Source: Pedobacter sp. SYSU D00535 (GTDB lineage: Bacteria > Bacteroidota > Bacteroidia > Sphingobacteriales > Sphingobacteriaceae). Taken from it: a stretch of 64,000 bases of DNA. Location of the stretch: positions 62,001 through 126,000 of the forward strand of contig NZ_JAFEWD010000006.1 of NCBI RefSeq assembly GCF_017355855.1, in the 5' to 3' direction. Under the pieces are notes generated by a model. The model did no database searches. It worked only from the letters and a program-made list of their open reading frames with translations, and was not told the DNA's origin. Position numbers and translations under genes: made by a program. Position 1 is the stretch's first letter, and the number at the start of each line of letters is the position of its first letter. Of this stretch, positions 1-64,000 are shown piece by piece.

Positions 1-574
1 GTTTCTCATCCTGTCCACCCAGATCGCGCGTGTTCGCCAGCAGTTCTTCGAGGTTCCGGTTGGTAAGAATAGTGTAGTTGTGGTCTTTACTGTATTTCTC
101 TACATCAAAATACACCGTGCCGTTTTTCTCATAAGCAAAGCCGTTCTCGATGATCTCTTTGATCATTTCAATTTGCTCAGCAATATGTCCGGTGGCGGTA
201 GGTTCAATACTTGGCGGCAGCGTATTAAACAGGTTCATTACATCATGAAATCCGATGGTGTACCGCTGAACAATTTCCATCGGCTCCACCTGTTCCAGCC
301 TTGCTTTTTTAGAAAATTTGTCGTCTCCCTCGTCCCGGTCTCCTTCCAAATGGCCTGCATCGGTAATATTTCTTACGTACCGCACTTTGTATTTTAGGTG
401 CAAGAGGTATCGGTAAATGAGGTCGAAGGAAACGAAGGTCCTGCAATTGCCGAGATGCACATCACTATATACGGTCGGTCCGCAAACATACATCCCCACA
501 AAGGGAGGATTTAGGGGCTCGAATAATTCTTTCTTTCTTGTGAGAGTGTTATAAATAACCAGCTTGTTACTCAT
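1..574 (-). CDS. cysS: Cysteinyl-tRNA synthetase, N-terminal part (runs off left edge)
   Basis: Cytosolic class I aminoacyl-tRNA synthetase that charges tRNA-Cys. Only the first 191 codons are inside the window, so the KMSKS loop and anticodon domain are not visible. The CGPTVY segment at residues 31-36 contains the zinc-binding Cys31, and the HIGH signature is present as HLGN (residues 40-43). The segment [19 protein letters not shown] is typical of the family. The ATG is the natural start and a TAAGTTTG promoter-like element ends four bases before it. The gene follows the EEP phosphodiesterase gene on the same strand after 49 bases, so it may also receive read-through from the mutL operon. 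Identification is very secure. Confidence 0.96.
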
Positions 575-578
575 GCTG

Positions 579-586
579 CAAACTTA
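579..586 (-). promoter_or_regulatory. TAnnTTTG promoter -7 element of cysS
   Basis: On the minus strand this reads TAAGTTTG, and only CAGC separates it from the ATG of cysS. The match to the Bacteroidota -7 consensus is seen directly. A transcript starting the usual few bases downstream would have almost no leader. No clear -33 TTG lies 19-21 bases upstream. Confidence 0.5.
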
Positions 587-623
587 CTAAAATACGCTGA
601 TTTACCCTCCGTTCAGGAAATCG

Positions 624-1745
624 TTACTTTAATTCAACATCTGTCCTAACGGGATAATGATCTGAAAGCTTTTCAGCGATAATGATATAATTTTTTACGT
701 CAAAATGGGGAGTCAGGAAAATATAGTCGATCTGGAAATTGGGGAAGTCGCCATTGTAGGTGATACCGAAGCCGCTTCCTTTCTTTCTGAAGCTATTTGA
801 CAATCCTTTTGCAATAGTATTTACTGCATAAGAAACAGGTGTATCATTGAAATCACCTGCAATGATGTAGGGCAAGCCGGTGCTGTCTGCATGGTGTTTG
901 AGTAATTCAGCCTGTTCGGCTCTTTTTATGAACGCGTTCTTTAAACGGCTACCGATTCTTTTTGACGATTGAATATCCGTATTGATCTCTTTTACATTTT
1001 CGAGGTACTTGTAATCTTCCGGCTGAAAACTGATGGATTGAAGGTGTACATTGTATACCCGAAAGCGCTGTTTTTTGAATTCGAAATCGGTGTAAATTGC
1101 TTGATTTGCGGCTTTCGAGTCGGAGAACAAAACCCTTCCCCTGTTTTTAATTTTTAGCTTCGAGAAGATGGCCATTCCATTGGTTTCATAATCGTTACCG
1201 TCAGTTTCCTGAATGTAGTAATGATTGCTATTCAGCGCCTCGGTCAGATGCTTACGCATCACGAACTCCCCTTTGCGCCGAGTGTAATATTCCTGAATAC
1301 AGATAATATCCGGCTGTTCGTTCCGAATCACTTCCAGCATCTGATCCCGGTCTACAGGGTTTCCCGGCTGCTCATTGAACTTCCGGAAATAATGCACATT
1401 CCAGGTCATGACCCTTAAAAAGGTATTAGACGATTTTGGTACTCTTATGGCAGTTTCTCCCCGAAAACCGATAGTGCTGGCTAAAAACTTCCAGCCCAGT
1501 AGGATAGCTGCCAGCGAGAGCAGCGCTAGCACCGGCTTTCTTACCAGCCAATAGATCAGAAAGACGATATTTATGAGGAAAAAGATAGGGTAGGCCAGCC
1601 CAAAGAATGCGATTGGCCAAAAAGTGGAAGGGTCGATAAATGATGCAGAATAAGCAAGTAACAAGCACACAATGGCGGCGACATTGAATGCCAGTATACT
1701 TCTGCTAAAAAAACCAATGGATCTTTTTTTCTTCCTGGGCCTCAT
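624..1745 (-). CDS. Membrane-anchored endonuclease/exonuclease/phosphatase (EEP) family protein
   Basis: Member of the EEP phosphodiesterase superfamily (DNase I, exonuclease III, sphingomyelinase fold); the substrate is unknown. About 90 N-terminal residues form two or three membrane helices, and the catalytic domain follows. It carries the expected motifs in order: MTWNVHYF, DIICIQEYY (metal-binding Glu), IIAGDFNDTP and the C-terminal SDHYPVRTD (catalytic His). The domain probably sits on the periplasmic face, which is an inference from topology. It is the last gene of the mutL-rhomboid-rhomboid operon: its ATG overlaps the stop of the upstream rhomboid gene in an ATGA, indicating translational coupling. 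A lipid or nucleotide phosphodiesterase role is possible. Confidence 0.88.
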   Translation of the reverse strand: MRPRKKKRSIGFFSRSILAFNVAAIVCLLLAYSASFIDPSTFWPIAFFGLAYPIFFLINIVFLIYWLVRKPVLALLSLAAILLGWKFLASTIGFRGETAIRVPKSSNTFLRVMTWNVHYFRKFNEQPGNPVDRDQMLEVIRNEQPDIICIQEYYTRRKGEFVMRKHLTEALNSNHYYIQETDGNDYETNGMAIFSKLKIKNRGRVLFSDSKAANQAIYTDFEFKKQRFRVYNVHLQSISFQPEDYKYLENVKEINTDIQSSKRIGSRLKNAFIKRAEQAELLKHHADSTGLPYIIAGDFNDTPVSYAVNTIAKGLSNSFRKKGSGFGITYNGDFPNFQIDYIFLTPHFDVKNYIIIAEKLSDHYPVRTDVELK

Positions 1746-2599
1746 TTTTTATTGCTGGCTCTGAACAGCTGCTCTTTTTCCTGCTTACTTAAACTATCGT
1801 ATCCTGATTTAGAAATCTTGTCAAGAATCCGGTCGATTACTTCCTGATCCGGTAGTGCACTGTAACTAGTAGAAGATTTTGCCGGCTCGTTTCTGATCAC
1901 TTTAAATCGTTTTTCCCTGTTAAATAGCTTACTCCAGTCGCTACCTGCCTGTAAGCGCTTGATAAACACAAAGCCAAGTAGGGCGCCTCCCAGATGCGCT
2001 AATGAACCCCCTGAATTTGCACCAGCGATACCGATAACGTCTAAGACTATATAGACAAGGGCCAGGTATTTTAATCTTACCCCACCTATAAGCAACAAGC
2101 GTATTTCGTAATCGGGCAGCAGCGTAGCTGTAGCGACGATGATAGCCATTACACCTGCGGAAGCGCCGTGCATCCTGGCCAGAGGGAGATCGTCCTGGTA
2201 GACAGGAAAAACGTTATAAAACAGGATATAAAGGAAGGCACCTGCAAATCCTCCTGCGAGGTAGGTAAACGTAAATTGACGGTTATTTAAGAACTCTTCA
2301 AAAATTCTTCCCATCCAATATAGCCAGAGCATATTGAACAGGAAATGGAAGAACTCTAGGTGGGTAAACATGTACGTTAGCAGTGTCCAAGGCTTAACTA
2401 GCAATGCGGGCAGGTAAGCCGGGAGTCGCAGGTTCTCTACAGCGATGGCAGCAAGTGCAGGAGAAATTCCAAGAAAAGAAACAAGCTTTAGGATGCCAAT
2501 AACCAGAAATACAATGATATTTATACCAATAAAAAGGTTTAGCCTGCTTCCCGAATGAAGCATTTTTGCCTTCAACTCGTCAACCATTGATCTACTCAT
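1742..2599 (-). CDS. Rhomboid family intramembrane serine protease (second copy)
   Basis: Polytopic inner-membrane protein of the rhomboid family, which cleaves transmembrane helices of client proteins. The predicted nucleophile is Ser147 in HGASAGVMAII and the His partner is His202 in SLAHLGGALLGF. The residue after the Ser is Ala instead of the usual Gly of GASG, so activity is likely but unproven. A charged C-terminal tail of about 70 residues follows the last helix. I chose the ATG that overlaps the upstream stop as ATGA because a strong GGGAGG ribosome-binding site lies just before it; an ATG ten codons further upstream (2629) would overlap the preceding gene by 34 bases. Its stop overlaps the start of the EEP gene. 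Confidence 0.9.
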   Translation of the reverse strand: MSRSMVDELKAKMLHSGSRLNLFIGINIIVFLVIGILKLVSFLGISPALAAIAVENLRLPAYLPALLVKPWTLLTYMFTHLEFFHFLFNMLWLYWMGRIFEEFLNNRQFTFTYLAGGFAGAFLYILFYNVFPVYQDDLPLARMHGASAGVMAIIVATATLLPDYEIRLLLIGGVRLKYLALVYIVLDVIGIAGANSGGSLAHLGGALLGFVFIKRLQAGSDWSKLFNREKRFKVIRNEPAKSSTSYSALPDQEVIDRILDKISKSGYDSLSKQEKEQLFRASNKK

Positions 2600-3321
2600 A
2601 AAAATCCTCCCGGACGTCTTATTCGCCAAAGTTTTATTAATAGGAAACCAAATAGAGCCCCCCCTAGATGAGCGAAATGCGCTACTGAATCTCCCGCAAT
2701 TTGCTTCACTCCCAGGAAGAGTTCCAGTACAATATAAATTGGGATCAGGTACTTCGCCTTTATTGGCACTGGTAGGAATAGTAACATCAGCTCTGCGTTG
2801 GGGAAAAGTAGACCGAATCCGGTAAGTATCCCAAAGATTGCTCCCGATGCTCCAACCATGGGCATCCTATAAATTCCCTGGAGTGTATAATACTCTTCAG
2901 GATCTGTTATGCCAGTAAGGGCATAGGCGTCGGGCATAAATTGTCCTGTGATTGAATGAACTTCTATCGCCTGCACCAGCATTTGGAGGACCAGCGCACC
3001 TAGTCCCGTTAGTAAATAAAAGTTGAAAAACCTTTTGGAACCCAAGGTGTATTCCAGAGCCGGACCAAAGCTGAAGAGGGCAAACATGTTAAATAGGATG
3101 TGCATAAAATTGGAGCTGCTATGCATGAACATGTAGCTTACTACCTGCCAAACTCGGAAATTAGGAGAATGAAAATAATAGACTCCAAAAGTTTCAATCA
3201 TCCAGTTACTGTCATCCCCCTTGTTGAAGGATAAAGTAGCGATGTAGAAGATAACATTTATGATAAGCAGGTTTTTTACGACCGGCGGTATGTTTGCAAA
3301 GGGTGATCCGTATCCGTTCAT
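2596..3321 (-). CDS. Rhomboid family intramembrane serine protease (first copy)
   Basis: Inner-membrane rhomboid protease of 241 residues with a compact six-helix core and no large extra domain. The catalytic dyad is visible: Ser159 in VGASGAIFG and His218 in AHFAHLGGALFG. It also has the HILFNMFALFSFG segment typical of the L1 loop and second helix of the family. It begins 26 bases after mutL and is coupled to a second, divergent rhomboid gene. The two copies share the fold but little sequence, so this is an old duplication or a pair with separate clients. Clients are unknown. Confidence 0.93.
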   Translation of the reverse strand: MNGYGSPFANIPPVVKNLLIINVIFYIATLSFNKGDDSNWMIETFGVYYFHSPNFRVWQVVSYMFMHSSSNFMHILFNMFALFSFGPALEYTLGSKRFFNFYLLTGLGALVLQMLVQAIEVHSITGQFMPDAYALTGITDPEEYYTLQGIYRMPMVGASGAIFGILTGFGLLFPNAELMLLFLPVPIKAKYLIPIYIVLELFLGVKQIAGDSVAHFAHLGGALFGFLLIKLWRIRRPGGFL

Positions 3322-3347
3322 TTAACTATTTGTTCCCCGTTGAGGCG

Positions 3348-5204
3348 TTATTTATCGAATTTCTGCAATAGTTCGTCCATGGTAAATGTAATAATTACCG
3401 GTTTACCATTTATAGATGAGTTGGGCATCTCACAGGCAAACAACTGATCAATGAGGTTGTTCATTTCTTCCTGCGATAAGTGCGTTCCTGCTTTTATGGC
3501 TGCGTTTCTTGCCAGCGTGCGGGCAAGATTGTCCCTCTTATCTAATTTTAATAAAGTGAAATTGTTTTTAAAGCCCTCAATTAGATGCTCCAGCATTTCC
3601 ACTTCGCTGATATTAGCGCTAATATCAGCAGGAATTCCTTCTACCACAAGCGTATTTTTACCGAATTCCCTTATTTGAAAGCCCAGGGCCTGAATATCCG
3701 GCAAGAGTTCTTTCACCAGTTCAAAGTCGACCGGCGAGAGCGTAACGGTTTGCGGAAACAGGCTTTGCTGACTGGCGCCCTGGTGGTTTTCAAGTTGTTG
3801 AAGGAAGCGCTCATACAAAACCCGTTCGTGCGCTGCCTGCTGGTCTATCAGCATGAAGCCTGATTTGATCTGCGATATGATGAATCGGTTATGTAGCTGA
3901 AAGATCTGCCGTTCGCCTGACTTGCGAGGCAAGGTAGACTCTAGTGCCGAGAGATGAGGCATCTCCATCTGCTGCTGTTCAAAAATCGGAGTTTTTGCAA
4001 TTTCGTATAGAGAACCCCAATTTTTACTTACCTCCGTCTTATCGTCGCCGAAGTGTTTGGAATAGGGCATGGTGCCTCCGGTTCTTTTTTCACTTTGGAA
4101 GGGGTTGAAATCGGGATTGAAGTTTATTTGCGGTGGAACAATCTCCTCCGGGGCCTTTTGGGAAAGCATATGGCTGAAGCTACTTTCCTGATCGAAATCC
4201 AGGGTAGGAGTGATGTTGTACTGTCCAAGGGAGCGCTTTACCGCCGAGCGGATAATCGCATAGATGGCTTTTTCGTCCTGATACTTGATTTCCGTTTTGG
4301 TAGGATGAACGTTGATGTCAATTTTTGCAGGATCGATATCTATAAAAAGCACATAGAGCGGGTAACTGTCTTCGGGAAGAAGCTCTTCGAAGGCTGTTAA
4401 TACTGCATGGTTAAGATAAGGGTCTTTTATAAAGCGTTTATTGACGAAAAAGAACTGTTCGCCCCGGGTTTTCTTTGCGAATTCCGGCTTGCCAACATAT
4501 CCTTTTAGGGTGATAATGGTTGTGTTTTCTTCAACTGGGACCAGCTTTTGGTTGTAAGCGTTCCCGAAAAGGTGTACAATGCGTTGCTTCAGGGTAGCCT
4601 TGGGCAGGTGAAACACCTCATTGTTGTCGTGATGAAACGTGAAAAATATCTCGGGATGAGCCAGCGCGACGCGTTGGAACTCGTCGATAATATGCCTTAA
4701 TTCTACTGAATTGCCTTTCAGAAAGTTCCTTCTGGCTGGTGTATTGTAGAACAGGTTTTTAACAGATATGCTTGTACCTCCCGACGAAGAAACCGGTTCC
4801 TGTTTTATTACTTCTGATCCTTCAATACAGATGAGTGTGCCTAGTTCATCTTCATGTCTTCGGGTACGCAGTTCTACCTGGGCAATGGCAGCAATAGAAG
4901 CCATCGCTTCTCCACGGAAACCCATGGTCCGAATAGCAAAAAGATCGTCCGCTTTTCTGATCTTGGAAGTGGCATGGCGCTCGAAGCACATACGGGCATC
5001 CGTGATGCTCATCCCGCAACCATCGTCAATTACTTGTATCAACGACTTCCCAGCATCCTTGACGATCAGTTGTATTTTCCCGGCACCCGCATCTATTGCA
5101 TTTTCCACAAGTTCTTTTACCGCTGATGCTGGCCTTTGCACTACTTCTCCTGCTGCTATCTGGTTGGCAACTGAATCGGGTAAAAGCTGAATTATATCTG
5201 ACAA
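3348..5204 (-). CDS. mutL: DNA mismatch repair protein MutL
   Basis: Mismatch-repair ATPase that links MutS recognition to downstream excision. The N-terminal GHKL ATPase motifs are intact: ELVENAIDAGA, DDGCGM, GFRGEAM and the SSGGTSISVKNLFYNTPAR region. The C-terminal dimerisation domain begins near residue 440. The endonuclease metal motif DQHA(x)2E(x)4E is present as DQQA at residues 454-457 with Glu460 and Glu465, so the His is replaced by Gln; the later CPHGRP-type motif is also not canonical. The start is a TTG: translation from it gives SDIIQLLPDSVANQIAAGE, the conserved family N-terminus, and no nearby ATG would. It is the first gene of an operon with two rhomboid genes and an EEP gene. 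Confidence 0.96.
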   Translation of the reverse strand: MSDIIQLLPDSVANQIAAGEVVQRPASAVKELVENAIDAGAGKIQLIVKDAGKSLIQVIDDGCGMSITDARMCFERHATSKIRKADDLFAIRTMGFRGEAMASIAAIAQVELRTRRHEDELGTLICIEGSEVIKQEPVSSSGGTSISVKNLFYNTPARRNFLKGNSVELRHIIDEFQRVALAHPEIFFTFHHDNNEVFHLPKATLKQRIVHLFGNAYNQKLVPVEENTTIITLKGYVGKPEFAKKTRGEQFFFVNKRFIKDPYLNHAVLTAFEELLPEDSYPLYVLFIDIDPAKIDINVHPTKTEIKYQDEKAIYAIIRSAVKRSLGQYNITPTLDFDQESSFSHMLSQKAPEEIVPPQINFNPDFNPFQSEKRTGGTMPYSKHFGDDKTEVSKNWGSLYEIAKTPIFEQQQMEMPHLSALESTLPRKSGERQIFQLHNRFIISQIKSGFMLIDQQAAHERVLYERFLQQLENHQGASQQSLFPQTVTLSPVDFELVKELLPDIQALGFQIREFGKNTLVVEGIPADISANISEVEMLEHLIEGFKNNFTLLKLDKRDNLARTLARNAAIKAGTHLSQEEMNNLIDQLFACEMPNSSINGKPVIITFTMDELLQKFDK

Positions 5205-5806
5205 ATCAAAAATCTTAAATAAAACAAAGAGATTTAAGCCCTGGCTGGGGTATAAAGTATCAAAGATAAGAGGATTTTATACTGAACAGTAAGATTGTTA
5301 CTAAAAGGAAAGGTCCGCTTTAAAAAGAAAATGGCTTGCCTTTTTGATAAGCAAATCGCAGGTGTTGCAGCAGGAAGCCAGTTTTTGCTTAGGAATTGGG
5401 CGGGTAAGGACAAAATTGTTGCCGAAAATTTTACACACAATTTGCATAATTGATTTTTTTTCAGCAATTTCAAATTCACAAACACTTAACTATAAACTAA
5501 TACTGAATTAACCTACTTCTGTACACAGTACAAGTTTAAGCCGATCGGCCTTCCCCCCTCCCGATTTATTACAAGTACTAAGCAAAAAGATGGTATATCA
5601 AAGAGCTCAAACTAACCATGCCCGGAGAATCTCCGGGCTTTTTTATTGTATAGGATACGATAGAGCTTCTTACCTGTTTTGGAAGCTCTGTTCGATTCTT
5701 ATGTTTGTGAAGTAGGTCGTTTTAAGCTTAGGAAATTTGAACCTTACCTGCCTTGAAATACCTGCTCGCTTAAAATTTTCGTTAGATCTATTTCTGGCCT
5801 ACGTCT
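5205..5806. other. Divergent intergenic region between mutL and the serine hydrolase gene
   Basis: About 600 bases without a convincing protein gene. It holds an AT-rich tract, a perfect palindrome GCCGATCGGC near 5540, a short hairpin TGTAC-ACA-GTACA near 5526, and a strong plus-strand terminator at 5621-5645 with no gene in front of it. A small plus-strand RNA ending at this terminator is possible but not shown. An 83-codon minus-strand reading frame (5234-5485) has no recognisable features. Confidence 0.5.
5621..5645 (+). terminator. Orphan intrinsic terminator
   Basis: Eight-base perfect stem (CCCGGAGA and TCTCCGGG) around a single A, followed by a C and a six-T run. It lies about 160 bases before the next plus-strand gene and has no plus-strand coding gene in front, so it probably ends a small RNA or blocks antisense transcription. 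Confidence 0.75.
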
Positions 5807-7651
5807 ATGATAAAAACTTTGAAGAGCATTTTTTTTTCTTTCACAATCGGCGCCATTTTCTTTGCTTTACTGTTTCTTACTTCTGCCAGCAATCCGGTTT
5901 TTCCGTCGGGTGATGATTGGTTAAAGCAAATGAAGCAGGTGGAGGCTTCTACTGTTGTCTTAAATAACAAGTCCGGCATCATCCCCGTCCAAAATATCGT
6001 GAATAACAGAATAGCTAGCGTCAATATTGGGTCGGCCTATGCTAACGAGTTTGACAGCTTATTGAATAAGTACACTGCGGTGGCGTCAATGAAGGCACCT
6101 GACTTTGGGGATGCCCCATCGTTGGATAGATTGAACTCCGATTTGAAGCTCTATAATACGATCATTGTACAGGTCACCGATGCTACCGTAAACGATCACC
6201 GCACCCAAGACTTTATCAGGGATTTGGATAAAAGCGAGAACCGGCAGTTGCTGTTGGTACTTTTTGGTAACGTTAGCAGTTTAAAGCACCTCGATGGCAT
6301 AAGATCGCCGGTAGTCTGGACCTCCATTAATTCGCCAGTGTCAGCTGTGTTTACAGCGCAAGTGCTTTTTGGAGGAGTTTCCGCAACTGCCCGCCTTGCA
6401 ACTTCTGTCTCGCCGAGGTATACCACCGGGTCAGGCTTCACTACTGCTGCGAACCGGTTGAAGTACACCCTACCCGAGGAAGTTGGGATCAATGGAAGAG
6501 TGCTTGAAACGTCGGTGGATAAAATAATGGCTGAGGCTATAACTGGGAAAGCAACTCCGGGTGCTGCGGTGATGGTGGTGAAGGATGGAAAGGTAATTTT
6601 CAACAAAGGTTACGGGCATCATACCTATAACAAAGCCGTAGCCACTAAAGCAGATGATATATTTGATTTGGCCTCCGTAACAAAAATTTCGGCTACAACT
6701 ATTGCGGCAATGAAATTGTATGAGGAGCAGAAGCTGAAGCTGGATACCAACCTGGGTGCATATCTCCCCCTGGCGAGGTCCACTACAAAAAATAGTCTCA
6801 GCATCCGACAGTTGATGTTACATGAAGGAGGGCTCACTCCATTTATCCCTTTTTATCAAAGCTTGAAGCCGGCAGATTTCAGGAGGGATTCATCTGAGCT
6901 TTATTCTGTGAAAGTGGCGGACAGTTACTATTTGAAACGTAACTATTACGAAGAGGTGATGCTTCCGCGGATGCTGAATACTAAGCTCCAGCCTGCTGGT
7001 AAATATGTTTACAGCGACCTGAGCATGTACTTTTTAAAAGAAGCCATTGAGCGTCAGGCGGTAGAGAGGCTGGATCAATATGTGCTGAATTATTTTTATC
7101 GCCCTCTGGGAATGCAAACAGCGGGGTTTAACCCACGAAATCGTTTCGACAAGGCACGCATTGTTCCTACCGAGAACGATCTTGTTTTCCGAAAGACATT
7201 GTTGGAGGGGTACGTTCATGATCAGGGGGCGGCCATGGCCGGGGGAGTAGCTGGACATGCCGGTCTTTTTGCAAGTGCTAACGACCTCGCTATTCTTTAT
7301 CAGATGCTTTTGAACGGGGGAACCTATGGCGGGGAGAAGTACTTTTCTCCACAGACGATTCAGCTTTTTACTTCACGGCAATCGTTAACGAGCCACCGGG
7401 GGCTGGGCTTTGACCGCTGGAATCCTGAGTCGGGCAACTATCCATCTAATTTGGCGTCTTCCGAGACTTACGGGCATACGGGGTATACCGGCACTTGTGT
7501 CTGGGTGGATCCTAAACACCAGCTCATCTATATATTTTTAAGTAACAGAGTTCATCCATCGGTAACAAATAAATTATCGTCTATGAGGATAAGGCCTCGT
7601 ATCCAGGATGCTATCTATGAAGCGATACAAGCGGGCGGGAAGAAGCTTTAA
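5807..7651 (+). CDS. Serine hydrolase (beta-lactamase/transpeptidase fold) with GH3-like N-terminal remnant
   Basis: Exported protein with an N-terminal hydrophobic segment (about residues 8-28). The C-terminal part, roughly residues 225-600, is a class C beta-lactamase/DD-peptidase-like domain: SVTK at 290-293 supplies the nucleophile and lysine, YSD at 402-404 replaces YxN, and HTG at 557-559 is the third motif. The preceding 200 residues (VVLNNKSGIIPVQNI, VWTSINSPVSAVFTAQVLFGG) resemble the C-terminal domain of family 3 glycoside hydrolases. Bacteroidota often encode a GH3-beta-lactamase fusion near 1000 residues; here the GH3 catalytic barrel is absent, so this looks like a shortened version. 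Likely role: cleavage of peptidoglycan-derived peptides or esters, which is inferred. Confidence 0.85.
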   Translation: MIKTLKSIFFSFTIGAIFFALLFLTSASNPVFPSGDDWLKQMKQVEASTVVLNNKSGIIPVQNIVNNRIASVNIGSAYANEFDSLLNKYTAVASMKAPDFGDAPSLDRLNSDLKLYNTIIVQVTDATVNDHRTQDFIRDLDKSENRQLLLVLFGNVSSLKHLDGIRSPVVWTSINSPVSAVFTAQVLFGGVSATARLATSVSPRYTTGSGFTTAANRLKYTLPEEVGINGRVLETSVDKIMAEAITGKATPGAAVMVVKDGKVIFNKGYGHHTYNKAVATKADDIFDLASVTKISATTIAAMKLYEEQKLKLDTNLGAYLPLARSTTKNSLSIRQLMLHEGGLTPFIPFYQSLKPADFRRDSSELYSVKVADSYYLKRNYYEEVMLPRMLNTKLQPAGKYVYSDLSMYFLKEAIERQAVERLDQYVLNYFYRPLGMQTAGFNPRNRFDKARIVPTENDLVFRKTLLEGYVHDQGAAMAGGVAGHAGLFASANDLAILYQMLLNGGTYGGEKYFSPQTIQLFTSRQSLTSHRGLGFDRWNPESGNYPSNLASSETYGHTGYTGTCVWVDPKHQLIYIFLSNRVHPSVTNKLSSMRIRPRIQDAIYEAIQAGGKKL

Positions 7652-7744
7652 CTGGCTTAAATGAACAGTCGAGAGTTCCTCTGCTTATAAAAGAATTGAC
7701 GGGAAGAAAACAATCTCTTCACAAAAATCGTGTTTCTTTGTGCT

Positions 7745-8878
7745 ATGAAGATAGGAATAGTTTGCTATCCCACTTTCGGTGGAAGCGGCGTGGTTGCCAC
7801 AGAGCTGGGCAAAGCGCTCGCTAGTAATGGTCATCAGGTACATTTTATCACTTACAGCCAACCCGCCCGCCTCGATTTCTTTTCTGAAAATCTGTTTTAT
7901 CACGAAGTTTCTGTATCTAACTACCCCCTGTTCGACTACAGTCCGTACGAGGTGGTGTTAGCTAGTAAGCTGGTAGATGTGGTTCGATATGAGAAACTCG
8001 ATATCCTTCACGTACATTACGCTATTCCGCATGCTTCTGCAGCCTTTATGGCCAAACAGATTCTTGCTACCTATGGCATCCACATTCCGGTGGTTACTAC
8101 GCTTCATGGCACAGATATCACTTTGGTTGGCCGCGATGCCACGTTCAATCCTGTTGTTACTTTTTCGATTAATCAATCGGACGGGATAACCTGTGTTTCT
8201 GAGGATTTAAAGAGAGCCACTTACGAACATTTCGATGTGTATAAAGACATCAAAGTGATTCCCAACTTCATCGACCTGACCCGTTTCAGCCTAAAGAAAA
8301 AAGATCACTTTAAGAAAGCAATAGCTCCAAATGATGAACTTATCATGGTTCATACTTCTAACTTTAGAAGGGTAAAGCGATCTACCGATGTTATCCGGAT
8401 ATTTAAGAAAGTGCAGGAGAAAGTTCCATCCAAGTTATTGATGGTTGGAGACGGCGAGGATCGGGGAAATTGTGAACAGCTGTGCCGTGAATTTCAGATC
8501 TGCGACCATGTCAGGTTTTTGGGAAAGCAGGAAGCTGTTGAAGAAATTCTTTCTGTTGCCGACCTGTTCTTGATGCCTTCAAATACGGAGAGTTTCGGTC
8601 TGGCGGCGCTGGAAGCCATGGCTTGTAAAGTACCTGTAATTTCCACGAATGCCGGCGGTCTACCAGAACTGAATGTTCAGGGTGTAACCGGATTCTTGAG
8701 TACGGTAGGGGACGTAGAGGATATGGCCAAGAACGCCATTTATATCCTGGAGGATGCAGAGCGGTTGGAGAAATTTAAGGAAAATGCACTTGCAAGGGCC
8801 AAGGAGTTCGACCTGAGTTTGATACTTCCATTGTACGAGCAGTACTATAAGGAAGTACTTGACGCAACTCTGGTTTAG
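7745..8878 (+). CDS. bshA: N-acetyl-alpha-D-glucosaminyl L-malate synthase (bacillithiol step 1)
   Basis: GT4-family glycosyltransferase that joins UDP-GlcNAc and L-malate in the first step of bacillithiol synthesis. The N-terminus MKIGIVCYPTFGGSGVVATE is diagnostic of BshA, as are VHYAIPHASAA, TTLHGTDITLVG and the donor-site segment MPSNTESFGLAALEAMA with the EX7E arrangement. Length is 377 residues, normal for the family. I start at the ATG giving MKIGIV; an in-frame ATG five codons upstream adds only MFLCA. A ytxJ gene about 10 kb further on supports use of bacillithiol. Its stop codon overlaps that of the convergent lactonase gene by four bases. Confidence 0.95.
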   Translation: MKIGIVCYPTFGGSGVVATELGKALASNGHQVHFITYSQPARLDFFSENLFYHEVSVSNYPLFDYSPYEVVLASKLVDVVRYEKLDILHVHYAIPHASAAFMAKQILATYGIHIPVVTTLHGTDITLVGRDATFNPVVTFSINQSDGITCVSEDLKRATYEHFDVYKDIKVIPNFIDLTRFSLKKKDHFKKAIAPNDELIMVHTSNFRRVKRSTDVIRIFKKVQEKVPSKLLMVGDGEDRGNCEQLCREFQICDHVRFLGKQEAVEEILSVADLFLMPSNTESFGLAALEAMACKVPVISTNAGGLPELNVQGVTGFLSTVGDVEDMAKNAIYILEDAERLEKFKENALARAKEFDLSLILPLYEQYYKEVLDATLV

Positions 8879-10005
8879 ATCTTTGTAAATTTCAAACAAA
8901 CAGGCGAACCTACTTCAATTCTTTCTCCTGTATCTGACAATAGTCCTGTTGCTTTGTCTCGCTTAAAGATTACGATCGTATCGCTATTTTGATTGGCGGC
9001 AAGTAAGTAATTTCCATCGGGGCTGATTGCAAAATTTCGTGGAGCGCGTCCCAGCGTCGGCTGCCTCCCAACTGCTGTAAGTTTTCCATCTTTCTGGTTT
9101 ATCTTGAATATAGCGATATCGTTTGCGTCATCTCTGTTCGAGCTGTAAAGGAAGTTTCCGTCAGGAGAAACATGAATATCAGCCGCCCAGCGTCTGCCAT
9201 TGTAACCTTCAGACAAGCCGGAAATATTCTGGATTTGAGTCAGACGACCCTTGTCGTAACTGAAGGCCGTCACATTGCAGGTTAGTTCTTGTACCGAGTA
9301 GGCAAACTTCCCATTGGGGTGAAAGTCGAAGTGCCGCGGTCCGTTACCCGCTTCCACTGCAAAAAAACCGGGATCAGCCTCTGACAAAGGCTCCTTCCTT
9401 TTCGGATTGTAGCTGTAGATATTAATTTTATCCGTACCTAAATCACTCACAAGTAAAAAATCTTCTTTTGGGGAGAGGACAGTTGAATGCACATGCGGTT
9501 TTTCTTGCCTCTCCTTATTTACGCTGTTTCCCTGGTGCTGAATTACCTGAACGGCATCTCCTAAAGATCCATCCCCAAGAATTGGAAGCGCAGAAAAATT
9601 GCCTCCCATATAATTTCCAACAAAAACGTGATTATTGTTTTTGTTTACCGAGACATAGCAGGGCGAGTCGCCGTTGGAGGGCTTTTTATTGAGCAGTAGT
9701 AGTGCGCCTGACTTAGGATCGAAAGAAAAAGCCGTAACGCCGCCTTGTCCTGGTCCGGCTTCATTCACTGCGTAAACATGTTTGTTATTGTCCGTTACAC
9801 AGAGATAAGAGGGATTATCAATGCCGGTGGCTTTGTTTTTATAGCTTGCCTTTCCTGTCCTCTCATCAAATTCGTACACATAGATTCCTTCACTTTTGCC
9901 GCTCTTCGTATAGGTGCCAATAAGTAAATTGAGTTTTTGTGCCTGTGCTTCTGCCATTGTAAATAGTATAGCGGATAAACAGAAAAGTCTATTTATAGGT
10001 TTCAT
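8875..10005 (-). CDS. Lactonase family seven-bladed beta-propeller protein
   Basis: Secreted or periplasmic protein of 376 residues with a signal peptide (MKPINRLFCLSAILFTMAEAQA). The mature part matches the lactonase family related to 6-phosphogluconolactonase YbhE: LLIGTYTKSGKSEGIYVYEF at the start, and repeated blades with motifs such as GPRHFDFHPNGKFAYSVQE and GRAPRNFAISPDGNYLLAAN. In the cytosolic relative the substrate is 6-phosphogluconolactone; export suggests another lactone or a binding role here. No partner enzyme is adjacent. Transcribed towards bshA, with overlapping stop codons. Confidence 0.88.
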   Translation of the reverse strand: MKPINRLFCLSAILFTMAEAQAQKLNLLIGTYTKSGKSEGIYVYEFDERTGKASYKNKATGIDNPSYLCVTDNNKHVYAVNEAGPGQGGVTAFSFDPKSGALLLLNKKPSNGDSPCYVSVNKNNNHVFVGNYMGGNFSALPILGDGSLGDAVQVIQHQGNSVNKERQEKPHVHSTVLSPKEDFLLVSDLGTDKINIYSYNPKRKEPLSEADPGFFAVEAGNGPRHFDFHPNGKFAYSVQELTCNVTAFSYDKGRLTQIQNISGLSEGYNGRRWAADIHVSPDGNFLYSSNRDDANDIAIFKINQKDGKLTAVGRQPTLGRAPRNFAISPDGNYLLAANQNSDTIVIFKRDKATGLLSDTGERIEVGSPVCLKFTKI

Positions 10006-10081
10006 GCGGTTGGTCTAAATAGGAGTAGCAAGATAAGCATTAAAATCGCTTATGTTGAATTATGTAAAGGGCAGGAATGAA

Positions 10082-10103
10082 AAAAGCTCCGAAAGGAGCT
10101 TTA
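10082..10103 (-). terminator. Terminator of the pseudouridine synthase gene
   Basis: Stem AAAGCTCC/GGAGCTTT with a four-base loop, five bases after the stop codon; on the minus strand it is followed by a run of T residues. Confidence 0.8.
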
Positions 10104-10107
10104 TATT

Positions 10108-11427
10108 TTACTTGATCAAGTGCTTTAACTGAATGATTTCTTTTTCCTCGAGATATCTCCAACGGCCTCTTCCCAGGTCTTTTTTGGTAAGATTGCCGTA
10201 TACCACACGATCCAGTTTTACTACGTCATAACCCAGGTGTTCAAAAATCCGGCGTACAATCCGGTTCTTTCCGCTATGGATCTGGATGCCTACTTCCCGC
10301 TTACTGCCTCCCTGGACATAGCTTAGAGCGTCTGGTTTAATTAAACCATCTTCTAATTCTAATCCATACTCAATTTTATTGAAATCGCCCTGAGTCAGGT
10401 TTTTATTCAACTCTACGTTGTAAATTTTGGTCACATTGTTTCTGGGGTGTGACAGCTTTTCTGCCAAATCGCCATCATTGGTCATTAGCAGGAGCCCGGT
10501 TGTATTCCGGTCCAGTCTTCCCACAGGATAAATACGTTCGCGGGAAGCTTTTTCCACTAAATGCATAACTGTCCTACGTTCCTGGGGATCATCGGTAGTT
10601 GTGATATAATCCTTCGGCTTGTTTAGCAGAACGTAAACCATTTTCTCCCGCTTCAGCGTTTCTCCGTTGTATCGGATTACATCTTTCGCTGGATCAACCT
10701 TATAGCCTAACTCTGAAACTACTTCCCCATTTACCGATACTACACCTGCTTCGATAAGTTCGTCTGCCTTCCTTCTGGAGCAGATGCCGGCGTTAGCAAT
10801 ATATCTGTTTAAACGAATCAGGCCATCATCTTTAGCTGCCGGACTCGCTGCTTTCTCCCTGTTGTCCGTTCTTGGTCTGTCTCCCTGAATCCGTTTCCGG
10901 TTTTCTGGTCTGTTTCCATACCTTTTCTCACCGGGCGCTCTTTCGTTTCTATCTTCGGATGTACGTCTTCTCGCTGGTCTGTCTCCGGCATCCTTATCTC
11001 TGTCAGGTCTGAACCCTTTCTTCTCGAAAGGACGGTCTGAACGTTTTTCAAACCCTCTTTCTTTCCCCTCAAACGGCTTTTTGCCATAAGGCCGGTCGCT
11101 TCCGGATCGATCATTGCTTCTGTCTCTGTCCGAGCTGTACGGTTTTCTTTCCGCTGATCCGAATTCTGATCCTCTCTCTCTGTTCTCAAATTTTTTCTTT
11201 CCAAACGGACGATCGTTTCCAGGTTGGCCTCCGAAATTTCTTTCAGATTTATTCCCGCTTCCCGGTTTGTTTGAGCGGCTTTTGAAGGAGTTGCCTGGGC
11301 GTTCCCCAAACATTTTCTTCTTTTCGCTGTTTGATCTTTCCGGTTGTTCGTTATTTGAACGGCCCTGAAAACGATTGTGTTTAAAGGATTTGTCTTCGCG
11401 ACTGTTCCTGTTGTTTTTATCTGACAT
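10108..11427 (-). CDS. RsuA/RluB-family pseudouridine synthase with long disordered N-terminal extension
   Basis: rRNA-modifying enzyme that isomerises a uridine to pseudouridine. An S4 RNA-binding domain starts at about residue 204 (IRLNRYIANAGICSRRKADE), and the catalytic domain follows with YVLLNKPKDYITTT and the active-site Asp306 in VGRLDRNTTGLLLMTNDGD. Residues 1-200 are low complexity, rich in Arg, Gly, Glu, Lys, Ser and Asn with repeated GxxPFGKK and RPYGKK-like units; they are probably disordered and may bind RNA. The domain order fits RluB or RsuA (23S or 16S target), and sequence alone does not decide which. The gene stands alone with its own terminator. Confidence 0.92.
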   Translation of the reverse strand: MSDKNNRNSREDKSFKHNRFQGRSNNEQPERSNSEKKKMFGERPGNSFKSRSNKPGSGNKSERNFGGQPGNDRPFGKKKFENRERGSEFGSAERKPYSSDRDRSNDRSGSDRPYGKKPFEGKERGFEKRSDRPFEKKGFRPDRDKDAGDRPARRRTSEDRNERAPGEKRYGNRPENRKRIQGDRPRTDNREKAASPAAKDDGLIRLNRYIANAGICSRRKADELIEAGVVSVNGEVVSELGYKVDPAKDVIRYNGETLKREKMVYVLLNKPKDYITTTDDPQERRTVMHLVEKASRERIYPVGRLDRNTTGLLLMTNDGDLAEKLSHPRNNVTKIYNVELNKNLTQGDFNKIEYGLELEDGLIKPDALSYVQGGSKREVGIQIHSGKNRIVRRIFEHLGYDVVKLDRVVYGNLTKKDLGRGRWRYLEEKEIIQLKHLIK

Positions 11428-11640
11428 GATTCGTTTGGTAACCTCTCTAAAATGGGGTGCAAAGTTAGCGATTTAACATCATAAATACTGAATGTGTTTT
11501 GAGTTTATTTCGGCCTATTGAAGAATAAAGGAAAGATCTAAAGCGCTAATAATGAGTGTGTAATGTGTAAGTGTTTGGTTGTTAAGTATATATTCATTAT
11601 CTTTGAAATCTTTTTTTGTTTAACTTAAAGAAGAGAACGC

Positions 11641-12492
11641 ATGATTAAGAAACATTTAATCGCGTGTTCGGGGATGCTTTTAATAATGATTTCAGCTAAG
11701 CTGTTGATCTATAAGTCTCCCGAATCCCGCGTAAATTCGTTTCCACAAACGGTGGATATCCCTTCAAAAGAAGAAGAAACAGAAGAGCCCTCTCCCTCAA
11801 AGTCCCGCCTCTCATCCCTTGAATTTGCTAATGAAAGTCTGCCGCATAAGGACGCCAAAGTAGCGTGGAAGATGCAATACTTTCTGAAGGCGCACAGTTA
11901 TCACAAAACCCATACTAACGAGTTGCATAAAAAAGCATCGAGGTGGTTTCCGGTAATTGAGCCTATCCTCAAGGTTTATGGTATTCCGTCCGACTTCAAG
12001 TATGTGCCGCTTGTTGAGAGTGGCTTTGCCAGCGGTACTTCACATAAAGGAGCTGCAGGATATTGGCAGTTCATGCCAGGTACGGCGCGTACGTACGGAC
12101 TGACAGTGAACGGGAGTATTGACGAACGTCTTAATATTCGTAAGTCGACGATAGCAGCGTGCAAGTATTTGAGAGCTTTGTACAAGGAATTTAACAACTG
12201 GACGCTGGTGGCTGCTGCGTACAATGTTGGCGAGAATACGATCAAGAGGGAGATGTATCGCCAGAAAAAGTCCAGTTATTACAAGATGAGGCTGAATAGG
12301 GAAACAGCTACCTACGTTTACAAGCTCATTTCGATGAAAGAGATTATTGAGAATCCAACGAAATATGGCTATGTAAGCAGGAGCAAGAGTCTGCTTGCCC
12401 GTCGGGAAGATCCTAACCTGACGCAGGAAAAATACATTAATCCGCAGGTGGAAAAAGCGGCAATCGAAGCGCTATCTGTCCTAAGCAACTAA
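11641..12492 (+). CDS. Lytic transglycosylase (GH23, MltD-like catalytic domain)
   Basis: Periplasmic peptidoglycan lytic transglycosylase of 283 residues. An N-terminal hydrophobic segment (residues 5-24) acts as signal or anchor. The SLT domain spans about residues 95-245 with the catalytic Glu126 in YVPLVESGFASGTSHKGAAG, then GYWQFMPGTARTYGL and the AAAYNVGENTIKRE motif. No LysM repeats are present, unlike full-length MltD. It cleaves between MurNAc and GlcNAc to make 1,6-anhydro ends, presumably for cell-wall growth or turnover. The gene is monocistronic and ends in a strong bidirectional hairpin. Confidence 0.92.
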   Translation: MIKKHLIACSGMLLIMISAKLLIYKSPESRVNSFPQTVDIPSKEEETEEPSPSKSRLSSLEFANESLPHKDAKVAWKMQYFLKAHSYHKTHTNELHKKASRWFPVIEPILKVYGIPSDFKYVPLVESGFASGTSHKGAAGYWQFMPGTARTYGLTVNGSIDERLNIRKSTIAACKYLRALYKEFNNWTLVAAAYNVGENTIKREMYRQKKSSYYKMRLNRETATYVYKLISMKEIIENPTKYGYVSRSKSLLARREDPNLTQEKYINPQVEKAAIEALSVLSN

Positions 12493-12498
12493 AACACT

Positions 12499-12526
12499 AA
12501 AAAGGCTGATTTTGATCAGCCTTTTT
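12499..12526. terminator. Bidirectional terminator after the lytic transglycosylase gene
   Basis: Perfect 11-base stem AAAAAGGCTGA/TCAGCCTTTTT around the loop TTTTGA; T-runs are present in both orientations. Confidence 0.85.
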
Positions 12527-12593
12527 ACTTTGTGAAGATGCAGTTTTCCAAACAAATTGTAATCTTTATCCCTTATTTTTCTACGTGTCTGAT

Positions 12594-15437
12594 ATGAATA
12601 CAAATACTCCCGATTTAGGTGAGCAAAGTGAGGTGGAGGTTTATGGTGCGCGGGTACATAATCTAAAAAATATTGACGTATCGTTTCCACGGAATAAACT
12701 GGTGGTAATAACTGGTCTGAGTGGAAGTGGAAAGTCTTCCCTGGCTTTCGATACCATCTATGCCGAGGGGCAGCGTCGCTACATGGAAACGTTCAGTGCC
12801 TATTCCCGTCAATTTTTGGGGGGGATGGAACGGCCTGACGTAGACAAGATATCGGGGCTTAGTCCCGTGATCGCTATCGAACAAAAAACGACGTCCAAAA
12901 ATCCGAGGTCTACGGTCGGTACCATTACCGAAATTTACGACTTCATGCGCCTTTTATACGCCAGGGTGGGAGAGGCCTATTCTTACGTCACTGGTGAGAA
13001 AATGCAACGCATGTCTGAAGATCAGATGCAGCGCACTATTTTAGAGCAGTTTGATGGGAAAGCCATAAATGTGTTGGCGCCAGTAGTAAAAGGAAGAAAG
13101 GGCCACTACCGGGAGTTATTTGAGCAAATCAGGAAACAGGGTTATCTGAAGGTACGGGTAGATGGCGAAATCCTCGATCTGGTACCTAAAATGCAGGTAG
13201 ACCGATACAAAATCCACGACATCGAAATGGTGGTTGATCGATTGGTGGTGAGTGAAAAAGATAGAAAACGTCTTCATAGCTCTATTCAGACCGCATTGAA
13301 AACCGCAAAGGGGATTATCAAAATCGTCGATCAGGATAATAAAGAGTTTTTCTTCAGTAAATACCTCATGGATCCCGTTTCCGGGATTTCGTATGACGAA
13401 CCACAGCCGAATACCTTCTCGTTCAATTCACCCTATGGAGCCTGCGAAAAGTGTGATGGGCTCGGTTATATCTTTGAAGTTGATGAAAGTTCCGTCATTC
13501 CCAACCCAAAGCTTAGTATCATTCAGGGAGGATTAGCGCCACTTGGTGAGTACCGGGAAACATGGATGTTCCAGGTGTTGAAGGCGCTGGGTAAGAAGTA
13601 TGATTTCTCACTGTCGGCTCCGCTCGAAAAGCTTCCAAAAGAAACTTTGAACATTATTTTGAACGGTACAGAGGATATTATCACCGTCCCGGTGGAGTAC
13701 AACAAGTGGAATGTTCAAAATTACCAGATCAACTTTGATGGCATCATCAAGATGCTGGAGGAGCAGGCTGATCGCAAGGGCGATGGAGCGGTTGAAGATA
13801 TGGAGGGGTTTCGTGTTGTAAAGCGTTGTCCTGTTTGTGAAGGGGCAAGACTAAAACGTGAGTCGCTACATTTTAAGTTTGACGGTAAAAATATATTCGA
13901 GCTGGCAAGTATGGACATATCCAGACTCGCCGAGTGGTTTGAAGGAATTGAGGATAGGCTCTCTGAGCGGCAAAATGTAATTGCAAGGGAGATTCTGAAG
14001 GAAATCAGAGCCAGGATAGGATTTCTACTTGATGTAGGCTTGAATTACCTTACACTAGATCGCACCGCGAAAACACTTTCGGGAGGTGAAGCACAGCGGA
14101 TACGCCTCGCAACACAAATTGGTTCGCAGCTGGTAAACGTGTTGTACATATTGGATGAGCCAAGCATCGGACTGCATCAACGGGACAACGCCAAGCTGAT
14201 CAGTGCTTTGAAGAATCTGCGGGATATAGGCAATTCGGTGTTGGTTGTGGAGCACGATAAAGACATGATCCTCGAGGCAGACCATGTAATCGACATGGGG
14301 CCTGCAGCCGGTGTTCATGGCGGAGAAGTGGTAGCTGAAGGATCGCCGGAAAATATTTCTAAGGCCTCCACGTTGACAACGGCCTATCTGAGTGGAGAAA
14401 AAGATATAGCGGTTCCGGCAGAGCGAAGAAAAGGGAATGGCAAGTCCTTGGTATTGAAAAATGCGACGGGCAATAACTTAAAAAACGTTTCGGTAGAATT
14501 CCCGCTGGGCAAGTTTATTTGCATTACCGGAGTTTCCGGAAGTGGAAAATCGAGCTTAATTGCCGAGACCTTATATCCCATTCTTAACCATCATTTTTTC
14601 CGTGCCAAGAAACAGCCCCTTCCATACAAAGAGATTGTTGGACTGGAGCATATTGATAAAGTAATTGAAATAGACCAAACACCGATTGGAAGAACTCCGC
14701 GGTCGAATCCATCTACGTATACAGGCGTTTTTTCGGATATACGTGCCCTGTTTGTTCAGCTTCCTGAGGCAAAGATCAGGGGCTATAAGCCGGGAAGGTT
14801 CTCTTTCAACGTAAAGGGAGGCCGCTGCGAAACCTGTCAGGGAGCCGGGATGAAAGTGATTGAAATGAACTTTCTGCCGGATGTTCAGGTGCCTTGTGAG
14901 GAATGTCAGGGTAAGCGCTACAATCGGGAAACTCTAGAAGTACGCTACCGTGGAAAATCGATCAGTGACGTGCTTGACATGAGTATCGAGGAAGCGGTTG
15001 AGTTTTTTGAACCCATTCCTGCAATCTACAGGAAGATCAAAACCTTGTTTGACGTTGGGTTGGGCTACATTAAGCTGGGGCAGTCGTCTACTACCTTGTC
15101 GGGTGGAGAAGCGCAACGGGTAAAGCTGGCAACGGAGCTGTCTAAGAAGGATACGGGGAAAACTTTCTATATTCTGGATGAGCCTACTACCGGGCTTCAC
15201 TTTGAGGATATCAATGTCTTGCTGGGTGTGCTTAACCGGCTGGTAGATCATGGAAATACGATTCTTGTTATTGAACACAACCTGGATGTAGTAAAGGTGG
15301 CTGATTGGGTGATTGATCTCGGCCCGGAAGGAGGAGCAGGGGGCGGTCAAATCCTGTTTTCAGGAACCCCTGATGATCTGGTAAACGTATCGGAAAGCCA
15401 TACAGGCAAATTCCTTAAAATAGAGATGGAACGGTAA
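12594..15437 (+). CDS. uvrA: Excinuclease ABC subunit A
   Basis: Damage-recognition ATPase of nucleotide excision repair, acting with UvrB and UvrC. Both ABC modules are complete: Walker [10 protein letters not shown] and GVSGSGKSS, signatures [14 protein letters not shown] and [14 protein letters not shown], and Walker [11 protein letters not shown] and [10 protein letters not shown]. Zinc modules are visible as CEKCDGLGY with CPVCEGARL, and CETCQGAGM with CEECQGKRY. At 947 residues it has the usual length. I use the ATG giving MNTNTP; an in-frame GTG three codons upstream, placed four bases after TATTTTTC, is an alternative start. It is followed after ten bases by the NAD(P)HX repair gene. 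Confidence 0.97.
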
Positions 15438-15447
15438 ACCATGGCCT

Positions 15448-16953
15448 ATGAAAAACCTCCTTACAGCAGCACAGATTCGTCAAGTTGACGAACAGACGAT
15501 CCACAACGAGCCAATCGGTTCTATTGATTTAATGGAACGCGCTTCTGCTGCGTTTGTAAAGGTTTTCTGCTCTCGCTACCCCGACACGGATGCGGCCATT
15601 TCCATCTATTGCGGAACGGGTAATAATGGAGGTGATGGATTGGCTATCGCGAGGCTGCTACAGCGCCAGAGATTTTCAAACCTGAATGTGAAGATCGCAA
15701 GATTTTCGTCCAGGACAACCGCAGACTTTGACGAGAATTATCACAGATTACAAGCTGCGGGTATCCCCATTTTGGAACTTACTGAGGATGACACTCTCCC
15801 TGTGGAAAACAGCCCTATAATCATTGATGCTTTACTTGGCTCAGGACTGAATAAAGAATTAGGAGGTGCCTGGAAGGAGTTGGTAATTTGGCTAAGAAGT
15901 CTCAACAGAACGGTTGTTGCAGTAGATGTTCCTACCGGACTGCGTAGCGATGGAACCATCGGAGAAAAGGATGTAGCCATCTCTGCAGACCTCGTGATTA
16001 CCTTTCAGCGACCCAAGATAAATTTTCTCCTTCCTGAATCTGAACGATTTGTCAAACAGTTCGAAGTAGTCGATATTGGCCTTGATGAGGCATTCATCCA
16101 ATCGCTCGATACTCCTTATGCGATTTTTACCGACGACGATTGCAAGAGCCGACTCAAAACACGCTCTTCTTTTAGTCACAAAGGGACGTTTGGACATTCC
16201 CTTGTTGTTGCCGGTTCGGCTGAAACAATGGGTGCTGCTTTGCTTTCCGCCGAGGCCTGCCTTCATGCCGGCTCTGGCTTAACCACTGCCTGTATCCCTG
16301 CTGAGGGATTGACTGCATTGAATGTTAGAGTGCCGGAAGTTATGGCCGCAATCAGGATGAATGGGATGCTGCCTGAAGATCTTGATTTACAAAAATACGA
16401 TGCTTTGGGAGTAGGGCCGGGTCTGGGCACCAACAGTCAAAGTAAATCTCTTTTCGAGCGTCTCTTGAAAGAGTATCAGGGGCCGGTGGTACTTGATGCT
16501 GACGCCTTAAACCTCTTATCCTACAACTATGAACTGATGGCGCTTTTACCTGAAGGCGCAGTGCTAACCCCCCATGTAAAGGAATTCGACCGGCTGTTCG
16601 GAAAGCACGAAACCTGGTGGGAGCGATTGCAAACCGGTATAGATCGTGCTACTACCCTTAGATGCACCATCGTACTAAAGAACCGGTACACAATAGTCTT
16701 CACACCTGAAGGTAGATGTATTTTCAACCTTTCAGGAAGCCCGGCAATGGCGACAGGGGGAATGGGGGATGTGTTGACGGGCATAATAACGGCCTTCCTG
16801 GCGCAAGGATATTCGCCGGAAGACGCTGCTTTACTTGGCGTATTTTTGCACGGAAAGACCGGGGAGGACTTGGCAACAACTATGGGGGTGACGCCAGCCG
16901 CATTAGTAGCGACTAGCATCGGTAAGACCATTAAAAAATATAGCAGAAGCTGA
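15448..16953 (+). CDS. nnr: Bifunctional NAD(P)H-hydrate epimerase / ADP-dependent NAD(P)H-hydrate dehydratase
   Basis: Metabolite-repair enzyme that reverses hydration of NADH and NADPH. The N-terminal epimerase (YjeF_N) domain covers about residues 1-215 with YCGTGNNGGDGLAIAR and VAVDVPTGLRSDG. The C-terminal dehydratase of the ribokinase-like fold covers about 225-500 with GVGPGLGT, VVLDADALNLL, LTPHVKEFDRLFG and the anion-hole motif ATGGMGDVLTGIIT. Fusion of both activities in one 501-residue protein is normal in bacteria. The ten-base gap from uvrA indicates co-transcription. Confidence 0.95.
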   Translation: MKNLLTAAQIRQVDEQTIHNEPIGSIDLMERASAAFVKVFCSRYPDTDAAISIYCGTGNNGGDGLAIARLLQRQRFSNLNVKIARFSSRTTADFDENYHRLQAAGIPILELTEDDTLPVENSPIIIDALLGSGLNKELGGAWKELVIWLRSLNRTVVAVDVPTGLRSDGTIGEKDVAISADLVITFQRPKINFLLPESERFVKQFEVVDIGLDEAFIQSLDTPYAIFTDDDCKSRLKTRSSFSHKGTFGHSLVVAGSAETMGAALLSAEACLHAGSGLTTACIPAEGLTALNVRVPEVMAAIRMNGMLPEDLDLQKYDALGVGPGLGTNSQSKSLFERLLKEYQGPVVLDADALNLLSYNYELMALLPEGAVLTPHVKEFDRLFGKHETWWERLQTGIDRATTLRCTIVLKNRYTIVFTPEGRCIFNLSGSPAMATGGMGDVLTGIITAFLAQGYSPEDAALLGVFLHGKTGEDLATTMGVTPAALVATSIGKTIKKYSRS

Positions 16954-17006
16954 GCATGATTCGAAGAGGCTGACTTGCGGGCGCTCAGACGATCTTAAAA
17001 AACAAG

Positions 17007-17888
17007 TTATTGCATGTCGAAAAGATGCTTTTCTGCATGGTAAGAAGAACGAACCAGCGGTCCGCTTTCTACATACTTAAAGCCCATTTTCAAGCCTATC
17101 TCCTGATATTTAGCAAACTGATCCGGGTGAATCCAGTCAATTACCGGATGATGGTTCTTTGTTGGTTGGAGATACTGGCCCAAGGTCAGGATATGGACGC
17201 CGGCATTTGCCAGGTCCTGCATTGTTTCTACGACATCTGCTTCGGTTTCACCAAGACCTAGCATTATTCCTGACTTAGTACGTAAACCAAATTCCGAAAT
17301 TCGTTTCAACGCTTCCAAGCTCCTGTCGTACTTCGCCTGAATTCTTACCTCGCGGGTAAGCCTTTTTACGGTCTCGATATTGTGCGAAACTACTTCAGGC
17401 CGTTCCTCGCAAACGCGGTACAAGTTTTCCCAAATTCCTTTAAAGTCGGGGATTAGGGTTTCCATCGTAGTGCCTGGGCTCTCCCGTCTTACTGCTTTAA
17501 TTGTTTCGGCCCAAATGGTGGAGCCCCCGTCTTTCAGATCGTCTCTGTCTACCGAGGTGATTACCGCATGTTTTACATTCATCAATTTGATTGAATTGGC
17601 TACACGATTCGGCTCGTCCAAATCCACCGCCAGTGGTCGGCCGGTGGCAACCGCACAGAAAGAACATGAACGGGTACAAATGTTTCCAAGAATCATGAAG
17701 GTAGCAGTACCTGCGCCCCAGCATTCCCCCATGTTCGGGCAGTTTCCGCTTTCGCAGATGGTGTGCAGCTTATGCTCGTCTACCAAGCCTCTAACATGTG
17801 CATATTCTTTCCCGACAGGTAGTTTAACCCGTAACCAGTTGGGTCGGCGTTGTGTCTGGTTAGCAGGGATAACCGGCAATTCAATCAT
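17007..17888 (-). CDS. lipA: Lipoyl synthase
   Basis: Radical SAM enzyme that inserts two sulfurs into octanoyl groups on lipoate-dependent proteins. The auxiliary cluster ligands [12 protein letters not shown] are Cys45, Cys50 and Cys56, and the radical [11 protein letters not shown] ligands are Cys71, Cys75 and Cys78. The C-terminal RSSYHAEK supplies the conserved Arg-Ser-Ser-Tyr. I start at the ATG giving MIELPVIP, 293 residues: the reading frame stays open upstream, but TATTTTTG lies four bases before this ATG and the upstream residues do not look like LipA. Monocistronic, convergent with the nnr gene. Confidence 0.96.
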
Positions 17889-17892
17889 AGTA

Positions 17893-17900
17893 CAAAAATA
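17893..17900 (-). promoter_or_regulatory. TAnnTTTG promoter -7 element of lipA
   Basis: Reads TATTTTTG on the minus strand, followed by TACT and the ATG. It places the predicted transcription start at or next to the start codon and supports the chosen lipA start. Confidence 0.55.
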
Positions 17901-18072
17901 TAGTTTAGTTGTGAGATGTGGGAGTATTGCGGGGATAATTTGACATCTAGGTGTTTTGGAACCTGAAGGAGCCAGCGAAGAGGCGCTCCGGATTCCCACT
18001 TATAGTCTTTTCATCCATTTTGATCGCGATAATTGCTTACTTTTCTACTTTTGAAAGAAAATCTGATTTTGA

Positions 18073-18483
18073 ATGGCAACTTCACAAGTAACTTATTTAG
18101 GAGACCTGCGGACGGAAGCAACGCATCTGCAGTCGGGCGAAAGGATTATCACGGACGCTCCTGTCGACAACAAGGGCCGGGGCGAAGCTTTTTCACCAAC
18201 TGACTTACTTGCAACGTCATTGGGTAATTGCATGCTGACAATCATGGGTATTGCAGCAAGGGAACGTGGAATTAATATTGACGGTACAACCTGTTCTATT
18301 ACCAAGATTATGGCAGCTGACCCGCGTCGGGTAAGCGAAATTCACGCAGAGATCGACTTTTCAGCCAACTATTCGGAAAAGGAGCGAAGCATCCTCGAGC
18401 ATGCTGCCAGAACCTGTCCCGTTTTTTATAGTCTGCATCCCGAGATCAAAAAGGAAATCAAATTTAACTATCCGGTCGCCTAA
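18073..18483 (+). CDS. OsmC family peroxiredoxin-like protein
   Basis: Small cytosolic protein of 136 residues in the OsmC/Ohr family, which reduces organic or lipid hydroperoxides using two cysteines. Cys53 lies in ATSLGNCMLTIMGIAA and Cys115 in ARTCPVFYSLHPEIK, the two conserved positions. The sequence is closer to the YhfA/OsmC branch than to Ohr. A TACTTTTG element 19 bases upstream is a likely promoter. It converges with ytxJ, a bacillithiol-linked redox protein, and the pairing hints at a shared thiol-redox role. Confidence 0.9.
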   Translation: MATSQVTYLGDLRTEATHLQSGERIITDAPVDNKGRGEAFSPTDLLATSLGNCMLTIMGIAARERGINIDGTTCSITKIMAADPRRVSEIHAEIDFSANYSEKERSILEHAARTCPVFYSLHPEIKKEIKFNYPVA

Positions 18484-18502
18484 CAACCGGATAGTTGAAT
18501 TT
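18466..18502 (+). terminator. Terminator overlapping the end of osmC
   Basis: Eleven-base perfect stem AACTATCCGGT/ACCGGATAGTT with a nine-base loop, then GAATTTTT. The left arm encodes the last residues of the OsmC protein and the stop codon lies in the loop, so the hairpin is embedded in the gene end. Confidence 0.75.
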
Positions 18503-18841
18503 TTAGGAGTTTACCGTCATTTGTTCTGCAGCTTCTTCTGCAGAGATCTCTCCGTGGGAGGATTCAAAAATGCACTCCCCGTCTTTGATCAGCAGCAGTT
18601 GCGGCGACTCATGAGGTACTTGAAAAATGTCGGCAATTGAGTTGGAAATGTTCCTGTGGTTAAGCAGATCCAGGAAGTATACTGGAGTTTCTTCAGGCAA
18701 ACTATCCCACTCAAACTCAAACTTTTTCTTTGCCATAAAGCTAATAGAGCAACGAGTACTATGCTTAAAAATGATGCTGAAGCCAGCAGCCGATTTAATC
18801 TCGTTAAGTTGCTCGATACTTTCTAATGATATCCAATTCAT
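18503..18841 (-). CDS. ytxJ: Bacillithiol system redox-active protein YtxJ
   Basis: Thioredoxin-fold monothiol protein of 112 residues from the YtxJ (DUF2847) family, proposed to act as a bacilliredoxin that removes bacillithiol from proteins. The active-site segment is IIFKHSTRCSISFMA with Cys31; many homologues have CPIS where this one has CSIS. The rest fits: PVYFLDLLNHRNISN and SPQLLLIKDGECIFESSHG. I start at the ATG giving MNWISLES; a TTG nine codons upstream is in frame but unnecessary. Together with bshA it supports bacillithiol use in this organism. Confidence 0.9.
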   Translation of the reverse strand: MNWISLESIEQLNEIKSAAGFSIIFKHSTRCSISFMAKKKFEFEWDSLPEETPVYFLDLLNHRNISNSIADIFQVPHESPQLLLIKDGECIFESSHGEISAEEAAEQMTVNS

Positions 18842-18933
18842 AATTTTATTGATGAGACCGACAGCCAATACTATTCCAAAATCACCTGCACATTTTGCTG
18901 CCAGCCCGGTTTTTCATAGCAGGTATTAAAAAA

Positions 18934-19050
18934 TTACGCTCTTCTTGGCTTTGGGTAAGAATTGTAGGCGGGACACATTTTTGATGAACAAGACTCAAAA
19001 ACGGTCGCTACAGAAATTAGAAGAAGTAACGCTATTGCAACTCTTTTCAT
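18934..19050 (-). CDS. Small lipoprotein with CPAY motif (38 residues)
   Basis: A very short gene, easily missed. It begins MKRVAIALLLLISVATVFES, a basic start plus hydrophobic core typical of a lipoprotein signal, followed by Cys21 in a lipobox-like FESC. The remaining 17 residues are SSKMCPAYNSYPKPRRA. Short envelope peptides with a CPAY segment and a basic C-terminus occur in other Bacteroidota; I know no function. It lies between ytxJ and ribH on the same strand, with an AT-rich leader. The signal-like N-terminus and clean start-stop make it a credible gene, but length prevents certainty. Confidence 0.62.
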   Translation of the reverse strand: MKRVAIALLLLISVATVFESCSSKMCPAYNSYPKPRRA

Positions 19051-19107
19051 AACGAGAATAAAATTATTAAAAAATTCTAATTGAATACGTTAAGCCTGTG
19101 TAATAAG

Positions 19108-19596
19108 TTACAGGTTATGTTGAAGTTCTGACATCAGGATGGCGGTTGCCGCAGCTTCTTCGCCTTTGTTTCCATGTTTGCCTCCAGCGCGCTCCTGTGC
19201 TTGCAACAAGTCATTGGTAGTAAGCACACCGAAAACTACTGGTTTATTGTGCTTTATACCCACATTGGTGATGCCGTTTGCTACTGCCGCGCAGATATAG
19301 TCAAAGTGAGGAGTTTCTCCCTTAATAACACATCCCAGGCAAATAACAGCATCCAGATTTTGCTTGCTTAATAAAATGTCAGCACCGGCAGTAAGCTCGA
19401 AGCTGCCTGGAACGGTAACAGAAATAATGTTATCTGGATTAGCCCCTTGCTTTAAAAGTAAATCGTAAGCTCCCTGGTAGAGGGCTCCCGTTACCTCGTA
19501 ATTCCATTGGGCCATTACAATGCCGAAACGATAGGAAGCAGCAGAAGGGATAGTAGTATGAGAAAAGTCAGAAAGGTTCTTTAAGTGAGTTGCCAT
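19108..19596 (-). CDS. ribH: 6,7-dimethyl-8-ribityllumazine synthase
   Basis: Penultimate enzyme of riboflavin synthesis, condensing 5-amino-6-ribitylamino-uracil with dihydroxybutanone phosphate; usually an icosahedral assembly. Family motifs are clear: GIVMAQWNYEVTGAL, VPGSFELTAGA, CLGCVIKGETPHFDYI (catalytic His in the last segment), VFGVLTTNDLLQAQERAG. The length of 162 residues is normal. A TATTTTTG ends four bases before the ATG and immediately follows the terminator of the upstream TPR gene. No other rib gene is in the window. Confidence 0.96.
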   Translation of the reverse strand: MATHLKNLSDFSHTTIPSAASYRFGIVMAQWNYEVTGALYQGAYDLLLKQGANPDNIISVTVPGSFELTAGADILLSKQNLDAVICLGCVIKGETPHFDYICAAVANGITNVGIKHNKPVVFGVLTTNDLLQAQERAGGKHGNKGEEAAATAILMSELQHNL

Positions 19597-19600
19597 GGGT

Positions 19601-19608
19601 CAAAAATA
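19601..19608 (-). promoter_or_regulatory. TAnnTTTG promoter -7 element of ribH
   Basis: Reads TATTTTTG then ACCC and the ATG. It coincides with the T-tract of the upstream terminator hairpin, so it could be part of that terminator rather than a promoter; both uses are compatible. Confidence 0.4.
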
Positions 19609-19610
19609 AA

Positions 19611-19639
19611 AATGGTTACCTAAAATATTGGTAACCATT
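19611..19639 (-). terminator. Terminator of the TPR protein gene
   Basis: Perfect ten-base stem AATGGTTACC/GGTAACCATT with a nine-base loop; on the minus strand it is followed by TTTTATTTTTG. It separates the TPR gene from ribH. Confidence 0.75.
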
Positions 19640-19668
19640 ATCGAGGAAGGGTAATTGCAAAGTAAAAA

Positions 19669-20349
19669 TTATTGGCGTGCTTTTGCACGAGCAATGTAAG
19701 CATCTACCAAAGCAGCTTCCTGGCTTTGAGGATACTCTTTCTTGATTTTCTCATAAGTATCAGCAGCGGCTTTGAAATCCTTTTGCTCCTCGTACACAAG
19801 TCCTAATTTCTTTAGGTACAAAGGAGTTGTAAATGAATTAGATGCTTTGTCTGCTGCTTTTTTATAAAAGTTGATTGCGTCGCCGTATTGCTTTAATTCC
19901 ACGTAAGCATCACCCTGCATGCCTAATACCAGCGGGTCGATTACCGGGCTGCCGGTGCTGCTGTAGTTACCCAGAGCTTCCAGTGCTTTTTTGAATTCGC
20001 CTTTTTGAAGATAAAGTCCTCCAAGATATGCGTTAGCAAGATTTGCAGATTTTGTGCTCGAATATTCTTCAGCAATGGTTTCAAAACCCGGGAAAGAACC
20101 GTCCCCTTTAATAGCTCTGTCAGCCAAAGAGTCAACGCCAACGTACTCTTCTGCTTTGTACATTGCATTTTGCGCTTTCTCAGCCCGCGGTGCTAAATAG
20201 AATTTCTGATACCCGAAGTACAACAGTATCAGGGCAATGATAGCGCCTCCGATTATTGTTAGACTTTTACTGTTTTCCTGTACAAAATTTCCTGATTTGC
20301 CTGGTGCAGGCTCTGGGTTAGTAATGGTATCGTTTTGATTTGTCGCCAT
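19669..20349 (-). CDS. Single-pass membrane tetratricopeptide repeat protein
   Basis: 226-residue protein with a polar N-terminus, one transmembrane helix (about residues 30-50, LTIIGGAIIALILLYFGY) and TPR-like helical pairs in the remainder (ANLANAYLGGLYLQKGEFKKA, GDAYVELKQYGDAINFYKKA, LGLVYEEQKDFKAAADTYEK). The topology resembles YfgM-type ancillary proteins of the inner membrane, which hold periplasmic TPRs; that is an analogy, and no specific partner is known. It is divergent from recF. A TATTTTTG element lies 19 bases upstream. Confidence 0.85.
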   Translation of the reverse strand: MATNQNDTITNPEPAPGKSGNFVQENSKSLTIIGGAIIALILLYFGYQKFYLAPRAEKAQNAMYKAEEYVGVDSLADRAIKGDGSFPGFETIAEEYSSTKSANLANAYLGGLYLQKGEFKKALEALGNYSSTGSPVIDPLVLGMQGDAYVELKQYGDAINFYKKAADKASNSFTTPLYLKKLGLVYEEQKDFKAAADTYEKIKKEYPQSQEAALVDAYIARAKARQ

Positions 20350-20368
20350 TTGCGTTTATTAAAGTCTG

Positions 20369-20376
20369 CAAAAATA
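20369..20376 (-). promoter_or_regulatory. TAnnTTTG promoter -7 element of the TPR gene
   Basis: Reads TATTTTTG on the minus strand, 19 bases before the ATG, leaving a leader of roughly a dozen bases. Confidence 0.45.
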
Positions 20377-20443
20377 CAGTTTTCAGAGTTTCTGTCAACC
20401 CCCTAGCTTTAAATAAAAATCCTGAAAAACGGAAAATGAGCTT

Positions 20444-20451
20444 TACCTTTG
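20444..20451 (+). promoter_or_regulatory. TAnnTTTG promoter -7 element of recF
   Basis: TACCTTTG, nine bases before the ATG of recF. A TTG inside this element is in frame with recF, but using it as a start would place the start codon inside the promoter, so the downstream ATG is preferred. Confidence 0.5.
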
Positions 20452-20460
20452 CAAAGCTAT

Positions 20461-21558
20461 ATGTGGCTGCAGAAGTTATCCGTACTTAATTTCAAAAATT
20501 ATCCCGAAGCTGAACTCGTTTTCTCTCCAACTGTAAACGCTTTTACCGGCGATAATGGTGCGGGTAAAACTAATTTACTAGACGCTATCCACTACCTTTC
20601 TCTTTGTAAAAGCTATTTTAATCCCATTGATTCTCAGCAGATAAGACAAGGGGAAGAGTTTTTTATGCTGCAGGGAGTGTTCGATAAGGATACGGTGGAG
20701 GAGGTGATCTCCTGCTCCCTTAAAAAGAATCAAAAGAAACAGTTCAGGAGGAATAAAAAGGAGTATCAACGGCTTGCAGACCACATCGGTTTATTTCCGC
20801 TGGTGATGATCTCCCCTTACGATATCAGTATTATTATCGAGGGAAGCGAGGAGAGAAGACGGTTCATCGATAATGTGATTTCGCAAACGGATAATCATTA
20901 CCTCGATGAGCTGATCGCCTATAATAAGTCTTTACAAAACCGGAATGCCTTGCTCAAGAAGATTTCCGAGACGGGGAAGTACGATCCGGATCTGCTGGAT
21001 ATATACGATGAGCAACTGATTGCTTCCGGCACGAGGATCTTTGAGAAGCGCAAATTGTTTATGGATGCATTCCTTCCGGTTTTCAATAAGCATTATCAAT
21101 ACCTAAGCGAGGAGGCAGAACAGGTAGAATTGGTATACGATTCCCTGCTGCTAACGGAAAATTTTGGAAGCCTGCTCAAGCGTTCAGTGGAGCGGGACCG
21201 AGTGCTGGAACGTACTACTGCCGGTATTCATAAGGATGACCTTACTTTCAGCATACACGGGATGCCGATGAAGAAGTTTGGTTCGCAGGGGCAGCAAAAA
21301 TCTTTTCTGATTGCCTTGAAGTTAGCTCAGTATTCGTTTCTGCAATTGAAAAAGGGTTTCAAGCCACTACTATTGCTGGACGATATTTTCGACAAGCTGG
21401 ATGATAAGCGGATCCAGAAGCTAATGCAGATGGTTTCCGCAGATGATTTTGGCCAAATTTTTATTACTGATACCAGCAGGAGCAGAATTCAGCGAATTTT
21501 TGAAGGAATAGGAGTAGAGGTGAGTATCTTTGAAGTTCAAAAAGGAACGATAAAATGA
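20461..21558 (+). CDS. recF: DNA replication/repair protein RecF
   Basis: SMC-like ATPase that loads RecA at gaps together with RecO and RecR. It has Walker A GDNGAGKTNLLDAIHYLSL, the conserved SYF after it, a signature region KFGSQGQQKSFLIALKLAQ and Walker B PLLLLDDIFDKLDDKR. The length of 365 residues is normal. The start is the ATG giving MWLQKLSVLNFKNY. Its stop overlaps the ATG of a DUF721 gene, a pairing also common near oriC in other phyla. No dnaA or dnaN is in the window. Confidence 0.96.
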   Translation: MWLQKLSVLNFKNYPEAELVFSPTVNAFTGDNGAGKTNLLDAIHYLSLCKSYFNPIDSQQIRQGEEFFMLQGVFDKDTVEEVISCSLKKNQKKQFRRNKKEYQRLADHIGLFPLVMISPYDISIIIEGSEERRRFIDNVISQTDNHYLDELIAYNKSLQNRNALLKKISETGKYDPDLLDIYDEQLIASGTRIFEKRKLFMDAFLPVFNKHYQYLSEEAEQVELVYDSLLLTENFGSLLKRSVERDRVLERTTAGIHKDDLTFSIHGMPMKKFGSQGQQKSFLIALKLAQYSFLQLKKGFKPLLLLDDIFDKLDDKRIQKLMQMVSADDFGQIFITDTSRSRIQRIFEGIGVEVSIFEVQKGTIK

Positions 21559-21851
21559 GTCGCAGCAGAACCAATGACAAGACCTTGAAGGAAGCAATCG
21601 AACAGATGCTGCAGGTATATAAATTAAAGCGCCGCTTTGATGAGACTTCCCTGGTTTCGGCCTGGCCCGAGTTGATGGGAAAAGCGGTAGCTAATCGAAC
21701 TTCTCAGCTTTATATACGCGACCGTAGATTATATATTCGGCTTGACTCTGCTGTGTTGAAAAATGAGTTGGTGATGATCCGTTCTCAGATCCTTGATAAG
21801 TTGAATGAACGGGCTGGTTCAAAAATACTTGACGAAATCGTATTTATGTAG
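21555..21851 (+). CDS. DUF721 / DciA-like protein
   Basis: 98-residue protein of the DUF721 family, which includes DciA, the replicative helicase loader or operator in many bacteria. Visible features are the LKEAIEQMLQVYKLKRRFDE helix, VSAWPELMGKAVANRTSQLYIRD and a KH-like strand-helix pattern (LYIRLDSAVLKNELVMIRSQI). It is coupled to recF by an ATGA overlap, consistent with a replication or repair role. A helicase-loading function is inferred from the family. Confidence 0.88.
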   Translation: MSRSRTNDKTLKEAIEQMLQVYKLKRRFDETSLVSAWPELMGKAVANRTSQLYIRDRRLYIRLDSAVLKNELVMIRSQILDKLNERAGSKILDEIVFM

Positions 21852-21892
21852 TGCTGGGCTGCCAGCAGTCGAGACATTAGCATGTTGATCTG

Positions 21893-22021
21893 GGGTTGCG
21901 TTAGGGATTGAAGTGGAAAGCCCGGAATGAAGGGTAAGCATGTGGGCGGTATGAGGACTTGCAACGAAAAGCCCGGCGCTGCGTGCGAAGGTTCGGAAAG
22001 GGAAGCAGGGCAACGCCCTAA
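21893..22021. repeat. Probable dispersed Bacteroidota intergenic repeat element
   Basis: A non-coding stretch with the phrases GCGTTAGGGATTGAAGTGGA, AAGCCCGG twice (after GTGGA and after CGAA), ACTTGCAACGAAAAGCCCGG and GGGCAACGCCC. It resembles an intergenic repeat I recall from Sphingobacteriaceae genomes. Only one copy lies in this window, so repetition cannot be shown here. No protein reading frame of interest. Confidence 0.45.
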
Positions 22022-22035
22022 TTACCTTCGGAAGA

Positions 22036-22067
22036 ACCGCTGTCAGCATCGAAACACTGACAGCGGT
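22036..22067 (-). terminator. Hairpin terminator downstream of ndk
   Basis: Perfect 11-base stem ACCGCTGTCAG/CTGACAGCGGT with a ten-base loop, starting seven bases after the ndk stop. The following T-tract is weak (TTCTTCC). Confidence 0.65.
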
Positions 22068-22073
22068 GGAAAA

Positions 22074-22493
22074 TTAAAATCTTTCGAAAGCAGAGAAGAA
22101 GAAGTTGCCTTCGATCTCAGCATTCTCATCAGAGTCAGATCCGTGAACAGCATTTGCTTCGATAGACTCCGCATATTTGTTACGGATAGTACCTTCTTCA
22201 GCTTTTTTAGGGTCTGTCGCACCAATTAGCTTACGGAAGTCTTCCACAGCGTTTTCTTTCTCAAGAATTGCAGCCACGATTGGGCCGGAAGTCATGAAAG
22301 AAACCAGATCAGCGTAGAAAGGACGCTCTTTGTGAACCGCGTAGAAAGCTCCTGCTGTTTCTGCTGTAAGGTGGATATATTTCATTGCGATGATTTTGAA
22401 ACCACCTTTGATAATATCATTTAAAATAGCGCCAGTGTGTCCGTTTTGAACAGCATCTGGTTTAATCATTGTAAAAGTTCTGTTAGTTGCCAT
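22074..22493 (-). CDS. ndk: Nucleoside diphosphate kinase
   Basis: Transfers the gamma phosphate between nucleoside triphosphates and diphosphates. [19 protein letters not shown] forms the first strand and loop, and the phosphorylated His117 lies in [16 protein letters not shown]. The length of 139 residues is normal. A TACTTTTG promoter-like element lies 20 bases upstream of the ATG. Monocistronic, divergent from nrnA. Confidence 0.97.
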
Positions 22494-22658
22494 CGTTTTT
22501 CTTAAAATCGGTGCAAAAGTAGAGATTTTTTTTAAAGCCTGATGTTAATTAATTAATGTGTTCATGCCGTAGGTTAGCGTACGATAGACCGAAACCAGCT
22601 GAACGTATCCCTAATATTACTATTCCGTTATCTGATTTTGTAAGCCAAAGGTTTTTAA

Positions 22659-22666
22659 TAGCTTTG
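22659..22666 (+). promoter_or_regulatory. Promoter of nrnA
   Basis: TAGCTTTG as -7 element, with TTTG at 22637-22640 eighteen bases upstream as the -33 element. The start codon follows 16 bases later. Confidence 0.55.
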
Positions 22667-22682
22667 CATTCTTCGAAAAAAG

Positions 22683-23693
22683 ATGCAGGAGTTAACTACG
22701 TTAAAGGAACTATTAGCGCATCCGCGGCATATAGTAATTACCACCCATCATAAACCAGATGGAGATGCGATGGGTTCTTCGCTTGGCTTGTATAATTTTC
22801 TGATTCAGAAGGGACACCATGTGAAGGTTATTACTCCTACTGATTACCCGATTTTTCTACATTGGCTTCCTAATAATCCTGAAGTGATCATCTTCACTGA
22901 AAAAGGAGAAGAAAGTAAAAAGTTGGTTCAGGAGGCTGACCTTATTTTTTGTCTCGACTTCAATACGCTTAGCAGGATCAATGAACTGGGAGAGATTGTC
23001 AGGGAGGCAAAGGCGAAAAAAGTAATGATCGATCATCACCTGGAGCCGGAAGATTTTGATGATTTCAGGCATTGGACGATAAATGCCTGTGCTACTGCTC
23101 AGCTGGTATATGACTTTATTGCCAATGTTTTACAGGAGCCCCAACTAATTAATAAGGATGTGGCCACCTGTCTTTATACAGGGATCATGACAGATTCTGG
23201 TTCGTTCCGCTTTCCAACTACGACACCGGAAGTGCATCATATCGTTGCAGATCTTATTTCCAGAGGTGCCGAAAACTGGAAGATTCATCAGTTGGTATAC
23301 GATAATTTCTCGGAGAATCGTCTTAGGTTTCTTGGTCACTGCCTTTTAAATAAATTAGAGGTGCATGCGGAATTTAATACTGCAATTATCGTTGTATCTC
23401 AGCGGGAGCTGCAGGAGTATGGAATTTCAACCGGCGATACCGAAGGTCTTGTCAATTACGCGCTTACTATCAACGGTATCCGGCTGGCGGCGCTAATTAT
23501 TGAACGGACCGACAAGGTGAAATTATCGTTACGGTCAACAGGAGATTTTCCGGCTAATGAGATTTGTAAGAAATACTTTAATGGCGGCGGGCACAGAAAC
23601 GCGGCCGGTGGACAATCCGATAGAAAGCTTTTAGAGGTAGTTTCGGATTTTAAAGCTATTTTGCCAGAGTATAAGAGTCTATTACTAGTATAA
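22683..23693 (+). CDS. nrnA: DHH/DHHA1 phosphoesterase (nanoRNase / pAp phosphatase, NrnA-like)
   Basis: Cytosolic manganese-dependent phosphoesterase that degrades short oligoribonucleotides and 3'-phosphoadenosine 5'-phosphate. DHH motifs are in order: THHKPDGDAMGSS, CLDFNTLSR, MIDHHLEP and TGIMTDSGSFR. The DHHA1 domain ends with the RNA-binding GGGHRNAAGG. The length of 336 residues is typical. It is followed after 62 bases by an FKBP lipoprotein gene, so co-transcription is possible. Confidence 0.93.
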   Translation: MQELTTLKELLAHPRHIVITTHHKPDGDAMGSSLGLYNFLIQKGHHVKVITPTDYPIFLHWLPNNPEVIIFTEKGEESKKLVQEADLIFCLDFNTLSRINELGEIVREAKAKKVMIDHHLEPEDFDDFRHWTINACATAQLVYDFIANVLQEPQLINKDVATCLYTGIMTDSGSFRFPTTTPEVHHIVADLISRGAENWKIHQLVYDNFSENRLRFLGHCLLNKLEVHAEFNTAIIVVSQRELQEYGISTGDTEGLVNYALTINGIRLAALIIERTDKVKLSLRSTGDFPANEICKKYFNGGGHRNAAGGQSDRKLLEVVSDFKAILPEYKSLLLV

Positions 23694-23755
23694 AAATTAA
23701 CCAAAAGAATGAACCCTTGTAGAAGGGACTATTTATTTAACAACAAATTATTGAA

Positions 23756-24721
23756 ATGAAAAAAAACTTAATTGTTTTAGGATTTGCAGTGCTTGCGTTT
23801 GCAAGTTGTAAGCAATTTAAAAAAGGGGAAGGGGATTTGCAGTACATTATCCATGAGGATAAAGATGGTGCTACTATAAAAGAAGGCGATTTTATTGCCC
23901 TTAAGGCAATTCAAAAAACAGAAGAAGATTCTGTTTTATACAGTTCTTTCGATTTTGACCGTCCGGCATTTCTTGTTCAGCAGAAATCTGCTTTCAAGGG
24001 AGACTTATATGCTGGCTTGGCAATGCTTAGTGAGGGAGACAGCGCTACTTTCAAGATTAATCTTGATTCTATGCAGGCCAAAATGGGAATGCCTAAGCCT
24101 CAAAATACCAAAGGCAAGTACATGGTATTTAATGTGAAGATCGATAAAGTGATTCCTAAGGGAAAAATGAACGATCAGCAGTTCCAGGGAAAAGTAGAGC
24201 AGTTTATGAAAGCTGAAGTTGCTCAGGCTAAAAACAAAGAAGCTGGAAAAATTACCGGTTATATCTCATCTAAAGATTTAAAGCCAACAGTGACGGTATC
24301 TGGACTTAACTATGTGATCAATAAACAAGGAAACGGACCGAAAGCATCTGTAGGTGATACCGTAAGATTGAACTATACAGGAATGTTCTTAACCGGAAAG
24401 GTTTTCGACACAAGTGATCCTGCAGTGGCAAAGAAGAACAATACATTTGATCCAATGCGTCCGTACGAGCCGTTAAAGGTTCCTGCTGGTGTTAATAGCA
24501 CTATTCCAGGTTTTGATGAAGCCTTGTTACTTTTCCCTAAAGGCACGAAAGCAACAGTGATTATTCCTTCAAAACTAGCTTATGGAGAGCAGGGAAATCA
24601 AGCAATCCCGCCGTACACGCCGTTAGTTTTTGATATTGAAATTTTGGATATCATCAAGGCAAAACCTGGCAGTACACCGGCTACACCGCCGGCAGTTCCA
24701 CAGATGCCAGCAACAAGATAA
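23756..24721 (+). CDS. FKBP-type peptidyl-prolyl isomerase lipoprotein
   Basis: Predicted envelope lipoprotein: signal MKKNLIVLGFAVLAFAS followed by lipid-modified Cys18. Two FKBP-like regions are present. The first (about residues 25-130) is degenerate, with GDFIALKAIQKTEEDSVLYSS. The second (183-300) is canonical, with GDTVRLNYTGMFLTGKVFDTS, PGFDEALLLFPKGTKATVIIPSKLAYG and PLVFDIEILDI. It should catalyse prolyl isomerisation or act as a periplasmic chaperone for outer-membrane proteins. The next gene is a paralogue with the same two-part design, so this is a tandem duplication. It ends in its own terminator. Confidence 0.92.
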   Translation: MKKNLIVLGFAVLAFASCKQFKKGEGDLQYIIHEDKDGATIKEGDFIALKAIQKTEEDSVLYSSFDFDRPAFLVQQKSAFKGDLYAGLAMLSEGDSATFKINLDSMQAKMGMPKPQNTKGKYMVFNVKIDKVIPKGKMNDQQFQGKVEQFMKAEVAQAKNKEAGKITGYISSKDLKPTVTVSGLNYVINKQGNGPKASVGDTVRLNYTGMFLTGKVFDTSDPAVAKKNNTFDPMRPYEPLKVPAGVNSTIPGFDEALLLFPKGTKATVIIPSKLAYGEQGNQAIPPYTPLVFDIEILDIIKAKPGSTPATPPAVPQMPATR

Positions 24722-24727
24722 AATCTG

Positions 24728-24752
24728 AAAGCCTTCGCAAGAAGGCTTTTTT
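24728..24752 (+). terminator. Terminator between the two FKBP genes
   Basis: Stem AAAGCCTTC/GAAGGCTTT with a GCAA loop and a T-run, seven bases after the stop. Confidence 0.9.
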
Positions 24753-24803
24753 AATAATGCCCCGAAATACTAAAAGATAAGGGGAAGAGTTTTAGTAACA
24801 TTT

Positions 24804-25835
24804 ATGAAGTTAAAAAATATTATTGCCGTATTGTTGCTGGTTGCATCGGTGCAGGCGTTCGGTCAAAGCAATGCAGGGATGCAACGGATGACAAATGGCG
24901 TTCTTTATAGGATTTACACCAAGAATGATAATCCAAAGATCAAGTTGAACGATGTTATCACCTTCAATTTCGTTCAGAAGACCGATAAGGATTCCGTGCT
25001 TTTCAGCAGCTTCGAAGCAGGAAGGCCAGCTCAGATCCAGGTTCAGGAATCTAAAAATATAGCTGACCTGATGACGGTATTTCCTCTTTTAGCTGCCACT
25101 GACAGCGCTCTAATCAAGGTTCCAACAGATTCTTTATTCAAGGGTGCCGAAGATCAACGCCCTCCGTTTTTTCCAAAAGGCAGTTATCTCTCCTTTGTAT
25201 TAAAAATCGAGAAAGTACAATCGCTTGAGGAGGCAATGGCTGAGCAGCAGAAAGTCATGAATGAGATGAAATCTCAGGAAGCCGCTGCTTTAGCAAAATA
25301 CGCAGCCGGTTCGTCAACCAAATTTACCGCAACAAATTCTGGCCTTCGCTATGCTATTGCAAGGCCTTCAGTAAAAGCAAAGCCGATGAAGGGAGATACT
25401 GTGCTGGTGAATTATATTGGCAGAACCTTGAATGGAAAGCTGTTCGATACCAGTATTGAGGCAGAAGCTAAAAAAGCAGGTCTGGAGCAGCCGGGAAGAA
25501 ACTATGAGCCGATCAGCGTAGTAGTTGGTCAGGGTCAGGTCATTCCAGGTTGGGATGAAGGACTACTGCTCTTTAATGAGGGAGCTAAAGGAAGTTTGCT
25601 GATTCCCTCTGATCTCGCTTATGGAGCCCGCGGAGCAGGAGAGGATATTGCGCCTTTCTCCCCCTTGTTATTCGACGTAGAAATTGTAAAGGTTAAACGT
25701 GTGAAGAGGGCCGCTACTCCAGCAAAACCTGCCACTACTGTTAAGAAGCCGGTTTCTAAAACACCAGTAAAGAAGCCCGCATCCACAACAGTTAAGAAAC
25801 CGACGAGTACAACTAAAGCTCCGGTGAAAAAATAG
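24804..25835 (+). CDS. FKBP-type peptidyl-prolyl isomerase with Lys/Thr/Pro-rich tail
   Basis: Paralogue of the preceding gene with a signal peptide (MKLKNIIAVLLLVASVQAFG) but no lipobox Cys, so probably soluble in the periplasm. A degenerate N-terminal FKBP-like region (GVLYRIYTKNDNPKIKLNDV) precedes the canonical FKBP domain at about 180-303 (GDTVLVNYIGRTLNGKLFDTS, GWDEGLLLFNEGAKGSLLIP). The last 40 residues are a basic repeat of TVKKP and KTPVKK units, resembling histone-H1-like tails; this suggests binding to an acidic polymer such as LPS, nucleic acid or cell wall. That is an inference. It has its own terminator. Confidence 0.9.
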   Translation: MKLKNIIAVLLLVASVQAFGQSNAGMQRMTNGVLYRIYTKNDNPKIKLNDVITFNFVQKTDKDSVLFSSFEAGRPAQIQVQESKNIADLMTVFPLLAATDSALIKVPTDSLFKGAEDQRPPFFPKGSYLSFVLKIEKVQSLEEAMAEQQKVMNEMKSQEAAALAKYAAGSSTKFTATNSGLRYAIARPSVKAKPMKGDTVLVNYIGRTLNGKLFDTSIEAEAKKAGLEQPGRNYEPISVVVGQGQVIPGWDEGLLLFNEGAKGSLLIPSDLAYGARGAGEDIAPFSPLLFDVEIVKVKRVKRAATPAKPATTVKKPVSKTPVKKPASTTVKKPTSTTKAPVKK

Positions 25836-25839
25836 AGAG

Positions 25840-25864
25840 AAACCTCCTTCGGGAGGTTTTTTTT
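25840..25864 (+). terminator. Terminator of the second FKBP gene
   Basis: Eight-base stem AAACCTCC/GGAGGTTT with a TTCG tetraloop and a long T-run, directly after the stop codon. Confidence 0.92.
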
Positions 25865-25939
25865 ATGCCTCGTTCCCCTGTTAATCACTTTCAACCTATA
25901 GCTTTTTCTGACCTTCTCCTTCGCTGGTTACTGAAATTC

Positions 25940-26035
25940 TGTCACGCTGTCATTTTACTTTCTTCTCATCTTGTCGGTTTTATTTTGCAATTCCTGTCAA
26001 ATTGATGTCACGCTGCTCTTGGCATAACCCTTGTT
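25940..26035 (+). promoter_or_regulatory. dnaK upstream region: TGTCA repeats and sigma-54-like promoter
   Basis: The ten-base word TGTCACGCTG occurs twice (25940 and 26006) with further TGTCA or TGTCG words between. Downstream lies TTGGCATAACCCTTGTT (26019-26035), which has the GG-N10-GT spacing of a -24/-12 sigma-54 promoter, with GT instead of GC. It lies about 48 bases before the ATG. No CIRCE element is present. The words are seen directly; their role in heat-shock control is inferred. Confidence 0.45.
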
Positions 26036-26083
26036 AAGGTTGGGTAACATTATTGTTGAACAATCTTAAAAAGGAAATATATC

Positions 26084-27994
26084 ATGTCAAAAATTATTGG
26101 TATCGACTTAGGAACAACTAACTCCTGCGTAGCCGTGATGGAGGGTAATGAGCCTGTAGTTATAGCTAACAGTGAGGGAAAGCGCACAACGCCGTCTATT
26201 GTAGCGTTTGTGGAAAATGGCGAACGGAAAGTTGGTGATCCTGCCAAACGCCAAGCTATTACTAACCCTACAAAGACAATTTACTCTATCAAGCGTTTTA
26301 TGGGTAACAGCTACAATGAGGTTAGCCGTGAAATTGAGCGCGTACCATATACAGTAGTAAAAGGCGATAACAACACCCCACGTGTTGAAATCGATGATAG
26401 GAAATATACACCACAAGAAATATCTGCCATGATCCTTCAGAAAATGAAGAAGACCGCAGAAGATTTCTTAGGACAAGAAGTTACCGAGGCCGTAATTACA
26501 GTTCCTGCTTATTTTAATGACGCACAACGTCAGGCTACTAAAGAGGCAGGCGAAATCGCCGGTTTAAATGTGAAACGAATCATCAATGAGCCAACAGCAG
26601 CGGCACTTGCTTACGGTTTGGACAAGGCTCACAAGGATATGAAAATCGTGGTGTTCGACTGCGGTGGTGGTACACACGACGTGTCAGTTCTTGAATTAGG
26701 AGATGGCGTATTCGAAGTAAAATCTACAGACGGTGACACCCACTTAGGTGGTGATGACTTTGATCAGGTAATTATCGATTGGTTGGCATCTGAGTTCCAG
26801 GTTGAAAATGGAATGGACCTTAAGAAAGATGCAATGGCGCTTCAGCGCTTGAAAGAGGCCGCTGAAAAAGCTAAAATTGAGCTTTCAAGCTCTACTCAAA
26901 CGGAGATCAACCTGCCATACATCACTGCTGATCAGACTGGTCCGAAGCACTTGGTTCGTACACTTAGTCGTGCTAAGTTCGAGCAATTGGCAGACAGCTT
27001 AATCAAACGTACTATCGAGCCATGTCGTTCAGCGTTAAAAAATGCAGGTTTGTCTACTTCCGATATTGATGAAATTATCTTAGTGGGTGGTTCTACACGT
27101 ATCCCTGCTATCCAGGATGCTGTTAAATCATTCTTCGGAAAAGAGCCATCAAAAGGTGTTAACCCAGACGAGGTAGTTGCAATTGGTGCTGCTATCCAGG
27201 GTGGTGTATTAACCGGTGAAGTGAAAGATGTACTGCTTCTTGACGTTACTCCGCTTTCATTAGGTATTGAAACTATGGGTGGTGTAATGACACGGTTGAT
27301 TGAAGCTAATACTACTATCCCAACCAAGAAATCAGAAACGTTCTCTACTGCTTCAGACAATCAGCCTTCTGTAGAAATCCACATCCTGCAAGGTGAGCGT
27401 CCAATGGCAAACCAAAACCGTACAATTGGTCGTTTCCACTTAGATGGAATTCCACCAGCACCTCGTGGTGTGCCTCAAATTGAAGTAACTTTTGATATTG
27501 ATGCAAACGGAATCCTGCATGTATCTGCAAAAGATAAAGCAACAGGTAAAGAGCAAAAAATCCGTATCGAAGCTTCTTCCGGTTTATCCGATGAGGAAAT
27601 CCAAAAAATGAAGCGTGAAGCGGAAGCAAACGCTGAAGCTGACAAGAAAGCGAAGGAAGAGATCGACAAGTTAAATGCAGCTGATGCGCTGATCTTCTCC
27701 ACTGAAAAGCAGTTGAAAGAATACGGAGACAAGATTTCTGCAGAGAAAAAGGATCCTATTGAAAGCGCTTTAGGCAAACTGAAAACTGCACATGCAGCCA
27801 AAAACTTTGCCGATATCGATGCAGCACAAGCTGAGCTACAAAATGCATGGAATGCGGCTTCTGAAGAGATGTACAAAGCAACTAACGGAGATCCGAATGC
27901 TCAGGCAGGAGCTAATCCTGGCGCAGCAGCCAACGGCGGTTCTAACAACGCAGGCGATACCGTAACTGACGTTGATTTCGAAGAAGTTAAATAA
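26084..27994 (+). CDS. dnaK: Chaperone protein DnaK (Hsp70)
   Basis: Cytosolic ATP-dependent chaperone. The ATPase domain starts [18 protein letters not shown], with [32 protein letters not shown] and [13 protein letters not shown]. Linker [18 protein letters not shown] joins the substrate domain ([20 protein letters not shown]). The C-terminus is a Gly/Ala/Asn-rich tail ending VDFEEVK. Length of 636 residues is standard. dnaJ and grpE are not adjacent. Upstream TGTCA repeats and a sigma-54-like promoter suggest stress control without HrcA. The gene ends in a strong terminator. Confidence 0.98.
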
Positions 27995-28013
27995 AAATAA
28001 TTAACTATAGATC

Positions 28014-28042
28014 AAGCCGCTTCGGAAGAAGCGGCTTTTTTT
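28014..28042 (+). terminator. dnaK terminator
   Basis: Perfect ten-base stem AAGCCGCTTC/GAAGCGGCTT with loop GGAA and a T-run. Confidence 0.93.
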
Positions 28043-28089
28043 GTAGAAATGCCTATAATAAAAGCGGTAAAATAGGGTTTAGAGATTAA

Positions 28090-28097
28090 TATTTTTG
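28090..28097 (+). promoter_or_regulatory. TAnnTTTG promoter -7 element of tatD
   Basis: TATTTTTG followed by five bases and the ATG, predicting a nearly leaderless transcript. No clear -33 element is seen. Confidence 0.5.
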
Positions 28098-28102
28098 CCT
28101 GA

Positions 28103-28870
28103 ATGGTTTTAACAGATACCCACACACACCTTTACTACGAATCAGATCCTGAGAAGCGAAAGCTGTTGATGGACAGATGCCTAAGCGGCGATATCACTCG
28201 TCTTTTTCTGCCGAATGTAGATGTTGAGTCCATTGGAAAAATCGCAGATTTGGTTCATGCTTATCCTGATAATTGTTTTCCGATGTTAGGCTTGCATCCC
28301 TGCGACGTGAAAGAGGGGTTTAGAGAGGAGTTAGCTGTCATAAAGTCCGCTTCTAAAGATTTGCAGATCGTGGCAGTGGGTGAGATAGGAATTGACCTCT
28401 ATTGGGATAAAAGCACCTTACCCTACCAGGTGGAGGCTTTTAAAGAGCAGATTGCCTGGGCAAAGGAGCTTAACCTACCAATAGTGATTCACTGCAGAGA
28501 CGCTTTTGACGAAGTGTATGAGGTGTTGGTCTCAGAGAAGGGAGAGGATTTGCGTGGAATATTCCACTGCTTTACCGGTACTCTTGAGCAGGCCCAAAAG
28601 ATAATTGCGCTTGGTTTTTATCTGGGAATTGGCGGAGTAGTAACGTATAAGAATGCAGGATTAGATAAAGTAGTTGCGCAACTATCTCTGGAAAATATCG
28701 TATTAGAGACGGATGCTCCTTATTTAACTCCCGTCCCTTTTAGAGGTAAGCCGAACGAAAGTAGTTATATAACCTATATTGCTAATAAAGTAGCAGAGCT
28801 AAAGGGCATGAGTTTACAAGAGGTTGCTGACATTACCACGCAAAATTCAAAAAACATATTTAAGGTTTAA
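28103..28870 (+). CDS. tatD: TatD family metal-dependent hydrolase
   Basis: TIM-barrel amidohydrolase-like protein of 255 residues; family members are 3'-5' deoxyribonucleases or proofreading enzymes. Metal ligands are visible: DTHTHLYYE (HxH), GEIGIDLYWD (Glu), IVIHCRDAFDE (His), GIFHCFTGT (His) and LETDAPYLTPVP (Asp), and the RGKPNESSYI signature follows. The asparaginase gene starts 51 bases downstream on the same strand. Confidence 0.92.
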   Translation: MVLTDTHTHLYYESDPEKRKLLMDRCLSGDITRLFLPNVDVESIGKIADLVHAYPDNCFPMLGLHPCDVKEGFREELAVIKSASKDLQIVAVGEIGIDLYWDKSTLPYQVEAFKEQIAWAKELNLPIVIHCRDAFDEVYEVLVSEKGEDLRGIFHCFTGTLEQAQKIIALGFYLGIGGVVTYKNAGLDKVVAQLSLENIVLETDAPYLTPVPFRGKPNESSYITYIANKVAELKGMSLQEVADITTQNSKNIFKV

Positions 28871-28921
28871 CAAAGCAATTCCTTTCCTATATTTAGGGGG
28901 AAAATTTACGAATAGAGCTTA

Positions 28922-29971
28922 ATGACAAAGGTGCTGATCATTTATACAGGTGGAACCATTGGGATGGTTAACGATAAGGCAACCGGGGTTCTGCGTCCTT
29001 TAGACTTTGCTCATATTCACGAGAATGTTCCCGAGCTGAAGCGTCTGCCTTACCAAATTACCGTACACTCATTCAACGAGATTATTGACTCGTCGAATAT
29101 GTCACCGGCTATCTGGGTAGAACTTGCCACCCTGGTTGAGGAAAACTATGACTTGTATGACGGGTTTGTAATTCTCCACGGCTCAGATACAATGGCTTTC
29201 ACTGCTTCTGCTTTAAGCTTTATGCTCGAGGGACTGAACAAGCCGGTAATTTTTACGGGCTCTCAGCTTCCCATAGGTGAAATCAGAACTGATGCAAAGG
29301 AAAACCTGATTACGGCCCTTGAAATTGCATCAGCCAAACTGAATGGAAAAGCCCGTGTACCTGAGGTTTGTATTTACTTTGATTTTCAACTTTTCAGAGG
29401 GAATAGAGCTTTCAAGTATAATTCCGCGAAGTTCGAAGCTTTTCGTTCTCCGAATTATCCTGTTTTGGCAGAGGCAGGTGTGCACCTTAGATACAATGAT
29501 GCCAGCATCCGCAAATGTGACGACTGTATATTTAAAGTGCATAAGCGGCTTGTTAATTCTATTACTGTTTTAAAGCTTTATCCGGGCATCAGTAAGGAAA
29601 CAGTCTCGGCCATTGTGAATTCCAAGACGGAGGCAATCATCCTTGAAACTTTTGGTGCCGGAAATACAATGACAGAGAAGTGGTTTCTTGACTGTCTTGA
29701 GAGTGCCATTAAAGGAGGAAAAGTTATCCTCGATATTTCACAATGTAAGGTAGGAACAGTAGAGCTTGGGCGCTACGAAACGAGCCGCGACCTGAAGAAT
29801 ATGGGAGTTGTGAGCGGCTTCGATATGACCTATGAAGCCGCGGTTACCAAACTAATGTTCTTGCTGGGCAGAGGCTACACACTGGACCGGCTTGCGCGTC
29901 TGTTGGAAACAAACTTGAGGGGCGAGCTCAGTAAGACGCCGCTTGCAGTGCCTGCAAAGTCTGTTTTTTAA
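28922..29971 (+). CDS. ansA: Type I (cytosolic-type) L-asparaginase
   Basis: Hydrolyses asparagine to aspartate and ammonia. The first catalytic threonine is Thr12 in IIYTGGTIGMV, and the second motif is VILHGSDTMAFTASALSFML. GSQLPIGEIRTDAKENLITA is typical of the AnsA type. There is no signal peptide, so the enzyme is cytosolic. It extends about ten residues beyond the E. coli type I enzyme length. Probably co-transcribed with tatD. No obvious terminator follows before tRNA-Ser. Confidence 0.92.
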   Translation: MTKVLIIYTGGTIGMVNDKATGVLRPLDFAHIHENVPELKRLPYQITVHSFNEIIDSSNMSPAIWVELATLVEENYDLYDGFVILHGSDTMAFTASALSFMLEGLNKPVIFTGSQLPIGEIRTDAKENLITALEIASAKLNGKARVPEVCIYFDFQLFRGNRAFKYNSAKFEAFRSPNYPVLAEAGVHLRYNDASIRKCDDCIFKVHKRLVNSITVLKLYPGISKETVSAIVNSKTEAIILETFGAGNTMTEKWFLDCLESAIKGGKVILDISQCKVGTVELGRYETSRDLKNMGVVSGFDMTYEAAVTKLMFLLGRGYTLDRLARLLETNLRGELSKTPLAVPAKSVF

Positions 29972-30015
29972 TAATGAATACTATTTTCAAGGAGTTAGAT
30001 CTTTTGTGAAGATTA

Positions 30016-30047
30016 TTGTTCACGATAAGGTTATTTTCTTATTTTTG
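30016..30047 (+). promoter_or_regulatory. Promoter of tRNA-Ser
   Basis: TTG at 30016-30018, 21 bases, then TATTTTTG at 30040-30047, with the mature tRNA starting 12 bases later. A good fit to the Bacteroidota primary promoter. Confidence 0.6.
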
Positions 30048-30058
30048 CACCTCCTCAC

Positions 30059-30146
30059 GGAGAGGTGTCCGAGTGGTTGAAGGAGCACGCCTGGAAAGTG
30101 TGTATACCTCAAAAGGGTATCGAGGGTTCGAATCCCTCTCTCTCCG
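30059..30146 (+). tRNA. tRNA-Ser (GGA)
   Basis: Cloverleaf folds by eye: acceptor GGAGAGG with TCTCTCC (one G-U pair), anticodon loop CTGGAAA giving GGA, a long variable arm as expected for serine, and the T-arm GAGGGTTCGAATCCCTC. The discriminator is G and CCA is not encoded. It reads UCC and UCU codons. Confidence 0.95.
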
Positions 30147-30154
30147 CAAAATCA

Positions 30155-30181
30155 AATGCTACCCAGCGGGTGGCATTTTTT
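30155..30181 (+). terminator. tRNA-Ser terminator
   Basis: Ten-pair stem AATGCTACCC/GGGTGGCATT (one T-G pair), AGC loop, followed by a T-run. Confidence 0.88.
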
Positions 30182-30212
30182 GTATAAGATTAGCTTTCTA
30201 CTTCAATAGCAA

Positions 30213-30262
30213 ATCCAAAAGAAAAGGCCTTCTTGCAAGTAAGAAGGCCTTTTCTTTTGGAT
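30213..30262. terminator. Large bidirectional terminator (22-bp perfect stem)
   Basis: A 22-base perfect inverted repeat with a six-base loop GCAAGT, nine bases beyond the stop codon of the minus-strand T9SS gene. A-rich and T-rich segments inside the arms provide termination in both directions. Confidence 0.88.
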
Positions 30263-30271
30263 AATTTAGTA

Positions 30272-32548
30272 TTAATGTTTTACCAATTTTGTACTGGCCA
30301 AAAGCGAGTTGGTACTAGCATCGATTATCTGTAAAATATATACCCCTGTTGGCAATGCCGAAACATCGGCTTCGAGCGCTTGCATCGCAGCTATTTTTGT
30401 CGTTTTTACTTCTTGTCCCTGGAGGTTTAGAAATCTTAAAATAGTTGGAGATTTCCGGTCTGCGGTTTGTACAACTATCTTGTCCGTTGCTGGATTTGGA
30501 TAAACCGTATAGGAAGCGGTGTTCTCAAACGAATATTTTAGGCTCACTGTCTGTGAATAGTTGTACCGTCCAATCTCATCAAACTGTTTGATCCGGTAGG
30601 AGTTCGTCCCATTTACTGGGTTTTCATCCACAAAAGTGTAGCCCTCGTTGTTTGCAATTGCTCTCACGGTAGACACAGGCGTGAAACTATCACCATTCAC
30701 TGCTTTCTCTACCTCAAAACGATCCGCCCTATTTGACGTGGCTACTGTCCATTTTACTTCTGCGCCACGAACTTCTTTTTTGGCTGATACAGAAAGAAGA
30801 CTTTCAGACAAAACCGTCGGCTTGTTGAACAGGAGCACAAAACGATCGTTGCCGGAGCTGGCAGCAACTGACTTGTCTATTGTGAAAGTATATTCATCGC
30901 CCAAGTTCACAGCTGTCACCTTGTTCAGATAGTTATCCTTAAGGAATATTTGAGCACCTTCAATTGCAGATAGATCAGTAAATTTTAGGCGTAAGGTCTG
31001 TCCTGCAGGACCGGTCACTGACAATTTCAACTCCTGTACCTCCTCCAATTGTGGCATTCCGTTAATAGAAAGCTTCTTATCGTCAGCAGATAGTGTAGAG
31101 ATGGATACAGTGCTACCCGCCCAAAAAATAGCATCTTCCATACCTGACTTCGCGCTATTGCCCGGTTTAAACACCGATACAGTTTCTTCTGTATTTAAAT
31201 CATCTTGCAGGCTCATTCTTAACTGCTTGATGATCCTGGGAGAACTGAACGAGGTTCTGTTGGAGTACGACTCAGCGTTTAGAGCAAGCGACTCCTGAAA
31301 GGAAGCAGACATTAATCTTTCCGGAGTCATAGTAGGAACCTTACAATTTTCGGTGAAAGTGAGTGATGCGCCGGTACCTTTAGCACGTACGTAAAAACCC
31401 TTACCCGGCATGATGTAACTGGCGTTGGGGGTTCCATTTATTACTATGCCCTCTTTGTAAGTAACATAACTTCCCGTTTGAGTTGGAATTACGAGCTCGT
31501 CGTGCACAAGATCCAAATCTTTAGTCACCAGGGTCCAGTCGATTACGCATGGGTAGGGATTTCCTACCAGATTAAACCCATTATAGTCAATATCATCACT
31601 GTGGAAAGTATAAGAAAGATTTACAGTTTTATTACCTTGATTTACCGGGCCCCGGTAGGTTACTACCTGTGCTTCCGGGATAGCAAATGGCGCATTTACT
31701 TTAGCGCTATAATTGGTGCGATTGCCCCGATAGAAGACAAATACTCCGGTGCCCGGGTTAAGCCGGTCGGTGATGTTTTCTATAGCAGTAAATTGATTTA
31801 CTCCCCGTTTGACTGTCTCGTTGTATTTGTTTAAGCTGGCACTTTGAGGTGCCGCGCTTCCACCAAGATCGAATCCTTTATTCGTACCGCCCGGGCCTGT
31901 AATTATCATGTGAGATTGCAGTTGCTTATAGGTATTAACGGCGGCCGCAGCATCGTCTATTGGGGTAGAAATAGGTCTTGAAATGCGATGCCGTGCAGTG
32001 CCTCCACTAAAATGAGCTTGCACATTTACAATTCCTGATACAGACGCACCATCAAGAAGCGGCCCGATATTAGCGTTGGAAGTTTCAGTGGCCAAAAGAG
32101 TTAGCAGTCCGTTAGCGTTTAAAGTGGTACTGCTACCTACAGTAACAATGTTTTGAACCGAAGCCGAGGTATTCACAGTTTTCGTTCCTGTTCCGTTGGC
32201 AGTAAGGTTGTAGAAGTAGGAGGGGGTAGAACCCTGTAGACTTTGAGCCCCTGAACCGTTTAACACAACGGTGGCTCCACTATTGGTAAATCCCGAGTTA
32301 GTTGCATTGTTTATCCAGTTGCCGCCAAGACTAATTGTGCCGTTACTACTTTCGTTTTTGATAACTCCACTAGCTTCACTTCTGTAATTGCCGGAAGTAC
32401 CATTAATATTTATAGTGGCGTTATCTTTAACTACCACATTTGCGCCATTATTAAACAGCCCCTGGGTAAAAGAAACATAAGGCATTGCAACCAACGCTAG
32501 CAATCCAATTCTTCTTATAGCTCCCCGGTTAATCGTAAAGAAATTCAT
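30272..32548 (-). CDS. T9SS type A sorting domain surface protein
   Basis: Secreted protein of 758 residues. It has a signal peptide (MNFFTINRGAIRRIGLLALVAMPYVSFTQG), a repetitive Gly/Asn/Ser-rich N-terminal region (LGGNWINNATNSGFTNSG, AQSLQGSTPSYFYNLTANGT) likely to fold as a beta-helix, a central beta-rich part and a final 75-residue type IX sorting domain (YPNPATDKIVVQT, LNLQGQEVKT, ALPTGVYILQI). The sorting domain directs export across the outer membrane and attachment to the surface. It begins four bases after the stop of a hybrid histidine kinase gene, so both are translated from one mRNA. Function is unknown; adhesion is plausible. Confidence 0.88.
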   Translation of the reverse strand: MNFFTINRGAIRRIGLLALVAMPYVSFTQGLFNNGANVVVKDNATININGTSGNYRSEASGVIKNESSNGTISLGGNWINNATNSGFTNSGATVVLNGSGAQSLQGSTPSYFYNLTANGTGTKTVNTSASVQNIVTVGSSTTLNANGLLTLLATETSNANIGPLLDGASVSGIVNVQAHFSGGTARHRISRPISTPIDDAAAAVNTYKQLQSHMIITGPGGTNKGFDLGGSAAPQSASLNKYNETVKRGVNQFTAIENITDRLNPGTGVFVFYRGNRTNYSAKVNAPFAIPEAQVVTYRGPVNQGNKTVNLSYTFHSDDIDYNGFNLVGNPYPCVIDWTLVTKDLDLVHDELVIPTQTGSYVTYKEGIVINGTPNASYIMPGKGFYVRAKGTGASLTFTENCKVPTMTPERLMSASFQESLALNAESYSNRTSFSSPRIIKQLRMSLQDDLNTEETVSVFKPGNSAKSGMEDAIFWAGSTVSISTLSADDKKLSINGMPQLEEVQELKLSVTGPAGQTLRLKFTDLSAIEGAQIFLKDNYLNKVTAVNLGDEYTFTIDKSVAASSGNDRFVLLFNKPTVLSESLLSVSAKKEVRGAEVKWTVATSNRADRFEVEKAVNGDSFTPVSTVRAIANNEGYTFVDENPVNGTNSYRIKQFDEIGRYNYSQTVSLKYSFENTASYTVYPNPATDKIVVQTADRKSPTILRFLNLQGQEVKTTKIAAMQALEADVSALPTGVYILQIIDASTNSLLASTKLVKH

Positions 32549-32552
32549 GACG

Positions 32553-34340
32553 TTAATGTTTTAGTTTGCTATGCATAGCCCATTTTTCGAGCAGGTTTAC
32601 CAGCTCTTCCAGTTTTACCGGCTTGCTTATATAATCGTCCATTCCGGACCTTAAACACTCATCTCTATCCCCTTGTAATGTATTAGCTGTCATTGCTATA
32701 ATTACTGGTTGCACATTTAGACATAATCGGATCATTCGGGAAGCTTCTAGTCCATCCATCTCAGGCATCTGTACGTCCATCAGAATTACATCGTAAGTCT
32801 TTTGGCTTACCTCCTCCAATACTTCCTTTCCATTGTTCACGATCATCGGCTCATATCCAAGTTTGCCAAGTACCCGGATAACTACCTTTTGGTTCATCAC
32901 ATCGTCTTCGGCCACCAGAATATTGAGTGGATACTGTTTGGCGAAGTCCACCGATAGCTTAGATTGATCCGCAGATAAGGTAGTTTTGTTTTTATTCCGA
33001 AGCGCAGCAATCACCTGTTCTTTCAATCTATGCTGCCTGATCGGCTTGTTCAAAATTGAGCTGAATAGGCCCGGATGCTTTTTATGTTGGGTATCTCCCG
33101 TTTTATTCAATAGGATAATCGGAAGGTTAGGATGCTGTTCATTCACCAGTTTGGCCAACTGAATTCCGTCCATTTCCGGCATTACTAAGTCGATTAACAG
33201 AAGATCAAAGGCTTTATCGGAAGCAAGATGCTCGAGCGCCTTCTTTCCGGATTCCGTTGTCGAGGTGTTTAAACTCCATTTCGCCAACTGTCTTGAGAGC
33301 AGGTGCCGTACGCTTGCATTGTCATCTACAATAAGAATCTTTTTGTCGTCCAGTCCTGCCATATCAGCTTGTACCGAACGGACCACCTGAGGACTCGTCC
33401 TGGTTACAATTGTAAACCGGAACATAGAACCGCGCCCTTCCTGGCTCTCAACAGAAATACTTCCGCCCATCAGGTGTACCAGGTTTTTGCAGATGATCAA
33501 GCCATAGCCTTGCGACTCATCGTGATAATGACTATCGGCTAGTTGTTTCGCAATCTGGCTTTCCTTTATGAGGTTCATCCCAGAACCAGTATCCCTAACT
33601 TCAAATTGCAATTTTATCTGATTTTCGTCATCGGCCTCTGCAAGATGAACTCCTACGAAAATCTCCCCCTGGTGCGTAAACTTGATAGAGTTTTCAATCA
33701 GGTTCATTAGAATCTGATGCAGACGCATAGTGTCTCCCACAATCAGTGAGGGTACGTCGCTGTCAATACTGTAGACCAAATCCAGGTCTGCTTGAGCGGC
33801 CCGGGCTGCAAAGATGTCCAGTACTTCCTCAACAGCGATTCTTAGGTTAAATTCCTTTACCTCCAACTCTTTGCCAGACTCTACCTTGGAGTACTCCAGG
33901 ATGTCATTCATCAAAATATCATTGGTAAGCTTTAGCAGGGATTCGCCCGACTCGAGGATGGTAGAACTGTATTCCATCTGCTCTGCGGTGAGCGGAGTCT
34001 CTTTTAGCAGCGATGCCATACCCATCACGGTGTTCATCGGAGTGCGAATGTCATGGCTGATCTTTGAAATGAGCGCGCTTTTATTTTTGTTCGCCAGGTC
34101 GGCCTCGTCACGGGCATTTTGCTCGTTCTGCCTGGAATAGGTAAGCATCTCCGTCCGCTCGAGCAGCTGTCTTTTCAAGTCGGATATGTCATGCTGAAGA
34201 TTTTTGATTTTGGAGCGATGGAAGAAATACGCGCCAATAATCAGTACTACTACAATAAGCAGTTCAATCCACCATGTAAATCCAAACCATGAAAGGAAGA
34301 TATTTCCCTTTTCAATTACCAGAATGCTACTTGTATACAT
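32553..34340 (-). CDS. Hybrid sensor histidine kinase with two receiver domains
   Basis: Membrane kinase of 595 residues. It has one transmembrane helix (about 22-40), then a coiled coil, and no periplasmic sensor domain. HisKA contains His96 in KISHDIRTPMNTVMG. The HATPase domain has the N box ENSIKFTHQGE, RDTGSGMN and GYGLIICKNLVHLMGG. Receiver 1 (about 330-445) has Asp384 in LIDLVMPEMDG; receiver 2 (about 470-590) has Asp522 in LMDVQMPEMDG and ends DYISKPVKLEELVNLLEKW. There is no output domain. A 15-base tandem duplication adds NDILM in the DHp-to-catalytic linker. It sits between an outer-membrane barrel gene and a T9SS protein gene. Confidence 0.93.
   Translation of the reverse strand: MYTSSILVIEKGNIFLSWFGFTWWIELLIVVVLIIGAYFFHRSKIKNLQHDISDLKRQLLERTEMLTYSRQNEQNARDEADLANKNKSALISKISHDIRTPMNTVMGMASLLKETPLTAEQMEYSSTILESGESLLKLTNDILMNDILEYSKVESGKELEVKEFNLRIAVEEVLDIFAARAAQADLDLVYSIDSDVPSLIVGDTMRLHQILMNLIENSIKFTHQGEIFVGVHLAEADDENQIKLQFEVRDTGSGMNLIKESQIAKQLADSHYHDESQGYGLIICKNLVHLMGGSISVESQEGRGSMFRFTIVTRTSPQVVRSVQADMAGLDDKKILIVDDNASVRHLLSRQLAKWSLNTSTTESGKKALEHLASDKAFDLLLIDLVMPEMDGIQLAKLVNEQHPNLPIILLNKTGDTQHKKHPGLFSSILNKPIRQHRLKEQVIAALRNKNKTTLSADQSKLSVDFAKQYPLNILVAEDDVMNQKVVIRVLGKLGYEPMIVNNGKEVLEEVSQKTYDVILMDVQMPEMDGLEASRMIRLCLNVQPVIIAMTANTLQGDRDECLRSGMDDYISKPVKLEELVNLLEKWAMHSKLKH
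33894..33923. repeat. 15-base imperfect tandem duplication inside the histidine kinase gene
   Basis: Two adjacent 15-base units encode NDILM and NDILE, in frame. Removing one unit restores LTNDILEYSKVESG, the usual spacing of HisKA kinases. Confidence 0.75.
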
Positions 34341-34379
34341 AAGCTATAAATTTTGCCAGCCTCTTCAGGATGACCGACC

Positions 34380-35414
34380 TTACTCCTTCGATGTTACTAC
34401 CGGTACATTTCGGACGCGGTAGGAGACGATGGAATACGGTGTGCTAAAGTCTTTAAACGTATTATTTTCTGTAAAAGATTCGGCGTCTTTTTTAGTGTCA
34501 AAGCCGGTAAGCCAAAGTTGATGTTTACCGACAGTCATGTTTTTCGCCCCAAAGGCAGTGGCTAGCTTTGCCTGCATCTCGAGGGTCCCCTCATGGTTTT
34601 TAAACGGACCGAGAGCTACCGCGTACTGCTGCTCATTGCTATTGCTTCTTCTGCTCGGGGGCGTTTTTTCTGCATAGGCTGAATACGTCGCTACCTTTAT
34701 GTGTTTTACCTCAGCAGTTTGCGGAGGTTTTACCGCCGCCACAATTTTAGGAGCCTCTGGTAGGGGAAGCAGCGGTTTCACTTCCGGGGCCGCTTTCGTC
34801 TTTTTACCACGGGTGTTTAATTCGAAATTCAGGCCGAATACAAAGTATTTATTTTTTCCGGAAGGGTTGTAGACATAAAATGGAAAGGAAAACTTTTTAT
34901 AGCTCAGTTCAACCACGGCTCCTTTTTCAATAACCGATTTCGTCTTATAATTCTGCGTCTGTTGCGCAGAAATCCCGGCGGATAGCCAGTTGGTGAGTCT
35001 AAAAGAAAGGTCGCTCCAGTGATAAAAGAAGTTGTCTTTCACTCGGTGCATGGACAAAGTATACTGCGGTTGAGAATAGAGGGATAGTCTGCCATAGTCA
35101 ACAGACAGATTTGCACCGACAGAGCCGCCCGTGTATCTGCCGAGGACAACCCCGGCAATGGGAGTAAAGTTCCAGCTTAGTTTTCCCTCTCTCTCGAAGC
35201 TTTGCCCCGTGTAAACCGACAAACTGTTCAGATCCTCATAGTTGTATCGGGCCTCCACATATCTACCATTTTTCAACTCATAACTCCAGATGGGTGCTAC
35301 TACAAAAGCGCTGCCCGTTCCAGTATAATATTGCTGAAAGGTAGCTGTGCTCTGTGCCTGAAGGCTAAGCTGCCACAACCCTAAGATTATCAGAAATAAC
35401 TGACTTTTTCTCAT
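34380..35414 (-). CDS. Outer-membrane beta-barrel protein with SPOR-like C-terminal domain
   Basis: 344 residues with a signal peptide (MRKSQLFLIILGLWQLSLQAQ). Residues 25-205 show alternating aromatic strands typical of an outer-membrane barrel (YVEARYNYEDLNSLSVYTG, YFVFGLNFELN). A Pro/Lys-rich linker (KAAPEVKPLLPLPEAPK) leads to a C-terminal region from about 265 (YAVALGPFKNHEGTLEMQAKL, LWLTGFDTKKDAESF) resembling SPOR peptidoglycan-binding repeats. The layout suggests a barrel tethered to the cell wall. The start overlaps the end of the upstream membrane-protein gene by 50 bases; the signal peptide makes this start convincing. The histidine kinase gene follows after 39 bases. Confidence 0.78.
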   Translation of the reverse strand: MRKSQLFLIILGLWQLSLQAQSTATFQQYYTGTGSAFVVAPIWSYELKNGRYVEARYNYEDLNSLSVYTGQSFEREGKLSWNFTPIAGVVLGRYTGGSVGANLSVDYGRLSLYSQPQYTLSMHRVKDNFFYHWSDLSFRLTNWLSAGISAQQTQNYKTKSVIEKGAVVELSYKKFSFPFYVYNPSGKNKYFVFGLNFELNTRGKKTKAAPEVKPLLPLPEAPKIVAAVKPPQTAEVKHIKVATYSAYAEKTPPSRRSNSNEQQYAVALGPFKNHEGTLEMQAKLATAFGAKNMTVGKHQLWLTGFDTKKDAESFTENNTFKDFSTPYSIVSYRVRNVPVVTSKE

Positions 35415-35952
35415 TTTGGATTAGGATTAGTTCGGCAGTAGCTAACTTGTTCAATAATAATATTTCTTTGAGATGGGAATTCCAGTTGAAAATCAGCTCA
35501 TCAATAGGATGAAAGAAGATCACCCACGAGAATACGTCCAGCAAGTGACGAACCCCAGAGCTGTACAAGTATTTCTCATCCACCATATTTGGTAATACTA
35601 CGTTAAGAATGATTACAATGATCAGACTCACCAGTAGTACTCCCCAATTACGACGCTTGAACTTCGTAAACTGCCGCAGACTTTCTGCTTTCTTCTCGTT
35701 GAAGTGAGTGCGGATAGCATACATCACCGGCTCCGCATACTGTTTATCGATCTCGTTAGTGCATTTTATTTTGTAGAAGATAGGGTCGTACCTTTTAGCA
35801 CTTGACACCGACGCCAAAATATATTGCTCAAACTGATGACTCAGCTGACGTTTGTAAATAGGCGAAGGGTCGTGCTTGTTGAAGTACCCGTCAATAGAGG
35901 GCTGATCTAATGTCAAATAGACATTTACGCTTTTTGAATTAGACTTGCTCAT
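35365..35952 (-). CDS. Conserved-looking membrane protein of unknown function
   Basis: I do not recognise this family. 195 residues: a soluble N-terminal part of about 100 residues (DQPSIDGYFNKHDPSPIYKRQL, AKRYDPIFYKIKCTNEIDKQY), a transmembrane helix near 108-125 (WGVLLVSLIIVIILNVVLP), a short loop, and a second hydrophobic stretch near 140-155. Both ends are predicted cytosolic. It lies in the middle of the surface/kinase operon, 39 bases after the repetitive surface protein gene, and its end overlaps the next gene by 50 bases. A role in signalling or assembly for the neighbouring proteins is inferred from context only. Confidence 0.7.
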   Translation of the reverse strand: MSKSNSKSVNVYLTLDQPSIDGYFNKHDPSPIYKRQLSHQFEQYILASVSSAKRYDPIFYKIKCTNEIDKQYAEPVMYAIRTHFNEKKAESLRQFTKFKRRNWGVLLVSLIIVIILNVVLPNMVDEKYLYSSGVRHLLDVFSWVIFFHPIDELIFNWNSHLKEILLLNKLATAELILIQNEKKSVISDNLRVVAA

Positions 35953-35991
35953 GTTTTTTCTATCTCTCTTGTAAATACATCTTCCGCCTCA

Positions 35992-38748
35992 TTAAAGAGC
36001 CGTACTCTCCATAATTTTATACCAAGTAGTCCCGTCGGACTGGACCATAATGCTTCCATATTGCCTTTCTAGGTTATGAGAAGTTGCTCCGTCTATTCGC
36101 TGAGTACTCACACTAGTTCTAACCGTTACATTCGCGGTCGAACTATCAATTTTCTTTATAAAAAAGACTCGACCTGGAAATGTAGCTGCGTCAGGTAGAT
36201 AGATACTTATTGTGGTGTTTGGAGGGTCAGCAAGTACCGTGTAATCGTCGATTGTAATAGTATAGTTGGTAGTAACTTTTTTTAGAGATTGAGAGAAGGT
36301 AACACCTGTTGAATTAAGTCGAAATTTTTCAGTCGTTTCGCCTGCACCGTTAGTGGAGTAGAGTGTGAGGTTTTTATCTGGGGTTCCATTACCAATCACA
36401 AAATCGTCGCCTGTACTAAACAAGTAGGCCTTATTGGGACCTCCAAGCGTACCCGCCTCCGCGTTAGTGCCGCTATTAATCCCCATGTTAATGTAGTTTA
36501 CATCTTCATTTCCGTTATTAGCCGTAGCAACAATATCAGAACTGGCCTCAGCGCCGCCGTTTTGATTTTGAATATTTATCTGGAGGTAGTCCGGGTTGTT
36601 TCCTACAATCTTTATAGCGTCTATCGTCTCGGTGCCTGCATCTATATTTAGGCCTCCCGTTTCAGGCACTCTCATTCTTTCCACATTACCCGTTTTAAAC
36701 ACTAGAGGTTTTGCATCTAGTGTGCCGAGGAAGTAATTGTTAATTCCCATGTTAGTTCCGCCTAACCCCCAGGCATTGCTGGAGCCTACAGTTACAGACG
36801 ACGGGGCTACCCGCTTGATTACACCATTACTCATTGTAAGGACGCTGTCGGTTGTTGAGCCCGTTTGTACTCCATCAAGTTTTAGGGGGTTTATTCCGGT
36901 CACGTGAAGCTTGTTTCCAGGGGTAGTATTTCCTATACCAACATTCCCGGCAACGTCAATACGCATTTTCTCAGTATTGTTAGTAATGAAGGGTAATGCG
37001 AAATTTGAGGTGGTTCCAATCTTTTGCTCCGCGGTTACCGCATTACCTCCCCAAGCCCAGCTATTAGTCGAGGGGGTTAAGGCAGAAGCAGCCAGACGCT
37101 TTATAATGCCATTTTTGATAGTAAGGATACTATCCGTGCTGGCTCCAGTCTGCACTCCATCGAGTCTCACCGCGTCATTTCCTACTACGTGAAGCTTCGT
37201 AGCAGCATTGGACACGCCCAGACCCAAATTACCAAGCCTGTTAATCGACGCAAGGGTAGTGTTTGCCGAATTTCTCCATTCTGTTAAATTGGCTGTCTGC
37301 GAGGCGGAATTACCTTGAACTACCAGGGCGTTGCTTGCGTCTCTTTGTGATTTGATCAACACTCCAACGTTTGCTACTGGTGCCGCATACGCTGGAAGGA
37401 CGTCGCTTTGGCGGTCACCGGCTAAAATTGTAGTGTGATAAGATCCCATTTGGAGTGATCTTCCTCCACCGCCCTGCCAGAATATATCTCCTCCATCTCC
37501 ACCAATCCTGAAGTCTCCACTACCCGCGGTATTTGAGAAAAGTAGTTGAGCAGGAGTAGTTCCTGTACGTCTTACTTCTATAATGTCTTTCACCACCAAG
37601 TTGTTAGCTGGATCGGTAACACCGATACCTACCTGTCCTGTCCCTGTTATACGCATCCTCTCATTATTGTGAGTAGTGCCACCTGTAAAGAGTTTCAGAT
37701 TTCGGGATGCAGTGGCGTTGCCAATTACAAAGTCGCTACCGGTGGAGTACAGATAGCCGGTGTTGGGAGCAGAAGTAATACCAAAGTCAGTAGTAGGATT
37801 GGTAGTAGGACTTATTGTTGAGTAGCCAGAGGAGTTGATACCGAGATTAACAAAGTTCGCGGTTTCAGTCGCATTGTTAGAAGAAGCAACTAAGTCCGAG
37901 CTCGCTTTCGCTTCACTGCTTCGGTTCTGTACATTCAATTGCAGGTAATTGTTTATAGACCCTTTTCCACTAATAACATTGAAGGACGTTGTCGTACCCG
38001 CATCAACAAGTAGCTTTTCAGTAGGTACTACCCCATCGACTGGGGTAGTCGTGAAATTGGAAGAACCGACGCCGACACTACCTGTATTGTTGCTATAAAT
38101 ATTAGATCCGGAAGTTGTCCACTGGCTACTGGAGGAGGTGCCCGAAGATGTGAACCTGTTCCACGCGTTATTATACCAGTAGTAATATCCAGGGGTGACG
38201 TCGTTAGCTGACGCCGTATTGAAAACAAGGAGAGAAGTTGCCGGGCTGGTAATGGGGGAAGCCAAGGTTGTCCTTGTTAGAGCTACTTGTGGAATCAAAA
38301 TACCTTTACTGGTAGAGCTTGCATTGAATAGAGCAGAAGGTACAGAAGTGGAAGTACCTAAGTTGACGTTTCCAGTGGAGTAGCTCACATCGTTCCCATT
38401 GGTAGTCCACTGACTGTTCGAACCCGTGGTTAACTTCACCCATTTCGCTCCGTCCCAGTAGTAGTACCCTTCCGTTACGTCACTTCTTACAATGGAGTTA
38501 AACACCAGCAGCGATTTTTCGGGGGATGGGATGGTAGTAACATCTGTAGTTCCGGTCAGTTCTACCCGGGGAATGAGCAGTCCTTTGTTAGAAAAATCGA
38601 TATCTAAACCCGCCGATGCTTTTGGGCTAGTTCCCGTAGAATTTATTCCTACGTTTTGAGAAAAGCCAATTTTCGATATCAAAAAGAGGACAAAAAATGT
38701 AGTAAACTGTGCTCTCGAGTAAAAATTTCCCATAATGAAGCGTTTCAT
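35992..38748 (-). CDS. Large repetitive tail-fibre-like surface protein
   Basis: 918 residues with a signal peptide ending FSQ. Two copies of a GLLIPRV...SLLVFN...GYYYWDGAKW unit lie near the N-terminus. Later there are two copies of a YLQLNVQN...SSDLVA...DFVIGN unit and two copies of LDGVQTGSTTDSVLTMSNG with VGIGNTTPGNKLHV-type beta repeats. The last 90 residues (ISIYLPDAATFPGRVFFIKK, MVQSDGTTWYKI) resemble the ends of phage and bacterial fibre proteins. It is likely a secreted, beta-helical, possibly trimeric fibre. There is no T9SS sorting domain at the C-terminus. An internal ATG five codons later is an alternative start. First gene of a five-gene operon with a hybrid kinase. Confidence 0.8.
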   Translation of the reverse strand: MKRFIMGNFYSRAQFTTFFVLFLISKIGFSQNVGINSTGTSPKASAGLDIDFSNKGLLIPRVELTGTTDVTTIPSPEKSLLVFNSIVRSDVTEGYYYWDGAKWVKLTTGSNSQWTTNGNDVSYSTGNVNLGTSTSVPSALFNASSTSKGILIPQVALTRTTLASPITSPATSLLVFNTASANDVTPGYYYWYNNAWNRFTSSGTSSSSQWTTSGSNIYSNNTGSVGVGSSNFTTTPVDGVVPTEKLLVDAGTTTSFNVISGKGSINNYLQLNVQNRSSEAKASSDLVASSNNATETANFVNLGINSSGYSTISPTTNPTTDFGITSAPNTGYLYSTGSDFVIGNATASRNLKLFTGGTTHNNERMRITGTGQVGIGVTDPANNLVVKDIIEVRRTGTTPAQLLFSNTAGSGDFRIGGDGGDIFWQGGGGRSLQMGSYHTTILAGDRQSDVLPAYAAPVANVGVLIKSQRDASNALVVQGNSASQTANLTEWRNSANTTLASINRLGNLGLGVSNAATKLHVVGNDAVRLDGVQTGASTDSILTIKNGIIKRLAASALTPSTNSWAWGGNAVTAEQKIGTTSNFALPFITNNTEKMRIDVAGNVGIGNTTPGNKLHVTGINPLKLDGVQTGSTTDSVLTMSNGVIKRVAPSSVTVGSSNAWGLGGTNMGINNYFLGTLDAKPLVFKTGNVERMRVPETGGLNIDAGTETIDAIKIVGNNPDYLQINIQNQNGGAEASSDIVATANNGNEDVNYINMGINSGTNAEAGTLGGPNKAYLFSTGDDFVIGNGTPDKNLTLYSTNGAGETTEKFRLNSTGVTFSQSLKKVTTNYTITIDDYTVLADPPNTTISIYLPDAATFPGRVFFIKKIDSSTANVTVRTSVSTQRIDGATSHNLERQYGSIMVQSDGTTWYKIMESTAL

Positions 38749-38858
38749 TTATATCCGCCTGTATACGGCTGATAGTTTTCATGGTTACGCCTAGTTCTAT
38801 TTTTTAACCTACAGGAAAGCCAGTTAAAAAGGAGCGAGCTAACTCTTTTAAATGCGAA

Positions 38859-38882
38859 AAAGAACGGCCAAGGCCGTTCTTT
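38859..38882. terminator. Bidirectional terminator of the PepSY-like gene
   Basis: Perfect 11-base stem AAAGAACGGCC/GGCCGTTCTTT with a two-base loop; T-runs in both directions. Confidence 0.85.
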
Positions 38883-38908
38883 CTGTTAAAAGTGTAAAAA
38901 GTTTGCTG

Positions 38909-39790
38909 TTATCTGATCACGACGCTTTTCGCGAGCTGGCCGCTGGCATCGAATTGAAGTCCATACTTTGTTCCGCTTGCATCTATAAATACTACGTATG
39001 ATTGTACTGTAGTATTAGATCGTATAGCGAATGCCCTGTTGAAGACATAGCCAGGAAATGTAGTAGTAAGGTAAGCTGCAATGGTGGCCGGAAGTTGTGC
39101 TTGTGCGATAGCAGTCTTTTTACCCTTGTGCGCAATAATCTGTGCCCTCTTTATGAATAAACTTGTCGAGCTAAAGGCGGTCGCATATAGACCATTGTTC
39201 GTGCTGATTACTACTACGCTTCCATCTTTGTTTCCGTGCGCATGCAGAAGGGTGTCTGTAGGGTAGCTTAATTGGAAGTATGCTTTAATAGCGGTAGAAA
39301 GGGAAGTCAAGGCGATGGTATCGCGGTGCTTGCCATCACGCCCGTCAAAGCGGCCGCCGTGTTTCCAGCCTTTTCCTCTCAGACTACCCCGCTCGCGTTG
39401 CTCAAATACTTTAATAAAATTACCGTCAGCATCAAACAGTAAACCAACAGGTTTATCCTGATAGTTGATTACTACGATAAAGTTGTTTTGCGAGCTCGCG
39501 TTGAGCCGGAATGCTTTTTTGAGGGTATAGCCGCTGTAATAGGTAGAAAGGTAAGTGCCGATAGCAGACGGCAGCTGATCTGCAGTGATTGAGTCACGTG
39601 TAGTTGCTACAGAACCGGTATTGACAATATAAACGGCATCGGCAGATGCGGAGGATTCGGAAACGAGTATCGCCTGGCTATCTTCTACATCATTTGCCGG
39701 ATCAGTTGCATCTTTCTGGCAAGAGGTGGCGGTAACGCTGAGTACCGCAGCACCCATAAATAATTTGGTAAAAAATCTAAGTGTTTTCAT
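38909..39790 (-). CDS. PepSY-like domain lipoprotein with three repeats
   Basis: 293-residue predicted lipoprotein: the signal MKTLRFFTKLFMGAAVLSVT leads to a lipobox (ATSC). Three repeats of the PepSY-like type follow: LPSAIGTYLSTYYSGYTLKKAF, LSTAIKAYFQLSYPTDTLLHA and LPATIAAYLTTTFPGYVFNRAF, each followed by a strand pair ending in a GLLFDADG- or GLQFDASG-type turn. A His/Gly/Arg/Lys-rich spacer (GKGWKHGGRFDGRDGKHRD) separates repeats one and two. Function is unknown; related domains bind peptides or inhibit proteases. The neighbouring PAS-LuxR gene lies 91 bases upstream on the same strand. Confidence 0.85.
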   Translation of the reverse strand: MKTLRFFTKLFMGAAVLSVTATSCQKDATDPANDVEDSQAILVSESSASADAVYIVNTGSVATTRDSITADQLPSAIGTYLSTYYSGYTLKKAFRLNASSQNNFIVVINYQDKPVGLLFDADGNFIKVFEQRERGSLRGKGWKHGGRFDGRDGKHRDTIALTSLSTAIKAYFQLSYPTDTLLHAHGNKDGSVVVISTNNGLYATAFSSTSLFIKRAQIIAHKGKKTAIAQAQLPATIAAYLTTTFPGYVFNRAFAIRSNTTVQSYVVFIDASGTKYGLQFDASGQLAKSVVIR

Positions 39791-39881
39791 CTTGCTTTAT
39801 TTGTGTGAATTAATGTTTGATGGAACGAAACTATTTTGGCAAGATGAAAATTGGATGAAGAAGCAAAACTTTTTGAAAAAC

Positions 39882-40583
39882 TCAGATTAAATTGAATGCT
39901 CTTGCGTATTGAGCCAGCTCGTAAGATGTGTTTGCTTTTAATTTTTGCCGGATATTTCTGCGGTGGGTGTCAGCAGTGGCGGTAGAGATAAACAGTTCAC
40001 GCGCTATTTCGTGTGAGCTTTTCCCTACCGCGAGCAGTTTAAGAACGGCTTGTTCGCGCTCACTCAGCTGTGAAAATTCGTGGTAATGTTTTTTTAGGAA
40101 GTCATTTTCATCCAGCAAACGCTGCACTTTCGGGGTGTTGTGATTTTCGGGGTCAATAGGAGCTGCAAAATTGATCGTGAGCAGCGGTTCGCCATTTTTG
40201 TTTCTCGCTAAGATTCTGATCGTGCTCATATACCAACTCCACTCATCGGCTTCCGAGGCGCGTACTTGCTGGAAGAATGAGATTACTTCGTCCGTATTGT
40301 TGCGTTGGAGAAGTCCCATAATTTGGGGAATATAATCTTTTGCATCTTCAGGGTTGAAGAATTTATTGTGGTATTCTGGACCCAATTCCTGAAGCTGTTT
40401 TAAAGAGAAGCCTAACATTTTCTGTCCTCGCTCGGACATGTAGACTACCTGCAGCGTAATTATATTGTGAATAATAATCACGCCGGGAAAGTCATTGGCC
40501 ACCGCATCTATTCCCTTTATTTTTTCAACAATCTCCTGTGGTAGATCTTCCTGATTAAACTGTTCAAGTAAACTCTCTTGCAT
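39882..40583 (-). CDS. PAS-LuxR type transcriptional regulator
   Basis: 233-residue cytosolic DNA-binding protein. Residues about 30-150 form a PAS-like sensory domain (DFPGVIIIHNIITLQVVYMSERGQ, WSWYMSTIRILARNKNGEPLLT). The C-terminal 65 residues are a LuxR/GerE helix-turn-helix (LSEREQAVLKLLAVGKSSHEIA, FISTATADTHRRNIRQKL). There is no receiver domain, so the signal is probably a small ligand or redox change at the PAS domain. Targets are unknown; the PepSY-like lipoprotein gene downstream and the divergently placed carotenoid genes are candidates by position. Confidence 0.88.
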   Translation of the reverse strand: MQESLLEQFNQEDLPQEIVEKIKGIDAVANDFPGVIIIHNIITLQVVYMSERGQKMLGFSLKQLQELGPEYHNKFFNPEDAKDYIPQIMGLLQRNNTDEVISFFQQVRASEADEWSWYMSTIRILARNKNGEPLLTINFAAPIDPENHNTPKVQRLLDENDFLKKHYHEFSQLSEREQAVLKLLAVGKSSHEIARELFISTATADTHRRNIRQKLKANTSYELAQYARAFNLI

Positions 40584-40668
40584 CTAAACGCATCCGAAAT
40601 TATAAATATTCACATTTTTTCTCCACGACGGAAGATATGTTTGCAACAAAGCTGTTGCAACACCTAAT

Positions 40669-42150
40669 TTAAAAATTGCTAAGAGTTTTCAGCGCTTCCC
40701 TGGCCGCTACCTGTCCGGAAATAATAGCGGGTGGCACCCCTGGGCCCGGAATAGTAAGTTGACCGGTAAACAGAAGATTTTTTATTTTGGAAGATCGCAT
40801 CTTGGGTTTCAAGAAAGCTGTTTGAAGAAGGGTATTTGCTAAGCCATAAGCATTCCCCTTAAACGAATGATAATCTTTTATAAAGTCGTCGAGGGCATAG
40901 CTTCTTTTCACTACAATGGCATCTCTGATATCTTCACCGGTTATCTCACTAAACTTCTCCATCAGCAGTTCAAAGTATTTCTCCCGTAAATTGGCGTCAT
41001 CTTGTAGTCCCGGTGCCAGGGGAATCAGAAAAAACAGGTTTTCCCCGCCCTCAGGAGCAACGGTGTTATCTGTCTTTGAGGTGCAGGAAACGTAGAATAG
41101 GGGTTTTTCTGGCCATCTTGGATTTCCATAAATAGTATCAGCATGGTTATCTAAGGATTCATGAAAAAACAGGTTGTGATGCTTGATGCTGGGGATCTTC
41201 TTGTTAGTGCCGATATAGAATAGAAGGGAAGATGGAGACATGGTTCGTTTTTCCCAATATTCAGGAGAGTAGTTTCGTGCGTCTTTGGGCAGCAGCTTTT
41301 GATCTGTATGCTGATAGTCGGCATTAGAAATGATGAAATCTGTAGGAAAGGCTCCATGCTGGGTCACTATGGACCTTGCTTTGTCGCCCTCAATCAAAAT
41401 TTCCTTTACCTCCTGATTCAACAGGATTGTCACCCCCTGAGACTGCGCAACAGCGACCATCGCTTTTACAATTTCATTCATCCCGTTTACGGGGTACCAG
41501 GTGCCGAGAACCAGATCAGCGTAGTTCATCAAACTATAAAGAGCAGGTGTGTTTTGAGCAGTCCCACCAAGAAATAACACCGGAAACTCAAGGATCTTGA
41601 TAAGCTTTTCATTCTTAAAATACTTTCTGATATGCGATCGGATGGTAGTAAACATCTGAATCTTGAAACTTTCAACAAGAAGTTTTGGATCGAGGTATTC
41701 TGTGATTGAGTGGGAAGGACGGTAAACATAGTCGTTCATCCCCTTATCATACTTGTACTTTGCCTGTTCAAGGAACTGTTCGAGTTTTGCAGATGCCCCC
41801 GGCTCTATTTCTTCGAACAAAGCTTTCAAGGCTTCCAGTTCGGCGGGTACGTCCGTATAATAATCCCGCCCCCAATATACTCGGTAAGATGGTGAAAGCC
41901 TTATAAGCTGATAGAAGTCAGCAGTAGTTTTGTTAAAAAGCTTAAAATAGTTCTCGAAAACCTCTGGCATCCAGTACCAGCTCGGCCCCATATCAAACCT
42001 GAACCCATCTTGTTCCCAAATCCTTGCCCGACCGCCTGGCTGGTCGTTTTTCTCAAATATGGTAACTGAATGTCCTTCTTTTGCTAACAATGCTGCGGTC
42101 GTCAGACCGGCAAATCCCGCACCTATAACTGCAATTTTCGATTTACTCAT
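40669..42150 (-). CDS. crtI: Phytoene desaturase family FAD oxidoreductase
   Basis: Carotenoid desaturase of 493 residues that introduces double bases into phytoene, typically giving lycopene. The FAD-binding motif is KIAVIGAGFAGLTTAALLAKEGHSV (cited in part: GAGFAGLTTA), followed by EKNDQPGGRARIWEQDGFRF and DMGPSWYWMPEVF. The C-terminal dinucleotide motif is LLFTGQLTIPGPGVPPAIISG. The start is the ATG giving MSKSKIAVIG; an upstream in-frame TTG is not needed. It is divergent from the cyclase group. A phytoene synthase gene, usually adjacent, is missing from the window. Confidence 0.92.
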   Translation of the reverse strand: MSKSKIAVIGAGFAGLTTAALLAKEGHSVTIFEKNDQPGGRARIWEQDGFRFDMGPSWYWMPEVFENYFKLFNKTTADFYQLIRLSPSYRVYWGRDYYTDVPAELEALKALFEEIEPGASAKLEQFLEQAKYKYDKGMNDYVYRPSHSITEYLDPKLLVESFKIQMFTTIRSHIRKYFKNEKLIKILEFPVLFLGGTAQNTPALYSLMNYADLVLGTWYPVNGMNEIVKAMVAVAQSQGVTILLNQEVKEILIEGDKARSIVTQHGAFPTDFIISNADYQHTDQKLLPKDARNYSPEYWEKRTMSPSSLLFYIGTNKKIPSIKHHNLFFHESLDNHADTIYGNPRWPEKPLFYVSCTSKTDNTVAPEGGENLFFLIPLAPGLQDDANLREKYFELLMEKFSEITGEDIRDAIVVKRSYALDDFIKDYHSFKGNAYGLANTLLQTAFLKPKMRSSKIKNLLFTGQLTIPGPGVPPAIISGQVAAREALKTLSNF

Positions 42151-42248
42151 GAGGGTGATGTTCAACCTTAAAGTTGCGGGACTGAAAATAGTTTTTAGTA
42201 GCGGGAAAACAAAAACTTATACTTGCGGCGTTTTAGGTAGAAAATTAA

Positions 42249-42770
42249 ATGCAAATACTGGCACTCGTCATAATCGCTATTTCTGCTTTTTTAGGGCAGA
42301 CACCCAGTTTGAAACAAGTACGGCAGCAGTACTATCAAGCCGTAACTAGCGAAGAGGTGGCGGATAGGCTACATAGCGAGCTTAAACAGCAAAAGCTGAC
42401 GGATCCGGTACTGCTTGCTTATTTTGGAGCGACTCAATCTGTAAGAGCAAAACATGCCATCAATCCCTATAATAAGGTTTCATTCTTAAAAAGCGGTTTA
42501 AGGACCTTGCAAACGGCTGTATCACGTAGTCCCGAGAACCTGGAAATCCGCTTCCTGAGATTTAGTCTCGAACATTATTTGCCTTCCTTTCTTGGTATGA
42601 GTAAAAACCTGACTGCCGATAGAAAGAAAATGGTTGATTTGATCAAAAGACGAGAGTTCGGTGCTATTGATGCGACTCTTTTAAAGAATATCATATCCTT
42701 CATGAAAGAAACAAAACGATGCACAGCAGAGGAATTGGCTGTTTTAAACAGAGCTATCTCAAATGGATAA
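42249..42770 (+). CDS. Unknown protein co-transcribed with the carotenoid cyclase
   Basis: 173 residues with a short hydrophobic N-terminus (MQILALVIIAISAFLG) that acts as signal or anchor, then an all-helical soluble part (LKQVRQQYYQAVTSEEVADRL, VSFLKSGLRTLQTAVSRSPENL, LLKNIISFMKETKRCTAEELA). I do not recognise a named family. The end overlaps the cyclase start by eight bases, which indicates translational coupling, so the protein is likely to act with the cyclase in the membrane or periplasm. A TPR-like helical repeat is possible. Confidence 0.8.
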   Translation: MQILALVIIAISAFLGQTPSLKQVRQQYYQAVTSEEVADRLHSELKQQKLTDPVLLAYFGATQSVRAKHAINPYNKVSFLKSGLRTLQTAVSRSPENLEIRFLRFSLEHYLPSFLGMSKNLTADRKKMVDLIKRREFGAIDATLLKNIISFMKETKRCTAEELAVLNRAISNG

Positions 42771-43446
42771 TCAATACACATATCTGCTTATAAACTTCCT
42801 GACTATTATCTTTCCAATACTCCTGTCCTTTGATAGCAGAGTTCGTTTCTTTAGTAAGTGGAAGTTTATTTTCCCAGGCCTCTTCATCAGTGGGCTCCTA
42901 TTTCTTTTTTGGGATTACCTTTTTACCATATATGATGTCTGGTCGTTCAATGATTCTTATGTGCTGGGGCTCTATTTTTTGAATCTCCCGTTAGAGGAAA
43001 TCCTTTTTTTTATCACCGTTCCTTTTGCTTGCCTGTTTATATACGAGTGTCTTAACTATTACATTAAGCGAGATTTGTTGAATCCCTATCAGCAACTGAT
43101 AACAATAGGCTTATTGCTCCTTTCTGTAGGGCTTCTAGTCTTCAACTATGAAAAAGTCTATACTCTTATAACATTTGGCTTACTGTCAGCACTCGCCATT
43201 TTTCTGCTGGTAAAAAAGCCGCCCTATTTGGGAAGATTTTATCTGGCTTACCTGGTTTCACTTTTGCCATTTTACATCGTGAACGGAGTGCTTACTGCTT
43301 TGCCAGTGGTGCTTTATAACGATATGGAGAACCTCGGTGTCAGAGTAGGTACTATTCCTCTTGAAGATCATTTTTATTCGCTGGCAATGCTTTTAATGAA
43401 TGTTTTGTTTTTTGAATACTTCAGAAGAAAGGATGCAGCTTGGTAG
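42763..43446 (+). CDS. Lycopene cyclase domain membrane protein (CrtYcd type)
   Basis: Integral membrane protein of 227 residues with about six to seven helices. It carries two copies of the signature of heterodimeric lycopene cyclases fused in one chain: PLEEILFFITVPF (first half, about residue 78) and PLEDHFYSLAML (second half, about 200). Such CrtYcd proteins cyclise the ends of lycopene to beta-ionone rings. The overlaps with an unknown gene upstream and a cytochrome b5-like gene downstream make a coupled three-gene unit next to crtI. Confidence 0.88.
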   Translation: MDNQYTYLLINFLTIIFPILLSFDSRVRFFSKWKFIFPGLFISGLLFLFWDYLFTIYDVWSFNDSYVLGLYFLNLPLEEILFFITVPFACLFIYECLNYYIKRDLLNPYQQLITIGLLLLSVGLLVFNYEKVYTLITFGLLSALAIFLLVKKPPYLGRFYLAYLVSLLPFYIVNGVLTALPVVLYNDMENLGVRVGTIPLEDHFYSLAMLLMNVLFFEYFRRKDAAW

Positions 43447-43679
43447 ATCAATTACCTGTTTATACCCGGTCGCAACTCGCTTTGCGGAACGGACAAGATA
43501 AGCCTGCTATTTGGATTGCTTATCTAGGAGTAATTTATGATGTCACGGAGAGTCGGTTATGGAGTAATGGCAAGCACTATGAGCATTGGGCGGGACAAGA
43601 TTTGACTGAGGAGTTGATGGATGCACCCCACAGTGAAGCCGTTTTTCAACGATTTAAGGCGGTAGGGCGTTTGGTCTAG
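43440..43679 (+). CDS. Cytochrome b5-like heme-binding domain protein
   Basis: 79-residue soluble protein matching the cytochrome b5-like heme/steroid-binding fold: YTRSQLALRNGQDKPAIWIA, YLGVIYDVTESRLWSNGKHY, EHWAGQDLTEELMDAPHSEAV. His residues in GKHYEHWAG and DAPH could bind a ligand as in MAPR proteins. The start is a TTG overlapping the cyclase stop, preceded by GAAAGGATG; no ATG is available upstream. Its place in the carotenoid unit suggests electron supply or carotenoid/steroid-like ligand binding, which is inference. Confidence 0.82.
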   Translation: MVDQLPVYTRSQLALRNGQDKPAIWIAYLGVIYDVTESRLWSNGKHYEHWAGQDLTEELMDAPHSEAVFQRFKAVGRLV

Positions 43680-43691
43680 CGGGGGGAGGAA

Positions 43692-43722
43692 GAGACTGCA
43701 GCTGTTTTCCGGCCGCAGTCTC
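43692..43722. terminator. Inverted repeat between the convergent cyt b5-like and PfkB genes
   Basis: Eight-base stem GAGACTGC/GCAGTCTC with a 15-base loop, between two convergent genes. It lacks a good T-run, so termination is uncertain. Confidence 0.45.
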
Positions 43723-43734
43723 CGCTTAATCAAA

Positions 43735-44658
43735 CTAAAGTTGTTCTATTTCAAAACTACTTAACTGAACGAAATCCTGAATCCGCTCTGAAACTTCTTC
43801 CTGTGTCAGATTCTTAATTCTATCCGTTCCGAACTTTTCCACGCAAAATGAAGCTAACGCAGATCCGTAGATAATCGCGTTCTTCATGTTATTGAAATTG
43901 ATAGTTCCCACTTTTGCAAGGTATCCGATAAATCCACCCGCAAAGGTATCACCAGCTCCAGTTGGGTCAAAAACTTCAGCTAAAGGCAGGGCCGGAGCTG
44001 AGAAGATTTTCTCTTCATTAAACAGTAAGGCACCATGTTCACCTTTTTTGATGATCAGGTATTTTGGTCCCATTTCCAGGATTTTTTTAGCTGCTTTTAC
44101 CAGGGAATACTCGCCCGAAAGTTGTCTCGCCTCTGCGTCATTGATGGTTAAAACGTCTACCAGTTTTAGAGTCTCGAGCAAATCATTCAGGGCTACGTCC
44201 ATCCAAAAATTCATGGTGTCTAGCACAATTAGTTTCGGACGCTTTTTCAATCGCTCGATAGTGGTTTTTTGAATTTGAGGAGTAAGATTTCCTAATAGAA
44301 GGTATTCACAATCCTGGTACGACTCTGGAATAATCGGATCAAAATCCGCCAGAACATTGAGTTCTGTGGCAAGGGTATCGCGACTGTTCATGTCGTTGTG
44401 ATACTTTCCAGCCCAGAAAAACGACTTCTCACCCTGCTTAATTTGCAGGCCTTCCACATCTATTCCGTGATTTTTAAAATCTTGAATTTCTTCCTGGTGG
44501 AAGTCATCGCCAACCACTCCAACAATCTTTACCTTATCATAAAAGTATGAAGCTGAAAGACTTGCGTAAGTAGCAGCTCCACCTACAATTTTATCTGTTT
44601 TGCCGAAAGGAGTTTCAATAGCGTCAAATGCTACTGTACCGATAATTACTAGACTCAT
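43735..44658 (-). CDS. PfkB family carbohydrate/nucleoside kinase
   Basis: 307-residue sugar kinase of the ribokinase fold. The N-terminal substrate motif is KIVGGAATYASLSASYF, and the second PfkB signature with the catalytic Asp is DPTGAGDTFAGGFIGYLA. The specific substrate is not clear; adenosine- or fructose-type kinases and ADP-sugar kinases share these motifs. Single gene, convergent with the carotenoid unit and divergent from the tRNA-Asn genes. Confidence 0.88.
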   Translation of the reverse strand: MSLVIIGTVAFDAIETPFGKTDKIVGGAATYASLSASYFYDKVKIVGVVGDDFHQEEIQDFKNHGIDVEGLQIKQGEKSFFWAGKYHNDMNSRDTLATELNVLADFDPIIPESYQDCEYLLLGNLTPQIQKTTIERLKKRPKLIVLDTMNFWMDVALNDLLETLKLVDVLTINDAEARQLSGEYSLVKAAKKILEMGPKYLIIKKGEHGALLFNEEKIFSAPALPLAEVFDPTGAGDTFAGGFIGYLAKVGTINFNNMKNAIIYGSALASFCVEKFGTDRIKNLTQEEVSERIQDFVQLSSFEIEQL

Positions 44659-44685
44659 ATTTTTTAAAAAAAGTGCTCACAAATA

Positions 44686-44716
44686 TTGGATTAATAATTT
44701 TAAATCCCGAATATTG
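44686..44716 (+). promoter_or_regulatory. Probable promoter of the tRNA-Asn pair
   Basis: TTG at 44686-44688, 20 bases, then GAATATTG, a weak match to TAnnTTTG, 22 bases before the first tRNA. Confidence 0.4.
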
Positions 44717-44738
44717 CAGTCCCAAAACCGGAAAAGAT

Positions 44739-44812
44739 TCCTGAGTAGCTCAGCCGGTTAGAGCATCTGACTGTTAATCAGAGGGTCGCTGGTTCGAGCC
44801 CAGCCTCAGGAG
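44739..44812 (+). tRNA. tRNA-Asn (GTT), copy 1
   Basis: 74 bases; acceptor TCCTGAG with CTCAGGA, anticodon loop CTGTTAA giving GTT, T-arm CTGGTTCGAGCCCAG, discriminator G. CCA is not encoded. Identical to the second copy 28 bases downstream. Confidence 0.96.
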
Positions 44813-44840
44813 CAAAAGAAGACATATTACAACCGGATAC

Positions 44841-44914
44841 TCCTGAGTAGCTCAGCCGGTTAGAGCATCTGACTGTTAATCAGAGGGTCGCTGGTTCGAG
44901 CCCAGCCTCAGGAG
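44841..44914 (+). tRNA. tRNA-Asn (GTT), copy 2
   Basis: Exact copy of the first tRNA-Asn, with the same downstream GCAAAA. The two are most likely processed from one transcript that ends at the following terminator. Confidence 0.96.
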
Positions 44915-44923
44915 CAAAATCAC

Positions 44924-44944
44924 AAGCCGCGTCAGCGGCTTTTC
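44924..44944 (+). terminator. tRNA-Asn terminator
   Basis: Stem AAGCCGC/GCGGCTT with loop GTCA, followed by TTC. Confidence 0.8.
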
Positions 44945-45216
44945 TTATACCCGTCGTCGTTTTTCTCTTTTCCGTTAATTTATTTGAACGTATCTATTTT
45001 TTGTTACATTTGATACATTAACCAATAGGTGTGGGCCTGACACTTTTACTGAAGGGAGCATTTTACTTGTCGGGGGGGGACGCCTTCAGAAGTAGAATTT
45101 TAAGCTAGAAGGAAAATAAATTAAAAAAGGAGGAGGATTTTGTAACTCCACCAGCTTCCCGGCCGTTTAATAAATGTTCAAACAGGTATTTTTTTACCTA
45201 ACCAATTATCTCAACA
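44945..45216. other. AT-rich leader region before the response regulator gene
   Basis: About 270 bases with no protein gene. Two purine-rich tracts and an AGGAGGAGG word near 45129 are present; nothing else recognisable. Confidence 0.4.
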
Positions 45217-45630
45217 ATGTCGAAAATCTTTATCATAGACGATGACCTCAGTCATCATCGCTTAACCGAGGTCCTAATTAAGAAGTATGGTATTTTTGAG
45301 AACTTCATCAGCTATACCAACCCGGAGAGGGCGATGGTAGATTTGATTGAAGCATCCAAAAGATCAGAAGGGCTTCCGGACGCAATTCTACTAGATCTGA
45401 ATATGCCTGGTTTCAACGGCTGGCAATTTCTCGAGCGATTTGTTAAGGTAGAAGAAGCTGCACAGAAGGAAGTGCCTGTTTATATTGTAACCTCTTCAAT
45501 TGATCCGAATGATTCGTTTCGTTCCCAGGAGTATGCTGTAGTAAAGGGATTTTTCTCGAAGCCTATTTCTCCGGAAACTCTTAAAAAGATTGCCTCTATG
45601 AACACCAGTACGACTTCCTCGGAGGGCTGA
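45217..45630 (+). CDS. Single-domain response regulator
   Basis: 137-residue receiver domain with no output module. IIDDD holds the acidic pocket, Asp60 in LLDLNMPGFNGWQFLE is the phosphoacceptor, TSS provides the conserved Ser/Thr, and FFSKPIS has the Lys. It resembles the CheY-like receivers (Rcp1 type) used in Bacteroidota phosphorelays. No kinase gene is adjacent; the hybrid kinase 11 kb away is one possible partner. Monocistronic. Confidence 0.9.
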   Translation: MSKIFIIDDDLSHHRLTEVLIKKYGIFENFISYTNPERAMVDLIEASKRSEGLPDAILLDLNMPGFNGWQFLERFVKVEEAAQKEVPVYIVTSSIDPNDSFRSQEYAVVKGFFSKPISPETLKKIASMNTSTTSSEG

Positions 45631-45815
45631 CATCCTCAGGTCTTGACTCTACCTGTGATTAACTAGAGTAAAGGTTGCCCTTGGGAGGGGACGAACTAGC
45701 CATTATATTAAGATTTACGGGCATGCTTGATCTTGCCTGGGGAGCTCTTCTTAAAAACCGTTTTCCATTACGGCGTTAAATTTCCTAACTTAGCCCAATT
45801 TGTTAGAGATTGCGA

Positions 45816-46772
45816 ATGAAAACATCCTTTGATTTTGAAAAACCGATAGCTGACCTTCAGCACCAGATTGACAAGGTAAAGCAAGTGGCGGAAAAGACAA
45901 AAGTGGACATGTCTGCTACCCTTGCTGAACTGGAAGCAAAACTTGAGGCAGCTAAAAAAGAAATATATAGCAACCTTACAGGCTGGCAGCAAGTCCAGAT
46001 TTCCCGCCATCCCGAAAGGCCATACACGCTCCAGTATATTGAAATGATATGTGACGATTTCATAGAACTTCATGGAGACAGAACAGTGAAAGATGACAAA
46101 GCGATTGTTGGTGGCTTTGCTACGATAAACGGGCAAACCGTAATGGTGATAGGTCATCAGAAGGGTACTAACACCAAACTTCGACAATATCGTAATTTTG
46201 GTATGGCCAATCCAGAAGGATATCGGAAAGCACTCCGCCTTATGAAGTTGGCAGAGAAATTCAATAAGCCTGTGATTACTTTCATTGATACTCCGGGCGC
46301 TTTCCCAGGGCTCGAGGCCGAGGAACGCGGACAAGGGGAGGCGATAGCACGTAACCTGTTAGAAATGTCAGTATTGAACGTGCCTATCGTATGCTTCATT
46401 GTTGGTGAGGGTGCTTCTGGAGGTGCCTTGGGTATAGGGATCGGTGATAAAGTCTACATGCTGGAACACACCTGGTATTCCGTAATTTCTCCTGAATCCT
46501 GCTCTTCTATCCTATGGAGAAGCTGGGATTACAAAGAAAGGGCCGCAGAGGTATTGAAGCTGACCGCTGAAGACATGTATAAGAATAAACTGATTGACGG
46601 CATTATCCCGGAACCTCTGGGCGGTGCTCATCAGGACCCACAGCAAATGGCTGAAACACTTAAAGCTAAAATACTTGAAGATATCCAGGCCTTAAAAAGT
46701 GAGGACATTAGCAAGGTGGTAAATGACCGAATTGAAAAATTCTGCTCGATGGGAGTTGTGGTAGAACAATAA
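45816..46772 (+). CDS. accA: Acetyl-CoA carboxylase carboxyltransferase subunit alpha
   Basis: Alpha subunit of the carboxyltransferase that makes malonyl-CoA with AccD. An N-terminal coiled coil ([20 protein letters not shown]) precedes the ClpP/crotonase-like core. Motifs include [55 protein letters not shown] and [16 protein letters not shown]. 318 residues, normal. The start is the ATG giving MKTSFDF; an in-frame TTG two codons upstream is not needed. Monocistronic with a strong terminator. Confidence 0.97.
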
Positions 46773-46795
46773 ACAGGCAGTCTAATAAAGCAAAA

Positions 46796-46822
46796 AAAAA
46801 CCGGGAAAGCTCCCGGTTTTTT
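46796..46822. terminator. Bidirectional terminator between accA and the GT117 gene
   Basis: Perfect stem AAAAACCGGGA/TCCCGGTTTTT with loop AAGC; serves both convergent genes. Confidence 0.92.
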
Positions 46823-46824
46823 GT

Positions 46825-49800
46825 TTAGTACCCTGTCAAAAACTTGCTCTCGAGTGCCTGGAACTTGTTTCGCAATGAACTAGCTACTGCAGGCTGTTTA
46901 TTAGCTTCGGCTGTCTTGATCATCTCGTTCAATACCGATATTCCCAGTTGAACGTCGTTGGTAGACAAGTTTGGTCTTATCCCCGTTGAGATCTGGTGGA
47001 CATAGTTTAGTTCTCTTTCGATATAAGAAGCCAAGCTTTCCATCAGCTTATTGGCCTTCGCTGGCTCGTTGACCTTATACAATAGATCCGCCGTGTAATA
47101 TTTGTGTAATATGTAATAGAACAGGTAGTTTTGTTCTGGTATCACCTCCTGTGCTTTTTGCAACACCTTTTTAGCTTCTTCAGTCTTACCTTCGGCTAAG
47201 AGCTTCTCGGCAAGAATGTTAAAGCTTTTAATGATAGTAGCAATCATCCGGGTACTCTCGGGATCCAGATAGCTTGCATTCTTCATGTTACCCCATACAA
47301 ACTTGTTCATCACGTTGTTGTACATGGCGGGGGTATTGATCAGCTCCTGCTGTTCTTGTCTTGCATTTGTTGAATCAGCTACTTGATTAGCTGGCTTTAA
47401 TGGTAACAGGCGATATGCGAACCCTTCATTGTACAGATACTTTTGAAGACCGATATAATTATCAGATGGGACAGTTACCGCAAAGTAAATAGGCCTTTCC
47501 CAGTTGTTATGAGCTAAGATATCGAGCATAGCCAGCTCAGATTTGGTGATATAGTTTTTGTTGTAGGTCCACTCGAGACTAGCGGCGATGCTATCTCTTA
47601 ATTCTGGTCGTACTGTATTAGTTGCAAGCACGCGCTGTGGATTTACCGTAAGTTTGAAATTCTTTGTTGGAAGAATGTTCTCTTTGCTGCCATCCTGCAT
47701 CGGCACCTTATCGTTGTCGTTATCTGAGGTGATCACCTCAAATAGCGTCTTTAACTCAACCGCTCCCTCAATTTTATAGTCGTAGTACCTGATCACATCC
47801 CGCACACCCTGAACAAACTTTTCATTAGGCATTGTTATCGGAAGCGCTGCGGCCTGGTTAACTTTTTCTTTCATCTGACGGATATACCAGTCGGTTCCTA
47901 ACAGACTCAGATTTACAATCCGAACATCTGGCCGAATGTTTTCTACTTCCTGCGCATACCATAGGGGATAAGTGTCATTATCTCCATAAGTAAACAGAAT
48001 AGCATTAGGCGCACATGACTCCAAATAATCGATGGCAAAATCACGTGCAGTTCGTTTGTCTGACCGGTCATGGTCATCCCAGCCGCCTTTCGCAAGTAAC
48101 ACCGGTGCTGCTACAAGACAGAGGACAGTAGCAAGGGATGCAGCGGTTACGCCGCTGGTTTTCTTTGAAGCCCATTCTGAAAGCGCCGCTACGCCGAGGC
48201 CTATCCATATTGCAAACGCATAAAATGACCCTGCATAGGCATAGTCCCTTTCCCGCGGCTGCAATGGATTCTGATTAAGGTATAATACAATAGCGAGTCC
48301 TGTGAAGAAGAATAGCAAGGCAACAACCCCAGCATCTTTTTGATTTCTGCGGAAATGCCAAATCGCTCCAAATATTCCAATAATAAGGGGGAGAAAATAG
48401 AAACGGTTATACGCATCATTTTCAGCGATACTTGGAGGTAAATTATCCTGCGATCCTAAGCGTAAGGCGTCCAGAGGTTTAATACCGCTCAGCCAGTTTC
48501 CTGAAGTGAAATTACCGTGACCCTGATCGTCGTTTTGTCTGCCTACAAAGTTCCAGAAGAAGTACCGGGCGTACATGTGTCCTACCTGGTAGGTGAAAAA
48601 GAACTCAAGATTTTTGCCGAAGGTAGACTGTGTTCCTTCAGGGATTCTTAACCAGTCGCGATAGAAACTGACGTGCTGTGGGTCCTGACTGTAAATTCTC
48701 GGGAGTAGGGTATTTCGGTCGTATACGGTCTCGAATTTTTTTCCGGCAACCTCATATTTTTCTTCTCCCTGGCGGTAGATATTTGCTCCCTCTTTATAAT
48801 CAATCGGTTCTGAATCAAAATATTCTCCATACATCAAAGGGCGGTCGCCGTACTGCTCACGGTTAAGATAGCTTAGCAACGCAAATACGTTATCCGGGTC
48901 GCTATTATTTAAGGTAGGATCAGCTTGGGCGCGGATAACGATAAGTGCAAAAGAGCTATATCCGATAAGAATAAACGTAACACATACCAGTGCAAGATTA
49001 AGAATCGGCTTTGATCTTTTGATTGAATACAAGATTCCATAGGTTAATCCTCCAATAACAAGAAGCGCGAACACAATCACCCCGCTTCCAAATCCTAAGC
49101 CAAGAGAATTGACGAAAAAGAGATCAAAATAAGCAGCGGACTTAACGATGTACTGGATGATACCGTACTGGATAACTCCCAGAATTAGCACACCTACAAG
49201 TAAGGCTATCACCGTCCCATTGGTGCTGATCTTTTTGCTTCTTCTGAAGTAATATATTAAAGCAATTGCTGGAATAACAAGCAGGTTAAGAAGGTGCACA
49301 CCAATGGACAAGCCCATAATATAAGCGATGAAGATCAGCCATTTGTCTGCCCCCGGTTCATCCGCATGGTGGTCCCACTTTAAAATTGCCCAGAAAACAA
49401 TAGCAGTACAGAGTGAAGACAAGGCGTATACCTCTGCTTCTACTGCAGAAAACCAGAATGTGTCGGAGAAGGTGTAAGCCAGGGCTCCTACTAAACCAGA
49501 GCCCATAATTGCAATCAGTTTAGCTGTCGTTAAATCTTCTCCTTTTTTCCATAATACTTTTCTTGCCAGAGCGGTAATGGTCCAAAAAAGAAATAGAATG
49601 GTAGCTGCACTGGCTAATGCAGAACTCATATTCATCCAGAAAGCAACCTTAGTATTATCTCCTCCGGCCAGCAGAGAGAAAACTTTTGCAATCATGATAA
49701 ACAGTGGAGCACCTGGTTGGTGAACAATTTGAAGCTTATATGCTGATGCTATAAATTCCCCTGTATCCCAAAAGCTGGTAGTTGTTTCCAGCGTTAATGT

Positions 49801-49866
49801 ATAGGTTATAGTAGCTATCAGAAAGCAAACCCATCCAAGTAAATTATTTAGTCTTGTGTAATTCAT
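46825..49866 (-). CDS. DUF2723 / GT117 membrane glycosyltransferase with TPR-like C-terminus
   Basis: Large polytopic membrane protein of 1013 residues. The N-terminal half has about ten to twelve helices and the hallmark FWDTGEFIASAYKLQIVHQP, with an acidic motif in the first loop as in GT-C enzymes, then GAPLFIMIAKVFSLL. The C-terminal half is soluble and helical, with repeats such as KLLAEGKTEEAKKVLQKAQE. DUF2723 belongs to the family that includes human TMEM260, a protein O-mannosyltransferase. A role in protein O-glycosylation of exported Bacteroidota proteins is likely. The start is the ATG giving MNYTRLNNL; an upstream TTG is unnecessary. Confidence 0.88.
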   Translation of the reverse strand: MNYTRLNNLLGWVCFLIATITYTLTLETTTSFWDTGEFIASAYKLQIVHQPGAPLFIMIAKVFSLLAGGDNTKVAFWMNMSSALASAATILFLFWTITALARKVLWKKGEDLTTAKLIAIMGSGLVGALAYTFSDTFWFSAVEAEVYALSSLCTAIVFWAILKWDHHADEPGADKWLIFIAYIMGLSIGVHLLNLLVIPAIALIYYFRRSKKISTNGTVIALLVGVLILGVIQYGIIQYIVKSAAYFDLFFVNSLGLGFGSGVIVFALLVIGGLTYGILYSIKRSKPILNLALVCVTFILIGYSSFALIVIRAQADPTLNNSDPDNVFALLSYLNREQYGDRPLMYGEYFDSEPIDYKEGANIYRQGEEKYEVAGKKFETVYDRNTLLPRIYSQDPQHVSFYRDWLRIPEGTQSTFGKNLEFFFTYQVGHMYARYFFWNFVGRQNDDQGHGNFTSGNWLSGIKPLDALRLGSQDNLPPSIAENDAYNRFYFLPLIIGIFGAIWHFRRNQKDAGVVALLFFFTGLAIVLYLNQNPLQPRERDYAYAGSFYAFAIWIGLGVAALSEWASKKTSGVTAASLATVLCLVAAPVLLAKGGWDDHDRSDKRTARDFAIDYLESCAPNAILFTYGDNDTYPLWYAQEVENIRPDVRIVNLSLLGTDWYIRQMKEKVNQAAALPITMPNEKFVQGVRDVIRYYDYKIEGAVELKTLFEVITSDNDNDKVPMQDGSKENILPTKNFKLTVNPQRVLATNTVRPELRDSIAASLEWTYNKNYITKSELAMLDILAHNNWERPIYFAVTVPSDNYIGLQKYLYNEGFAYRLLPLKPANQVADSTNARQEQQELINTPAMYNNVMNKFVWGNMKNASYLDPESTRMIATIIKSFNILAEKLLAEGKTEEAKKVLQKAQEVIPEQNYLFYYILHKYYTADLLYKVNEPAKANKLMESLASYIERELNYVHQISTGIRPNLSTNDVQLGISVLNEMIKTAEANKQPAVASSLRNKFQALESKFLTGY

Positions 49867-49995
49867 AAAAGTATACCTCAAACGATATGGAAGCCGAAAA
49901 TAGTGAATCTAAATCAATTAGCAACCGCGAAGGTAAGGCTTTAACATATTTTAATACCGGCCAGAAAATGGGCATCAGAAAAAAAATAAATTTCA

Positions 49996-50027
49996 TTTGC
50001 ACTTTTTAATTTATGCCTCTATATTTG
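49996..50027 (+). promoter_or_regulatory. Promoter of tRNA-Gln
   Basis: TTTG at 49996-49999, exactly 20 bases, then TATATTTG at 50020-50027. The best match to the Bacteroidota consensus in this window. Confidence 0.7.
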
Positions 50028-50063
50028 CATTCCGTTTGGGAGACATAGTTAACCACGGTGAAT

Positions 50064-50134
50064 TGCCCGATAGTATAAAGGTAGTACAACTGATTTTGGT
50101 TCAGTTTGTCTAGGTTCGAATCCTGGTCGGGCAA
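50064..50134 (+). tRNA. tRNA-Gln (TTG)
   Basis: 71 bases; acceptor TGCCCGA with TCGGGCA, anticodon loop TTTTGGT giving TTG, T-arm with GGTTCGAATCC, discriminator A. CCA is not encoded. Confidence 0.95.
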
Positions 50135-50146
50135 CTAAAAGAAAGC

Positions 50147-50180
50147 TCGGATTGTGATAGCCACAATCCGAATTTTTTTT
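50147..50180 (+). terminator. tRNA-Gln terminator
   Basis: Ten-base stem TCGGATTGTG/CACAATCCGA with a five-base loop and a run of T residues; it lies just before prs. Confidence 0.88.
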
Positions 50181-50194
50181 AAACTCTATATCAA

Positions 50195-51139
50195 ATGCCA
50201 CAGCAGTTTAATCCTGTAAAATTGTTTGCCGGTTCTGGCTCAACTGCTTTAGCCGCTAAAATAGCTGAGTGTTATGGTAAAGAATTAGGAGATGTAGTAA
50301 TCTCCCGATTTAGTGACGGAGAGTTTCAGCCATCTTTCAATGAGACAGTTCGAGGGTGCGATGTTTTTCTAATCCAGTCTACCAATCAGCCATATGATAA
50401 TTTAATAGAGCTACTATTGTTAACTGATGCTGCAAAAAGGGCTTCAGCACATTATATTACAGTAGTGGTACCTTATTTCGGAATGGCAAGGCAGGATCGG
50501 AAGGATAAACCCCGGGTTGCTATCGGTGCAAAACTTTTTGCTAATCTGATAACAGCTGCTGGTGCAAACAGGATTATGACGATGGATTTGCATGCAGCGC
50601 AGATTCAGGGGTTTTTCGATATTCCTGTGGATCACCTTGATGCTGCCGTGATCTTCGTTCCATATATCAAGAGTTTAAATCTTCCAAATCTCACCGTAGC
50701 ATCTCCGGATATGGGGGGATCATATCGGGCACGTACTTTTGCTAAGTTTTTCAACGCAGAGGTAGTGATTTGTGATAAGAGGAGAAAAAGAGCAAACGAA
50801 ATTGAGTCGATGTCGATTATCGGGGATGTAACCGGAAAAGATATCGTCTTAATCGATGACATTTGCGACACGGCGGGTACACTTGCGAAGGCTGCCGATT
50901 TAATTATGCAGAACGGAGCAAGCAGTGTAAGAGCGGTATGTACGCATCCGGTATTGTCTGGAAAGGCGTATGAAACCGTGGAGAACTCGGTATTAACTGA
51001 GCTAATCGTTACCGACACAATCCCGTTGAAGCAGCAATCGCCAAAGATCAGAGTGCTTTCTACAGCTGAGTTATTTTCAAAAGCAATAGCGAATGTGAAC
51101 GAGCATGGGTCTATCAGCGAATTGTTTAAGGTAGATTAG
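50195..51139 (+). CDS. prs: Ribose-phosphate pyrophosphokinase
   Basis: Makes PRPP from ribose 5-phosphate and ATP for nucleotide, histidine and tryptophan synthesis. Motifs: KLFAGSGSTALAAKIAECYG, SRFSDGEFQPSFNETVRG, PYFGMARQDRKDKPR (ATP loop), MDLHAAQIQGFFDIPVDHL, and the PRPP loop IVLIDDICDTAGTL. 314 residues, the usual class I size. It begins 14 bases after the tRNA-Gln terminator, so part of its expression may come from read-through. rplY follows 54 bases later. Confidence 0.97.
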   Translation: MPQQFNPVKLFAGSGSTALAAKIAECYGKELGDVVISRFSDGEFQPSFNETVRGCDVFLIQSTNQPYDNLIELLLLTDAAKRASAHYITVVVPYFGMARQDRKDKPRVAIGAKLFANLITAAGANRIMTMDLHAAQIQGFFDIPVDHLDAAVIFVPYIKSLNLPNLTVASPDMGGSYRARTFAKFFNAEVVICDKRRKRANEIESMSIIGDVTGKDIVLIDDICDTAGTLAKAADLIMQNGASSVRAVCTHPVLSGKAYETVENSVLTELIVTDTIPLKQQSPKIRVLSTAELFSKAIANVNEHGSISELFKVD

Positions 51140-51193
51140 AAGGTCATTAATACAACCAGTGAATTTAATTTTTAAATTATAATTTTTAATAAC

Positions 51194-51775
51194 ATGAATA
51201 CTATCGCTATTAGCGGTTCTCGCAGAGAGAACGTAGGGAAACGCGACGCTAAGGAACTGCGTTACGAAGGAAAAGTACCAGCAGTTTTATATGGTGGAAA
51301 AGAACAAACTCATTTTGCAGTTCTTGCAAGTGATTTGAAACCATTAATCTACAGTGCTGATGTTCACTTTGTGGAAATCAATGTAGATGGTGTAGCAACT
51401 AAAGCCATTGTTCAGGATGCTCAGTTTCATCCATTAACAGAACAAGTATTACACGTTGATTTTTATCAGTTAGATGAGAATAAGCCAGTAGTAATGCAGA
51501 TCCCTGTTAAATTAACCGGAACTTCACCTGGCGTTAAAATGGGGGGTAAGCTTGTTCAGAAATTACGTAAACTACGTGTTAAAGCACTTCCTAAAGATAT
51601 GCCTCAATTTGTAGAAGTAAGCATCGAGCCATTAGAAGTAGGTAAATCAGTACGTGTACGTGATTTGAAATTCGAAAACTTCGATATTACTAACACCCCT
51701 GAGGATACAATCGTATCTGTTACTACATCTCGTGCTCTTCGTCAGGCTGAGCAGGAAGCAGCAAGAAATAAATAA
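51194..51775 (+). CDS. rplY: 50S ribosomal protein L25/general stress protein Ctc
   Basis: Binds 5S rRNA. 193 residues: the N-terminal L25 domain (SRRENVGKRDAKELRYEGKV, PAVLYGGKEQTHFAV) and the C-terminal TL5/CTC domain (VKLTGTSPGVKMGGKLVQKL, FVEVSIEPLEVGKSVRVRDL). The length fits the longer CTC form. The prs-rplY-pth order is a common cluster. It ends in a clear terminator. Confidence 0.96.
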   Translation: MNTIAISGSRRENVGKRDAKELRYEGKVPAVLYGGKEQTHFAVLASDLKPLIYSADVHFVEINVDGVATKAIVQDAQFHPLTEQVLHVDFYQLDENKPVVMQIPVKLTGTSPGVKMGGKLVQKLRKLRVKALPKDMPQFVEVSIEPLEVGKSVRVRDLKFENFDITNTPEDTIVSVTTSRALRQAEQEAARNK

Positions 51776-51796
51776 ACTTAAAGTTCACAAGAGTTT

Positions 51797-51826
51797 AAAG
51801 CAGTACTTCGGTGCTGCTTTTTTTTT
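51797..51826 (+). terminator. rplY terminator
   Basis: Ten-pair stem AAAGCAGTAC/GTGCTGCTTT (one T-G pair) with a TTCG tetraloop and a run of eight T residues. Confidence 0.92.
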
Positions 51827-51880
51827 ACCCCTTCGTTGCCTGTATATTTGGAATAGCTTTTTCAATTTGCAGGATCGTTT

Positions 51881-51888
51881 TACTTTTG
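51881..51888 (+). promoter_or_regulatory. TAnnTTTG promoter -7 element of pth
   Basis: TACTTTTG, then TCTC and the ATG. The rplY terminator directly upstream implies pth needs its own promoter, which strengthens this call. Confidence 0.6.
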
Positions 51889-51892
51889 TCTC

Positions 51893-52453
51893 ATGAAATA
51901 TCTGATCGTCGGTTTGGGCAATATTGGTTCTGAATATGCAGATACCCGGCATAATATAGGTTTTATGATTCTCGATGCTTTAGCAAAAAAGGCGGGAACA
52001 AGTTTTGCAAACCTCCGATTAGCGTATTATACTGACTACAGTTTTAAAGGTAGGTCGCTGCATCTTATCAAGCCTACTACCTATATGAACCTTAGTGGCA
52101 AGGCTGTTAATTATTGGATGCATGAACTAAAGGTTCCGGTTGAAAATATTCTTGTGTTGGTGGACGACCTAGCCTTACCGTTTGGAACCATTCGCTTAAA
52201 ACCAAAAGGAGGCAATGCCGGCCATAACGGATTAAAAAGCATCGAAGCATTGGTAGGTGGGCAGAATTACCCGAGGCTGCGGTTCGGTATTGGTGATAAT
52301 TATCCTAAAGGAAGACAGGTTGACTACGTACTGAGTAGTTTCGATACAGATGAAGTTCCGGAACTCCCACAATTAATTGATCGATCTATAGAAATGATCG
52401 AAAGCTTTGTTAGCGTAGGCGTGGAGCTAACGATGACTCGATTTAATAAATAA
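51893..52453 (+). CDS. pth: Peptidyl-tRNA hydrolase
   Basis: Recycles peptidyl-tRNA released from stalled ribosomes. Catalytic His20 and Asn10 lie in MKYLIVGLGNIGSEYADTRH, followed by the conserved KPTTYMNLSGKAV, LVLVDDLALPFGTIRLKPKG and GGNAGHNGLKSIE (all family signatures). 186 residues, normal. It is separated from rplY by a terminator, and a TACTTTTG ends four bases before its ATG. Confidence 0.96.
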   Translation: MKYLIVGLGNIGSEYADTRHNIGFMILDALAKKAGTSFANLRLAYYTDYSFKGRSLHLIKPTTYMNLSGKAVNYWMHELKVPVENILVLVDDLALPFGTIRLKPKGGNAGHNGLKSIEALVGGQNYPRLRFGIGDNYPKGRQVDYVLSSFDTDEVPELPQLIDRSIEMIESFVSVGVELTMTRFNK

Positions 52454-52668
52454 TTTATGGATTTCTAAACCTAAACTCATCTACTTTTTTGATTGCCTGT
52501 AACTCTTGAAAAAATCGTGCGTCTTATAATCAGAAATAACATTATTTAACATTTAAGAGGAAAAAGAAACCTTAGATTTATGAACTAAGTTTTTAGTTGG
52601 GTCGGGTCGGTTCAGTAAGCAAGCTAGGAATTTAGCCAACAGTATTGTAACAATAGAACTGTACCTAT

Positions 52669-55119
52669 ATGAACCTAAATGTAGTTAGAAGCTTGACCGT
52701 TTTTTTCAGCTTCTTGTTTATCGTCCCAGCCTACTCCCAAAGCTCAAATCCCACCTATCAAATTAAGGGAGCGGTAGTTGATTCCGCCTCGGGGAAAGCA
52801 CTTGAATACGTTACTGTTGCCTTAAAGTCCGCAGATAATAAGCCTGTGAAGACCGCCCTCACCTCAACGAAGGGTACTTTTAGCTTCGCTAATCTCCAGA
52901 AGGGTACTTACAAGTTAAATATTATTTCAGTAGGCTATAGGGGGATATCGAAAGAAGTTAGCCTCGATGGTAGCAGCACTAGTTACGATGCTGGTAGTTT
53001 ACGCCTGGCCGCCCAGCAAAATCAACTTAACGAGGTAAGCATCACCGCAGACCGGCCTCTCGTGAAACAGGAAATTGATAGAATAGCCTACGATGTGCAG
53101 GCGGATCCGGAGAATAAGGTAAATAACGTCCTTGATATGCTTCGAAAAATGCCATTGGTGTCAATTGATGCAGACGATAATATCCAGGTGAAAGGAAGTG
53201 GCAGCTTCAAGGTGTTGATCAATGGCAGACCGTCTTCGATGGTTGCCCGAAGTCCAAAAGATGTTTTTAAAAGTATGCCGGCCAGTAATATCCAGAAAAT
53301 AGAGGTAATTACTACTCCTCCGGCTAAATATGATGGAGAGGGAATAGCAGGAATTATTAATATCATCACCAATAAAAAGGTTGATAAGGGCTATAATGCG
53401 TCTGTATCGACTTCGTATAACGCCCCCTACGGTCCTGGATTAAACGGACAGATAACCGCAAAAGGAGAAAAGTTTGGAGTATCTTCCTACTCAGGAGGAA
53501 ATTGGAGGAACACACCCAATACCAACTTTTCACTTCTGAGAACCTCACTTTCCGCGAACGCCACCCCAACCGGCAGCCTTATTACTTCCGGCGAGCGGGA
53601 GAACAGAAATAGCTACCGTTATTCTAACGCGGAGCTAAGCTATGAAATTGATACGCTCAATCTGATCACGGCGGAGCTTGGTTATAACGGAGGGAACGGT
53701 AATAATAATAGCCTGCAGCGCATTGAAGAGAGTGCCGGGACAGGTGCCAGGGGATATCGTATTGATAACACCAGTGGCTATGACTGGAGAGGCTATGAGC
53801 TGGGACTGAACTATCAATTGGGCTTTAAGCGAAATAAGGAACAGCTGCTGACAGGCTCGTATAAGTTTAACAGTGAAAAAGAGGAAAGTATCAGTGACTT
53901 CTTTTCGACTAATTACTACGGCTACCAGCCATCAGAAAAGACACCGAATAATGGTCGTAATAATACTTCGGGAGCGAAGGAGCAGACTATTCAGCTGGAT
54001 TACCTGCACCCTGTGAAGAAAGTAAATGCCGAAGCAGGTTTGAAGCTCATCTTACGTAATAATTTCAGCGATTACGAATACGGCATTTATAATGATGAAA
54101 ATGATTTTGTGGTTAATGAAGCGATGTCGAACAACTTCGATTATCGTCAAAACGTTTACAGCTTCTACAACTCTTATCAGCTAAAGCTGAAAGATTGGGG
54201 AGTAAAGGCGGGGCTTCGTCTGGAGCGAACCCTAGTAGATGCAGACTTTGTCTCTTCTAAATCCTTCTTCAAAACAGATTATAATAACCTCATCCCTTCC
54301 GTTTCCCTGCAGCGCAAGTTTAAAAACAACAGCAGTATAAATTTAGGGTACACCCAAAGAATACAACGGCCCAGCATTTGGCAATTGAATCCGTTTGAAG
54401 CGCAGTTTAACGAGAATTTTACCCAAAGGGGAAATACACAGTTGAAGCCGGTTTTAAATCATAGCTTTGAACTTAGCTACAGCATCTTCAAAAAAGCATC
54501 CATCAATTCCGGTTTAAGTTATTCCTTCGCCAATAACACCATTCAGTATGTGAACCGATTAGATGGAAAGGTGAGCAGGGCCACCTTTGAAAATATCGGT
54601 GAAAACAAGGATTTCGGCTTTAACCTAAGTACGAATCAGCAGATAAAAAGCTTCAATTTTAATGTGAACGGTCGACTGTCTTATGTGTTTATGGAAGGAG
54701 TTATTGATGGAGCGTTACTTAAGAACGACGGGATGCAGGGAAATATCTACGGATATGCCGGTTACAAGTTTAAAAATGACTGGAGAGCTGGGCTGAACGG
54801 TGGTTTCTATAGCGCCTGGATAACTCTGCAGGGGCAGTCGAACCCTTACTACTATACTTCTGCAAGTCTTTCCAAGGAGCTCCTGAATAAAAAGTTGACG
54901 CTGTCAGGCTCGGTCAGCAATCCTTTCCAAAAGTTCAGGACCTGGAGAAATGAAACTTATGGGACGTTGTTTACCCAGTCGGAATTGTTTCAGAATTACT
55001 ACAGGAGCTTTAAATTTAGCGTTAATTATAAGTTCGGGCAATTGAAGGATCAGATTAAGAAAGGAAAAAGAGGAATAAATAACGACGACGTCTCCGGCGG
55101 TAAAGGCGGGGGGAATTAA
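52669..55119 (+). CDS. Outer-membrane receptor-like beta-barrel protein (TonB-dependent receptor family)
   Basis: 816-residue outer-membrane protein with a signal peptide (ending PAYSQ). It starts with a carboxypeptidase regulatory-like domain (residues about 28-115: YQIKGAVVDSASGKALEYVTV, FANLQKGTYKLNIISVGYRG). A plug-like domain follows (LNEVSITADRPLVKQEIDRI, IEVITTPPAKYDGEGIAGII), then a 22-strand type barrel with the conserved NLGYTQRIQRPSIWQLNPF. This is the OMP_b-brl_3 branch rather than a SusC protein, and no SusD partner follows. The ligand is unknown. A long bidirectional terminator ends the gene. Confidence 0.9.
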   Translation: MNLNVVRSLTVFFSFLFIVPAYSQSSNPTYQIKGAVVDSASGKALEYVTVALKSADNKPVKTALTSTKGTFSFANLQKGTYKLNIISVGYRGISKEVSLDGSSTSYDAGSLRLAAQQNQLNEVSITADRPLVKQEIDRIAYDVQADPENKVNNVLDMLRKMPLVSIDADDNIQVKGSGSFKVLINGRPSSMVARSPKDVFKSMPASNIQKIEVITTPPAKYDGEGIAGIINIITNKKVDKGYNASVSTSYNAPYGPGLNGQITAKGEKFGVSSYSGGNWRNTPNTNFSLLRTSLSANATPTGSLITSGERENRNSYRYSNAELSYEIDTLNLITAELGYNGGNGNNNSLQRIEESAGTGARGYRIDNTSGYDWRGYELGLNYQLGFKRNKEQLLTGSYKFNSEKEESISDFFSTNYYGYQPSEKTPNNGRNNTSGAKEQTIQLDYLHPVKKVNAEAGLKLILRNNFSDYEYGIYNDENDFVVNEAMSNNFDYRQNVYSFYNSYQLKLKDWGVKAGLRLERTLVDADFVSSKSFFKTDYNNLIPSVSLQRKFKNNSSINLGYTQRIQRPSIWQLNPFEAQFNENFTQRGNTQLKPVLNHSFELSYSIFKKASINSGLSYSFANNTIQYVNRLDGKVSRATFENIGENKDFGFNLSTNQQIKSFNFNVNGRLSYVFMEGVIDGALLKNDGMQGNIYGYAGYKFKNDWRAGLNGGFYSAWITLQGQSNPYYYTSASLSKELLNKKLTLSGSVSNPFQKFRTWRNETYGTLFTQSELFQNYYRSFKFSVNYKFGQLKDQIKKGKRGINNDDVSGGKGGGN

Positions 55120-55126
55120 AACTTTA

Positions 55127-55165
55127 AAAAAGTCAAGGGCCCTCACTGAGGGCCCTTGACTTTTT
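55127..55165. terminator. Large bidirectional terminator (18-bp perfect stem)
   Basis: An 18-base perfect inverted repeat around the loop ACT, between two convergent genes, with T-runs on both sides. The right arm overlaps the stop codon of the convergent minus-strand gene. Confidence 0.92.
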
Positions 55166-56315
55166 AAGTATTATCTTTTCTTCGGATTTTGATTTTTATA
55201 GAGTTTTCCAAAGGTTTTTCTGATACGAAGATTAAGTATCCTCCACCTCCGGCTCCACTCAGTTTCCAACCCGCTACTTTATCCTTGTAAGCTTCAATTT
55301 GTCTTAAGATATCGTCATTCACCATATTAGGAAACATAGCGATCTGAGCTTCGAACGAGTCGGTAAAGTATTTTCCAAAAGCGATGACGTCTCTGGCCTG
55401 AATAGCTTTCCAGCAATTCTCTGCTGCTTCCGATAGTGCTTTTGCTCCTTCTTCGGTGATATTGGTGTTGTCAAGTACCGAATATTCAGAGGTGCGAGGT
55501 CCGAGCGTTACCAGGTTCAGATGAGACTCAATCCACGTAAGTGTTTCTTCATCGCAGATTGACTCAATCTGGTCTGGCCAGTAGGAACCGGTGTAGTATA
55601 AGCGATTCAGTCCCGGCAAAACAATTCCTAAAGCATCTTGAGAGCCTGCAACTTCCTTCGTTCCTGGCGGGTTTTCATACGTGAAAAGTATTTTTGCCAG
55701 CTTTTCCCGGTCACCGGTAGGGATTTCTGTTCTCCAAAGCTCAATAGCTTTATTTCTTGTACTGGAAGACATTCCACTCCGGTTATTAAATTCGATTGTA
55801 GGTTCTATGGAGATCGTTAGAACAGGGCCCGGGTAATATTTGGACACGAAAGGCTGATCTAACCAACCTCCGGCAAGGTCTATACGGAAGGGAATCAGAC
55901 ATTCTGTACGTAAACTTGTCGTAGACCGAGGTGGCAGGTTTTCGTGTGGAATTCGCTGCATAATGCGGTATTCGATCTTCTTCTCCCTACATATTTCTTC
56001 TTTTGCGGGCGTTGCGCCATCTTCATTTACCAAAAAGATGTCCGGTTTAATTTCCTCTAGTTCCTCGATGAAATCGATAATGCCAAAACCCTTGTTCACT
56101 CTACATGCCTTAATACCAGCCAGTGCTTCGATCATGTATCTTCGTTCAGCTTCCGGATTAACGGGATATCTTCCTTTAAGTTGATAAACATTTTCGTCGT
56201 TGCCGATGCAAACGTAAACTTCTCCCAGCTTGGAAGCCTCTTTTAAAAATGCAACGTGCCCACTGTGTAATAAGTCGAAGCAGCCCGTTACCATTACTTT
56301 TTTCGCTGAATTCAT
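55164..56315 (-). CDS. Bifunctional cytidylyltransferase-like / GHMP kinase-like fusion
   Basis: 383-residue cytosolic protein with two domains. Residues 1-130 form a nucleotidyltransferase of the TagD/RfaE type (MVTGCFDLLHSGHVAFLKEA, with His17 and His20 of HxGH; GRYPVNPEAERRYMIEALA). Residues about 135-375 are GHMP-kinase-like: a substrate-binding start LIPFRIDLAGGWLDQPF, an altered phosphate loop NRSGMSSSTRNKA, and a C-terminal WKLSGAGGGGYLIFVSE. The combination could phosphorylate and activate a sugar or alditol (CDP- or ADP-linked), as in heptose or surface-polysaccharide pathways. The substrate is unknown and no sugar genes are adjacent. Confidence 0.82.
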   Translation of the reverse strand: MNSAKKVMVTGCFDLLHSGHVAFLKEASKLGEVYVCIGNDENVYQLKGRYPVNPEAERRYMIEALAGIKACRVNKGFGIIDFIEELEEIKPDIFLVNEDGATPAKEEICREKKIEYRIMQRIPHENLPPRSTTSLRTECLIPFRIDLAGGWLDQPFVSKYYPGPVLTISIEPTIEFNNRSGMSSSTRNKAIELWRTEIPTGDREKLAKILFTYENPPGTKEVAGSQDALGIVLPGLNRLYYTGSYWPDQIESICDEETLTWIESHLNLVTLGPRTSEYSVLDNTNITEEGAKALSEAAENCWKAIQARDVIAFGKYFTDSFEAQIAMFPNMVNDDILRQIEAYKDKVAGWKLSGAGGGGYLIFVSEKPLENSIKIKIRRKDNT

Positions 56316-56431
56316 TTTTTGTTGTTAATTCTTAAGCTTTTGTCGAGCAAATTTAATCTAATTTTCAAGAGTTGGATCTCTAGTTTTTCTGTTACAAAAC
56401 CGTGGTAGCTGCCTGTGCCAATAATTTCTGT

Positions 56432-56439
56432 TAAATTTG
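56432..56439 (+). promoter_or_regulatory. TAnnTTTG promoter -7 element of the arsC-like gene
   Basis: TAAATTTG, then ATGG and the ATG, again with four bases between. The intervening ATGG is itself an out-of-frame ATG. Confidence 0.5.
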
Positions 56440-56443
56440 ATGG

Positions 56444-56788
56444 ATGAAAGTTTACGGAATCAAAAACTGCGACACTGTAAAAAAAGTTTTAAACTGGCTC
56501 AATGAAAATAAGGTGGAATACGAGTTTCACGATTTTAAAAAGTTAGGCATTTCGGAGGAAAAGTTGGAAGAGTGGAATGCTAAACTGGGTTGGGAAAGCC
56601 TTTTGAATAAAAAAGGAACTACCTGGAAAAAGTTAGACCCAGAGGCCCAAAACAGTGTGGTAGACGCAAGGTCAGCATATCAGCTAATGATGGATAAAAC
56701 GAGCGTTATTAAACGTCCGGTAGTAGAAAAAGGAGAGGCGCTCGTTCTGGGTTTTAATCCTGATGCCTTGGAAAACCTGGTTCGATAG
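56444..56788 (+). CDS. ArsC/Spx family reductase-like protein
   Basis: 114-residue thioredoxin-fold protein of the ArsC/YffB/Spx family. The conserved start MKVYGIKNCDTVKKVLNWLN holds a single Cys9, and the substrate-side Arg is in SVIKRPVVEKGEALVLGF. Most such proteins are called ArsC-like reductases, but YffB-type members have no shown arsenate activity and no ars genes lie nearby. A general thiol-redox role is more likely. Confidence 0.88.
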   Translation: MKVYGIKNCDTVKKVLNWLNENKVEYEFHDFKKLGISEEKLEEWNAKLGWESLLNKKGTTWKKLDPEAQNSVVDARSAYQLMMDKTSVIKRPVVEKGEALVLGFNPDALENLVR

Positions 56789-56885
56789 TACTAAAACTTC
56801 CTTCCAATAGTTTAATTACAACGTGTTCCCGCCGTTTATAAACAATTCTCCGCGGGAAGACTTTTATAGTACTCAAAAGCACAGT

Positions 56886-58874
56886 ATGAATACATTTAGA
56901 TATTTCTTCGGCATGGTGCTGGTTCTTTGTTATGCCAGCCTTTCTCATGCCCAACAGGTTGATCCGCAAAAATTACAGATTTCTTCTAACTACGATTATA
57001 ATGCAGCATTCGGCGCTGGTTTTTATACGACCAGTGGTAATCAATACCGATCGGCAAGTGGTAAGCCAGGGCCTGCCTACTGGCAAAACCGTGCTGACTA
57101 CAAAATTTCGGTGCGCTTGAATGAAACCACCAACGAGATTTCCGGGTCAGAAATTATCACCTATACGAACAACAGTCCGGACGAACTCGATTTTCTGTGG
57201 CTGCAATTGGATCAAAACCTATTTAAGCAAGAATCCATTGGATCTGCTATAGTACCTTTATCCGGCAGCCGAAATGGTGCTCGGGGCCAGCAGTTTGACG
57301 CCGGGTTCAAAATTAAAGCAGTAAAGCTTGTGACTAGCGGCGCGGAAAAAGATATGGAGTACTCCATAAACGACACGCGGATGCAAATTATCCTTCCCCA
57401 GAGTTTAAAGGCACAAGGGGGACAACTAAGATTTAGGGTCGACTTTTCCTTTATTGCTCCAACCTACGGCTCAGACAGGATGGGGGTGTTGGAGACCAAG
57501 AATGGGAAGATTTTTAGCGTAGCACAGTGGTATCCCAGAATGTTCGTGTATGACGATGTGCGGGGCTGGAACGTTCATCCCTATACAGGTCCAGGCGAGT
57601 TTTACCTTGAATATGGGAACTTCGACGTAGATATTACAGTGCCGGCCAATCACCTGGTGGTAGCTTCGGGGGAACTGCTAAATCAGCGGGAGGTATACAC
57701 GCCAGAGCAGATACAACGCTGGCAGCAAGCTGCGACAAGCGAAAGCACTGTGTTTATTCGCACAGCTAAAGAAGTAGGGAGTGCAGAGTCGCGACCAAAA
57801 GGGAAAAATGAACTTACATGGCGTTTTCGGATCGAGAATTCGAGGGATTTTGCCTGGGGGGCATCGTCTGCTTTCATCATTGATGCGGCCCGTATTAACC
57901 TTCCAAGTGGTAAAAAATCTTTAGCGATATCTGCTTACCCAGTAGAAAGTAGTGGAAACGCGGGATGGGGAAGATCTACTGAGTATGTAAAAGCTTCTAT
58001 CGAACTTAACTCGCAAAAATGGATGGAATACCCATATTCAGTGGCTGTAAACGTAGCATCTAACGTTGGAGGCATGGAATACCCAGCTATCGTTTTTTGT
58101 AATTGGAAAGATAAAAATGCTTCTCTTTGGCGGGTTACAGATCATGAGTTTGGCCACATCTGGTTTCCAATGATTGTTGGCTCAAACGAACGAATGCACG
58201 CTTGGATGGACGAGGGCTTTAACACCTTTATCAATACACTCACCAGCGAAGCCTTCAACAAAGGCGAGTACAAAGAACCGAAAATGGATATGCACCAGTG
58301 GGCTAAGGTGATAACAGCACCTCATCTAGAACCCATTGCTACTAGTCCGGATAATATGAAAGAGGCGAACATAGGTTTATTGGCTTATTATAAACCCGCT
58401 ATGGGGTTGACCATCTTGAGGAACGAAATCCTAGGGCCGGAAAGGTTTGACCGAGCGCTGAAGGAGTATATAGAACGTTGGGCGTACAAACATCCCACAC
58501 CGGATGATTTCTTCCGCACAATAGAAAATGTGGCTGGCGAGAAGCTCGATTGGTTTTGGCGGGGCTGGTTCCTTAACAACTGGAGCTTCGATCAGGCGAT
58601 TGTAGCAGTAAATTACGCCAAGAATAATTCAAAGAATGGCGTTCTCATCACAGTGGCTAATCTACAGAAGATGCCTATGCCAACTGTTGTAGAGATCAAA
58701 ACTAAAAGTGGAAAGACTAGCAGGGTAAGGTTGCCTGTAGAGGTTTGGGCTCGAAATCAAGTTTGGACGTTCCAGGCTCCCACTACTGAAGATATAGTTT
58801 CCGTAACGCTCGACCCTGATCACGTGTTGCCTGATAGCGACACATCAAATAATGTTTGGAAAGGAAAAGATTGA
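56886..58874 (+). CDS. M1 family metallopeptidase (exported)
   Basis: 662-residue zinc aminopeptidase with a signal peptide ([22 protein letters not shown]), so periplasmic. The zinc site is HEFGH at 420-424 with the third ligand Glu443 (WMDEGFNTF), exactly the HExxH-x18-E spacing. The exopeptidase motif is GGMEYP instead of GAMEN. The C-terminal helical part follows and there is no T9SS sorting domain. I start at the ATG giving the signal peptide, although the frame is open further upstream. It follows the arsC-like gene by about 100 bases. Confidence 0.93.
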
Positions 58875-58878
58875 CAGT

Positions 58879-58904
58879 AAAGCCGGTGTATCAGCCGGCT
58901 TTCT
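58879..58904 (+). terminator. Terminator of the M1 peptidase gene
   Basis: Eight-base stem AAAGCCGG/CCGGCTTT with an eight-base loop; the tail is short in T residues. Confidence 0.65.
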
Positions 58905-59599
58905 CATTTAAATGAGTTTCGGAGCCTGCCTTTTTTAATTATCAATAGTGCCACCACCAGCATCAGGATTGAAAAAGCTAGAAATCCAAAATTCCAGCCA
59001 TCGACGTACTCTGTGATTTCACGAACGTTATGTAGTTTCAGCAGATAGTGATCCGCCACTCCTTCCACTATATTAAATATAGCCCATCCCAACAGTAAGC
59101 CGCCAGCAAATAGGCGGTCTGAAATTAAGGTATCCTGCCTTTTTGCGATTTTCCATAGCAACACAATTCCAATCACGGTAGCCAGAAAACAGAATGCATG
59201 AAAGATCCCATCCCAAAACATATTTACATTCTTTGCTTCCAACGTTACTGGCGGAAGTGAGTTAGACAACATTTGATGCCACTGAAGAATCTGATGGAAC
59301 ACGATCCCGTCTACAAACCCGCCTAAGCCAATACCTATGGTACAGGTCGCGGCAATGAGTGGAGCGGTCCTTATTGTCATGTTCTCGTCCCTCTTGTTAG
59401 ACAACTCTCTTTTGCCTGCAACGAATGCAAGCATTGCAACGATCAATCCTAACACCAAAAAAGGTGAGATCATGAAAAAGAGATTTGGAAGAAAGGAGCT
59501 GTTAAAGATGGCTTGTTGTAATCGCCGGCTACACGTAGTGCAGGCATAGGTGGGGACGCCGGCTAACAGTGCAAGGAGGCTAAGAGACGCATTTTTCAT
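58904..59599 (-). CDS. DUF2243 family membrane protein
   Basis: 231-residue integral membrane protein with about six helices and a leading signal-like segment containing a CTTC motif. It matches DUF2243 through GFVDGIVFHQILQWHQMLS, MFWDGIFHAFCFL and WAIFNIVEGVADHYLLKLHNV, which present conserved Asp, His and Gln residues in the membrane. These could bind a metal or heme, but the function of the family is unknown. It is downstream of the helicase gene by 34 bases on the same strand, so it is probably co-transcribed. Confidence 0.85.
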   Translation of the reverse strand: MKNASLSLLALLAGVPTYACTTCSRRLQQAIFNSSFLPNLFFMISPFLVLGLIVAMLAFVAGKRELSNKRDENMTIRTAPLIAATCTIGIGLGGFVDGIVFHQILQWHQMLSNSLPPVTLEAKNVNMFWDGIFHAFCFLATVIGIVLLWKIAKRQDTLISDRLFAGGLLLGWAIFNIVEGVADHYLLKLHNVREITEYVDGWNFGFLAFSILMLVVALLIIKKGRLRNSFK

Positions 59600-59633
59600 G
59601 GTTACGGTTTAGCCTGTTTAACAGCACTCTTGG

Positions 59634-62096
59634 CTATTGGGTTTCCATCAGTTGAATATACTTCCCCGCCGCCCTTAATTCGCTATATGTTACTTCTTCT
59701 CCTAAAGCAGCTTTAGCTTCATTCAGAGAGATTGTTTGATTCTCCTGAAAAAACTGTATAATCCGCTTCGCTTTCTCTTCAGGTATAAGATCATAGAGTT
59801 GAACATCTCCACTGGCAATAAAATGGCTGAGATGCCCCTCGATCGTAGAAGTGGTCAACCCTCGTTCTTGCGCTATCTGCTCAACTGTTTTGCCAGCCTT
59901 AAACAGTTCCAGGCTCATTTTTTTTGTGTCAGTCTTTGGCTTTTCTTCTCTCGGGATGCCCAGGGTTGAAGACTTTCTCTCAACTCCGTTCTCCCTGCAA
60001 TAGGAGCTGATAAGTTCAAGAATTTCTGCTCCTAGCTGTTTGATTTTTTGTTTTCCAAAACCTTTTACCTGCTCTAGTTCTGAAAGGCTTATCGGCAGGA
60101 TAGCGGTTAGATCGGCCAGTACTTTTGAAGGCAGTACGAGGTAGACCGGTACCTTCCTTTCCCGTGCTAAATTGTCTCTCCAACTTTTAAGGGCTGTGTA
60201 CAGATCAGGATGTGCGATAGTTGAGGGTGGAGCAACAGCCGTATTTGCTGCTTTTATGGGCTTTGCTGAAAAGTCGATTTCTGCATTAGCTTTGGTCTTG
60301 AGGTAGGAGAGGGTGTCAAAACCGTTAATGCAGAGCTTATGGCATTCCAGTTTAACTATAACTTCTTTTGCTAAATGTTCAGTCGCTTCCGCGATAGCCT
60401 TTTTTACAGCTTTATTATCGGTTTCAACTGATAGTTGTTTTATGGGCTCCAAAAGTAATTGTTCCACCTTGGCGGAGAAATAGCCTGAAGCCTTCTTCAC
60501 GCGATCCTGAAGTGATAAATTATCTTCGGGGAGCTCCTGTTCTGTCAGAATCCGCTTAAGTTCCCGCTCAAATGTCTCGGCGACCTGGTAAATCTCTTTA
60601 TCTGCCTGCGTTTTTATTTGATTTAAGTCCTCATTCAGCGAGCCGGTGAGCAGATGATCGTTCTCTTCAACCTGCTTTTTGAGATAGAAGAAGCGGCTTT
60701 GGACGGGCTTAAAGCTGAACAGCTCGTATAGTAAAGACTGTTGGAAGCTGATTTTGGATGTCAGGAGCGTTTCTTCCCCCGGGCGGTTTTCGTCAGCTTT
60801 CCGGTTATATTCGGCTACAGTCGTATCTGTTTTTACACTATGTAAAGTGATGGGTGAACTGAGTACCATGCCCTCAAAACTCTTGCAGCGACTCAATGCA
60901 ACATACACCTGACCGTGAGCGAAGGAAGAACTTGCATCAATGATCGCCCGTTCAAAAGTGAGTCCCTGACTCTTGTGGATGGTGATAGCCCAAGCCAGTT
61001 TCAAAGGGTACTGTATAAAACTCCCGATTACTTTTTCTTCAATTACTTTTGTTTCCGGGTTGAGCTCATACTTGATGTTTTGCCATTCGGCCCGCGTCAC
61101 TTCAATTTCATGATGGTCTCCCGGGCATTTTACATAAATGCTCTCTTCTGTGATGCTGCTAACTTTTCCAATCTTGCCATTGTAGAATAATTTCTCCCGA
61201 GAGGAATCATTCTTAACAAACATGACTTGGGCTCCCACCTTAATCTCTAAGTCGACCACCGTTGGGAAACTATATTCCGGGAATTCGTTGTTCACTGTTG
61301 CGGTGAAAACTCGTGCCGCTTCTTTCAGCTCGCGTAGTTTTCCTTGATTAATATCATTCGCGGTAGCATTGTGGGTAGTTAGCGTGATATATCCTTCTTC
61401 GTCTGTATGCGTAAACCCGGGGATGAATCGCTGATTCAGCTCATTTAAAACGGTCTGATCAATTCTGTTTTCCCTTACATTATTCAAGAGATCAATAAAG
61501 TGTTGATCTGACTGGCGGTAGATATGCTTTAACTCAATAGAAATGGGCTGTGCAGCCTGCAAGGCTTTGCTATTGAAGAAGTATAAGTTAGGATAATAAG
61601 GACGGAGTACTTTCCAGTCATCCTCCTTTACTACAGGCGATAGCTGATGGAGGTCTCCGATCATTAATAATTGTACTCCTCCAAAAGGCTTATGTCTGTT
61701 CTTGAATCTTCTCAATATTTCGTCAATTCCATCCAGCATATCTGCCCGCACCATACTGATCTCATCAATCACCAAAAGATCCAGGCTTTGGATTAAATTG
61801 ATCTTATCCTTGGTAAATCTTTTCTGATGCTCGTTGTTGATGCCATTATTCGCATTCAGGCTTTTAGCAATAAAAGGCCCAAAGGGCATTTGGAAAAAAG
61901 AGTGGATGGTAACACCACCTGCATTGATGGCGGCAACACCGGTTGGAGCTACTACTGCCATTCTTTTAGCAGTTGTTTTTTTGAGATGATGTAAAAAGGT
62001 AGTTTTTCCTGTTCCGGCCTTCCCTGTTAAAAACACATTCCTATCAGTGTATTGAACGAAATTGTAAGCCAGTTCTAATTCGATGTTCTTCGGCAT
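59634..62096 (-). CDS. Pif1-like SF1 helicase with HRDC and helix-turn-helix C-terminus
   Basis: 820-residue DNA helicase. Walker A GKAGTGKTT is at 25-33, then APTGVAAINAGGVTIHSFF, the DEAD-like motif LLVIDEISM, GDLHQLSPVV and, near 380, AITIHKSQGLTFERAIID with YVALSRC, which define the Pif1/RecD2 branch. Residues about 410-640 contain a long coiled insert. An HRDC domain follows (about 645-715; LKSWRDNLARERKVPVYLVLP, LEQVKGFGKQKIKQLG), then a helix-turn-helix (about 735-790; TKKMSLELFKAGKTVEQIAQ). HRDC and HTH extensions fit RecQ-like DNA binding. Bacteroidota carry this version widely. Likely resolves G4 or stalled forks. Confidence 0.9.
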   Translation of the reverse strand: MPKNIELELAYNFVQYTDRNVFLTGKAGTGKTTFLHHLKKTTAKRMAVVAPTGVAAINAGGVTIHSFFQMPFGPFIAKSLNANNGINNEHQKRFTKDKINLIQSLDLLVIDEISMVRADMLDGIDEILRRFKNRHKPFGGVQLLMIGDLHQLSPVVKEDDWKVLRPYYPNLYFFNSKALQAAQPISIELKHIYRQSDQHFIDLLNNVRENRIDQTVLNELNQRFIPGFTHTDEEGYITLTTHNATANDINQGKLRELKEAARVFTATVNNEFPEYSFPTVVDLEIKVGAQVMFVKNDSSREKLFYNGKIGKVSSITEESIYVKCPGDHHEIEVTRAEWQNIKYELNPETKVIEEKVIGSFIQYPLKLAWAITIHKSQGLTFERAIIDASSSFAHGQVYVALSRCKSFEGMVLSSPITLHSVKTDTTVAEYNRKADENRPGEETLLTSKISFQQSLLYELFSFKPVQSRFFYLKKQVEENDHLLTGSLNEDLNQIKTQADKEIYQVAETFERELKRILTEQELPEDNLSLQDRVKKASGYFSAKVEQLLLEPIKQLSVETDNKAVKKAIAEATEHLAKEVIVKLECHKLCINGFDTLSYLKTKANAEIDFSAKPIKAANTAVAPPSTIAHPDLYTALKSWRDNLARERKVPVYLVLPSKVLADLTAILPISLSELEQVKGFGKQKIKQLGAEILELISSYCRENGVERKSSTLGIPREEKPKTDTKKMSLELFKAGKTVEQIAQERGLTTSTIEGHLSHFIASGDVQLYDLIPEEKAKRIIQFFQENQTISLNEAKAALGEEVTYSELRAAGKYIQLMETQ

Positions 62097-62672
62097 AGTG
62101 CTAGGTTAGGTTGTAAAAAATAGAAATTGTCATGTCGCTACCGAAACCAAAGTTAGTAATCTTCTTCAGGAATGCTATGAATTTTAGTAATTTTTAATTT
62201 TCGATACTCCTAGGGAAAGTGCTTCTAGGTTGCAAGAAGAGCGAAAGAACGTTGTTAGATTAGTAAGGCTTCGAAGAAAAAAGAAGCTGCTGAATTGCAT
62301 TTGCAGGGGAGCGGCTTTCAGTGTTTATAATTCATGTTGAGCTTTGTTGCGTAGGAGGTGGGGGAGGAAAAAAGCTTGCTTACCGCATAGTGTTCAAGTG
62401 TCCTGGTTCCCTTTATACGCCTCTTTAGAGAACGGTTCGGTGCTACGCTCTGCTCGTTGAGGAATTTGTTTGAGGGATTAATCGCTGATTGCTAACAAAT
62501 TTTGAGGGTACTTTACTACCAGGTGTTTCCGATAAGCAGCTAAAAAGACTCCTTTCCGGGAAAGATTATTTTTTCATTAACCTATTGATAATCAAAATTA
62601 ACTTCCCTACTTTTGCAGTCCCATTTTGGGAAAAGAATATTTAAAGCAATTTTAAAAACTAAAAAACAGTAA
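62097..62672. other. Intergenic region upstream of the str operon
   Basis: 576 bases between the divergent helicase gene and rpsL. No convincing gene is seen; the stretch near 62345-62380 is purine-rich. The rpsL promoter is at the right end, and its leader of about 50 bases is AT-rich. No S12/S7 operator could be recognised by eye. Confidence 0.5.
62585..62615 (+). promoter_or_regulatory. Promoter of the str operon (rpsL)
   Basis: TTG at 62585-62587, 20 bases, then TACTTTTG at 62608-62615. Predicted leader of about 50 bases before rpsL. A full match in spacing and sequence. Confidence 0.7.
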
Positions 62673-63086
62673 ATGCCTACTATTCAACAATTAGTTAGGA
62701 AAGGTAGAGTAGCTCTGGAGGATAAGAGTAAATCCCCAGCGTTGGACAGCTGTCCACAGCGAAGAGGCGTGTGTACCCGTGTATACACCACTACCCCTAA
62801 GAAACCAAACTCAGCAATGCGTAAAGTGGCCCGTGTTCGTTTAACCAACGGAAAAGAGGTGAACGCTTACATCCCTGGTGAAGGACACAACTTACAAGAG
62901 CACTCTATCGTGTTGATTCGTGGCGGTCGTGTGAAAGACTTACCAGGTGTACGTTATCACATCATCCGCGGTGCACTAGATACTTCTGGTGTTAACGGAA
63001 GAAATCAACGTCGTTCAAAATATGGTACTAAACGCCCTAAACCAGGACAGCCAGCGGCGGCTCCTGCAAAAGGTAAAAAGAAATAA
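62673..63086 (+). CDS. rpsL: 30S ribosomal protein S12
   Basis: 137 residues. Conserved segments [32 protein letters not shown] and [20 protein letters not shown] identify S12. The streptomycin-contact Lys in TPKKPNS and the Lys-Asp-Leu-Pro of VKDLPG are wild type, so no resistance mutation is seen. A C-terminal Lys/Ala/Pro-rich tail is about a dozen residues longer than E. coli. First gene of the str operon. Confidence 0.98.
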
Positions 63087-63099
63087 GGAGGATTAAGAA

Positions 63100-63567
63100 A
63101 TGAGAAAGTCAAAACCAAAAAAACGCATTATCCTTCCTGATCCTAAGTTCAATGACGTGATGGTTACACGTTTTGTGAACAACATGATGTACGACGGAAA
63201 AAAATCTGTTGCTTACTCTATTTTCTATGACGCAGTTGAGCTGGTAGAAAAAAGAACTAGTGAAAGCGGTTTAGAGGCATGGAAAAAAGCATTAAACAAC
63301 GTAATGCCTGCTGTTGAGGTTAAATCTCGTCGTGTAGGTGGTGCTAACTTTCAGGTTCCAACTGAAGTTCGTCCTGAGCGTAAAATTGCTCTAGGTATGA
63401 AATGGTTGATCCTTTACGCTCGTCGTCGTGGTGAAAAAACTATGATGGAAAAATTAGCCGGTGAAATTATCTCTGCTTCTAAAGGCGAAGGTGCTGCAGT
63501 GAAGAAGAAAGAAGATACTCACAAAATGGCTGAGGCGAACAAGGCGTTTTCACACTTCCGCTTCTAA
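63100..63567 (+). CDS. rpsG: 30S ribosomal protein S7
   Basis: 155 residues, the usual size. Motifs [41 protein letters not shown] and [21 protein letters not shown] are diagnostic. It nucleates assembly of the 30S head. A strong ribosome-binding site (AAGGAGGATTAAG) precedes the ATG, unusual for this phylum and typical of ribosomal genes. Confidence 0.98.
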
Positions 63568-63597
63568 TAAAAAAGGATTACATCGATTGATAATGAC

Positions 63598-63631
63598 TAC
63601 ACCGATTACGCGTTTAACGAGAATCGGTGTA
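63598..63631 (+). promoter_or_regulatory. Hairpin between rpsG and fusA
   Basis: Ten-base perfect stem TACACCGATT/AATCGGTGTA with a 14-base loop, 31 bases before fusA. No T-run follows, so it looks like a processing or regulatory hairpin rather than a terminator. Confidence 0.5.
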
Positions 63632-63661
63632 ATCGTTTAAAAATCAAAGAAATCATATAAA

Positions 63662-64000
63662 ATGGCAAGAGATCTAAAATTTACTAGAAATATTGGTATC
63701 GCTGCTCACATCGATGCTGGTAAGACTACCACAACTGAGCGTATCCTTTATTACGCAGGTGTGAACCACAAAATTGGAGAGGTGCATGAAGGTGCATCAA
63801 CAATGGACTGGATGGTTCAGGAAGCAGAGCGGGGAATAACCATTACTTCTGCTGCTACCACTGTATTCTGGAACTACAGAGGAAATAAATATCAAGTGAA
63901 CGTAATCGATACTCCGGGGCACGTGGACTTTACCGTTGAGGTGAACCGCTCTCTTCGTGTATTGGACGGACTTGTATTCTTATTTTCGGCAGTTGATGGT
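63662..64000 (+). CDS. fusA: Elongation factor G, N-terminal part (runs off right edge)
   Basis: First 113 codons of the translocation GTPase. The G1 loop is [21 protein letters not shown]2/switch I includes [17 protein letters not shown], and G3 is [14 protein letters not shown]. The segment [12 protein letters not shown] is typical of Bacteroidota EF-G. Third gene of the str operon after rpsL and rpsG; the domain II-V part is beyond the window. Confidence 0.98.

Follow-up and report, generated by a model that had tools for sequence, protein, structure and literature searches.

The leader of dnaK most probably holds a sigma-54 promoter together with an activator site upstream of it and is served by the enhancer-binding protein (EBP) encoded next to miaB, referred to here as P0001. 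In that case a sigma-54/EBP machine of the ordinary kind would have an unusual role, namely the main chaperone control of a class without HrcA. Sigma-54 control of Bacteroidota chaperones as such is already described in the available portions of two publications (PMC9723704, PMC12316311). The EBP assignment, the 13-bp operator, the 10.5-bp ladder of sites and an operator over the EBP promoter were not found in the open full-text literature searched. The stretch analysed, hereafter the window, comprises 64 kb (G000:C16:62001-126000) of a 4.89-Mb genome in 20 contigs, and the features that carry the argument are as follows.

25840-25864, plus strand: terminator-like hairpin and T run, read by eye, 3' of an FKBP-type gene; sets dnaK apart
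25940-25952, plus strand: predicted distal activator site TGTCACGCTGTCA, of the form TGWCA-N3-TGWCA, 80 bp upstream of the TGGC, from motif search and family comparison
25995-26007, plus strand: predicted proximal degenerate site TGTCAAATTGATG, 25 bp upstream of the TGGC, in the register of the grpE site
26006-26010, plus strand: extra TGTCA half-site, 14 bp upstream of the TGGC, opening the second TGTCACGCTG
26019-26035, plus strand: sigma-54 -24/-12 promoter element TTGGCATAACCCTTGTT, from sequence and conservation
26046, plus strand: expected transcription start, from the position of the element with its GG taken as -25/-24
26084-27994, plus strand: dnaK, 636 aa, matching DnaK profiles
G000:C13:106307-107539, minus strand: P0001, EBP of 411 aa, adjoining miaB

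The dnaK leader and its conservation

On its own strand, dnaK is immediately preceded by two FKBP-type peptidyl-prolyl isomerase-like genes (23756-25835), which are ended by the terminator-like hairpin, a region read by eye with AACCTCC at 25841 and GGAGGTTTTTTTT at 25852. The initial annotation had described two copies of TGTCACGCTG and additional TGTCA words in the dnaK leader, and both are present: TGTCA occurs at 25940, 25948, 25995 and 26006, the first and last of these coinciding with the starts of the 10-mer, and a fifth copy, at 26085, falls within dnaK. The -24/-12 element that it had also recognised is borne out as TTGGCATAACCCTTGTT, with the GG-N10-GT spacing at 26021-26034. On both strands of the 64-kb window TGGCAY-N5-TTG[ATC] occurs once, at 26020 before dnaK, and TGWCA-N3-TGWCA likewise once, at 25940, the minus-strand row of the latter search being the same site as the plus-strand row. 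The word TGGCAYNNNNNTTGYW is matched exactly only once in the window, in the dnaK leader, and its weight rests on that match only, the chance figure (4 seen against 8.2 expected) covering up to one mismatch. A scan of the dnaK region against Rfam gave no match.

The conserved unit is the 13-bp TGWCA-N3-TGWCA at 25940-25952 and not the 10-mer TGTCACGCTG. With up to one mismatch the 10-mer is at chance level in the window (3 seen against 2.1 expected), and its exact form occurs seven times in the 4.89-Mb genome, twice in the dnaK leader and five times elsewhere; we rejected it as a regulon word, as five of the seven copies do not, judged by sequence context, precede a recognised stress gene. That the repeats recur before other chaperone genes, as the reading in the initial annotation implied, holds for the 13-bp form but not for the exact 10-mer. 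The form TGWCANNNTGTCA is found at nine places in the genome, two of the nine being palindromes counted twice; three precede dnaK, groES and the miaB-ebp operon, and the others lie mostly inside reading frames, one of them overlapping the start of an unrelated 502-aa frame. TTGGCAYNNNNNTTGWT was also rejected as a genome-wide regulon word: only dnaK among its five places is a chaperone gene, and it misses the others because groES and grpE differ from that form.

A search of 61 genomes of the family (Sphingobacteriaceae) returned 30 dnaK loci, and all 30 have a -24/-12 element in their leader, 59-91 bp upstream of the ATG. Of these leaders 19 contain the strict 13-bp site and 11 lack it, and half-sites lie at -25 in 13 and at -14 in 6 of the 30. 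At the -12 step our genome has GT, and the forms in the family are GT, GA or, at groES, TGA/TGT, against the GC of the standard TGGCAY-N5-TTGCW. The initial annotation had named a dnaK start elsewhere with a TAnnTTTG element as an outcome that would refute its reading; within 200 bp of dnaK this element occurs in 3 of the 30 family leaders and in none of 29 leaders from the class, and our own leader is without it. RpoN is encoded in 118 of 118 genomes sampled from the phylum, the copy in our genome (G000:C14:253150-254592, minus strand) scoring above the cut-off.

We examined 91 dnaK leaders across the phylum: 29 from the class, 23 from outside the class without HrcA, and 39 from HrcA-bearing genomes. 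Three of the 118 genomes had no dnaK at the threshold used, and of the other 115, 24 were left out as HrcA-bearing or not fetched. Within 250 bp of dnaK the strict TGGCAY-N5-TTG[ATC] is present in 23/29, 4/23 and 4/39 leaders of the three groups, respectively, and within 690 bp in 23/29, 22/23 and 21/39; the antisense strand over the same 690 bp has it in 0 of the 91. In the class, element and 13-bp site occur together within 250 bp in 14 of the 29 leaders and the strict site is missing from 12, and among 5800 dinucleotide shuffles of these leaders the element turns up in 0.28% and the 13-bp site in 0.17%. Class leaders lacking the strict element include three with TGGTA variants that carry the 13-bp site (G071, G153, G131) and two with near matches (G076, G092). 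The dnaK of G172 (locus L218), a 2.0-Mb class genome in which no sigma-54 element was found within 690 bp of the gene, is an exception to the reading; the only strong EBP match of that genome is the miaB-linked one.

In many genomes outside the class, the sigma-54 element lies 500-680 bp upstream, before an apparent small gene ahead of dnaK (L221-L241) that we read, by eye, as of the Hsp20 type. These upstream elements are of the TGGCATTGTGCTTGC type and in some families come without the 13-bp site, and another activator or operator may serve there.

Other chaperone genes and helical phasing

For groES and miaB, counts refer to distinct leaders (52 and 93, against 59 and 101 non-distinct), and the genome and named-locus sets overlap. 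TTGGC[AG]Y is present in all 52 groES leaders, and TGGC[AG]YA-N5-TG with the correct GG-N10 spacing in 51, against 2 of 52 on the antisense strand; the -12 step is TGA or TGT, and TTG in none. The strict 13-bp site is found in 33 of the 52 and is missing from 19, and our own groES leader contains TGACAGGCTGACA and TTTGGCATAATAAGTGACC. Before grpE, TGG[CT]A[ACT]-N5-TTG is found at 17 of 24 family loci (antisense 0/24), and all 17 of these leaders carry a CTGACAGCTTGAC-like site starting 25 bp (16 leaders) or 26 bp (one leader) upstream of the TGGC. The case for clpB as a member of the set is weak: a weaker element, TGGYA[AT]-N5-TTG, occurs in 12 of 23 leaders (antisense 0/23), and a GACA-N3-TTTC-like stretch about 35 bp upstream of it is poor in our genome. 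Only element-bearing leaders were aligned for the grpE and clpB logos (17/24 and 12/23), and the partial clpB locus L279 was left out. The clpB element lies about 30 bp before the start codon in the 12 of 23 leaders (L256-L278), and a sigma-54 promoter at this position would leave a very short leader.

Sigma-54 elements before groES, dnaK, grpE and clpB agree with the sets given in the available text of the two publications. Mapped starts with a sigma-54 motif in Flavobacterium psychrophilum are listed for groES, lon, dnaK, grpE-dnaJ and htpG in one co-expression cluster, with clpB in another (PMC9723704), and sigma-54 at chaperone genes is reported to be statistically enriched in Bacteroidota and Planctomycetota (PMC12316311). 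In contrast to our reading, the available portions of neither paper assign an activator or a binding site; PMC9723704 counts three PF00158 proteins without deciding on a match. In the text of PMC12316311 available to us, grpE is said to be under sigma-54 control in B. thetaiotaomicron and F. psychrophilum, and the source given is reference 80, a Blattabacterium genome paper.

A further property of the sites is their distance from the promoter, measured from the site start to the TGGC for sites gathered without choosing phase. These fall on a 10.5-bp ladder at -25, -35, -56, -67, -78, -88, -99 and -109. Most of the 19 family dnaK sites fall between -77 and -81, with others at -46, -68, -69, -88 and -89; for groES, the 33 sites are at -77/-78, -87 to -89, -98 to -100, -109 and -26. 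When all 70 sites are taken together, the best period is 10.55 bp (R 0.85). Because related genomes do not provide independent sites, two fairer tests use sites from other families and distinct gene-offset pairs. The former set (family f1 rows left out; restricted to leaders that carry the element as well as the strict site) holds 18 dnaK sites, at -25 (5), -35 (2), -56/-57 (4), -67/-68 (4), -75, -79 and -89, with an R of 0.89 at 10.5 bp that none of 5000 random sets equalled over periods of 8-14 bp. The 29 distinct gene-offset pairs were equalled in periodicity by 0 of 5000 random sets. The distance of the same sites to the ATG, taken as a control, is aperiodic (R 0.13, n=52). Eight decoy words were tried, of which four were common enough for scoring. 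TTGCA and CTTGA are aperiodic, and TCTGA and ACTGT are periodic, probably through overlap with the edges of CTGWCA sites. One site, in G151 at -75, lies off the ladder.

Such phasing is to be expected if a DNA-bound activator has to touch the sigma-54 polymerase from a single face of the helix, and it ties site and promoter together as one unit. The sites at -25 would abut the polymerase, which is unusual for an enhancer-binding protein. Comparison between genomes strongly supports the proposal of the initial annotation that sigma-54 acts here with an activator bound at the TGTCA sites: the element in 30/30 family leaders, its absence from the antisense strand in the three groups of phylum leaders, RpoN in 118/118 genomes, the phasing, and the same layout at groES and grpE all point to a promoter of this type.

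The miaB-linked enhancer-binding protein

Sigma-54 promoters require an EBP, and P0001 has the domains of one: Sigma54_activat (PF00158) at 12-178 with 227.6 bits, an AAA lid and a C-terminal HTH_8 (PF02954) at 372-408. Its loop reads GSFTGA, of the GAFTGA type, with GAYTGA or GSFTNA in some relatives, and the helix-turn-helix (HTH) is nearly invariant among orthologs. The Pfam scan found no receiver and no sensor domain, and the protein passes no equivalog cut-off among the NCBIfam profiles tried. An AlphaFold model is poor (mean pLDDT 52, pTM 0.31) and was used for secondary structure only. As an AAA+ sigma-54 activator with a Fis-type HTH and no sensor domain, P0001 resembles PspF, whose profile TIGR02974 it matches along 12-403. 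It differs in scoring 269.6 bits against a cut-off of 443.55, in its targets, and in being about 70 residues longer, with a conserved, predicted helix-forming stretch between AAA+ and HTH. NtrC acts from upstream sites in helical phase with a -24/-12 promoter, an arrangement that the sites described here share; unlike NtrC, P0001 has no receiver domain (it scores 325.3 bits on the ntrC profile, where the cut-off is 558.6), and some of its candidate sites are only 25 bp from the TGGC. HsfA of Myxococcus xanthus is a heat-shock-linked sigma-54 activator, an NtrC-like response regulator acting on lonD, and P0001 is likewise a candidate sigma-54 activator tied to heat shock.

Orthologs of P0001 are present in 29 of 29 class genomes sampled, with 53-80% identity when our own genome is set apart. 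All 118 phylum genomes have an EBP match of some kind, orthology outside the class being less clear by score and length, and the ortholog is present also in genomes that keep HrcA. Relatives found via the activator in the Sphingobacteriaceae belong to Pedobacter, Mucilaginibacter, Olivibacter, Arcticibacter, Paradesertivirga and others. The gene order is miaB-ebp-lptE-hypothetical-secG-groES-groEL (G000:C13:99500-110500; L116, L082). Among 24 family regions, miaB precedes ebp in all 24, and groES follows in 18 of the 20 with the downstream part fetched; in G007 the ebp gene is flanked by miaB and an LptE-like gene. Outside the family a MiaB-like frame precedes ebp at 25 of 26 loci scanned, and at the exception, L160, the end of the upstream frame resembles MiaB of L159. 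The order from miaB to groEL links genes of tRNA modification, LPS export, protein export and the chaperonin to one regulator gene.

G005, at 1.7 Mb the smallest genome sampled in the family, encodes one full-scoring PF00158 protein, the miaB-linked EBP. The site is retained there as TGACAGCATGACA before groES and as TGACATTCTGTCA before miaB, and the dnaK leader has half-sites only. Because sigma-54 promoters need an EBP, no other single observation speaks as strongly for the assignment as this genome. We infer from these comparisons that the binder of the chaperone sites would be the miaB-linked EBP.

The best palindromic copies of the 13-bp site lie before the miaB-ebp operon itself. The miaB leaders examined contain no sigma-54 element. 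In 49 of the 93 distinct leaders (200 bp each) the strict site is present, and in 49 of these 49 a TAnnTTTG follows 21-35 bp downstream of the site start, a distance at which 9.7% of random positions have one; 42 of the other 44 leaders have a half-site in a similar place. In Bacteroidota the -33 and -7 elements are usually 19-21 bp apart, and with this gap the second half-site covers the -33 element of the miaB-ebp promoter. This suggests that the EBP may repress its own operon from a palindromic site over the -33 region of a TAnnTTTG promoter.

Alternative explanations and a proposed mechanism

Classical control by HrcA and CIRCE, as in Bacillus, has next to no likelihood here. HrcA also controls dnaK and groE, and is found in 65 of the 118 phylum genomes; it is, however, a repressor, all 65 of those genomes lie outside the class, and none of the 29 class genomes has it, including ours. 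The absence of CIRCE before dnaK noted in the initial annotation is upheld, the best match to TTAGCACTC-N9-GAGTGCTAA there covering 9 of 18 positions. No CIRCE was seen before dnaK in the HrcA-bearing genomes either (GCACTC-N9-GAGTGC search), and CIRCE at dnaK is therefore no yardstick here. A strict switch between HrcA and sigma-54, suggested by the narrower 250-bp count (4/39), was rejected, as 21 of 39 HrcA-bearing genomes have the element before dnaK or the gene upstream within 690 bp; nor is loss of HrcA a clean switch, because the EBP ortholog occurs also in genomes that keep it. In the Chlorobia-like family f15, several genomes (among them G163, G111 and G167) have hrcA and their best EBP match on one contig, about 10 kb apart. 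RpoH (sigma-32) is not known from Bacteroidota. It is also highly improbable that dnaK has a promoter of the sigma-70 type under a repressor like RprY and that the -24/-12 match is coincidental. RprY binds the groES, clpB and dnaK promoters of P. gingivalis in gel shifts and is read as a repressor in the available text of PMC3646045, but coincidence sits poorly with an element in all family leaders, with its absence from the antisense strand of the 91 phylum leaders, with phasing to that element, and with the scarcity of TAnnTTTG in those leaders (3/30). RprY may act in addition, as a further layer.

If the promoter is of the sigma-54 type, its sites could be bound by one or more other EBPs, the miaB-linked one mainly serving, for example, envelope (lptE) control. 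Our genome encodes at least five further EBPs, five of them with receiver-like N-terminal domains, and the ortholog's presence in HrcA-bearing lineages indicates that its oldest role may differ. We nevertheless regard this as improbable, given that the best palindromic sites precede the miaB-ebp operon, that the family maintains the linkage of ebp with groESL and that G005 has no other full-scoring EBP. A rather unlikely reading, to be taken seriously all the same, accepts sites and promoter and replaces heat by envelope stress, surface growth or osmotic change as the signal. The envelope genes lptE and secG sit in the ebp cluster, and the F. psychrophilum sigma-54 promoters are, in the accessible part of PMC9723704, up on blood agar and partly or less so with osmotic pressure, plasma and freshwater; the targets dnaK, groESL and grpE are, however, cytosolic chaperones. 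Heat or misfolding is the presumed signal for dnaK activation.

Returning to the miaB-linked EBP as the activator, we propose the following mechanism. RpoN polymerase would wait at TTGGCATAACCCTTGTT (26019-26035), and P0001 would bind TGWCA-N3-TGWCA at 25940-25952 and probably also the weaker site at 25995-26007. Upon protein misfolding it would open the dnaK promoter through ATP hydrolysis, and it would act likewise at groES and grpE and perhaps at clpB. At its own operon it would cover the -33 region of the TAnnTTTG promoter, and the operon would be repressed. PspA inhibits PspF, and our guess at how the signal could reach the sensor-less P0001 is inhibition by free chaperone, or by a partner in the manner of PspA and PspF. 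In its widest form the proposal is tentative and somewhat doubtful: the miaB-linked EBP could be a master regulator of proteostasis in the class, perhaps in most of the phylum, that activates dnaK, groESL, grpE-dnaJ and more from whole-turn sites, the closest at 25 bp, that represses the housekeeping promoter of its own operon, and that free chaperone keeps inactive until misfolded protein frees it.

If true, an activator-type sigma-54 circuit based on chaperone titration would stand in place of HrcA or sigma-32. The ladder of sites would be a natural series on how near an activator may sit to sigma-54 polymerase, and HrcA-less Bacteroidota would have one candidate gene and one operator, kept across the class, for the control of their chaperones.
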